This document shows, in pieces, positions 1 through 34,097 of a DNA stretch of 34,097 bases (positions are counted from its first letter, which is position 1; each line of letters opens with the position of its first letter). This DNA comes from Bacilli bacterium (lineage in GTDB: Bacteria; Bacillota_I; Bacilli_A; RFN20; CAG-826): contig JAGAHY010000001.1 in assembly GCA_017626815.1 (NCBI GenBank), positions 1 through 34,097 of the forward strand. The letters are read 5' to 3'. The translations under genes were made by a program, and so were the position numbers. The notes below the pieces were generated by a model that did not search any database, had not been told where the DNA came from, and saw only the letters and a program-made list of their open reading frames with translations.

Positions 1-887
1 AGATCACCAACCTCAGTAAATCATTCGGAACCACAAAAGCCGTCGACTCACTCAATCTTAAATTGGAGGCAGGCATCACTGGTTTAGTCGGTCAAAATGG
101 CGCAGGTAAGTCTACCTTGTTGCGTTTGATTTCCGGCGTCTACCATCCAGACGACGGATATGTCGGTATTGATGGAAGCCCGTCCACCTCGATTAAGGCA
201 AAGGCAGATGTCTTCTTCCTTTCGGACGATCCTTACGCCCCCAAAGGTGCAAACATCGAAGCTACATTAGATTTTTATCTTGGTTTATTCGATATCGACG
301 TCCCGACATTCAAGCGTTTAATCGAAAAGTTCAACCTCCCACTAAACCGCCCAGTCCAGACTTTCTCCAAAGGCATGAAGAGGCAAGTATTCGTCGCCCT
401 CGCCCTGTCCATGAAAGCCAAGCACCTCTTACTTGATGAAGCTTTCGATGGTTTGGATCCTCTCGTCGTGGACACCATTAAAAATGAGATTATCAATTCC
501 GCGGCATCAGGCAAAGTCATCGTCATCTCTTCTCATAACATTTTGGCCTTGCAGCGTCTGGTCGACCGTTTCGTTATTCTTAGTAAAGGCAAGGTTGCCA
601 AAGAAGACGCCACCGAGGATATCGGCACCGAACTCATTAAATTGCAAGCCGTCTTTAAAGAACCCGTTTCTCAAGAAAAGCTTGCAGAACTCGGTTATCG
701 TGTCGTTAGTTACCGCATTGTAGGCAGTGTTACCCACTTCGTTTTACTTGCCAATCAAAGCGTCATTGACGTCATTAAAGAACGGTTTAATCCCGTTTTC
801 ATCGAACCCGTTCAGCTCGACCCCGAAGAAGTCGTCGCCCTCGAGATGCTCATCGTCAAAGAAGACGGAGGACAAGACAATGCTTAA
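1..887 (+). CDS. ABC transporter ATP-binding protein (5' end outside window)
   Basis: This is the cytoplasmic ATPase of an ABC-2 type exporter. The frame is open from base 3 with no stop, so the gene begins upstream; a TTG at 63 is internal, because the codons before it read as a normal ABC N-terminus (ITNLSKSFGTTKAVD). Visible motifs are Walker A (GQNGAGKST), a variant signature (FSKGMKRQ in place of LSGGQ), Walker B (LLLDEAFDGLD) and the H-loop (SSHN). The FSKGMKRQ form is common in ABC-2 exporters of the YtrB/BcrA type. The stop overlaps the downstream permease by 8 bases, so the two are translationally coupled. The substrate cannot be told; neighbours of this class are often under a GntR repressor, which would lie outside the window. 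Confidence 0.93.
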   Translation, partial: ITNLSKSFGTTKAVDSLNLKLEAGITGLVGQNGAGKSTLLRLISGVYHPDDGYVGIDGSPSTSIKAKADVFFLSDDPYAPKGANIEATLDFYLGLFDIDVPTFKRLIEKFNLPLNRPVQTFSKGMKRQVFVALALSMKAKHLLLDEAFDGLDPLVVDTIKNEIINSAASGKVIVISSHNILALQRLVDRFVILSKGKVAKEDATEDIGTELIKLQAVFKEPVSQEKLAELGYRVVSYRIVGSVTHFVLLANQSVIDVIKERFNPVFIEPVQLDPEEVVALEMLIVKEDGGQDNA

Positions 888-2022
888 ACATTACTGCGTC
901 TGGCAATTCAAAAAATGGTGGCCGATGCTGATCATCATCTCCATCGTTGTTTTCATCACCGGTCTATTTAGCGCCTTAAGCGGCACCTTAACCGTCCGTG
1001 CGGAAAGCAGTCCTTATCACGGCGCATATGGTGCGGGCGGGCTCAATATCCTCGCCATGTTTGCACCCGCCTTATTCGCTTCTTTCGCCATGCCACTATT
1101 CGTCTTTGGCTATCGGACGAAAAGGCAAAGCGTAGACACCTACTACCAAGCGGCATACGCACCGACGACAATCAAGCGGGCCCGCTTCTTCATTGGTTTA
1201 GCCATCTTGCTCGTCGCCTTTGTCATCGGTTATTTCCTAACACTGGCGGTCTTCGCATTGCGCTATTATGGCGTCCCCGAAACCCAAGTGATCTCTGAAG
1301 TCGTTCACAAACGTATACCCATTAATTTTGCTTGGTATTTCATCGCTTTTGCTGTGTTATTCATCATTCTTGCCGTCCAGTATTCCATCAACTGTTTCTT
1401 GGTAAGCCTCGGAGATTACGTGTTTGACCAGGTGTGCTTGCTCATTTTCGGCACGTTGTTCCTCAATCTATTTATCACCGCGCCGATTCTCTATTTGATG
1501 GCCTTGTCCAAAAATAGCTCCTTGGCTGACTACCTCATTTATGGCGTTGGACCAGTCGCGCCCATAGCTATGTGCGTCACCATATTTCAACCCTTTATAC
1601 TCGGCATGGATAATAGCGGCCTTGGTACATTCCCTACCCACGTCATCGTAGCCACGATTGTCGGAATGGTGCTTGGTGCATCATCCTTCGTCGGCAACAT
1701 TATGCTGCCCGACCCAAGCGGGGAATATGCCGATACCAAAGGCGCTCGCAACAACACCGTCGCCTTGATTCCCCACGGAGCGGCGCTGTGCTTTGGCTTC
1801 CTTCAAGCCTCGCTAAATGGCACCGGCATCGTCGCGGGAAGCTATTACGCGCCATTAACGCTTCTAGCGCTCCTGTCCGTCGTCCTCTACGCCGTCATCT
1901 ACTATTGCGCCTTAGCGTTATGGAGACACACCTTCAAGATTTCAAAGACGGATTTAATCTTCTTCCTCTCCGTTACCGGTACTGTCTTAATATTTGACAT
2001 CATCGCTCGAATCATGAGATAA
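880..2022 (+). CDS. ABC-2 type transporter permease
   Basis: This is the membrane partner of the preceding ATPase (380 aa). The ATG at 880 is chosen because GGAGG at 867-871 lies 8 bases upstream and the start overlaps the ATPase stop; the frame stays open further upstream, but only inside the ATPase gene. The protein has about eight to ten hydrophobic segments, including one near residues 13-32 and the last near the C-terminus, with a large soluble or extracytoplasmic stretch after the first segment. No catalytic motif is expected. An ABC-2 permease paired with a FSKGMKRQ-type ATPase suggests export of a drug, peptide or lipid; the substrate is not visible. A strong hairpin terminator follows. 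Confidence 0.85.
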   Translation: MLKHYCVWQFKKWWPMLIIISIVVFITGLFSALSGTLTVRAESSPYHGAYGAGGLNILAMFAPALFASFAMPLFVFGYRTKRQSVDTYYQAAYAPTTIKRARFFIGLAILLVAFVIGYFLTLAVFALRYYGVPETQVISEVVHKRIPINFAWYFIAFAVLFIILAVQYSINCFLVSLGDYVFDQVCLLIFGTLFLNLFITAPILYLMALSKNSSLADYLIYGVGPVAPIAMCVTIFQPFILGMDNSGLGTFPTHVIVATIVGMVLGASSFVGNIMLPDPSGEYADTKGARNNTVALIPHGAALCFGFLQASLNGTGIVAGSYYAPLTLLALLSVVLYAVIYYCALALWRHTFKISKTDLIFFLSVTGTVLIFDIIARIMR

Positions 2023-2042
2023 CAGTTTGCACTCCTATTATT

Positions 2043-2070
2043 AAAAAGCGCGGCAATTCCGCGCTTTTTT
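2043..2070. terminator. Bidirectional rho-independent terminator
   Basis: The stem GCGCGG/CCGCGC (2048-2053 with 2059-2064) has a 5-base loop and is flanked by A5 on the left and T6 on the right. It can therefore end the ABC operon on the plus strand and the convergent diguanylate cyclase on the minus strand. Confidence 0.9.
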
Positions 2071-2087
2071 ATGCAAATCACAGTTAT

Positions 2088-3782
2088 TTATTCCGGTTTT
2101 TTCATTCCTTCTTTGATTTTCTTTTTGACTTCGTACATCTGATCATCAGCGCGTTCGAAGACAGAAGCGAAGTCCTTATCGACCGCAGGATCGAAGGTGG
2201 CCATGCCGGAGGAGAAGCTGAAGGTATGGGTTTCATCGGTGAAGTGGTCTTCGACCAAGGAGTTATACAAAGCATCGCGGTTATCATAATCGGGGCCTTC
2301 GGCAATGGCGACAAACTCATCGCCGCCAATACGGAACACAGGACTATGAGCGAAGACGTGACATAGTCTTAAGCAGACGCCACGAATCGCGCGGTCACCC
2401 TCAGCGTGGCCTTGGCCATCGTTAATCGTCTTTAGATTATTGACGTCGGCCATGATGACGGCAAAGCGGGCCATGCCATCGTGGATTTGGCGGTTCAGTA
2501 ACATGACCTTCTCAGCGTGGGCGTTCTTGTTCTTCACGCCGGTTAAACCATCTTGGAAGGCCAATGCGCTCATGGCAGAACGCTCCGAACGGAGGGCGCC
2601 CACCATGCCGGAGAAACCTCTAGTTAACTGACCGATTTCATCTTTTCTTTTGCTACGTAAGTCGATGCCAAAATCACCCTCGCGAACCTTGACGATCGCA
2701 TTGTTGAGCTCTTTTAACGGCTTGAAGGCCTGGCGGATAATGAAGAACAGGCCAACGGCAAGGACAATGGTGATGATGATATACATCGCCATGGGGATAA
2801 AGGTCGCGACTTGGAAGTCATCGTAAAGTTCACTAGCCGCGACGGAAATGCCATAGGACATGCGATTTTTCAAGGAAATCGTCGCCGAAATACGTGTCTT
2901 GTCTTTATACCTATATTGGACGATTTTGCCGCTGGAACCAATGATTGTGCGGCCTTCTTGGGGGCCTAATAGTTCGCTGTATTTCGCCGAGTTTTGGACG
3001 TAACGCCCATCCTCGTCATAGACTTGGATATCTGGGTGGTAAGCGACCGTCATATCCTCATTGATTAGGAACGACCACCAGTCCTTAAAAGTGCCGCCAT
3101 CTTTGAGCGCGGCAACGATTTCGTCGAAGAACAAATCGATGCCGGTCGCACCAAGGAACTCGTGGGCTTGCGAGAAAATAGGAACAGTATAAGTGAGGAG
3201 ATTCTGCGACGTATTGCCATTGAAATAAGGCTCCATCCAGATATTGTTGCCCATAGAGACATCCTTCCACCAGCGAATGTAATTAAGTTGTTCTGGATCG
3301 GAGAGATCATAGGCTTTGACGTTGGTGACCTTATAAGAAAGAAACGTGTTGATTTTCGGATTCGGGCGGACGTAAAAGAAACCTTCGCCTTCCGGAGTTT
3401 CCGGCGTGATGTAGTCCAAGTAATCTGGATTGAAGGTGAACCAATAATTGCAGACGTATTTCGTGCGGCTTGCCGTTAACGCGTAAAGATCACGGATGGA
3501 ATTGACCGCGGCGTCACGTCCTTCGGATTTGCGGATGCTTTCTTTGGAAGGGAAAGAACTCTCCGCGAGAAGCTTCATTTCATCGACTAAGTTTTCTACC
3601 GCGAGGAAAGAGTCGTCCAAAGAGGAAGAATACTGATGGGCAAGCAACTCCATCTTCGATTCGACATAAGAATTGGCGAGATTCGTGTGGATAGCGTAAG
3701 TGACGGCAACGCCAGAGCCCATAGCAAGAAGCATCGCACCGGCGGCGATTAATGAAAGCTTTATGGACAAAGAACCTTTCAT
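2088..3782 (-). CDS. Membrane diguanylate cyclase, Cache-HAMP-GGDEF
   Basis: This 564-aa sensor enzyme would make c-di-GMP from two GTP. Membrane segments at about residues 8-31 and 325-350 bracket an extracytoplasmic dCache-like sensor (note WWKDVSMGNNIWMEPYF and FLGATGIDLFFDEI). A HAMP linker (FKPLKELNNAIVKVREGDF) and a C-terminal GGDEF domain follow. The active-site motif GGDEF is intact at about 486-490, and DVNNLKTINDGQGHAEGD is typical of the family. An RxxD inhibitory site five residues before GGDEF is not present, so product inhibition by that route is unlikely. The ATG at 3782 is supported by GAGGGG nine bases upstream. The ligand of the sensor is unknown. The EAL gene about 2 kb away could be its functional opponent. 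Confidence 0.93.
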   Translation of the reverse strand: MKGSLSIKLSLIAAGAMLLAMGSGVAVTYAIHTNLANSYVESKMELLAHQYSSSLDDSFLAVENLVDEMKLLAESSFPSKESIRKSEGRDAAVNSIRDLYALTASRTKYVCNYWFTFNPDYLDYITPETPEGEGFFYVRPNPKINTFLSYKVTNVKAYDLSDPEQLNYIRWWKDVSMGNNIWMEPYFNGNTSQNLLTYTVPIFSQAHEFLGATGIDLFFDEIVAALKDGGTFKDWWSFLINEDMTVAYHPDIQVYDEDGRYVQNSAKYSELLGPQEGRTIIGSSGKIVQYRYKDKTRISATISLKNRMSYGISVAASELYDDFQVATFIPMAMYIIITIVLAVGLFFIIRQAFKPLKELNNAIVKVREGDFGIDLRSKRKDEIGQLTRGFSGMVGALRSERSAMSALAFQDGLTGVKNKNAHAEKVMLLNRQIHDGMARFAVIMADVNNLKTINDGQGHAEGDRAIRGVCLRLCHVFAHSPVFRIGGDEFVAIAEGPDYDNRDALYNSLVEDHFTDETHTFSFSSGMATFDPAVDKDFASVFERADDQMYEVKKKIKEGMKKPE

Positions 3783-3966
3783 TCTTGCTTTCCCCTCTTT
3801 TCCTTTAGCCTTTTTGCTTATTGCAAAGCAACTTATGTTACCACCCCGAGGTCAAAACCCTGAATAAAATTTGTTTCTAAAACGAAAATCACCGCAGAAT
3901 CGGTATATCTTTTTCGTTCCTTTGCAAATGCGTTGCCGAAATTTTGTTGTTTGAGGTACGAGTGGG

Positions 3967-5106
3967 CTATTCCAGGCGTTTTAACACCGCCTCGATTGTT
4001 GCGTCTTCGGAATGAGAATAAATGTCCATTAAGATGGAGGCGGAGTGTCCCATGAATCGAGCGATAGCTTTCACTTCCAGCATGTTACGGCACACGCGGA
4101 GCAGCTTCGTGGCTTTGGCGTGGCGGATTGCGTGAGGAGTAATGCGGCGGACCTTGGACAAGGCGATATACTTCTCAAACTGCTTTCGGAAGGCCGCTTT
4201 AGAAAACGGCAAGGACGCATTTTGGTGGGATGGAAACATATAGATATTCGATGCCCGCGTCGCGTGATATTCATCAAGTAAAGTTTTGGTCGGCTTGGAT
4301 AGTTTGCAAACACGATACGAATCTTTGGTTTTCAGTTTATCGGATAAGACATAGTTCTTTTGGGATGCGTTGATGAGCTGCTTGCAGATCTTGATGCACC
4401 CCTTCTTGGCATCGTAAACATCCCATGTTAGCCCAAGGAACTCCCCTAGTCTCGCCCCTAGCTCCATAAATAATGTGAACATGACTTTGTGAAAAGGGTC
4501 TTCAATGCAGGAGAGAAAACGTTTTTCTTCCGCGGCGTTCCAAATCAACTTCTCCGCCCGTCGATGAGATTCAGGTATATTCTCCAACGCCCCCATCACG
4601 TCTTGGTAAGTCTCCGAATCGATGACTTTCCATTTGAAAGCGTTCGCGTTAAAACTCCGCAAAACCCCGATAATCTTATTCTTCCAAACGTCGGATAAAT
4701 GTTCATCGTGCACGACTTTTCGGTAGATGCCAATCATGGATGGATAAGAAAGCACGTTTCCTGCCGAGGCTTCAAAGTCACCCCCAAAATACTTATGGAC
4801 CACGGTCTCCGCCTGACGGATGGAAGATTCGCGAACATGGAGTCTTCGGTAGTTTTTGTATTGTTTAAAGAAATCTTGGAAGCTCATTTGGTTTTGGACT
4901 TTCAACTGGCTTTCGCGGATGCGCTCTTGCAAAAGTTTCTCCTTGGTTTTTACCGCCGTGGAGTAGTCGGCGATATTGGATGCGTAAATATGGACCCTAC
5001 GGCCATCGACCGTGCGAATCAAATCAATCTTATAAGTTCCTTTGTCCTCCTCGAATTTGATCCCGGGGCATGGTTCTGCGACGGTAAGTAATTGTTGTTG
5101 TGTCAT
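3967..5106 (-). CDS. Tyrosine recombinase / phage-type integrase
   Basis: This 379-aa site-specific recombinase has a basic N-terminal arm-type region (about 15-65), a SAM-like core-binding domain (about 75-170) and a C-terminal catalytic domain. Catalytic residues visible are R219 (GARLGE), H325 and R328 (HAIRH), H354 (MGHS) and the nucleophile Y363 (DIYSH). Length and layout match integrases of Tn916-like elements and temperate phages. The start at 5106 (MTQQQ) is chosen because AAGGAG lies just upstream; a longer frame to 5259 has no ribosome site and would run into the divergent promoter. No excisionase, relaxase or phage gene is near, so it is a solitary recombinase or an element remnant. 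Its activity and att site are unknown. Confidence 0.9.
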   Translation of the reverse strand: MTQQQLLTVAEPCPGIKFEEDKGTYKIDLIRTVDGRRVHIYASNIADYSTAVKTKEKLLQERIRESQLKVQNQMSFQDFFKQYKNYRRLHVRESSIRQAETVVHKYFGGDFEASAGNVLSYPSMIGIYRKVVHDEHLSDVWKNKIIGVLRSFNANAFKWKVIDSETYQDVMGALENIPESHRRAEKLIWNAAEEKRFLSCIEDPFHKVMFTLFMELGARLGEFLGLTWDVYDAKKGCIKICKQLINASQKNYVLSDKLKTKDSYRVCKLSKPTKTLLDEYHATRASNIYMFPSHQNASLPFSKAAFRKQFEKYIALSKVRRITPHAIRHAKATKLLRVCRNMLEVKAIARFMGHSASILMDIYSHSEDATIEAVLKRLE

Positions 5107-5154
5107 ATTGATTCTCCTTATTTTTAGCGACATCACCCTACTACGGCAGGATGA

Positions 5155-5174
5155 AAGCATGACGACACATGCTT
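5155..5174. promoter_or_regulatory. Perfect inverted repeat, possible operator or recombinase site
   Basis: AAGCATG and CATGCTT (7 bp each arm, 6-base spacer) lie in the divergent region between the integrase and the HesB-like gene. The repeat covers the presumptive -35 region of the latter. It could bind a regulator or the recombinase itself; nothing in the sequence decides between these. Confidence 0.5.
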
Positions 5175-5187
5175 CCTTTGATATACT
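5159..5187 (+). promoter_or_regulatory. Putative promoter of the HesB-like gene
   Basis: ATGACG (5159-5164), a 17-base spacer and TATACT (5182-5187) resemble a sigma-A promoter. The predicted start near 5194 gives a leader of about 30 bases containing the ribosome site. The -35 element lies inside the inverted repeat, so a protein bound there could block transcription. Confidence 0.45.
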
Positions 5188-5223
5188 TACCGGCGTCACT
5201 GCGAGGACGCATTGGAGAACACC

Positions 5224-5574
5224 ATGGAAATTACAGATAACGCAAAAGAAATATTCCAAGAGGCCATGGACCGCTTACATAAAGACGCTTGCCGCATCGA
5301 ATTAGTCCGCCACCACTGCGGAGGTTTTCAACTGGGCATGGAGCTCATCTGCAAAGAAGAAGCCAAGCGATTAATTGATATTAATGGCTTGTCCATTGAT
5401 CTTAGCGAAGAAGATGAGGCTACATTAGAAGGATATGCCTTTGATGCCCAAGGCAAGAACTTACGCTTGATTGCGCCAAACACACATTGTGGCGGATGCT
5501 GCCATGGCGATGGTCAATGCAATGGGGATTGCGACGGCGACGGCGAATGCTGCGATAACTGCAAAAAGGCATAA
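5224..5574 (+). CDS. Small HesB/IscA-like protein with Cys-rich C-terminus
   Basis: This 116-aa protein starts at ATG 5224, preceded by TTGGAGAAC. Residues 1-88 resemble the HesB/IscA A-type fold: it opens with ITDNAKEIF, has HHCGG near residues 30-34 where A-type proteins have their first cysteine, and has the pattern INGLSIDLS...LEGYAFD. In A-type proteins three cysteines bind an Fe-S cluster or iron. Here the C-terminus is expanded into a Cys/Gly/Asp-rich tail (CGGCC at 89-93, then CxxxC and CC repeats with DGDG spacers), which may bind metal. No isc or suf gene is adjacent. It could be a metal-handling or selenoprotein-relative HesB-like protein; the fold assignment is by eye. Confidence 0.6.
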   Translation: MEITDNAKEIFQEAMDRLHKDACRIELVRHHCGGFQLGMELICKEEAKRLIDINGLSIDLSEEDEATLEGYAFDAQGKNLRLIAPNTHCGGCCHGDGQCNGDCDGDGECCDNCKKA

Positions 5575-5594
5575 AAATCTCTCAAAAGCCATTT

Positions 5595-5618
5595 AAAAAG
5601 CGGGGTTTCCCGCTTTTT
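5595..5618. terminator. Bidirectional rho-independent terminator
   Basis: The stem AAAAAGCGGG/CCCGCTTTTT has a 4-base loop (GTTT). It serves the HesB-like gene on the plus strand and the convergent EAL gene on the minus strand; the last two bases overlap the EAL gene's stop codon. Confidence 0.88.
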
Positions 5619-7836
5619 ACATAACGTTGTCAGAAACGGATAGATCACCATTTTTGATTTTGCTTTGAAGCTCATCGAAGGCGATAGGCTTACCGAAGAG
5701 GTAACCCTGCAAGCGTTCGCAGTTTGCTTTAGCAAGGAAGTTGCGTTCGTCCAACGTCTCCACGCCTTCGGTCAAGGTCCTCATGCCCAGACGCTCAGCC
5801 ATCGCGATAACCGATTCGATAAGGGGTTGGGCTTTCTTGCTATTCTCGAAGCCCGTGAGGAACTTCATGTCGATTTTCATCACATCGAAGTCAAAGTCTT
5901 TGAGAACGTTCAAGGAAGAATACCCTGAGCCGAAGTCATCGAGCCATAACGCATAGCCTTTTTCTTTCAGCGTCGTGATGGAGCGGGCTAATTCGCCTTC
6001 GTCATCCGCCAGCGCAGATTCAGTAATCTCCACGTGCAGATAGTCTTTCGGAACATTATATTTGGCAACTAAACCTTCGAGAACGCTTACCACATCCATC
6101 AATTCGAAGTCAAGGCGGGAGAAGTTAATGGATACCGGTACAAAGGGCAGGCCTTCATCAATGCAACGGCGGATGTCACGGCAAACCTGTTCCAAAATCG
6201 CCGCATCAAGCTTATGGACCATCTTCGTGGCTTCTAAGGTAGGAACGAATTTGCCAGGAGGCAGCATACCCTTTTCCGGGTCGATCCAACGGGCCAACGC
6301 CTCAACGCCGCAAAGCGTTCCATCCTTGGACCAAACAACCGGCTGATAGAAGGGGCGAATCCAGCCTTCGCTTGCCGCGGTATCAATCGTATGGATAACA
6401 TGCTGCATCAGCTTATAAGAGTCATCCATCTTGTCGTCATATTCGCGGTACCTCAGCGTCAAGTCTCTACCTAGAGAAGCACAGGCGAGACGGGCCTTAT
6501 CGGTCGCACGTCGCGTGTCTTCATTATTCTTAATTCGATATCCGCCCGCACGAGTCGCAAGTCCGATCTCCGGGTCAATCGCAGCCACGTCCTTGTTTAA
6601 CATGACGCCGACTTCATGGAAGTTAGCCGCGTCCGTATAGAGGACGAAATGGTCATCGCTTTGACGACAAATAATCGAGTTTTGGAAGTGTTTTTGCAGC
6701 AATTCCCCGACTTTTTGCAAGAATTTGTTGCCACTGGCAAATCCGCGTTGGTCGTTATACGTTTTGAAATTAGAGACATTGATAAAGAGGATGATCTTAC
6801 CCTCGCGTTTTTCAATCGCGTTGACAAGACGGACAAAATGCGCGTAGTTATATAGGCCCGTAAGTTCATCATAATTGGCTAAGTATTCAAGTTCTTCGTC
6901 TTTGATGGCTTCGTTACGACGCTGGTGGTAAATAGAGATCGAAACCATGGTCAACGAAATCGCAAAGGTGATGTAATTGATCAAGTCGCCATCTTTGAAC
7001 AACGCCCCAAACGCGAAGCCTTGGGCGTAGCCATCCTTAAAGGCCTCCGTATAGGATTCGTCCCACGTCGGGTCGATGGGTATATTCTTCGTTGCCACAC
7101 CGATGGTCGCATGGTCAATCAATTGGAAGAACGCGACGAACAAAATGATGTTCATGATGATGGAGACATAAGGACGCCAAACCAGCATACAGGCGCCATA
7201 AACGACCATCGTCAGGAAGCAGATGATTTCTTTTGGCTTGCTAGATAGATAGTCCGAATAGGAAACCTTGACGCCAAAGGCAAAACACATCAAGGCAAAG
7301 AGAATCGTGACCGAAAAAGTCAGAAGCGGATAGTTCTTTCCTTTCTTATAGGTGATGGTTGTATCAATGACGATGGCCAGCGCCAGCAGCATCGCGAACA
7401 CATATAAAGCGATGAGTAACGCATTGCTGAGGATGCCCTTAGTGCCTTCCCAGGCAACGTAGTTCTCGCGGAAAACCAGAAGCCCATAAGCAAAGGCGAC
7501 ACCGGCGGCGACGCAGTTGAGAATCAACCGGGTCTTTGGTTTAAGTTCGCTGCGGCGGAATGTAAATGAGAAAACGAAAACCGCGATGCCAATGAGCAAG
7601 AACAGCCAAAAGTTGGAAGTGTATCGGAACAACGTATCGAAGAAATTGGCTCCATTCTGGACTGCGGGAATGATGTATTCGTTGGATTGGCGAATGATGA
7701 GCCACACTTCCAAAATCACGATAACCGCGGCCATAAAAATGCCTGAGCGGACATTTGCCTCTAAGATATGGTCGTCGACATACTTAGAGTTTTTGTTAAA
7801 ACCAAAGAGATTGGCAACGCTTTGTAAAATTTTCAT
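5617..7836 (-). CDS. Membrane GGDEF-EAL protein, probable c-di-GMP phosphodiesterase
   Basis: This protein of about 739 aa has roughly eight N-terminal membrane segments (a MASE-like sensor), a GGDEF-like domain and an EAL domain. The EAL signature (VEALARW, about 512-514) and the metal and catalytic residues are present: SINFSR, EITES, DDFGSGYSS, K in MKIDMKF, TEGVET and LQGYLFGKP. It should therefore hydrolyse c-di-GMP to pGpG. The GGDEF motif is replaced by SDDHF (about 393-397), so that domain is probably catalytically dead and may only bind GTP. The start is uncertain: 7836 has only an A-rich upstream stretch (AAAGAAAAAG), and in-frame alternatives at 7863 (ATG) and 7887 (TTG) also lack a clear ribosome site. 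Confidence 0.9.
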   Translation of the reverse strand: MKILQSVANLFGFNKNSKYVDDHILEANVRSGIFMAAVIVILEVWLIIRQSNEYIIPAVQNGANFFDTLFRYTSNFWLFLLIGIAVFVFSFTFRRSELKPKTRLILNCVAAGVAFAYGLLVFRENYVAWEGTKGILSNALLIALYVFAMLLALAIVIDTTITYKKGKNYPLLTFSVTILFALMCFAFGVKVSYSDYLSSKPKEIICFLTMVVYGACMLVWRPYVSIIMNIILFVAFFQLIDHATIGVATKNIPIDPTWDESYTEAFKDGYAQGFAFGALFKDGDLINYITFAISLTMVSISIYHQRRNEAIKDEELEYLANYDELTGLYNYAHFVRLVNAIEKREGKIILFINVSNFKTYNDQRGFASGNKFLQKVGELLQKHFQNSIICRQSDDHFVLYTDAANFHEVGVMLNKDVAAIDPEIGLATRAGGYRIKNNEDTRRATDKARLACASLGRDLTLRYREYDDKMDDSYKLMQHVIHTIDTAASEGWIRPFYQPVVWSKDGTLCGVEALARWIDPEKGMLPPGKFVPTLEATKMVHKLDAAILEQVCRDIRRCIDEGLPFVPVSINFSRLDFELMDVVSVLEGLVAKYNVPKDYLHVEITESALADDEGELARSITTLKEKGYALWLDDFGSGYSSLNVLKDFDFDVMKIDMKFLTGFENSKKAQPLIESVIAMAERLGMRTLTEGVETLDERNFLAKANCERLQGYLFGKPIAFDELQSKIKNGDLSVSDNVM

Positions 7837-7982
7837 ATCTTTTTCTTTATCATACGCCCGCATGAAGAGATTGTCATCGTCACACAAACAATATGGATTA
7901 ATTGTCTATTTACAACAAGTGAGGGTGATCGTTATCAGCCAATTAGAAGTGTTCAATGACCTCCTAAACCATTATTTCAGCA

Positions 7983-7995
7983 CATGATTATCATG
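7983..7995. promoter_or_regulatory. Short perfect dyad, possible operator
   Basis: CATGAT and ATCATG form a 13-base dyad with a single central base, about midway between the divergent EAL and GH43 genes. It could be a regulator site, but chance occurrence is not excluded. Confidence 0.3.
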
Positions 7996-8126
7996 CTTAG
8001 CCGAACAGAATCGAGGAAAAGTTTTCGTGCAAATAAGGAATTTTCTACGCTAAAAAGCCGATATTCGTCAAAGTTTTTGGGTTTATAGTCCATAGTTCAC
8101 AATCCCTTGTTCCGCAAGATTATCCT

Positions 8127-8141
8127 TTAAAAGCGTTTGGA
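8127..8141 (+). promoter_or_regulatory. cre-like (CcpA) site upstream of GH43 gene
   Basis: TTAAAAGCGTTTGGA matches the degenerate catabolite-responsive element WTGNNANCGNWNNCW except at two conserved positions (the first G and the last C). It lies about 50 bases before a carbohydrate-degrading gene, which fits catabolite control. Weak evidence only; no ccpA gene is in the window. Confidence 0.25.
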
Positions 8142-8192
8142 TTGTCATACCACTATGCGGACAAAGACTTTATATTCATATTAGAGAAAACT

Positions 8193-9629
8193 ATGAAGCA
8201 AGCATTCAACCCCTATTTACCGAGCTACGAATATGTCCCAGACGCCGAACCTCATATTTTTGGTGACCGCGTCTATATCTATGGCTCCCACGACAAATTT
8301 GATGGCGCTTTCTTCTGCATGAATGACTACATCTGCTATAGCGCCCCAATCGATGATTTAACCTCTTGGAGATACGAGGGCGTCATTTGGCGGAAGAAGG
8401 ATGACCCTAAGCGTCCTCCTTTGATTCTCAAGCAGCTTTACGCCCCTGACGTCGTTCAAGGCAACGATGGGAAGTATTATCTTTATTATTTTAAGGGCTC
8501 CATGGGCATCATCGGCGTCGCCGTATGCGACACTCCAGCCGGAAAGTACAAATTCCATGGCTATGTCCGCTATCCTAACGGAACATTGCTCGGCAGGAAC
8601 AAAGAGTCCGACCTCGCTCAATTTGACCCTGGCGTATTCCGCGATGACGATGGAAAGATTTATCTCTACACCGGATTTGGCGAAAAGAAGCCCAACGTCT
8701 TCACCCACTTTAGACCCGTCAACTATCATGGCGCTATGGGCGTGCAGTTAGAAGATGACATGCTCACGCTCAAAGAGGAAACGCTGACCCGCATTGCCAA
8801 AACGCAGCACTGTTCCCAAGGAACCGGTTATGAAGGCCACGAATTCTTCGAAGCCTCATCCATGCGTAAATTCGAAGGAAAGTATTATTTCATCTATTCC
8901 TCCGTATTAGGACATGAGCTCTGCTACGCCATCGGCGATTCTCCTTTAGGGGAATTCAAATATGGTGGTACTCTTGTTTCCATCGGCGATGTCGGCTTAG
9001 CCAAATATCCGATGAATTATCTCGGTAATACCCACGGCTCGTTGATTCGGATAAAAGATGAATACTATGTCTTCTATCATCGTCAAACCAACCGCCACTG
9101 TCATTCCCGCCAAGCCTGCGCGGAACGAATCATCCGTAATCCAGACGGCACCTTCAAACAGGCGGAAATCACATCCTGTGGGCTTAATGGGGGGCCGTTA
9201 AAAGGTGAAGGCACCTACCCCGCCTATATTGCCTGCCATTTATATAAGAAGGGCGAACCAAGGTTCTTGACGATGCGCATCCCCAAGGGTCATCACCCCT
9301 ACTTCACCCAAACCGGCAAAGACCGCGAGGACAACGGAGATCAATATATTGCCAACTTCGGCCACGATTCCGTCTGTGGCTTCCGTTACTTCCAATTCGA
9401 AAAAGACGAAATCCAGGTCGGCCTTACCGTCAAAGGAAAAGCGAAAGGCAAGTTGCTCATCAAATTAGACCCAGAGTCTTCGCCGATTGGAGAAATTGAT
9501 ATTGATGTCGCCACAAAGACTATGATGAAGGTCGAAGGAAAAGCCCATGTCGGAAAAGGCGTAAGGCCCTTGTACTTCGACTATCAGGGCGAGGGCGCCT
9601 TTGATATCCACGAACTAAATCTAAAATAA
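8193..9629 (+). CDS. Glycoside hydrolase family 43-like protein
   Basis: This 478-aa enzyme is probably an arabinofuranosidase, xylosidase or related activity acting on plant oligosaccharides. The N-terminus shows the GH43 five-bladed propeller opening (YVPDAEPHIFGDRVYIYGSHD), with the likely catalytic base D17. YAPDVVQGNDGKYYLYY supplies the second Asp, and FFEASSMRK is in the right place for the general acid Glu. A beta-rich C-terminal part (about 385-478, FGHDSVCGFRYFQF onward) resembles a CBM6-type sugar-binding module. No signal peptide is seen, so it is probably cytoplasmic and acts on imported oligosaccharides. The start at 8193 is preceded by a weak AGAGAA; an in-frame upstream start at 8142 would add 17 residues that do not look family-like. 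The exact substrate is not determined. Confidence 0.85.
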   Translation: MKQAFNPYLPSYEYVPDAEPHIFGDRVYIYGSHDKFDGAFFCMNDYICYSAPIDDLTSWRYEGVIWRKKDDPKRPPLILKQLYAPDVVQGNDGKYYLYYFKGSMGIIGVAVCDTPAGKYKFHGYVRYPNGTLLGRNKESDLAQFDPGVFRDDDGKIYLYTGFGEKKPNVFTHFRPVNYHGAMGVQLEDDMLTLKEETLTRIAKTQHCSQGTGYEGHEFFEASSMRKFEGKYYFIYSSVLGHELCYAIGDSPLGEFKYGGTLVSIGDVGLAKYPMNYLGNTHGSLIRIKDEYYVFYHRQTNRHCHSRQACAERIIRNPDGTFKQAEITSCGLNGGPLKGEGTYPAYIACHLYKKGEPRFLTMRIPKGHHPYFTQTGKDREDNGDQYIANFGHDSVCGFRYFQFEKDEIQVGLTVKGKAKGKLLIKLDPESSPIGEIDIDVATKTMMKVEGKAHVGKGVRPLYFDYQGEGAFDIHELNLK

Positions 9630-9656
9630 TAGGCCGCAAAACCGGCCTATTATTTT
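9623..9656. terminator. Bidirectional rho-independent terminator
   Basis: A 14-bp stem (AATAATAGGCCG with CGGCCTATTATT at its core) has a 6-base loop and is followed by a T-run on both strands. It separates the convergent GH43 and NERD genes; the GH43 stop codon lies inside the left arm. Confidence 0.9.
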
Positions 9657-9678
9657 TTTCCTCGCAAAACACGAATAT

Positions 9679-10458
9679 TTATAAATCTTTTCGGAACATG
9701 CAATTGGGGAAATTGCTGCAGCCCCAGAACTTTCTTCCCGTATGGGTGCTCACCCTCATGAGCAACGTCCCTCCGCAAAGAGGGCACACCCCTTGAGCGA
9801 CTGCGTCTTCTTCCTGCTTACGGATTTGAGCGTGTTGTTCAAGGCTGCGAGCAGGATGATCCACGAAACGTTGGATCTCATCCGCGAGGCGGTTGACCAT
9901 GTCATTATCAAGATTCGAGGACGGTAAAACAGAGAACATCGTATTAAGGTTCTTTAACGTATATACGTGGCGGCTATCCACATCGGTGATGTCCGCATTG
10001 GGGAAAATGATAATGTTACGGAGCAGCTCGCGATGTCCAATGGTTTCCTCCAAAGCGAGAAGATTGGTCTCGTTTTGAACAAAGGGATTGTAGAAATCCA
10101 TCTCGTTCGAATCATTTCCCTTATCCGTGGACCAAGTATTGAGGTTATCGCCTCCACGGATTCTGCCGCTATGGTAGTCGATTTGGAAAACATAGATGCC
10201 GTGTTTCCCCACATACAGCAAGTCGATCAAAACCACTTTGCCATAAAGCGCGGAGACAAATACGTTCTGATATAGGTAACCACCCTCGTTCTCTTTTAGT
10301 TTCAACAACGCATCATAAACTTGAGCGTGAATGTCTCTCGCGTCACGGGCGCTCGAAGAATTAATCATTTTCGCCAAAAAACGTATGCCAAAATAAATGC
10401 CAGGCGCCAAAACCAATATGGCTGCAATACAGATTAAGGCGATAGTAAAGGGGCTCAT
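9679..10458 (-). CDS. Membrane-anchored NERD-domain protein with topoisomerase-type zinc ribbon
   Basis: This 259-aa protein begins MSPFTIALICIAAILVLAPG, one N-terminal membrane helix (about 3-25). A nuclease-related NERD domain follows (VYDALLKLKENEGGYLYQNVFVS, then VLIDLLYVGKHGIYVFQID and YNPFVQNE). A C-terminal zinc ribbon (CPLCGG...CSNFPNC) is of the kind found at the end of topoisomerase I. NERD proteins are predicted nucleases or DNA-binding proteins, with little biochemistry. The start at 10458 is chosen because a near-consensus promoter ends 9 bases before it and no Shine-Dalgarno is present; the frame extends to 10515, but that part would cover the promoter. The message is probably leaderless. 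Confidence 0.82.
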   Translation of the reverse strand: MSPFTIALICIAAILVLAPGIYFGIRFLAKMINSSSARDARDIHAQVYDALLKLKENEGGYLYQNVFVSALYGKVVLIDLLYVGKHGIYVFQIDYHSGRIRGGDNLNTWSTDKGNDSNEMDFYNPFVQNETNLLALEETIGHRELLRNIIIFPNADITDVDSRHVYTLKNLNTMFSVLPSSNLDNDMVNRLADEIQRFVDHPARSLEQHAQIRKQEEDAVAQGVCPLCGGTLLMRVSTHTGRKFWGCSNFPNCMFRKDL

Positions 10459-10467
10459 ATCACAGCA

Positions 10468-10496
10468 ATTATAGGAAAGGTTGGGGAATGTTTCAA
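10468..10496 (-). promoter_or_regulatory. Near-consensus promoter giving a leaderless mRNA (NERD gene)
   Basis: On the minus strand TTGAAA (10496-10491), a 17-base spacer and TATAAT (10473-10468) form an almost perfect sigma-A promoter. The ATG at 10458 is only 9 bases beyond the -10 box, so the transcript should start within about 0-3 bases of the start codon. Confidence 0.8.
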
Positions 10497-10544
10497 CATT
10501 GTGCTTAGTGTACAAAGCGACATTTGTAAATAAATAAAAATCCC

Positions 10545-10582
10545 ATGCAAAAACCCGTGGTTTTTCCCACGGGCCTTTGCAT
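10545..10582 (-). terminator. Rho-independent terminator after hypA
   Basis: The stem CCCGTGG/CCACGGG has a 6-base loop; outer arms ATGCAAA/TTTGCAT extend it past a 2-base internal loop. On the minus strand TTTTT follows the inner stem, and more T-rich sequence lies beyond. It ends the flavoprotein-hypA operon. Confidence 0.85.
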
Positions 10583-10926
10583 TAATGGCCTTTTATCTCA
10601 GTGATTTCGAACTCGTATCCGGTCTTGGTATCGTAGTCTTCGCAACCACATTTCGGACAGACTCTTTTACATTTGGCGATAGGGAATTGGGCCTCGCAGT
10701 TATGACACTCGCCAATGGATTCCACCCAGTTGATGAGCAGCTTACAGTCTTTGATTTTGTCGCTATCCTCAACGGCGGCGGGCCAGCACTCTTGCATAAA
10801 CCGCGGAACGATGCCTGTGGCTTCGCCAACGGTTAAAGTCACCTCTGAAATCACGGAAAGATGATTCTCCTCCATGAATTCCTCAAGGGTACGGATTATT
10901 TCAACCGCGTAGCCGAGCTCATGCAT
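10582..10926 (-). CDS. hypA: HypA-type nickel/zinc metallochaperone
   Basis: This 114-aa protein starts at ATG 10926 with MHEL, the invariant opening of HypA, in which Met1 and His2 help bind nickel. A zinc ribbon follows (CHNC about 66-69, CPKC about 82-85). HypA delivers nickel to [NiFe]-hydrogenase together with HypB. No hydrogenase subunit and no hypB-F gene is in the window, so either they lie elsewhere or the protein serves another metal enzyme. It begins one base after the stop of the 915-aa flavoprotein, with GGAT in that gene's last codons, so the two are coupled and probably functionally linked. An in-frame start further upstream (10953) would add residues before MHEL and is rejected. 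Confidence 0.88.
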   Translation of the reverse strand: MHELGYAVEIIRTLEEFMEENHLSVISEVTLTVGEATGIVPRFMQECWPAAVEDSDKIKDCKLLINWVESIGECHNCEAQFPIAKCKRVCPKCGCEDYDTKTGYEFEITEIKGH

Positions 10927-10927
10927 A

Positions 10928-13675
10928 TTAATTATCCTTTTTGAAAGCGCCAACGGCGATCTTAACCGCCCTCTTCACCGTATGTCCAGCGGCCTTAGGA
11001 AGAATGGCCGAGAAGTCTTTGCCATAGATGTTGGTCTTCTTCACAAGGTGAGCAGCGTCAAATTGACACTTAATGACACATTGCCCGCAACCGACACAGA
11101 TGTTGGGATCGACGACCGCGCGGCCGCAGCTAAGGCAGCGGGCGGCTTCTTTCTTGATTTGCTCTTCGGTGAGAATACCGCGGTTATCTTTATACGATTT
11201 GGTATCCACGGGGCCGACGGCAGGAATCTGACGCGGGGTATTGTCAAAGCCGAGTTCATCGCGGTTGATATTGTCCATTTCCAACTCTTTCGCGTGGAAA
11301 TCGCGGAGATTTCTGCCTGCTTCGAGAAGTTGACCAGGTTGGACGAAGCGGTGTAAGGAGATGGCCGCTTGTTTGCCTGTGGCGATAGCATCGATGGCAA
11401 AACGCGCACCATGGTAGCAGTCGCCGCCGACGAAGATATCGGGGTCCGCCGTTTGCAAAGTAGCGGGTTCGGCGAGAACGGTTCCACGTGGGGAGAACGT
11501 AACCGCGGTGCCTTCGAATAGTTTGCCATAATCAAAGGCTTGACCAATCGCAAGAAGAACTGCGGTACCTTCGGCCATCAACGTGTCATTCTCATCGTAT
11601 TTGGGATTGAAGCGACCATTCTCATCTTTGACGGAGACGCATTTCTTGAAGAGCATACCTTTAAGCGCGTTGCCATCAAGAACGATTTCTTTCGGGCCAA
11701 AGCCGTTATGGATAATGATGCCCTCTTCTTCTGCTTCTTTGATTTCGTCTTCGGAGGAAGGCATTTCGTTACGTTGCTCCAAGCAATAGAGGTCGACTTT
11801 ATCCGCGCCCTGGCGCAAAGCGGTACGGGCGACGTCCATGGCAACATTGCCACCACCGACGACGATGACATTGCCAGAAAGCTTTTTGCCATGCCCAAGA
11901 TTGGCTTCGCGGAGGAAGTCTAATCCACCCACGACATCCGGGTGATCTTCGTTTTCTAGGCCGAGTTTGCGGGATTTTTGCGCGCCGATTGCAACAAAGA
12001 AGCCATTGACGCCTTGCTCGCGGAGTTGCTGGATGGTGATGTCTTTGCCAACTTCAACGCCGGTAACGAACTTGACGCCCATGTCCTTGATGACTTGGAT
12101 TTCAGCATCAACAACATCCTTTTGGAGACGGAAGCCAGGGATGCCAAAGGTCATCATGCCGCCGACTTTTTCTTCTTTTTCATAAACGGTGATGTCATAG
12201 CCGTCTTGAGCCAGATAGTAGGCGCAGCTTAAGCCAGCGGGACCACCGCCGATGATGGCAATCTTCTTATCGCTATAGTCATGGCGTTTCCAGGGCATAA
12301 AGCGATTCTCTTCATGTAGTTCCTGCTCCGCGACGAATTTCTTGATATCGTCGATAGCAACCGCCTGGTCAATCGTACCGCGGGTGCAGTGTAATTCACA
12401 AGGATGATAGCACACACGTCCGCAGACGGCGGGGAAGGGGTTTTCGTGTTTAATTAACGCAAGAGCTTCACGATAACGTCCGTTGGCGGCCATTTTGATA
12501 TAACCTTGGACGCCGATGTGGGCGGGGCACCAAGTCTTACATGGCGCTGTGCCGGTCTCTTTGACCACTTCGCTGCGGGTGAAACGATAATCCGCGTTGC
12601 GTTCCGCGGCCGCGACGGTATGGGAACCAAGGGCTTTTTGGAAGCGAATCTTACGTTCCACTTTCTGCGGAAGCTTGGTGCCTAACTTAATCGCATTGAC
12701 AGGGCAATATTCGACGCATTTGCCGCAGGCGACGCAGTTGGCGACATTGATTTCGCAACGGTAGTTCGAAGCGACGGCTTCGTTGGTCTTGAATTCCTCG
12801 ACGGGGCGTAAGCCGAAGCAAGCGCAGCCACAGCAATCACAAATCGCGGTGGTATTACCTTCGCCTAAGCCTTCGATGGAAGGAATGCAGTGCATCAAGC
12901 CTTCTTCTTCGCAGTTATGAAGGATTTCTTCGATTTCCTTACGGCTGATTTCGCGATCTTTGCCGGTGCGGACAAAGAACTTCGCGGCTTTGCCAAGCTT
13001 CAAGCAACGATCATGGGCCAAGTGACCGCAGCCCTCACCCATTTCGGTACGGCAGGTACGGCAAGAGCATTCGCCGACAGAATAATAATCATATTTATCT
13101 AAATAGAAGGACAATGTGTCACGTTCATCCGGTTTTTCACCCTTAGGAAGAGCGCGTTCGATAGGAATAACCCTCATCAAGCCATAGCCATTAGGGAGCA
13201 TCGGGCCCATGGTGGAAAGACGGTCGTGGGTATACTGATTGAAAGCGCGACGGATTTCCGGATGCTGCTCGGCATTAGGAGAAACGACCATGATTTCCAA
13301 TAGGCCAGGCGCGAAAATGGGGCAGAAATACTCATAATGCCCGTCTGATTCGATCAAGTCTTCACGAATGACGCCAAGCCAGCCAAGGTGTGCGCCGACT
13401 TTATGGACGCGTTCCATGTTCCAACCTAGTTTATTCGCGACATAGGCATCCGTGCGGATCTTACGAAGGCCCAAGGACAAAAGGAAGTCGCACTCCTCGT
13501 CGCTGACCGAGCCCGCTAAGGAATAGTATTCGGGGGCGTTGGCATCGATTTTATTGAGCAAGCCACTAGGCCCACCGATCATCTTCGCGACTTTGACAAT
13601 CTTTTTGCGGAGAGGCTTATCGCCATCCGCAACGGGTTTGCCTTCCCAAAGGATTACATTTTCACCAGACTTCAT
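10928..13675 (-). CDS. Multidomain iron-sulfur flavoprotein, GltD/NfnL-like NAD(P)H oxidoreductase
   Basis: This 915-aa electron-transfer protein has four parts. Residues about 50-120 look like a winged helix. Residues about 200-330 hold a Cys cluster (CSCRTC...GCGH, CDCCGCAC) and a ferredoxin motif (CVACGKCVEYC, about 314-324). Residues about 379-780 form a GltD/NfnL-type module: Fe-S cysteines at about 379-430, an FAD site GGGPAG near 476 and an NAD(P) site VVGGGNVA near 605. The C-terminus has a further Cys cluster (CLSCGRA at 847-850, then CVGCGQCVIKC). It probably shuttles electrons between NAD(P)H and ferredoxin or a partner enzyme; the partner is unknown. The start at 13675 has AGGAG seven bases upstream. 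It sits between an 89-aa gene and hypA in one operon. Confidence 0.85.
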   Translation of the reverse strand: MKSGENVILWEGKPVADGDKPLRKKIVKVAKMIGGPSGLLNKIDANAPEYYSLAGSVSDEECDFLLSLGLRKIRTDAYVANKLGWNMERVHKVGAHLGWLGVIREDLIESDGHYEYFCPIFAPGLLEIMVVSPNAEQHPEIRRAFNQYTHDRLSTMGPMLPNGYGLMRVIPIERALPKGEKPDERDTLSFYLDKYDYYSVGECSCRTCRTEMGEGCGHLAHDRCLKLGKAAKFFVRTGKDREISRKEIEEILHNCEEEGLMHCIPSIEGLGEGNTTAICDCCGCACFGLRPVEEFKTNEAVASNYRCEINVANCVACGKCVEYCPVNAIKLGTKLPQKVERKIRFQKALGSHTVAAAERNADYRFTRSEVVKETGTAPCKTWCPAHIGVQGYIKMAANGRYREALALIKHENPFPAVCGRVCYHPCELHCTRGTIDQAVAIDDIKKFVAEQELHEENRFMPWKRHDYSDKKIAIIGGGPAGLSCAYYLAQDGYDITVYEKEEKVGGMMTFGIPGFRLQKDVVDAEIQVIKDMGVKFVTGVEVGKDITIQQLREQGVNGFFVAIGAQKSRKLGLENEDHPDVVGGLDFLREANLGHGKKLSGNVIVVGGGNVAMDVARTALRQGADKVDLYCLEQRNEMPSSEDEIKEAEEEGIIIHNGFGPKEIVLDGNALKGMLFKKCVSVKDENGRFNPKYDENDTLMAEGTAVLLAIGQAFDYGKLFEGTAVTFSPRGTVLAEPATLQTADPDIFVGGDCYHGARFAIDAIATGKQAAISLHRFVQPGQLLEAGRNLRDFHAKELEMDNINRDELGFDNTPRQIPAVGPVDTKSYKDNRGILTEEQIKKEAARCLSCGRAVVDPNICVGCGQCVIKCQFDAAHLVKKTNIYGKDFSAILPKAAGHTVKRAVKIAVGAFKKDN

Positions 13676-13685
13676 CAGTGGACTC

Positions 13686-13955
13686 CTAGTTTACAGATAA
13701 TTGAAGCTTGCTGCCGGAAACCGTGAGGTAAAGCTTCGGGCATTTGCCATTAAGAACGAAATAGGCATTGGAACGGTACACACGGCCACCGATTTCCACT
13801 TCCGCTTGAACCGTAGCTTCGGTCGCGGCGATGGGCAAATTGATTTCCGTATCGTCTTTCTTCAAGACGCCTTTAGGCCGTTCGTCAAAAAGAATGGTAA
13901 TGTCGGAGGAACAGCCTAAAGCCCCGACGCGTTTTTCAATCTGAACGTTTTTCAT
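13686..13955 (-). CDS. Small protein of unknown function, first gene of the flavoprotein-hypA operon
   Basis: This 89-aa protein was not recognised. It looks like a mostly beta-stranded soluble protein with no membrane segment and only two cysteines. It is judged real because it has a good promoter, ends 10 bases before the flavoprotein start and shares its strand. The stop region carries the flavoprotein's ribosome site. The ATG at 13955 lies 9 bases after a TACAAT box with no Shine-Dalgarno, so it is probably leaderless. Its position suggests a role with the flavoprotein, but that is inference. Confidence 0.7.
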   Translation of the reverse strand: MKNVQIEKRVGALGCSSDITILFDERPKGVLKKDDTEINLPIAATEATVQAEVEIGGRVYRSNAYFVLNGKCPKLYLTVSGSKLQLSVN

Positions 13956-13964
13956 GGTGCTTCG

Positions 13965-13993
13965 ATTGTAAGCGCTTTTCCATCATTTCTCAA
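13965..13993 (-). promoter_or_regulatory. Promoter giving a leaderless mRNA (89-aa gene, flavoprotein, hypA)
   Basis: On the minus strand TTGAGA (13993-13988), a 17-base spacer and TACAAT (13970-13965) lie 9 bases before the ATG. The geometry is identical to that of the NERD gene promoter at 10468-10496. Confidence 0.72.
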
Positions 13994-13999
13994 CAAGCC

Positions 14000-14012
14000 G
14001 AACATATTGTTC
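14000..14012. promoter_or_regulatory. Perfect dyad just upstream of the -35 box, possible operator
   Basis: GAACA-TAT-TGTTC is a 13-base perfect dyad, 6 bases upstream of the -35 hexamer of the flavoprotein operon, where an activator or repressor could act. It resembles the Bacillus LexA box but has a GAAC-to-GTTC spacing of five instead of four. Confidence 0.4.
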
Positions 14013-14177
14013 AGTTCCCAGGATGACGAAAAATAAAAGAACCAAATGACATATCCATTTTTTGCAGGGTATTTTCAGATTTTTAGAGTCAGTTTGATTT
14101 TCTTGGATGATGCTTCCTACGCGAGATTTGCGAAGATAATATGGCAAAGCATCGCTAGAAGATCCACAGAAAATAAA

Positions 14178-14205
14178 AACGGGCGTCATTTTGCAGACAC
14201 CCGTT
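14178..14205 (-). terminator. Rho-independent terminator after the 173-aa membrane protein
   Basis: AACGGGTGTC and GACGCCCGTT (one wobble pair) form a stem with an 8-base loop on the minus strand, followed by TTTTTATTTT, 20 bases past the stop of the membrane protein gene. Confidence 0.82.
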
Positions 14206-14225
14206 AAAGTCTTTAGATTCGCGAA

Positions 14226-14747
14226 TTACTTCTTGAGCGCTTTAGGAGCAACGAAGGCAAAGACGATGAGCAAGATACCATAGACGATGATAAGGATGCC
14301 CATGATGATCCAGAACGCAGTCTGGAAATCGGGAACGCCAAGGTACAAGGCGGTGAAGAGAACCGCGAGAGCGCCGAGGACGATTTGGCCAAGGCCATAG
14401 ATGACCGCGCCTTTAACTAGCGAATAGATGCCAACGACAGCCAAGCCGAAACCAGCACCCATCAAGACAAAGATCATGATCTGAATGAAGATGCCGGCGC
14501 TAAGGTTGTTGGTGAAGAGAGCAATGGCGAGGGTTAAGAGGACGCCCGCTCCAACGACGAAGTTGGTAGGAAGCGGAAGCTTTTTGGTGAGGGCATAGAC
14601 CGCAAGGCCAAGCAACACAATTCCACCAACGAGGGTGACGATGCCAAAGTAGATGGTGAGCGCTGTTCCGCCGCCTGCAATGGCAACAATGATGCCAAGG
14701 GCGATCGCAAGAGCGCCGGTGACAATGTTCGTAACTTTTTGACTCAT
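14226..14747 (-). CDS. Small polytopic membrane protein (DUF308/HdeD-like appearance)
   Basis: This 173-aa protein is almost entirely hydrophobic, with about six membrane segments separated by short loops and a short basic C-terminus (APKALKK). Glycine-rich repeating helices (ALGIIVAIAGGGTAL, GIVTLVGGIVLLGLAVYAL) recall HdeD/DUF308 proteins, but no signature is decisive. The ATG at 14747 has AAGGAG upstream. It appears monocistronic, with its own promoter box and terminator. Function unknown. Confidence 0.75.
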   Translation of the reverse strand: MSQKVTNIVTGALAIALGIIVAIAGGGTALTIYFGIVTLVGGIVLLGLAVYALTKKLPLPTNFVVGAGVLLTLAIALFTNNLSAGIFIQIMIFVLMGAGFGLAVVGIYSLVKGAVIYGLGQIVLGALAVLFTALYLGVPDFQTAFWIIMGILIIVYGILLIVFAFVAPKALKK

Positions 14748-14777
14748 TACAATTTTCTCCTTTTTTGAACGTCCGTG

Positions 14778-14783
14778 ATTATA
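14778..14783 (-). promoter_or_regulatory. -10 box of the small membrane protein gene
   Basis: TATAAT on the minus strand lies 30 bases before the ATG, giving a leader of about 24 bases that contains the AAGGAG site. No convincing -35 is visible. Confidence 0.5.
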
Positions 14784-14862
14784 CGCGTTCTACGCGCGAA
14801 ATACACATTTGAATTGCAAAAACATTCGAGCAGGCACAAGCGGATTCCATATAAAGAGTTAT

Positions 14863-15384
14863 TTAGGACTTCTTGGCGGAGACACTGCTCACCCATTTGG
14901 CGATTCCCGCTTCGTCATCGAAGTCAATTTCGGGATGTTCGCTTCTCATTACTTGAACGTCATTTAAGACGGGCAGTTGGGCTTTGATGATCGTCATTGC
15001 CCTGCGGCATAAAGCCCAATCGGTATACCAAGGGCCGCGTTCTGCTTTCACTTGGGCAGTAACCCGGCATAGCCCTCGCACATCCTCGAACCAAATCCCA
15101 ATTTCAATGGCCATGACGCCAGCCTCATCGTAAATCGCGTAATGGAGGAATCTGCCTTCGGTTTGATCTAGCATCTCACCATCCGCGGATTCACGTTGTT
15201 CCAGCAAATAATGGATCTGTTCTTGGACATGGTCGTCACGTTGATAAAGTTTCTCTAAGAAATGATGGAGATAGAGAGCCCGCCAGGCATAATCTTTGGA
15301 ATTCAAGGAACGCAAAAGAGTGGCAGCGTCCTTATATAGACTCTGCGCCGAGAATGGCAATTTTTTCGTTAAAATCTTTTGCAT
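14863..15384 (-). CDS. Uncharacterised 173-aa protein
   Basis: I do not recognise this protein. It is soluble and alpha/beta in appearance, with an N-terminal helical half (SAQSLYKDAATLLRSLNSKDYAWRALYLHHF, about 12-42, then coiled-coil-like to about 70). A strand-rich half follows (GRFLHYAIYDEAGVMAIEIGIW), and the C-terminus is charged. The ATG at 15384 is chosen because AAGGA lies about 10 bases upstream; a longer frame to 15447 would run back into the serine acetyltransferase gene. It follows that gene by 25 bases on the same strand, so the two are probably co-transcribed. No function can be given. Confidence 0.72.
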   Translation of the reverse strand: MQKILTKKLPFSAQSLYKDAATLLRSLNSKDYAWRALYLHHFLEKLYQRDDHVQEQIHYLLEQRESADGEMLDQTEGRFLHYAIYDEAGVMAIEIGIWFEDVRGLCRVTAQVKAERGPWYTDWALCRRAMTIIKAQLPVLNDVQVMRSEHPEIDFDDEAGIAKWVSSVSAKKS

Positions 15385-15409
15385 TTTCGTAAAATCCTTG
15401 CAATTTAGC

Positions 15410-16363
15410 CTATTTCTTATCGATAATCGAATAATTCTTAGATTCAAAACGGACGATTTTATTATCCTCGATCGAGAAAGTAATGAACACGTTAGAACCG
15501 ATGGTCACGTTGTTCCCGATGACCGTATCGCCGCCAAGAATTGAGGCGCCCGAATAAATAATGACGTTATCTTTGACGGTAGGATGCCTTTTCTTCTCAC
15601 GAAGCTCATCGGCGTGCTCTAACGACTTCGCGCCTAAAGTCACGCCTTGGTAGATGCGTACGTTATTGCCAATCTCGGCGGTCTCGCCGATGACGACACC
15701 CGTGCCATGGTCGATAAAAAAGTAATGTCCTATTTTCGCGCCTGGATGGATGTCGATGCCGGTGGAAGAGTGAGCGATCTCGCTCATCATACGCGGCAAG
15801 ACGGGTACTTGGCGTTTGTAGAACACGTGGGCAATGCGGTGAACCAATGTCGCATAGAAGCCTGGATAAGCACGGACAATCTCCTCTTTGCTCTTCGCGG
15901 CAGGGTCGCCGTTAAACGCGGCGTCAATATCCTCTAGAAGCATAGCCTTGACTTCGACCATGTCCGCGTCATAATCGCTAAAAGTGTAATCGATGCCTAG
16001 CTTTTCCATCAGACCGTTAAAGAAGACGGGAAAGGGCACGTTTTCATGCGACTGGGTATCCTGTAAACAAGGGGAACCAAAAAAATAAGCATTGGTCCAA
16101 GTGATGATACGCTTGGCCGCGCATTTGTAATCGATTGATGTCTCGTCACTGGAAGAGGGCATTTTGTTTAACGCTTTGTTGAACTCTTCGGCGCGCCTCT
16201 TCGCCCAGCCAAATCCATCGCCGCCATGGAGGCGGTCCAAATCGTCGAGATAGCCTAGCTTCTCCACGACCACATGAGTCGGTGAGCCATCCTCTTTTTT
16301 GCCACTTTGTACCAGTTGCAAATAGATGCGTCCTGACTTCGATTTACTCTTCTTTACAAACAT
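15410..16363 (-). CDS. Serine O-acetyltransferase-like protein with transposase-like N-terminus
   Basis: Residues about 135-317 of this 317-aa protein match serine O-acetyltransferase, which makes O-acetylserine from acetyl-CoA and serine for cysteine synthesis. Visible motifs are [58 protein letters not shown] and IYQGVTLGA, followed by left-handed beta-helix hexapeptides. The first 75 or so residues do not look like this family. [30 protein letters not shown] and [11 protein letters not shown] resemble the N-terminus of IS1634-type transposases. The ATG at 16363 follows AGGATAGAG; the frame to 16387 adds eight residues without a ribosome site. There is no internal frameshift. No cysK is adjacent. 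Confidence 0.85.
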
Positions 16364-16389
16364 GTTCTCTATCCTTTTGAGCAACATAT

Positions 16390-16395
16390 ATTATA
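16390..16395 (-). promoter_or_regulatory. -10 box of the serine acetyltransferase operon
   Basis: TATAAT on the minus strand lies 26 bases before the ATG, leaving a leader of about 20 bases with the AGGATAGAG ribosome site. No clear -35 at 16-18 bases is seen. Confidence 0.5.
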
Positions 16396-16479
16396 CGTAG
16401 TTATACAAAAGGCAAGGACAATGCATTGAGGCCTATAAAAGTCCCATAGCATTCCGCTATCTTATCCCAAATTCGAGGG

Positions 16480-16485
16480 TATAAT
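16480..16485 (+). promoter_or_regulatory. -10 box giving a leaderless mRNA (hemolysin III gene)
   Basis: TATAAT ends 7 bases before the ATG at 16493, so transcription should begin at or next to the start codon. The -35 match is poor. GAGGG at 16475-16479 is too far (13 bases) from the ATG to act as a usual ribosome site. Confidence 0.6.
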
Positions 16486-16492
16486 TTTCCCC

Positions 16493-17368
16493 ATGGACAA
16501 AAATAAAGCGGAAAAAGAAATCTACGACGAACTTCAAAAGCAATACGATGATTTACGCACACAATACCTCAAGGATAAATACGCGATCATCGATGCAAAA
16601 AAACAAGAATTAGAAGATTTAAGAGATGCCTATAACATCAATCGTTTAGCCATCGAAAAACCGCTCAAAGCTGAAAAATACCGCCTAAAAGTCGAACGAA
16701 AGAAACGAAATCGCGCTTTAAACGAGCCACCAAAACGTCGTTTGCTTGAAGAAATCGGGAACTCCGTCAGCCATGGTGTCGGCGCCTTAATTGGCATCGC
16801 TTGTTTGGTTTTGATGATCCTGAAGGCGACTGATGCATTGTCGTTGACCGCAGCCATTGTTTATGGGGTCTGCTTCACGTTTCAAATGTTCTTCTCAAGC
16901 CTCTACCACTCCTTCCGTGGCGGCAGCACGGTAAAGCGCATCTTCCGCCGTTTCGACTACTGTTCGATCTACCTCGCCATCGGCGGAACCTTCGCCCCTT
17001 TATACCTTATTTATATGGTACAGCACATGTGGGGCTTAACCGCGGGTCTTGTCTTCTTCGCCATCCAATGGGCGTTCATCGCCTTAGGCATCACCTTCGT
17101 TGGTGTCTTTGGCCCTGGAAGATTCCGTTGGTTACATTTCACCCTGTATTTCGTCATCGGGTGGAGCGCAATCATGTTCATTCCCTTTTGGGTTAAGGAC
17201 TCCCTGCCGCTATTCCTTTGGATCATTTCCGGTGGCATAACCTACACGTTAGGCATGATTCCCTTTGCCGCTTTGAAGCATAAGCCCGTCGCCCATTTCA
17301 TCTGGCATATCTTCGTTCTAGCGGGTTCGATTTTGATGTGGGTAGGCATTTATCTCTTCGTCTTTTAA
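16493..17368 (+). CDS. Hemolysin III family (TrhA/YqfA-like) membrane protein with N-terminal coiled coil
   Basis: This 291-aa protein has a HlyIII/PAQR-type core from about residue 86. It contains SVSHGVGALIG (H94), SSLYHSF (H139), FDYCSIYLAIGGTFAP and a C-terminal HFIWHIFVLAGS, with seven membrane helices. The conserved Ser, His and Asp residues form a metal-dependent hydrolase-like site in this superfamily. Related bacterial proteins have been linked to membrane lipid homeostasis, and the haemolysin name does not show toxicity. Residues 1-85 are highly charged and helical (Lys/Glu-rich, heptad-like), an extension absent from the usual protein of about 215 aa. The ATG at 16493 is chosen from the -10 box 7 bases upstream. 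It is divergent from the acetyltransferase. Confidence 0.88.
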   Translation: MDKNKAEKEIYDELQKQYDDLRTQYLKDKYAIIDAKKQELEDLRDAYNINRLAIEKPLKAEKYRLKVERKKRNRALNEPPKRRLLEEIGNSVSHGVGALIGIACLVLMILKATDALSLTAAIVYGVCFTFQMFFSSLYHSFRGGSTVKRIFRRFDYCSIYLAIGGTFAPLYLIYMVQHMWGLTAGLVFFAIQWAFIALGITFVGVFGPGRFRWLHFTLYFVIGWSAIMFIPFWVKDSLPLFLWIISGGITYTLGMIPFAALKHKPVAHFIWHIFVLAGSILMWVGIYLFVF

Positions 17369-17399
17369 GATTTCCTCTTCCCAACTGCGTATAGCGAAC

Positions 17400-17405
17400 T
17401 ATAAT
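17400..17405 (+). promoter_or_regulatory. -10 box upstream of the ArsB/NhaD-type permease
   Basis: TATAAT lies 71 bases before the TTG start at 17477. No good -35 is present. The transcript leader would hold the GGAGG at 17464-17468. Confidence 0.4.
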
Positions 17406-17476
17406 TCATCGTCCACCGCGTGAGGATCCACGTCCCGTCCATTCGCATACGATGGCAATGCACGGAGGCCCGACAT

Positions 17477-18796
17477 TTGTCGGATAGCGGTATGGTGTTC
17501 ACATTAAGCGCGTCGATCGTCACGTTGTTCTTCATTACGTCATCCGTATTATTTTTCCCTTCTTTTCATGTAAAGAAGCTGAAATTGCAGACTTATTGGA
17601 TTGTCGCCTTAATCGGCGCGATTATCGTTTTGTCTGCAAATCCCTCCTTATTCGGCGATATTTGGCAGGAATTTACCTCTTCCTCCCCCGTCAATCCCTT
17701 AAAGATATTAATTCTCTTCTTCTCAATGACAGTCTTATCGGTCTTTTTGGATGAGGTTGGTTTATTCCAGTTCCTCGCGACGAAAGCTGTCCACATCGCA
17801 AAGACCAACCAATTTACGTTGTTCTTCGTCTTATATGGCCTAGTTTCGTTATTGACCATCTTCACCAGCAACGATGTGGTCATTTTGACCCTGACGCCGT
17901 TCATCGTGTTTTTCTGCAAGAATACAAAGGTCAGCCCCATCCCCTATTTAGTCGCCGAATTCGCTGCCGCCAACACATGGTCGATGATGTTTATTATCGG
18001 TAACCCGACCAATATCTACTTAGGCACTTCCGCTGGTATCGATTTTGCCAGTTATTTCTCCGTCATGGCATTGCCCACCATCGCCTGCGGCCTTGTAGAA
18101 TTGCTGGTCTTGGTTCTTATATTCCGCAAAAAGTTGCTATTGCCGATGACGCCGGTCGAAGAAAAGGTCAGCATTGGCAGCAAGCCAGATGTCATTATCG
18201 GATTAATCCATCTTGTCGCCTGCCTGGTTTTCTTGGTCATCTCCGGTTACCTCAACATCCAGATGTGGATGATTTCCATGATTTGCGCGCTTAGTTTACT
18301 AGTCAGCGCCACCATCGTTCGTCTCATCACCAAGCGCCACTGGGATTATCTCGGCGGTTCTTTAGCGAGACTGCCTTATCAGTTAATCCCCTTTGTCCTA
18401 TCGATGTTCATCATCGTATTAGCCTTGAACAAGCAAGGCGTCTCCGCGCGCATTGGCGAGTTCTTATCTGCTGGCAATCCCATCTGGGCCTATGGCAGCG
18501 CCTCCTTGTTGGCATCGAATCTTGTCAACAACATCCCCATGTCCATCCTCTTCTCTTCGCTTCCTAACGGCTTAATGGGCACGGATTACACTAAGGCTAT
18601 CTACGCCAGCATCATCGGCAGCAATATCGGGGCCTTCCTCACCCCGATCGGCGCACTCGCAGGCATCATGTTCTCGGGCTTGCTGGAACAATATGGCATC
18701 AAGTACGGTTTCAAAGAGTTCGTCAAATATGGTTTATTGATCGCGCCTATTACCCTCGTTGCCGCGCTAGGAACGTTAGCCTTGGTTTTGCATTAA
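17477..18796 (+). CDS. ArsB/NhaD-type ion permease
   Basis: This is a 439-aa transporter with about 10-12 membrane helices. SNDVVILTLTPFIVFF, AAANTWSMMFIIGNPTNIYLG and ASNLVNNIPMSILF match the two halves of the ArsB/NhaD/SLC13-like ion transporter superfamily (compare SNDG..LILTP and SNLVNN in ArsB). Substrate is unknown: arsenite, sodium/proton or an organic anion are all possible, and no arsR or arsC is nearby. The TTG start at 17477 is favoured because GGAGG ends 8 bases before it. An ATG at 17492 lacks a good ribosome site, and a GTG at 17420 would put the GGAGG inside the gene. A small hairpin (CCGACA/TGTCGG, 17470-17483) overlaps the chosen TTG. Confidence 0.82.
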   Translation: MSDSGMVFTLSASIVTLFFITSSVLFFPSFHVKKLKLQTYWIVALIGAIIVLSANPSLFGDIWQEFTSSSPVNPLKILILFFSMTVLSVFLDEVGLFQFLATKAVHIAKTNQFTLFFVLYGLVSLLTIFTSNDVVILTLTPFIVFFCKNTKVSPIPYLVAEFAAANTWSMMFIIGNPTNIYLGTSAGIDFASYFSVMALPTIACGLVELLVLVLIFRKKLLLPMTPVEEKVSIGSKPDVIIGLIHLVACLVFLVISGYLNIQMWMISMICALSLLVSATIVRLITKRHWDYLGGSLARLPYQLIPFVLSMFIIVLALNKQGVSARIGEFLSAGNPIWAYGSASLLASNLVNNIPMSILFSSLPNGLMGTDYTKAIYASIIGSNIGAFLTPIGALAGIMFSGLLEQYGIKYGFKEFVKYGLLIAPITLVAALGTLALVLH

Positions 18797-18820
18797 TCCA
18801 AGTGTTAAAAAGGCTCAATA

Positions 18821-18838
18821 CCGCGCGATATGACGCGG
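18821..18838. terminator. Weak hairpin between convergent genes
   Basis: CCGCG and CGCGG with an 8-base loop lie between the permease and the phosphatase gene. Neither strand has a T-run directly after it, so the terminator assignment is uncertain. Confidence 0.3.
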
Positions 18839-18879
18839 CGAAAAATCATATTTTCAAGATAAATATTCGGGTTTTAAAG

Positions 18880-20934
18880 TTATTTTACGTTTTTCTTGAT
18901 AAATAAGATGTTCTTATCATCTATGCGCTCATAACGCAATTCGTCAGTCATATGGCGGGATAGGAAGATGCCAAATCCACCCTCTGTTTCAGGGTCACGG
19001 TCACTTTCGTTTATCGTGGGATCAAAGGGGACGCCACGGTCAATAAGCAGGCACTGCAGCCCCTTCTTATCCAGATAGAGCCATAGCTCAACGGGTTTTT
19101 CGCCCGATTGAGAATATAGGACAACGTTGGTAACCAACTCATCGATGACAACCTGGAATTCGCTGACGAAGGTCTCATCAAAATCTTTAAGGGCTTCATC
19201 GATAAATGGGGCAACTTTAGCCAGCCCCTCTTGCGTCGCTGGAATGGACAAATCAGCATGCTCACCAACATCCAAAGTAACCATACAGGCGTCGTCGCTT
19301 TGCTCTGCCCCGTTCACAAATTTTGCCATCGCCACATTCATCACGTCGATGACATCCTTGCCAGGAAGCATTTTACATTCGTTAAGCACCCGAAGAATCC
19401 TTTCTTTGCCAAAGAGTTCATTCTCAGGATTCATCGCTTCCGAAATACCGTCAGTATAGAGGAAGAGTTTGTCGCCAGCTTTGAGTTGGATGGCCTGTTC
19501 CACAAATTCGATGTCATCAAGGCACCCCAGCATGAAGTTTGGTTCTTCAGGAAGCGCTTCATATACGCCATCACGGCAATAGAACACAGGCTCATGACCG
19601 GCATTCACATACTTAAGTTCGCACGTATGGATATTCAAGACACCGAGGAAAGCCGTCGCGAAGAAGGATTCCACGTTGTCCTCGCATAAGAGTCGATTCA
19701 CGCGGTCCATGCCTTGCTTATCGATAAGCAAGCGGAACGCAACGGCCACCTTAGCCATAAATAAAGCGGCAGGAACGCCTTTGCCCGAGACATCGCCAAT
19801 GAAGAAACCGACATGGTCCTGATCAATAATAAAGTAGTTAAACAAATCGCCGCCAACTTCCTTAGCGGGCTTCATATAACCGTGAAGTGCAAAGTTTTTG
19901 CCCTCTAATGGCCCAGAAGGAACCATGGAAAGCTGTATTCTTTCCGCTAACGCAAGATCCGTCTTGATGCGTTGTTCCCTCTCCGCCGCTTCCTGAATCG
20001 TAAGGGCGTAGGATTTGATGGCCTCTTGAGTGGCGAAGAAAGAATTATTCAAATCCGTGACTTCGTCCGCATATCGAGGTTGGTCAAAGAAGAAGAGATC
20101 CTCAGGCTTGCCCTGATTCAACAACTCCACATATTTGTTGCCAACGCCAGAAAGCCTACGGACAGGGCGAATCATCAATATGTGCATCAACACAAAGATA
20201 CCCACGATCAAAACCACGAAAGCCGCCGTGGAGACAATGGCAAAACGCCACGTAAACTTTGATAAAGCGGAATAAATATAATCCTCGGAAATCTCTTTGA
20301 GCACCCAAATCTTCAAGTGTTCGACGGATGTGTCTCGATAAGTAACGCAATATCCCGACGTGAAACGCATGCCTCTGCCAGGAACATTTTTCACAACGCC
20401 ATAGAATTCATCATTATCGAATTCAGGTCCCATTTCGGAGAAAAAGCCAGGGTAAAGGTTCGTTACCAACTCGTTATCGCGGGGGAAATAGCCGCTTGGA
20501 GTGATCGCGCCATAGACAAATCGATGATTAATCTCGTCTTCGAAGCCAACGATCATGATGTTCACGTTGTTGCCGAGAGAGACATAGCGAAGCGCGTTAA
20601 TCAACGTTTGATACTTCTCGTCTGCGACGAGGGCTAAGCCGGTGAATTTACGGTAATACGTCATCTCTTCTTCGCCATCGGAAAATTCTGAGACAGGCAC
20701 ATCCCTATCATAAATCTCCTTAACAGGCTTCATCGCCTCTTCGATTCGTTCGGCAGACAAAAAGTTGGTGCGCATCAAGCTGAAGGTTTCCTCGTCCGTT
20801 TCAATCGCGTCTTGGTAATCGGACTCTTTCAGGACGAGGTAGGTAAAAGAAAAGGCCGCGATTTCCACAAGCAAAACGGCCAGAATTGTCGGCAATAGAA
20901 TCCGAAACGTTAGGGAAATGCGGCGATTTTTCAT
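18880..20934 (-). CDS. Membrane sensor PP2C phosphatase (SpoIIE/RsbU type) fused to anti-sigma HATPase
   Basis: This 684-aa partner-switching protein has membrane helices at about 8-33 and 229-251 bracketing an extracytoplasmic sensor, then a HAMP-like linker. A SpoIIE-type phosphatase domain follows (about 330-565; GGDLFNYF, FIGDVSGKGVPAALFMA, YVNAGHEP, LYTDGISEA, QSDDACMVTL). The C-terminus is an RsbW/SpoIIAB-like HATPase (about 575-684; N-box FQVVIDELVTNVVLYS, LIDRGVPFDP, GGFGIFL). It should dephosphorylate the STAS antagonist encoded just upstream, while its HATPase domain may rephosphorylate that protein and bind a client. The ATG overlaps the STAS stop as ATGA, so the two are coupled. 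No sigma-factor gene is adjacent. Confidence 0.92.
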   Translation of the reverse strand: MKNRRISLTFRILLPTILAVLLVEIAAFSFTYLVLKESDYQDAIETDEETFSLMRTNFLSAERIEEAMKPVKEIYDRDVPVSEFSDGEEEMTYYRKFTGLALVADEKYQTLINALRYVSLGNNVNIMIVGFEDEINHRFVYGAITPSGYFPRDNELVTNLYPGFFSEMGPEFDNDEFYGVVKNVPGRGMRFTSGYCVTYRDTSVEHLKIWVLKEISEDYIYSALSKFTWRFAIVSTAAFVVLIVGIFVLMHILMIRPVRRLSGVGNKYVELLNQGKPEDLFFFDQPRYADEVTDLNNSFFATQEAIKSYALTIQEAAEREQRIKTDLALAERIQLSMVPSGPLEGKNFALHGYMKPAKEVGGDLFNYFIIDQDHVGFFIGDVSGKGVPAALFMAKVAVAFRLLIDKQGMDRVNRLLCEDNVESFFATAFLGVLNIHTCELKYVNAGHEPVFYCRDGVYEALPEEPNFMLGCLDDIEFVEQAIQLKAGDKLFLYTDGISEAMNPENELFGKERILRVLNECKMLPGKDVIDVMNVAMAKFVNGAEQSDDACMVTLDVGEHADLSIPATQEGLAKVAPFIDEALKDFDETFVSEFQVVIDELVTNVVLYSQSGEKPVELWLYLDKKGLQCLLIDRGVPFDPTINESDRDPETEGGFGIFLSRHMTDELRYERIDDKNILFIKKNVK

Positions 20935-21224
20935 TGTAAGGTGATTTGTTTGTCAAATCCCGTCACACGGAAGATCTCCATGACGACGGCATTGGCATTC
21001 TTCACAATAACATGGTCTTTGCCACCTAAGCTTTTACGGTAGGAAAAAAGCAAACGAATGCCAGAGGAGGAAAGATATTGAACATTGGCAAAGTCAAAGA
21101 CGATATCGGTAAAGCCACTTTCTTTAGACAAAGCGTCCGAAAGCGCGTTTGAATTGACCGTGTCCAAACGGCCATCGATTGCAACAGTGAGGGTTGCGCC
21201 TTCAAGTTTAGTCGTATATTCCAT
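20931..21224 (-). CDS. STAS-domain anti-sigma factor antagonist
   Basis: This 97-aa single STAS domain is like SpoIIAA or RsbV. VFDFANVQYLSSSGIRLL carries the conserved Ser (about S54, before GIR) that is phosphorylated by the HATPase kinase and dephosphorylated by the PP2C protein encoded next. When unphosphorylated, such proteins bind the anti-sigma factor and free the sigma factor. The ATG at 21224 has GGAGG at optimal distance. It overlaps the phosphatase gene by 4 bases (ATGA). Confidence 0.92.
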   Translation of the reverse strand: MEYTTKLEGATLTVAIDGRLDTVNSNALSDALSKESGFTDIVFDFANVQYLSSSGIRLLFSYRKSLGGKDHVIVKNANAVVMEIFRVTGFDKQITLQ

Positions 21225-21299
21225 TATTTATCCTCCATGGACGGAACAAGCGGCAGAATTGCTTCTTTTATGAGAGAAACGTCCTACCAGATTGAGCAT

Positions 21300-21305
21300 A
21301 TTTTA
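21300..21305 (-). promoter_or_regulatory. Possible -10 box of the STAS-phosphatase operon
   Basis: TAAAAT on the minus strand lies about 75 bases before the STAS start, with a poor -35 (TTTATC at 17 bases). No terminator is visible after the WYL gene, so read-through from it is also possible. Confidence 0.3.
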
Positions 21306-21361
21306 GCGCATACCACCGTGCTGATAAATATGCCGCGCAAGTGAACAATGAATCGACGCTT

Positions 21362-22372
21362 TTATTTGCGCGATTTTCCCTCCCGCTTTTGCTGCTTGGC
21401 GTAGTGTGCGGCGGCGGCCTCAAAACGATTGCCCAGACGTTTGGCCATCTCGAGAGGTTGAATCACGAAAGCATGCTCTCCCATGCGGAATACAAAGTTT
21501 TCAATTTGCAAATAGGTGCCCCTGAGGCAAACCCGAAAATGCTCTGGGTCATCCGGAACGTCTTTCACCTCATAGCTAGGGCGATTGTAATACATATGCT
21601 TCAAGTACTTTAAACCATAAACGTCCAGCAAAACCTCAGCGTCGATTAAGTCCCCCATAAGGAAGGCAACATCCTTTTCAAAAGCGCTCTCAATGGCTTT
21701 GATATCCTCTTTATCAAATTCAAAGTAATTCCTGGTTACCGTTATCGCTTGGTGGAACTTAAACAAGTGAACGGAAACCGGTTGCGTTCCCTTGGCTTCC
21801 CGAAGCGCGACAACATAATTAAAACTTTGCTCGGCATTGACTGCGATGCAATAGGGGCGAAGCAAAACGCTCTCGCCATTTTCACGTATCAATTTAATCA
21901 TGCGACTATCCGCGATAGCATCTTGAATCAAGTTGTATTCCTCACGGTGAACCAGGACCTCACGCTGCGAGGCTGACAATTTCAAATAATCCGTCAATAG
22001 AAGACGAACGTAAGAAGATAACGAAATAGACTTGAGCTCGTTTTCTTCAATGCTCCGGATCGTCAGCTCGTGCTTTGCGGAGGGGCGTAACGACAAAGCG
22101 CGGTCTAGTGGAAAAGGCTCTTCGGTATCGTTTAGGATCAGCAACTCATCCGCGATTTCTTCGGCTTTCTTTTTATCTCTAGTTCCAAGTCTGCCAATAA
22201 TGTGACTTACATATTCCTTACGTTTCTGGCGGCGCCACTCGTACATCTTCTGAATGAGGTCGCAAAGGAAAGCGTTAAAAGACGGCGCATTCTCATCAAC
22301 AAAGAATGCCTGGTAGTCATTGAACAGCCTCTCGTACATCAAAGGAGTGATGTTAACCTTGATTTTATCCAT
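21362..22372 (-). CDS. WYL-domain transcriptional regulator divergent from rtcB
   Basis: The N-terminus of this 336-aa protein (about 1-55, KIKVNITPLMYERLF then two helices) looks like a ribbon-helix-helix DNA-binding unit. The middle is helical, and residues from about 160 form a WYL domain (GESVLLRPYCIAVNAEQSFNYVVALRE). A C-terminal extension (EVLLDVYGLKYLKHMYYNRPSYEV onward) is like those of WYL regulators. WYL domains sense nucleic acids or nucleotides and are frequent near RNA-repair and defence genes. The ATG at 22372 is preferred because TACAAT ends 6 bases upstream and no ribosome site exists; a GTG at 22387 would lie inside that box. It probably represses itself and rtcB through the repeats between them. 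Confidence 0.82.
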   Translation of the reverse strand: MDKIKVNITPLMYERLFNDYQAFFVDENAPSFNAFLCDLIQKMYEWRRQKRKEYVSHIIGRLGTRDKKKAEEIADELLILNDTEEPFPLDRALSLRPSAKHELTIRSIEENELKSISLSSYVRLLLTDYLKLSASQREVLVHREEYNLIQDAIADSRMIKLIRENGESVLLRPYCIAVNAEQSFNYVVALREAKGTQPVSVHLFKFHQAITVTRNYFEFDKEDIKAIESAFEKDVAFLMGDLIDAEVLLDVYGLKYLKHMYYNRPSYEVKDVPDDPEHFRVCLRGTYLQIENFVFRMGEHAFVIQPLEMAKRLGNRFEAAAAHYAKQQKREGKSRK

Positions 22373-22378
22373 AGATAT

Positions 22379-22384
22379 ATTGTA
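22379..22384 (-). promoter_or_regulatory. -10 box of the WYL gene, leaderless geometry
   Basis: TACAAT on the minus strand ends 6 bases before the ATG at 22372. A TTTTCT or ATTTTC at about 16-17 bases upstream could be the -35. The repeat at 22390-22400 falls inside the spacer. Confidence 0.5.
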
Positions 22385-22389
22385 CACAT

Positions 22390-22400
22390 TTTGTGGTCAT
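22390..22400 (+). repeat. Direct repeat copy 1 (TTTGTGGTCAT) in the WYL-rtcB intergenic region
   Basis: This is an exact 11-base copy of the element at 22444-22454, 54 bases apart start to start. It lies between the presumptive -35 and -10 of the WYL gene, a typical repressor position. Confidence 0.65.
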
Positions 22401-22443
22401 AGAAAATGCAGATATTGGGGTAAAATGTCCTTTTTCATATATA

Positions 22444-22454
22444 TTTGTGGTCAT
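22444..22454 (+). repeat. Direct repeat copy 2 (TTTGTGGTCAT), near the rtcB promoter
   Basis: This exact copy lies just before a TATAAA box at 22460-22465 that may serve rtcB. A partial TGTGG in reverse orientation overlaps the rtcB ribosome site. Two identical sites on a divergent region suggest joint control by the WYL protein. Confidence 0.65.
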
Positions 22455-22525
22455 TCACTTATAAATATCTCGCATATTTTCGTCAATTCTACTTTGCAAG
22501 AAAATATACTTAGGGGGCCACACCA

Positions 22526-23743
22526 ATGAAACTAGTCAAAGGCACTTATAATACGGCGAAGATCTTCACCGATAATGTTGAAGAAGGTGCAATCAAACAA
22601 ATCAAAGCACTATGCGACATGGAAGCTTATAGAGAAAGCAAGATTCGTATTATGCCTGACGTTCACGCGGGTATTGGCGCAACCATCGGAACGACGATGA
22701 CCTTGTATGGCAAAGTCACCCCCAATCTCGTGGGCGTCGACATAGGCTGTGGCATGACTGTCGCGTCTATCCCTAGGGAGGTTGATTTAGAAAAACTAGA
22801 TGTCATTATCCATTCTAGAGTCCCGTCCGGCATGTCGATAAGAGAAACACCGCATAGATATATTGAAAACGTCAATTTATCCTCCCTTTCTTGTTTCTCT
22901 GAATCTTCTCTATATTATGAAAAATGTTCTCTAGGAACGTTAGGTGGTGGCAATCATTTCATCGAGGTGGATAGAGGAAAAGGCGGACAGCTATACCTCG
23001 TTATTCATTCCGGTTCACGCCACCTTGGTACGCTGGTCGCCAAGCACTATCAAAAGATGGCTATTGAGTCTTTAAAGGGACATTCAGCAAAAGACATTAA
23101 TGGATTGATCCGCAGTCTTAAAGAACAAGGCAGGCAAAGCGAAATCCAAGCGTCTCTAAAGGCTCTATCCAAGAAAGAATGTCCTGTTGATGAGGCCTTG
23201 GCCTACTGCGAAGGCGAGCTTTTTGAGCAATACATTCACGACATTGGCATCGTGCAACACTTTGCTACCTGGAACCGAAGAGCCATCATCGATGAGATCG
23301 TCGACGGGATGGGAGTGCCCATAACTGTGCTCTTTGAAACCATTCATAACTACATTGACCTTGATGCGATGATCCTCCGCAAAGGGTCAGTATCAGCCAA
23401 GGAAGGCGAAAAACTGATCATTCCGATGAATATGAGGGACGGCTCCTTAATCTGCGTAGGAAAGGGCAATCCTGACTGGAATTTCAGCGCGCCACATGGA
23501 GCGGGACGTCTATTTAGCCGCGCAGAAGCCAAACGCCGCTTCAATTTGGATGAATACAAGCAATCCATGAAGGGGATCTATTCCACTTCTATCGATATGG
23601 GGACCATCGATGAATCGCCCATGGCATATAAGCCGATGGACGAGATTATTACCAACATCGCTGACACAGTCGATGTGGTTGACGTAATTAAGCCCATCTA
23701 TAATTTCAAGGCACCTGAAAACTTGCCCGTATGGCGCAAATAA
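22526..23743 (+). CDS. rtcB: RNA-splicing ligase RtcB
   Basis: This 405-aa enzyme ligates RNA 2',3'-cyclic phosphate (or 3'-phosphate) ends to 5'-OH ends using GTP and Mn2+. Family motifs are clear: MPDVHAGIGATIG, VGVDIGCGM (D72, C75), GGNHFIE (H144), IHSGSRHLG, ETIHNYID and the C-terminal HGAGRLFSR, where the guanylylated His lies. It is at the short end of the bacterial family range. The ATG follows AGGGGG. No rtcA, archease or tRNA gene is nearby. The divergent WYL regulator suggests that expression is induced by RNA damage, similar in outcome to RtcR control in other bacteria. Confidence 0.94.
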   Translation: MKLVKGTYNTAKIFTDNVEEGAIKQIKALCDMEAYRESKIRIMPDVHAGIGATIGTTMTLYGKVTPNLVGVDIGCGMTVASIPREVDLEKLDVIIHSRVPSGMSIRETPHRYIENVNLSSLSCFSESSLYYEKCSLGTLGGGNHFIEVDRGKGGQLYLVIHSGSRHLGTLVAKHYQKMAIESLKGHSAKDINGLIRSLKEQGRQSEIQASLKALSKKECPVDEALAYCEGELFEQYIHDIGIVQHFATWNRRAIIDEIVDGMGVPITVLFETIHNYIDLDAMILRKGSVSAKEGEKLIIPMNMRDGSLICVGKGNPDWNFSAPHGAGRLFSRAEAKRRFNLDEYKQSMKGIYSTSIDMGTIDESPMAYKPMDEIITNIADTVDVVDVIKPIYNFKAPENLPVWRK

Positions 23744-23747
23744 ATAA

Positions 23748-23776
23748 AGGGGCTTTGGTATCGTGCCAAGGCCCCT
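23748..23776. terminator. Bidirectional terminator between rtcB and rhaD
   Basis: AGGGGCTTTGG pairs with CCAAGGCCCCT (one wobble) around a 7-base loop. The T-rich tail is better on the minus strand, so it ends mainly the rhamnose operon; on the plus strand it follows rtcB by 5 bases. Confidence 0.8.
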
Positions 23777-23797
23777 AAATATTTGATTTTTGCAGCG

Positions 23798-24655
23798 TTA
23801 TTTCGCTAATTTGCGGTATTTTTCTTCGACGAAGAAGTCATAACGCGGACTGATTCCGAACAAATCGATGAGTTCTTTCATGTTGTCTTCAGTCAAGGTG
23901 TTCTTTATCGGGCGGCTGCCGATGATGTTATAAATCGTCGCCGCTTTCTCACACGTTTCGACCAAGCCGAAGCATTCATCAAGGTTTTTGCCTGCGCCAT
24001 AGACGCCATGTAAGGACCAGATGACCGTACGGAATTCTTTCATCTTCTCGGCGGTCGCCATGCCGATCGTATCGGTACCGCAAAGCATCCATGGGAGGAC
24101 ACCAACGCCATCGGGGAAGACGACAATGCATTCCGTCGACATTTCCCACAGGGTGTGGGAGAATTTCGCCTCATCGAGCTCGTGGACATAGGTCATCGCC
24201 AATAAATTGGTCGGGTGGCAATGAAGGATAACCCTATTCTCTGGATCGACGGAGAGTCTGGCGATGTGAGACATCATATGCGCGGGGAACTCGCTGGTGA
24301 AGCGGCCACCATCTTCGTAGCCCCAAAGCAGTTCGACTTCTTTACCATTATCGGCGATGCGGACGATACCGATGTTATTCGCCGGATCACGTTCGACGTT
24401 CTTAAAGTATTTGCCAGTTCCGGTGACGAGGAAGATTTTGCCTGCCAAGGGGGCCGCGTCAAAGGAGGTGTTATGGACGCCAGCGAAGGGGATGACGCGA
24501 ACGACATGGTTTAGATCCAAAAATTCGGCGACTTCTTCTTTCTTCAGCAAATAGGAGATATTGCCGCCGTTACGCTCGTCCCATCCAAGACGATACATAT
24601 TGCTCGCGGTGCGGCAGAATTCCTGCAAAAATGGGGCTTCTAGGATGTTTTTCAT
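23798..24655 (-). CDS. rhaD: Rhamnulose-1-phosphate aldolase
   Basis: This 285-aa zinc-dependent class II aldolase cleaves L-rhamnulose 1-phosphate to dihydroxyacetone phosphate and L-lactaldehyde. NGGNISYLL near the N-terminus, the Glu in FTSEFPAHMMSH and the metal histidines in LHCHPTNLLAMTYV are present, and the length is as expected. It is the last gene of the operon, 14 bases after rhaA, with AAGGAG upstream. No lactaldehyde reductase or dehydrogenase gene is in the window. Confidence 0.93.
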   Translation of the reverse strand: MKNILEAPFLQEFCRTASNMYRLGWDERNGGNISYLLKKEEVAEFLDLNHVVRVIPFAGVHNTSFDAAPLAGKIFLVTGTGKYFKNVERDPANNIGIVRIADNGKEVELLWGYEDGGRFTSEFPAHMMSHIARLSVDPENRVILHCHPTNLLAMTYVHELDEAKFSHTLWEMSTECIVVFPDGVGVLPWMLCGTDTIGMATAEKMKEFRTVIWSLHGVYGAGKNLDECFGLVETCEKAATIYNIIGSRPIKNTLTEDNMKELIDLFGISPRYDFFVEEKYRKLAK

Positions 24656-24669
24656 GGTTTGTCTCCTTT

Positions 24670-25917
24670 TTAACGTTTGGATAACACTTCGTCTTCGTAT
24701 TGCTTTAAGGGGGTGTAATAATCCACTTCAAGACCTTGACGCTTCAGGTATTCTTCCCAGATGACAGAGAAGGGAAGCATCTTTGCTCTTTCCTGAAGAT
24801 ATAGCAATTTACTGAAATTGGCTTCGTCCTGCAACTTCTTTAATTCCTCGTTGGGTAAGGTAGCCGCATAGAGGAGGGACTTCTGCATCGAATGGACGCC
24901 GGTAGTCCAGGCCACAAGACGGTTGATCGAAGCATCGAAATAATCCAAGCCGATGATGACTTTATCTTCTGCGTGGTTGCGGATAATCTCTTTCGCGACT
25001 TCTCTTAGTTCGTCTTCAAAGATGATGACATGGTCGGAATCCCAACGCACGGGGCGAGAGACATGTAAGGCCAAATGATCATAGAAGCAAAGTAAGGAAG
25101 AGATCTTGTCGCTGACGACTTCGGTCGGATGATAATGACCCGTATCCATCAAGCAGCAGATACCTTTTTTGGCAGCATAGTTTTGATAGAACTCGCTATT
25201 GCCGACGGTGTAGGATTCCACGCCGATACCAAACACTTTCGACTCAACGCCAACGATGACGTGCTTACGATCCCAGCCCGGATGGTCAATGATTTGGTCT
25301 AAGGAGTCTTTGAGTCTCATTCTGGGGCCGAGACGGTCGGCGGGAATATCCTTAAGACCATCGGGAATCCAGATGTTCACGAAGCAGGGTTTGCCAAAAG
25401 CTTTTCCTAATTCGGTCGCGATTTCGAGGCTGCGCTTACCATGTTCAATCCAGAATTTACGGGTTTCTTCATCCGGCGAAGAAAGGGATAAGCCATCTTT
25501 GACTTTTTTATGCGCGAAGAAGGTGGGGTTGAAGTCGATGCCATCAAGGCCCAGTTCCTTCGCGAAATCAACCCAGGGTTTAAAATGCTTGAAGGTATAT
25601 TGGTCGCGGTCAATTTTGCCTAAATCTTCGCCCAAAACCGCGTAGCTCGCGTGCAAATTGAGGCGTTTCTTACCAGGCATGAGCGCGAAGCATTTACGGA
25701 TGTCGGCTTTTAATTCCTCAAAGTTACGGGCGCGGCCAGGATAGTTTCCGGTGGTTTGAATGCCGCCTTCCAACGATTCGACGCCTTCAAATCCAAGGAC
25801 GTCATCGCCCTGCCAACAATGCACCGAAACGGGGATTTTCGAAACCTTTTCAAAGGCTGCTTCCACGTCTATGCCTAATTCTTGATATTTCTTTTTTGCT
25901 TCATCGAACATGCTCAT
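24670..25917 (-). CDS. rhaA: L-rhamnose isomerase
   Basis: This 415-aa enzyme interconverts L-rhamnose and L-rhamnulose with a divalent metal. Hallmarks are VSVHCWQGDDVLGFE near the N-terminus, LNLHASYAVLGED, CLMDTGHYHPTEVV and GLDYFDASINR, which supply metal ligands. The start overlaps the rhaB stop as ATGA, and its AAGGAGG lies in the last codons of rhaB. A second ATG two codons later (MFDEA) is an alternative start. Confidence 0.95.
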   Translation of the reverse strand: MSMFDEAKKKYQELGIDVEAAFEKVSKIPVSVHCWQGDDVLGFEGVESLEGGIQTTGNYPGRARNFEELKADIRKCFALMPGKKRLNLHASYAVLGEDLGKIDRDQYTFKHFKPWVDFAKELGLDGIDFNPTFFAHKKVKDGLSLSSPDEETRKFWIEHGKRSLEIATELGKAFGKPCFVNIWIPDGLKDIPADRLGPRMRLKDSLDQIIDHPGWDRKHVIVGVESKVFGIGVESYTVGNSEFYQNYAAKKGICCLMDTGHYHPTEVVSDKISSLLCFYDHLALHVSRPVRWDSDHVIIFEDELREVAKEIIRNHAEDKVIIGLDYFDASINRLVAWTTGVHSMQKSLLYAATLPNEELKKLQDEANFSKLLYLQERAKMLPFSVIWEEYLKRQGLEVDYYTPLKQYEDEVLSKR

Positions 25918-27293
25918 GGTAATACCTCCTTACATCCGAATGAATCGCGTATGATTTGACGTCCCTGTGATAAGGACGTGATCTCTCCTGAATGGATCAT
26001 TTGCATCAGCACATTGCCAATCGCCGTACCCTCGATGGGACCGACGACGACAGGCCTTTGGATGGCTTTCGCGGTCAGTTCATTAAGGAATTCGTTTTTG
26101 CCACCGCCACCCGTGATATGCAGCACAGGGAAGGAAATTCCAATCAAATCCTCGAGTTCTGCAAGGGATTTTGCATAAGTATTGGCTAATGAGCGGTAGA
26201 TGATACGAGCCATATCGCCGAGGTTTAGTTCCCGGCCAACAGCCGCTTCAATCTCTTTGCGCATGGAGCTCGGGGAGAGGAATCGGGTATCGTTGCAGTC
26301 CACCAAATCCGTCACCGTGGAGGCTTTCGCCATCTCCACAATCTCGCCGAAGGAATAAGCGTCATCGAACTCATGGCGGACCTCTTGAATCATCCATAGG
26401 CCCATGATGTTCTTCTGGGTTCGGAAGGAATGTTCCAGGGAGCCCTCATTGGAATAGTTGAGTTCTCTAGCTTGTGTATTGCGGTGGGCATCTTTCTGCT
26501 CGATGCCAAGTAAGGACCACGTGCCCGAGGAAATATAAGGTTCATTTTCCAGCAAAGGCACGGCAAGGACCGCGGAGGCGGTGTCGTGCGTGGCGGGTAA
26601 GACGACGGTCGCGTTAAACCCGAGTTTGCGACGGATGGCAGGCGCTAGGTCCCCTACTTTTTCTCCCGGTTGGGCTAGGGGCAAGAATAGCCTGCGCGGA
26701 TATCCAAGACGATCGATCACCTGACGGTCCCAATCATGGTGGACCGCATTGACTAAACCGGTAGTCGTCGCATTGCAGTACTCCTGCTTCATGACCCCGG
26801 TGAGACGGTAATTAAGATAATCCGGCAACATCAGCATGGCCAACGCGCGGTCAAGTTTCTTGTCTTCTTGATCAGCAAAGAGCTGGTAGATGGTGTTGAA
26901 TGGCTGGAACTGGATGCCTGTGCGCGTATAAAGCTCACTAAACGGAACATAATGGTGGACCTTTTCGTGACGGTGGCGAAGAGGGTCGCGATAGCAATGG
27001 CAAACACCCATCTTCTTTCCCTTTTCATCGATAAGGACATAATCGACGCCCCAGGTATCGATGCCAATGTAATCCGGTTCTTTTCCCGCTTCTTTTGCTT
27101 TCTTCAAAGCGGTCAAAATCTCTTCAAAAAGCCCATCAACGTCCCAATAAAGCATGCCGCGGCTATCTTTTTGAGGATGGTTGGGGAAACGATGGATTTC
27201 CTCCATCACGATTTTCCCATCCTCTAAATGGGCGAGCATGCCGCGTCCGCTAGAGGCGCCTATGTCGATAGCTAAATAGCGTTTCATTACCAT
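25914..27293 (-). CDS. rhaB: Rhamnulokinase
   Basis: This FGGY-family kinase of about 457-459 aa phosphorylates L-rhamnulose at O1 with ATP. AIDIGASSGRG (phosphate loop), IDTWGVDYVLID and HITGGGGKNEFLNELTAKA are the expected family blocks. Two starts are possible, ATG 27293 and ATG 27287; the latter overlaps the rhamnosidase stop as TAATG and begins MKRYLAIDIG, the usual opening. GAGG lies 4 bases from the first and 10 from the second. The gene is the second of the operon. Confidence 0.94.
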   Translation of the reverse strand: MVMKRYLAIDIGASSGRGMLAHLEDGKIVMEEIHRFPNHPQKDSRGMLYWDVDGLFEEILTALKKAKEAGKEPDYIGIDTWGVDYVLIDEKGKKMGVCHCYRDPLRHRHEKVHHYVPFSELYTRTGIQFQPFNTIYQLFADQEDKKLDRALAMLMLPDYLNYRLTGVMKQEYCNATTTGLVNAVHHDWDRQVIDRLGYPRRLFLPLAQPGEKVGDLAPAIRRKLGFNATVVLPATHDTASAVLAVPLLENEPYISSGTWSLLGIEQKDAHRNTQARELNYSNEGSLEHSFRTQKNIMGLWMIQEVRHEFDDAYSFGEIVEMAKASTVTDLVDCNDTRFLSPSSMRKEIEAAVGRELNLGDMARIIYRSLANTYAKSLAELEDLIGISFPVLHITGGGGKNEFLNELTAKAIQRPVVVGPIEGTAIGNVLMQMIHSGEITSLSQGRQIIRDSFGCKEVLP

Positions 27294-29848
27294 TGAACCT
27301 CGTGATGGCCACTCTCAACGACCTGTTTTTCACCTTTGGGGCCGATTAAGGTGCACTTAGTGGAAACAGGGACATCGATGCAGGCAAGAATCTTGCCATC
27401 TTGTTTCTTAAAGGAGGCCTTAATCATGCCATAGGGCGTCAACGTCTTGCCTTCCGCGTAGTCAATTCCTTCGTTGAAAATTGGGGCGAACGCGAATTCT
27501 TTATAGCCGGGTTCGATATCGCGGATACCTAAAACGCGGGAATAGAGGAAGTCGCCGATGGCGCCGGAGGCATAATGGTTAAAGCTAACCATGCCGCCCG
27601 TGCCGTCATCTTGGCCAAGGTTGCCTTCGCCCGTCTCCTTAATGGCGTCGAAGCGTTCCCAGATGGTGGTTCCCCCCTTCTTTACTTCATATAGCCATGA
27701 GGGGCAAACATCCGTAAGCAACATCTTGAAAGCCTCTTCTTCATGACCGTTATCGGCTAAGGCAAACAGGATATAAGGCGTGCCCGGGAAACCCGTGCCG
27801 ATCGCGTAATTGCCCTTTTGAACCAAATCGGCCAAGTGCTTCGCGGCTTTGATCATTCCCGCTTCATCGAACATCTCAAATTTAAGTGGGAGAACGTAAG
27901 CCGTCTGGAATTCTTCTTTCTTAATGCGGTAATTCTCATCCATGAAGACGCTGCGATAAGCGTCTTTCGTTTTCGCTGCAATTTTTCCAAATTTCGCTGC
28001 ATCTTCGGGCTTATTCAAGAGTTTTGCCGTCTTTTCCATATGTTTTGACATGTTGAATAAGGACGCAGTTCCTGTATATTTGGAACGTTTTTGCCAGCCG
28101 CCCATCGTCGGGACGCCAGGGCAAACCCAATCGCCGAAATGGAACAAAGCCGGGGTATGCCAAATATAACGATATTTCCCAACACCCCAAATATTGGCCC
28201 AGAACTTCTCCGCCAAAGCATAACGCTTCATGGAGTCATAAGAAGTCTTGAGGATTTCCAAATCGCCATAATGTTCATATAAGGCATAAGGGACAAGCGT
28301 AGAGGCGTCGCCCCAGAAATCGATGGCCATCTTCGGCATCGTGACGGGGAAACCATATCCCTGATTGGGGATGGTGTTGGGAATGCCACCGGTCTTCAGC
28401 TGCTCGCTACGAAGATCGCGCAGCCACTTCTTCAGGAAGCGGGGCATATTGAAATTCCAGCATGCGGTACGGGCAAATAAAGCGATATCACCGGTCCATC
28501 CCATGCGTTCATCGCGTTGTGGGCAATCGGTCGGAATCTCGACGAAGTTGGATACGGAGGACCAGTAAATATTCTTTTGGAGACGATTAACGCGCCCGTC
28601 CGAGCATTTGAAATCACCGGTATGCTCAATATCGGAGTGGCGGGCAAAGGCCTTAAGCTCAACTTGGTCTGCTCCAATGCCTTTCATGTGGACATAGCGG
28701 AAGCCCATATATGCCATGCGAGGACGATAATGCTGCTCGCCTTCATGGCAAATATAAGTCGCGCAGGCCTTCGCAGAACGAAGCAACGCAATATTAGGCG
28801 TTCCATCCGAATTTAGGATTTCTGCATGGGTAAATTCGATTTTTTGCCGAGGTTTTGCGTTTTTGATTACCACGTCGACGACGCCAGCAAAGTTCTGTCC
28901 AAAGTCATAAACGGTACTACCATCAGGAAGAACATTTTTGGAAACGGGAATCATTTCCTCAGCGTCGATAACTTTCTCGCCATAGTCCGCTTCGATGGTC
29001 GGGGTGATCTTCACGTCCTCATAGGCAGCATTAATAAAGGATGCTTCATCTTCTTTCCACGCACCATTAAATGTCTCGCCATCATAGATATCGACCATTT
29101 GATAAGGTCCGTCTCGGGTTACAAGGAAGGAGTCGTCGCTGCCAATGATTAATTCTTTGCCATCTTCGTTGATGATGCGGGCTTCAAGAAGCAAAGCCTG
29201 ACGGTCCGCAGTTACGCGGTTGACGCGGTTCATGACATAACTGCCAACCGCCCAGCCTCCTGCGACGTGGATCAATAAGGTATTTTCCCCTTCTTTTAAT
29301 AAAGAGGCGATATCGTAAACCTGGTACAACAATTGATGAGCATAAGAAGTAAAACCAGGCGCGAAATATTGGTTTCCGACCTTTTGGCCGTTGAGTTCTA
29401 GTTCATAGATGCCAATCGCGGTCACATAAAGCTTCGCGGATTGGGGTTTTCCTTTGATTTCGATGATCTTCTTAAATGTCATCGGAGTGGGCGAAACATG
29501 CTTTTCCACGAAGGAATAGGTTCCATCCGTGATAAAACGCCCTTTCCAAGCGACGCCCATACGGCCGGTGGTGAAGCAAAGTTTCTTTTGGGCAGTTTCC
29601 CCGCTGGCGCCTTTGACGCTTAAGGTAGCTTCATAAGTGGTAAAAGGAGTTAAGGCAGGTCCATCATAACGGGCGCCGAGTTCATTAGGCATCTTCAAGA
29701 CATGCCCATTGCTTAAACGAACCTCGCCCGAAGCAAAAGCTTCACCCGCTTTGTCCGAGGAAAGGGAAAAGGCAAATAATGGGTGTGGATTATCGGTAAC
29801 AATCTCTTTGCAAGAATCTTCGATAGTGAATCTTTCGACGTTCAACAT
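27287..29848 (-). CDS. Alpha-L-rhamnosidase, glycoside hydrolase family 78
   Basis: This 853-aa enzyme releases terminal L-rhamnose by inversion. N-terminal beta domains (about 1-390) precede an (alpha/alpha)6 barrel. The catalytic-acid region CPQRDERMGWTGD is at about 442-454, the later TTIWERFDA carries another conserved Glu, and a C-terminal beta domain follows. There is no signal peptide, so it should act in the cytoplasm on imported rhamnosides. The ATG at 29848 (MLNVERF) is likely, but AGGAG lies about 15 bases away; a TTG at 29860 is only 3 bases from it, so the start is unsure. It is the first gene of the rha operon, fitting conversion of rhamnosides straight into the pathway. Confidence 0.92.
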   Translation of the reverse strand: MLNVERFTIEDSCKEIVTDNPHPLFAFSLSSDKAGEAFASGEVRLSNGHVLKMPNELGARYDGPALTPFTTYEATLSVKGASGETAQKKLCFTTGRMGVAWKGRFITDGTYSFVEKHVSPTPMTFKKIIEIKGKPQSAKLYVTAIGIYELELNGQKVGNQYFAPGFTSYAHQLLYQVYDIASLLKEGENTLLIHVAGGWAVGSYVMNRVNRVTADRQALLLEARIINEDGKELIIGSDDSFLVTRDGPYQMVDIYDGETFNGAWKEDEASFINAAYEDVKITPTIEADYGEKVIDAEEMIPVSKNVLPDGSTVYDFGQNFAGVVDVVIKNAKPRQKIEFTHAEILNSDGTPNIALLRSAKACATYICHEGEQHYRPRMAYMGFRYVHMKGIGADQVELKAFARHSDIEHTGDFKCSDGRVNRLQKNIYWSSVSNFVEIPTDCPQRDERMGWTGDIALFARTACWNFNMPRFLKKWLRDLRSEQLKTGGIPNTIPNQGYGFPVTMPKMAIDFWGDASTLVPYALYEHYGDLEILKTSYDSMKRYALAEKFWANIWGVGKYRYIWHTPALFHFGDWVCPGVPTMGGWQKRSKYTGTASLFNMSKHMEKTAKLLNKPEDAAKFGKIAAKTKDAYRSVFMDENYRIKKEEFQTAYVLPLKFEMFDEAGMIKAAKHLADLVQKGNYAIGTGFPGTPYILFALADNGHEEEAFKMLLTDVCPSWLYEVKKGGTTIWERFDAIKETGEGNLGQDDGTGGMVSFNHYASGAIGDFLYSRVLGIRDIEPGYKEFAFAPIFNEGIDYAEGKTLTPYGMIKASFKKQDGKILACIDVPVSTKCTLIGPKGEKQVVESGHHEVQW

Positions 29849-29924
29849 AACTAATACCAAAAGCTCCTATTTGATTGGCTCTATTCTATAGCCATGAAAA
29901 ACATGATATGCATTTTTCTTCACG

Positions 29925-29956
29925 TTTTGTTTAAAAAATAGAGAATATAAACAAAA
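29925..29956. promoter_or_regulatory. Inverted repeat upstream of the rhamnosidase-rha operon
   Basis: TTTTGTTTA and TAAACAAAA are 9-bp arms separated by 14 bases, about 80 bases before the operon start. CGTTTTGTTT here resembles CGTTTTTGTTT in the repeats near the deoR-type gene, so it is a candidate operator for that regulator. Confidence 0.45.
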
Positions 29957-29989
29957 AATGTGCTCTAAGTATTCACAAATGAGCACATT
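29953..29989 (-). terminator. Rho-independent terminator after the DeoR-type gene
   Basis: On the minus strand AATGTGCTC and GAGCACATT form a 9-bp stem with a 15-base loop, followed by TTTTT, about 21 bases past the regulator stop. It partly overlaps the inverted repeat of the rha promoter region. The long loop lowers certainty. Confidence 0.65.
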
Positions 29990-30010
29990 CAATCAAGATG
30001 TCAAAAAACG

Positions 30011-30778
30011 TCAGCGATTCACGACATGAATACCCGCGGCAACATATGGGGCGATGGTCTCACTGCTGGCATCGGTGCAGATCAAATCATAGTTGCTTAA
30101 GGGCGCGGTGCGGTAAATGAAATTCTCGGCGAATTTGCTCTTATCCACCAATAGGATTCTTTTCTTGCAGCGTTTGAAGGCGCTCTGCTTAATCTCCATG
30201 GTTTCCAAAGAGCGTTCATAAGCGCCCTCTAAAGTAACCGCCGCAGACCCAGAAAGCATCACATCCAAGTGGAAGTCATCGAGCATTTTGCAAGGATAGA
30301 TGCCCGTTGAAGCATAGTTGGAATAACGGATCGTTCCGCCCAAGAAAATGACTTCAACATTCTTCTTTTCGGATAATTTAGCCGCGATTTGCAGCCCATT
30401 AGTGACAACCGTCTTAAACGCGAGGTTCATACGAGTGGCCAAAGCGAAAGCCGTGGAGGAGTTATCAATGAAGCAGGAAGTAAACTCAGGCATATGGTTC
30501 ATCGCGACCGTAGCCACCGTTTCCTTAGAGACGGACTCTTTTTCCATACGGACAAAAATGGAGACGTCCTCAGATGCGCTCAAATAGACCGCGCCGCCAT
30601 GGGTACGCTGCAGCATGCCTAGCTTTTGCATCGAGGCGAAATCGCGTCTTACCGTAGCCGGGGAGACGTAAAGTTTTTGCGCTAGTTCCTCTACCGTGGC
30701 CCGCTTATGGGCTTCAAGGTATTCCAGAATCATTTTGAAGCGTTCGGATACGAACATGTCTTTGTTTTCGTTTGCCAT
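30011..30778 (-). CDS. DeoR-family transcriptional regulator, probable rhamnose regulator
   Basis: This 255-aa protein has an N-terminal DeoR-type helix-turn-helix (FVSERFKMILEYLEAHKRATVEEL, then VSPATVRRDF). A DeoRC sugar-phosphate sensor domain follows (CFIDNSSTAFALATRM, TNGLQIAAKLSEKKNVEVIFLGG and VDKSKF near the C-terminus). Such proteins repress catabolic genes until a phosphorylated sugar, here perhaps rhamnulose 1-phosphate, binds. The ATG at 30778 is chosen because the frame further upstream (to 30838) only translates the repeated operator sequence. No Shine-Dalgarno is seen, and an AATAAA box lies 7 bases before the ATG, so it may be leaderless. MFVSERF at 30757 is an alternative. 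It sits directly upstream of the rha operon on the same strand. Confidence 0.86.
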   Translation of the reverse strand: MANENKDMFVSERFKMILEYLEAHKRATVEELAQKLYVSPATVRRDFASMQKLGMLQRTHGGAVYLSASEDVSIFVRMEKESVSKETVATVAMNHMPEFTSCFIDNSSTAFALATRMNLAFKTVVTNGLQIAAKLSEKKNVEVIFLGGTIRYSNYASTGIYPCKMLDDFHLDVMLSGSAAVTLEGAYERSLETMEIKQSAFKRCKKRILLVDKSKFAENFIYRTAPLSNYDLICTDASSETIAPYVAAGIHVVNR

Positions 30779-30794
30779 ATTTTTATTTATTGCG

Positions 30795-30827
30795 CAAAAA
30801 CGCTCACGAAGCAAACAAAAACGCTCA
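30795..30827. repeat. Tandem operator-like repeats (CAAAAACGCTCA) upstream of the DeoR-type gene
   Basis: Two exact 12-base copies at 30795-30806 and 30816-30827 are 21 bases apart (two helical turns), and a third shorter core CGCTCA is at 30845-30850. They overlap the presumptive promoter of the regulator (minus strand TTGCTT, 17 bases, AATAAA), which suits cooperative self-repression. Confidence 0.65.
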
Positions 30828-30831
30828 TGTA

Positions 30832-30861
30832 TTTGCACAAGTGGCGCTCAAATCGTGCAAA
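30832..30861. promoter_or_regulatory. Inverted repeat upstream of the DeoR-type gene
   Basis: TTTGCAC and GTGCAAA are perfect 7-bp arms separated by 16 bases, enclosing the third CGCTCA core. It lies just past the end of the SGNH gene and might be part of the regulator's operator or a weak terminator; no T-run follows. Confidence 0.4.
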
Positions 30862-30875
30862 ACGGGAATTAAAAA

Positions 30876-32300
30876 TTATGGAATCGCCTTAATTCTTTGG
30901 GCGTATTGGGAGAAGAAATAATGGCTTCGATAAGTCCCCACCGCTTCCGCAGGCACGTAAATATCCGCGTTTGTCCCATCGAGCAGATGCGCGCCGATAT
31001 TAATGGAGGAAGGATTAGGGTTTCTTAATTCAATATGAGTCAGCTTGGCCGTGCCAGAGAAGGAGTAATCCGCGATTTCGGAGATATTTTGTTGTAGCAC
31101 CACTTTTTGGATATCCGTATTATTTTGGAATGTCGCGACATCAAAGCGGGACACCCTCAAGCCCTGATATGAACTGGGGATGATTAACGCTGCTTTGCCA
31201 CGTCCAGAAGAAGAAAGAGAAGTCACATAGGCCGTTTCGCCTTCAATGCCATATTCAAAATAGGCGGCGTCAGAATCATCTCCTTCATAGGATTCCGGAA
31301 CAATAGCATCAGGTATCTCCTGGATGAGGATACCCGTCTTCGAGGAGTCGCCAAGCTCTGCTTTCATATCCAGCACAAAGCGGCGTGTATTGTTGACCGC
31401 GCCAGCGTTGTTTAGGTGAAAATTGGAGTCATAAAAGTACCCTGAATCAATAATCGAATCCGCAGGATCGCCAAGGATATCGCAGTTCAACGAATGATTC
31501 AAAAAATCGTAATAAGTATCTAATTCACCGATATTTTGAACGGATTTCTCATTTGCAGGAGCTAACCAATAATAGGTTTTGGCTTTCTTCTCACTAACCT
31601 TTGAAACGAAATAATTCACGTCGTTGATGAAGCCTTCTTCCCACCATTTCGCGTCAAAGCGAATCATTTGATTTGGGTCATAACGCCGCGACAAAGCATT
31701 GCCGCTAGGCATCTCGCAATCAATATCGCCGTAAGCATTGAAATTGGCATAGGCGTAAGCGCCATCGCCATGTGGACGTTCCCCCGTGGACAGGTATCCA
31801 AACTTTTGTTGAGCAAAGGCCATGCTTGAGCCAAATAAGGCCTTTTGGTCCCGTTCGTCCAAATCAAAGATCGTGTCCTTGCAATCATCGATGGCCTGCC
31901 ACATGTCCATCCCCGAGAAATATCGGGACAATGTCTGTTGGCTTTGTTCAAAGGATAAAACGATGACATCTCCCCCTTGTATATAAGGTAAAGCGAGGTC
32001 GAGCATACACTCGCTTCCAAGCGCCCCATATAAGCCGAAATTGACGACATGGTATTGGGGCAGCTCCTGCTCGATAAGGTAACTCCGTAGCCCAAACGTC
32101 AACGCGCTGCCGCCGATGAAGATAATCCGGTAGTTATCTTTCTTCTTCAGCAAGTCTCTTTTTAGTTTCATGCCAGCAAGGTAGGTTTCTTGGTAAAGAA
32201 AGCCATTACTGAACACCAAAGTCGCAGTAACCGAAGGCAAAGAAAGTAGCGCCATCGCGGAAACAAGGGAGAGGAGGATGATTTTGGCCTTATTCTTCAT
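30876..32300 (-). CDS. SGNH/DltD-like acyl-transfer protein with C-terminal BspA-type repeats
   Basis: This 474-aa protein starts with a signal anchor (about 6-30), so the rest should be outside the cell. Residues about 55-350 resemble SGNH/AlgX/DltD-type esterase domains: the nucleophile block IFIGGSALTFG (S65), an Asn/Gly block VNFGLYGALGSE, and a C-terminal DSNFHLNNAG with the catalytic-type Asp and His. Residues about 385-470 are BspA-like LRR_5 repeats (IPSSYQGLRVSRFDVATFQNN, IYVPAEAV). SGNH partners of MBOATs take acyl groups across the membrane and place them on polysaccharide or teichoic acid. The ATG lies 2 bases after the MBOAT stop. Fusion to LRR_5 repeats may anchor it or bind a surface polymer. 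Confidence 0.8.
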   Translation of the reverse strand: MKNKAKIILLSLVSAMALLSLPSVTATLVFSNGFLYQETYLAGMKLKRDLLKKKDNYRIIFIGGSALTFGLRSYLIEQELPQYHVVNFGLYGALGSECMLDLALPYIQGGDVIVLSFEQSQQTLSRYFSGMDMWQAIDDCKDTIFDLDERDQKALFGSSMAFAQQKFGYLSTGERPHGDGAYAYANFNAYGDIDCEMPSGNALSRRYDPNQMIRFDAKWWEEGFINDVNYFVSKVSEKKAKTYYWLAPANEKSVQNIGELDTYYDFLNHSLNCDILGDPADSIIDSGYFYDSNFHLNNAGAVNNTRRFVLDMKAELGDSSKTGILIQEIPDAIVPESYEGDDSDAAYFEYGIEGETAYVTSLSSSGRGKAALIIPSSYQGLRVSRFDVATFQNNTDIQKVVLQQNISEIADYSFSGTAKLTHIELRNPNPSSINIGAHLLDGTNADIYVPAEAVGTYRSHYFFSQYAQRIKAIP

Positions 32301-32302
32301 GG

Positions 32303-33718
32303 TTAGAACTGGAAGTAAATAAACGCACTTCCCCCTCCACTATAATCGTTGGAAGCCCAACATAAGCCGATGAGCACAATGGCGAAGCAAGAAACCATCA
32401 CCGCCACGGCCCCGCGATTCCAATCCTCCTTAAAGTTTATTGTGGGCAAGCAACGCCCTAAAGCCAATAGGCCGGCACACATAAGTAGACGCAGCGTCAC
32501 TTCTAACGTGAAGTACGCGCCAATACCCGTAACGAGGTTCCAGGAAGTAAACAGTTTGCCAATCGCAAGCCCAGCTTCGCCAATCGATCCGGCCCGGAAG
32601 AAAATCCAGGCAAAGTCCACGAGCAAGAACACGCCGATTCGTTTAAACCGTACAAGGACTGGATGGCATTCTTTACCTTTATGGGGAAGAAGGGTCTCAA
32701 TCACCAGCAAAAGGCCATGGATCGCACCCCAGACGACAAACTTCCAATTCGCCCCATGCCATAACCCAGAAAGCAAGAAAACGATAAAGATATTGAGGCA
32801 TTGCCGCGCTTTTCCATTTTTATTCCCGCCTAGAGGGATATAAACATAGTCCGTAAACCACCGGGACAAGGAGATGTGCCAACGCCTCCAAAAATCTCGT
32901 ATCGAGGTGGCGAGATAGGGGGAATTGAAGTTCTCCATCAAATCGATGCCCATCATCTTCGCCGCGCCTTTTGCAATATCGCTATAGCCGGAGAAGTCAC
33001 CATAAATCTGAAAAGCGAAGCACGCCGTGGCCACCAGAATCATGCCACCGTCATGACCAGGGATATCCCCATATACCTCATTGACAATGATGGCCAGGAA
33101 ATCCGCGATGATGACCTTCTTCATAAACCCTAGGAGCATATACCTCGCGCCAAGGAAGAAATCATCAGGGTCAAAATGATGCTCCTGTTTTAGTTGAGGC
33201 ATAAGATTGTCAAAGCGCTCGATCGGGCCCGCCACAAGCTGAGGGAAGAAGGAAACAAACAAAGCGAAGTAGCCAAAATGTTTCTCTGGTTCATTCTTGC
33301 CTCGATAGACATCGACGACATAAGACAAAGATTGGAAGGTATAAAAGGAGATGCCGATAGGAAGAATGATATTTATGGCATCAAAACCCCTGCTATTCCC
33401 CATTAACTTTGCAAAAAAGCTGACAGTTCCAATCGCGAAGTCCAAATATTTAAAAACGAATAAGGGTCCGAATGAGACGACAAAGGCGAGGACGAGGAAC
33501 GCTTTCTTGTGCCGTTCAAACTTCTTGATCCCTATCGCGCAGGCATAACACACCAGCGTCACCGAGAAGATTAAAAAGACCAACCAGTACGAACCGACCG
33601 CGTAAAAGAAATAACTCGCGATCAATAGCCACAGCCAACGAACCTTATGGGGCAAAAGAAAGTAGCCCAGAAGGACAACAAGCAGAAAAAGAAAGAACCA
33701 GCCCGAGATGAAATTCAT
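32303..33718 (-). CDS. MBOAT-family membrane O-acyltransferase (AlgI/DltB-like)
   Basis: This 471-aa polytopic protein has about ten membrane helices. LPIGISFYTFQSLSYVVDVYRG, FFPQLVAGPIERF, FQIYGDFSGYSDIAKG, SIRDFWRRWHISLSRWFTDYVYIPLGG and the catalytic His in FLLSGLWHGANWKF define the AlgI/DltB branch of MBOAT. It would transfer acyl groups across the membrane to the SGNH protein. The ATG at 33718 overlaps the stop of the small upstream gene as ATGA and is preceded by GGAGAA; the frame continues to 33970 in the other gene's region without a ribosome site. The acceptor polymer is unknown. No dltA or dltC is seen, so it is more likely an exopolysaccharide acylase than D-alanylation. Confidence 0.92.
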   Translation of the reverse strand: MNFISGWFFLFLLVVLLGYFLLPHKVRWLWLLIASYFFYAVGSYWLVFLIFSVTLVCYACAIGIKKFERHKKAFLVLAFVVSFGPLFVFKYLDFAIGTVSFFAKLMGNSRGFDAINIILPIGISFYTFQSLSYVVDVYRGKNEPEKHFGYFALFVSFFPQLVAGPIERFDNLMPQLKQEHHFDPDDFFLGARYMLLGFMKKVIIADFLAIIVNEVYGDIPGHDGGMILVATACFAFQIYGDFSGYSDIAKGAAKMMGIDLMENFNSPYLATSIRDFWRRWHISLSRWFTDYVYIPLGGNKNGKARQCLNIFIVFLLSGLWHGANWKFVVWGAIHGLLLVIETLLPHKGKECHPVLVRFKRIGVFLLVDFAWIFFRAGSIGEAGLAIGKLFTSWNLVTGIGAYFTLEVTLRLLMCAGLLALGRCLPTINFKEDWNRGAVAVMVSCFAIVLIGLCWASNDYSGGGSAFIYFQF

Positions 33719-33993
33719 AGTTTTGGTCTTCTCCCCCGCGTATGAATTAAGGCCATCATCAACGCCAGTAACAAGGCGGCGGCGCCAACAATAATCATCT
33801 CCGCCAAACTTGCGCCTGCAAAGAAAAAGGCAAGCATCGTTCCAACATAAAAAACAAGTGTGAGCAGGACGAAGAGGAACTTTCCCTGTTTCAGGAGGAA
33901 AAGGAACATCAGGGAAAGGAAAAGCAGCACCAAAAGGCCGATTAACCAAGGATGTTGCACCATAGCCCACGTCATAACGTCACAATACCACAT
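33715..33993 (-). CDS. Small membrane protein, first gene of the MBOAT operon
   Basis: This protein has about 86-92 residues with three hydrophobic segments (WLIGLLVLLFLSLMFLFLL, FLFVLLTLVFYVGTMLAFFF and AEMIIVGAAALLLALMMALI) and a basic C-terminus (RGRRPKL). It is judged real because its stop overlaps the MBOAT start as ATGA. It is not a recognised family. The small membrane protein DltX precedes dltA in dlt operons of some Firmicutes, but no similarity to it is claimed. The start is uncertain: ATG 33993 is only two bases after GAGAAGG, while ATG 33975 has TATTGT ending 6 bases before it and no ribosome site. Confidence 0.65.
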   Translation of the reverse strand: MWYCDVMTWAMVQHPWLIGLLVLLFLSLMFLFLLKQGKFLFVLLTLVFYVGTMLAFFFAGASLAEMIIVGAAALLLALMMALIHTRGRRPKL

Positions 33994-34097
33994 GTCCTTC
34001 TCAAATTCGATAAAACTTGCAAATCACGGAAAATTTTCTAGAAATTCAGGTTTTTCAATCGAGAAATAACAAACTCGGTTCTCCTTCTCGCGCCTTC

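Follow-up and report, generated by a model that had tools for sequence, protein, structure and literature searches.

Control of the RNA ligase RtcB by RtcR is already known, as is control of defence genes by WYL proteins. In the rtcBA and rsr-yrlBA-rtcBA operons of proteobacteria, the gene for RtcR, a CARF-containing sigma-54 activator that senses tRNA fragments, lies divergent from the RNA repair genes (PMC7790460). Among WYL proteins, PafBC (PMC11804915) and DriD (PMC12340889) are activators of damage genes that are gated by ssDNA, while CapW and BrxR adjoin the phage defence loci that they control, CapW being a repressor that acts on palindromes at the -10 (PMC9122588). RspWYL1 (PDB 6oaw), in turn, is an accessory protein that binds ssRNA and the Cas13d effector, boosts the latter and disfavours dsDNA (PMC6547453). 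Our literature search found little on rtcB control in bacteria without RtcR, no paper describing a WYL1-like factor at rtcB, Ro-like or ROOL loci, and none treating WYL and ROOL together, although an earlier mention of WYL-rtcB adjacency is possible. A WYL-controlled rtcB would be new, and a site code common to RtcB, Ro-like and ROOL loci would be the more surprising part.

We analysed a 34,097-nt stretch of a Bacilli bacterium contig (JAGAHY010000001.1; hereafter, the window) in which a WYL-type gene and rtcB diverge from a common intergenic region. The features of the locus are as follows:

21362-22372, minus strand: WYL1-like regulator, 336 aa, with its ATG at 22372
22378-22383, minus strand: TACAAT, -10-like box of the regulator gene, its distance to the copy 1 core falling within the family's 13-16 bp
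22390-22400, plus strand: candidate operator copy 1, TTTGTGGTCAT, 17 bp to the regulator ATG and adjoining its -10-like box
22444-22454, plus strand: candidate operator copy 2, TTTGTGGTCAT, core GTGGTC at 22447, inferred rtcB -10 53 bp downstream
22470-22475, plus strand: TCGCAT, which corresponds weakly to the TTGACA-like box of relatives and precedes the -10 by 24 bp
22500-22505, plus strand: inferred rtcB -10, GAAAAT, best register +53 by a model built from relatives only
22526-23743, plus strand: rtcB, short-type RNA ligase (~405 aa), active-site counterparts present

Searched by sequence on its own, the regulator had no significant match in Pfam, NCBIfam or the PDB, and the Pfam WYL family PF13280 was not reached at its curated cut-off or even at E 10. 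The protein was classed via homology and fold rather than via PF13280. Its AlphaFold2 model (pLDDT 86.6) contains the elements E4-8/H10-23/H32-62 and E91-95/H99-111/H118-131, i.e., two ribbon-helix-helix (RHH) motifs in one chain (residues 4-62 and 91-131), which the alignment to 6oaw also places as in RspWYL1-type proteins. These are followed, again as in RspWYL1, by a central, Sm-like WYL barrel (~157-216) and a C-terminal domain (~242-335). Structure comparison of the model with 6oaw gave Z 22.7 across 318 residues, and a profile of seven rtcB-linked homologs of the regulator matched RspWYL1 at 5e-21 over almost its full length. Next in the structure ranking came DriD, BrxR, CapW and PafBC, which have the WYL and C-terminal part in common with the regulator (Z 10-12 for PafBC and DriD). 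The original prediction that this is a WYL protein is correct, as judged by the 6oaw match and by a homolog (L063) that passes PF13280. Since the model matches 6oaw across these 318 residues and the other proteins align at the WYL and C-terminal part, the DNA-binding portion is a tandem RHH and not a winged helix, a feature that the prediction had missed. Its relationship to the Cas13d accessory protein extends over the full length of the regulator.

Several differences from the described systems follow from this architecture and its setting. Unlike RspWYL1, the regulator is partnered with rtcB and faces conserved DNA sites, which imply a role in controlling genes. PafBC and DriD carry winged-helix DNA-binding domains, respond to DNA damage and use other binding sites. 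CapW and BrxR are likewise winged-helix proteins, and whereas CapW sits on palindromes at the -10, the sites here are direct repeats outside the partner's -10. As for RtcR, the gene divergent from rtcB encodes an RHH-WYL protein instead of a CARF and sigma-54 AAA+ activator, which bears out the expectation of a separate type of regulator, and no rtcA lies beside rtcB; the next gene is a convergent aldolase.

The identity of RtcB itself was borne out by Pfam PF01139 (E 1.7e-58, 199.3 bits against a cut-off of 27). Residues C78, N167, H168, H185, H281 and H337 of E. coli RtcB, which we take to be the catalytic ones, correspond to C75, N143, H144, H161, H274 and H324 of the window protein, and the latter is 45-51% identical over its full length to relatives within the order. 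No known RNA scored above cut-off around this rtcB, and a search beside it for an ACAGCAA hairpin closed by a stem found none. The window's genome also holds a second, shorter RtcB-like gene (~370 aa; G000:C24:587-1684, L072) without a WYL neighbour, and this type occurs in several congeners as well. At one locus of the order that lacks a WYL neighbour (L066, 4645-5877), Tyr replaces the conserved His of PHGAGR (H324 in the window), so that this RtcB may be inactive.

RtcB of the window's type was found in 12 genomes of the order, the window's included, and ten loci were intact enough for their neighbours to be judged. A divergent WYL1-like gene was present at seven of these ten: directly divergent from rtcB in the window, L061, L062, L068 and L069, and separated from it by a DUF2828/DUF7788 gene in L063 and L064. 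The remaining three (L065, L066 and L067) had no WYL neighbour. Of 80 more rtcB loci, most of them clostridial, just two had a WYL1-like regulator (L125, an Erysipelotrichaceae MAG, and L186, Oribacterium), in both cases divergent with one gene intervening. The operons of L063, L064 and L186 also hold a Ro-like gene and Y-like RNAs, a likeness to rsr-yrlBA-rtcBA (PMC7790460). Comparison of rtcB upstream regions in relatives, which had been suggested as a check, thus showed that both the pairing and the paired repeat recur. The WYL-rtcB stretch itself (21362-23743) had no match in 30 congeners, and the adjoining rhamnose genes matched many of them; the pair is an accessory insert. Misbinning of the contig was ruled out, as a window gene shows 78-82% DNA identity to six congeners.

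In a tree of regulators (40 rows), those linked to rtcB fell on several branches, with the window regulator on a long branch. Since six changes are needed, at least four of them forced, the partnership with rtcB was gained or lost on several occasions, and a single ancestral WYL-rtcB pair is not favoured. At ~16 of the 80 other loci (Clostridia), rtcB is accompanied by two tandem WYL-type proteins in place of an RHH-WYL regulator (e.g., L129, 1117-3262, with similar loci among L111-L190; one protein passes Pfam WCX), so RtcB may have come under the control of WYL proteins with more than one kind of DNA-binding domain.

The intergenic region contains, as predicted, two exact copies of TTTGTGGTCAT 54 bp apart, both on the plus strand. 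No further exact copy was found on either strand of the whole 2.42-Mb genome, in keeping with the proposal of a self-contained system. The pair scored 15 against a mean of 7.8 for dinucleotide shuffles of the intergenic region, none of 200 of which reached it, and just four distinct exact 11-mer direct repeats spaced by <=100 bp exist in the 34-kb window. Relatives share the same paired layout, with the core G[GT]GGTC in a single orientation (no match on the opposite strand of their regions) and 33-68 bp between copies. With a 16-bp leave-one-out model from which the window was excluded, the window pair scored 10.9 at spacing 54, a value matched by none of 1229 control upstream regions. Nine of 13 loci stood at 0/1229, and the numbers of controls scoring as well were four for L062, nine for L063 and L064, and 19 for L208. 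A chance repeat is ruled out by the genome uniqueness, the shuffles and the controls, and the putative operator pair is confirmed as a real, conserved feature. It is scarcely probable that the repeats belong to some other regulator and that the WYL gene is a mere neighbour, as might be argued from L061, where a WYL gene is divergent from rtcB and the motif is absent. The motif pair tracks the WYL1-like gene across partners as varied as rtcB, DUF2828, ROOL and others, and is missing from the 1229 controls, which include the upstream regions of rtcB genes without a WYL1-like regulator. A genome-wide search for a wider regulon (paired GKGGTCA) returned five matches, two at WYL1-like genes and three unsupported, with one control match.

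The sites also hold a fixed relation to the promoters. In 18 relatives, whose partners differ widely, a partner -10 hexamer lies 51-54 bp from the copy 2 core, whatever the copy-to-copy spacing (33-68 bp), and the averaged profile exceeded that of 300/300 shuffles, the core sites having been picked by eye ahead of this and the following profile test. A TTGACA-like hexamer occurs in the relatives 24 bp upstream of this -10 instead of the usual 17 bp and was equalled in 0/300 shuffles, where the -10 positions were the best within a 16-bp range; the usual -35 position is poor. An alternative is that the TTGACA-like box belongs to the operator. On the other side, the regulator's own -10-like box lies 13-16 bp from copy 1 in most loci, again equalled in 0/300 shuffles. 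When the window was scanned with a model that left it out, the best register was +53 (score 9.75; runner-up, 0.65), although both its -10 and its TTGACA-like hexamer match weakly and a mechanical scanner found no strong promoter in the region. Of the promoter boxes in the original prediction, that of the WYL gene held up, with copy 1 just upstream of TACAAT (22383-22378), while for rtcB a -10 at 22500-22505 is preferable to the TATAAA near 22460. Because the -10-like box and the ATG of the regulator are only a few bases apart, the regulator mRNA may be leaderless.

Protein family, paired sites, conservation and promoter register are thereby established by computation. Taken as a whole, they are best explained, with a probability that we put at roughly 55%, by autorepression at copy 1 combined with activation of rtcB at copy 2 in response to a nucleic-acid signal. 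The 336-aa RspWYL1-family factor would bind the two GTGGTC copies. By sitting at copy 1, on its own promoter, it would limit its own expression, and from copy 2, ~60 bp ahead of the point where rtcB starts, it would switch on a weak rtcB promoter, much as PafBC and DriD activate their targets. The ~60-bp site, the poor -35 and the fixed register argue for an activator at the partner promoter together with autorepression at copy 1. As the two RHH motifs are non-identical and in one chain, a single protomer is able to recognise a site without symmetry; a dimer joined through the C-terminal domains could therefore bind two direct repeats. The signal would most likely be a nucleic acid from RNA cleavage, bound by the WYL/C-terminal surface, and RtcB would then reseal the cut RNA ends. 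That the signal is of RNA type is a reasonable guess by analogy, since PafBC and DriD are gated by ssDNA, RspWYL1 binds ssRNA and RtcR senses tRNA fragments.

The main rival, and the reading first proposed, is a repressor that spans both copies and shuts both promoters until RNA or another ligand releases it. Two copies 33-68 bp apart inside a divergent promoter region, one of them at the regulator's own promoter, would suit such a protein, and CapW offers a precedent for a repressing WYL protein (PMC9122588). However, a repressor would need no fixed 51-54 bp register of copy 2, and the usual -35 position is poor. The claim that RNA ends release the WYL protein is unsupported as stated, the distance of copy 2 and the 24-bp spacer suiting an activator better, and we regard repression as possible but clearly the less probable account.

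WYL1-like genes that do not adjoin rtcB often keep the paired sites as well. ROOL RNA (RF03087) and a WYL1-like gene are immediate divergent neighbours at 11 of 40 loci examined: one in the window's own genome (G000:C128; L201, 6052-6752), and L077, L079, L080, L193, L202, L203, L204, L210, L213 and L219. Paired GGGGTC sites occur in several of these, and in a search of the genus one of two ROOL genes was adjoined by a WYL1-like regulator. ROOL is a large RNA that forms cages, and we know of no role for it. Since the regulator family adjoins ROOL, inducers of WYL1-like regulators could show when ROOL and RNA repair genes are needed. At three further loci (L191, L208 and L209), the partner is a Ro-like DUF2828 gene with tandem Y-RNA-like hairpins. 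The RNA link of the original prediction is broader than the RtcB setting in which it was conceived, the family being found on DUF2828/Y-like-RNA and ROOL loci as well.

The same loci bear on whether the regulator might chiefly assist RtcB by binding RNA, in the way that RspWYL1 serves Cas13d, with transcription control secondary. It has the architecture of RspWYL1, a binder of ssRNA and of an effector (PMC6547453), yet the paired operators and promoter register are conserved, and the family also adjoins ROOL RNA genes and other genes without a ligase; we consider an accessory role quite unlikely. Tentatively, and at somewhat less than even odds, tandem-RHH WYL1-like proteins may be RNA-sensing factors that use one operator-promoter code to activate RtcB, Ro-like DUF2828/Y-like-RNA and ROOL loci, the Cas13d WYL1 having been recruited from among them. 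The proposed code consists of two GKGGTC-type direct repeats, with copy 2 51-54 bp from the -10 and a TTGACA-like box 24 bp from the -10. The common sites and promoter layout point to an overlooked regulator family for RNA repair and RNA-based genes, and the findings suggest an origin for the Cas13d accessory WYL1. At the window locus, one can name the regulator, its candidate sites and the promoter, each of which is open to direct test.

The tandem Y-RNA-like RNAs share a 5' AAGRYRY-N-ACAGCAA closed by a complementary 3' end with compensatory changes, number up to six per locus and lie mostly near DUF2828 or rtcB (L063, 4196-4330; L064; L191; L208; L186, 4097-4475; L129, 3320-4380; and further L130, L142, L162, L178, L180, L184 and L190). 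Some members have tRNA-like bodies. L206 (6831-7676) may be a defence locus: next to a ThsA-type Macro domain gene it carries a WYL1-like gene that has TTTTGTAGGTGC direct repeats 55 bp apart. Finally, one clade of WYL1-like genes has an unnamed family of 705-735 aa proteins as its divergent partner (L196, L198, L199, L216 and L230). One member of this family had no Pfam match; its loci carry similar sites, and the promoter register is identical where measured.
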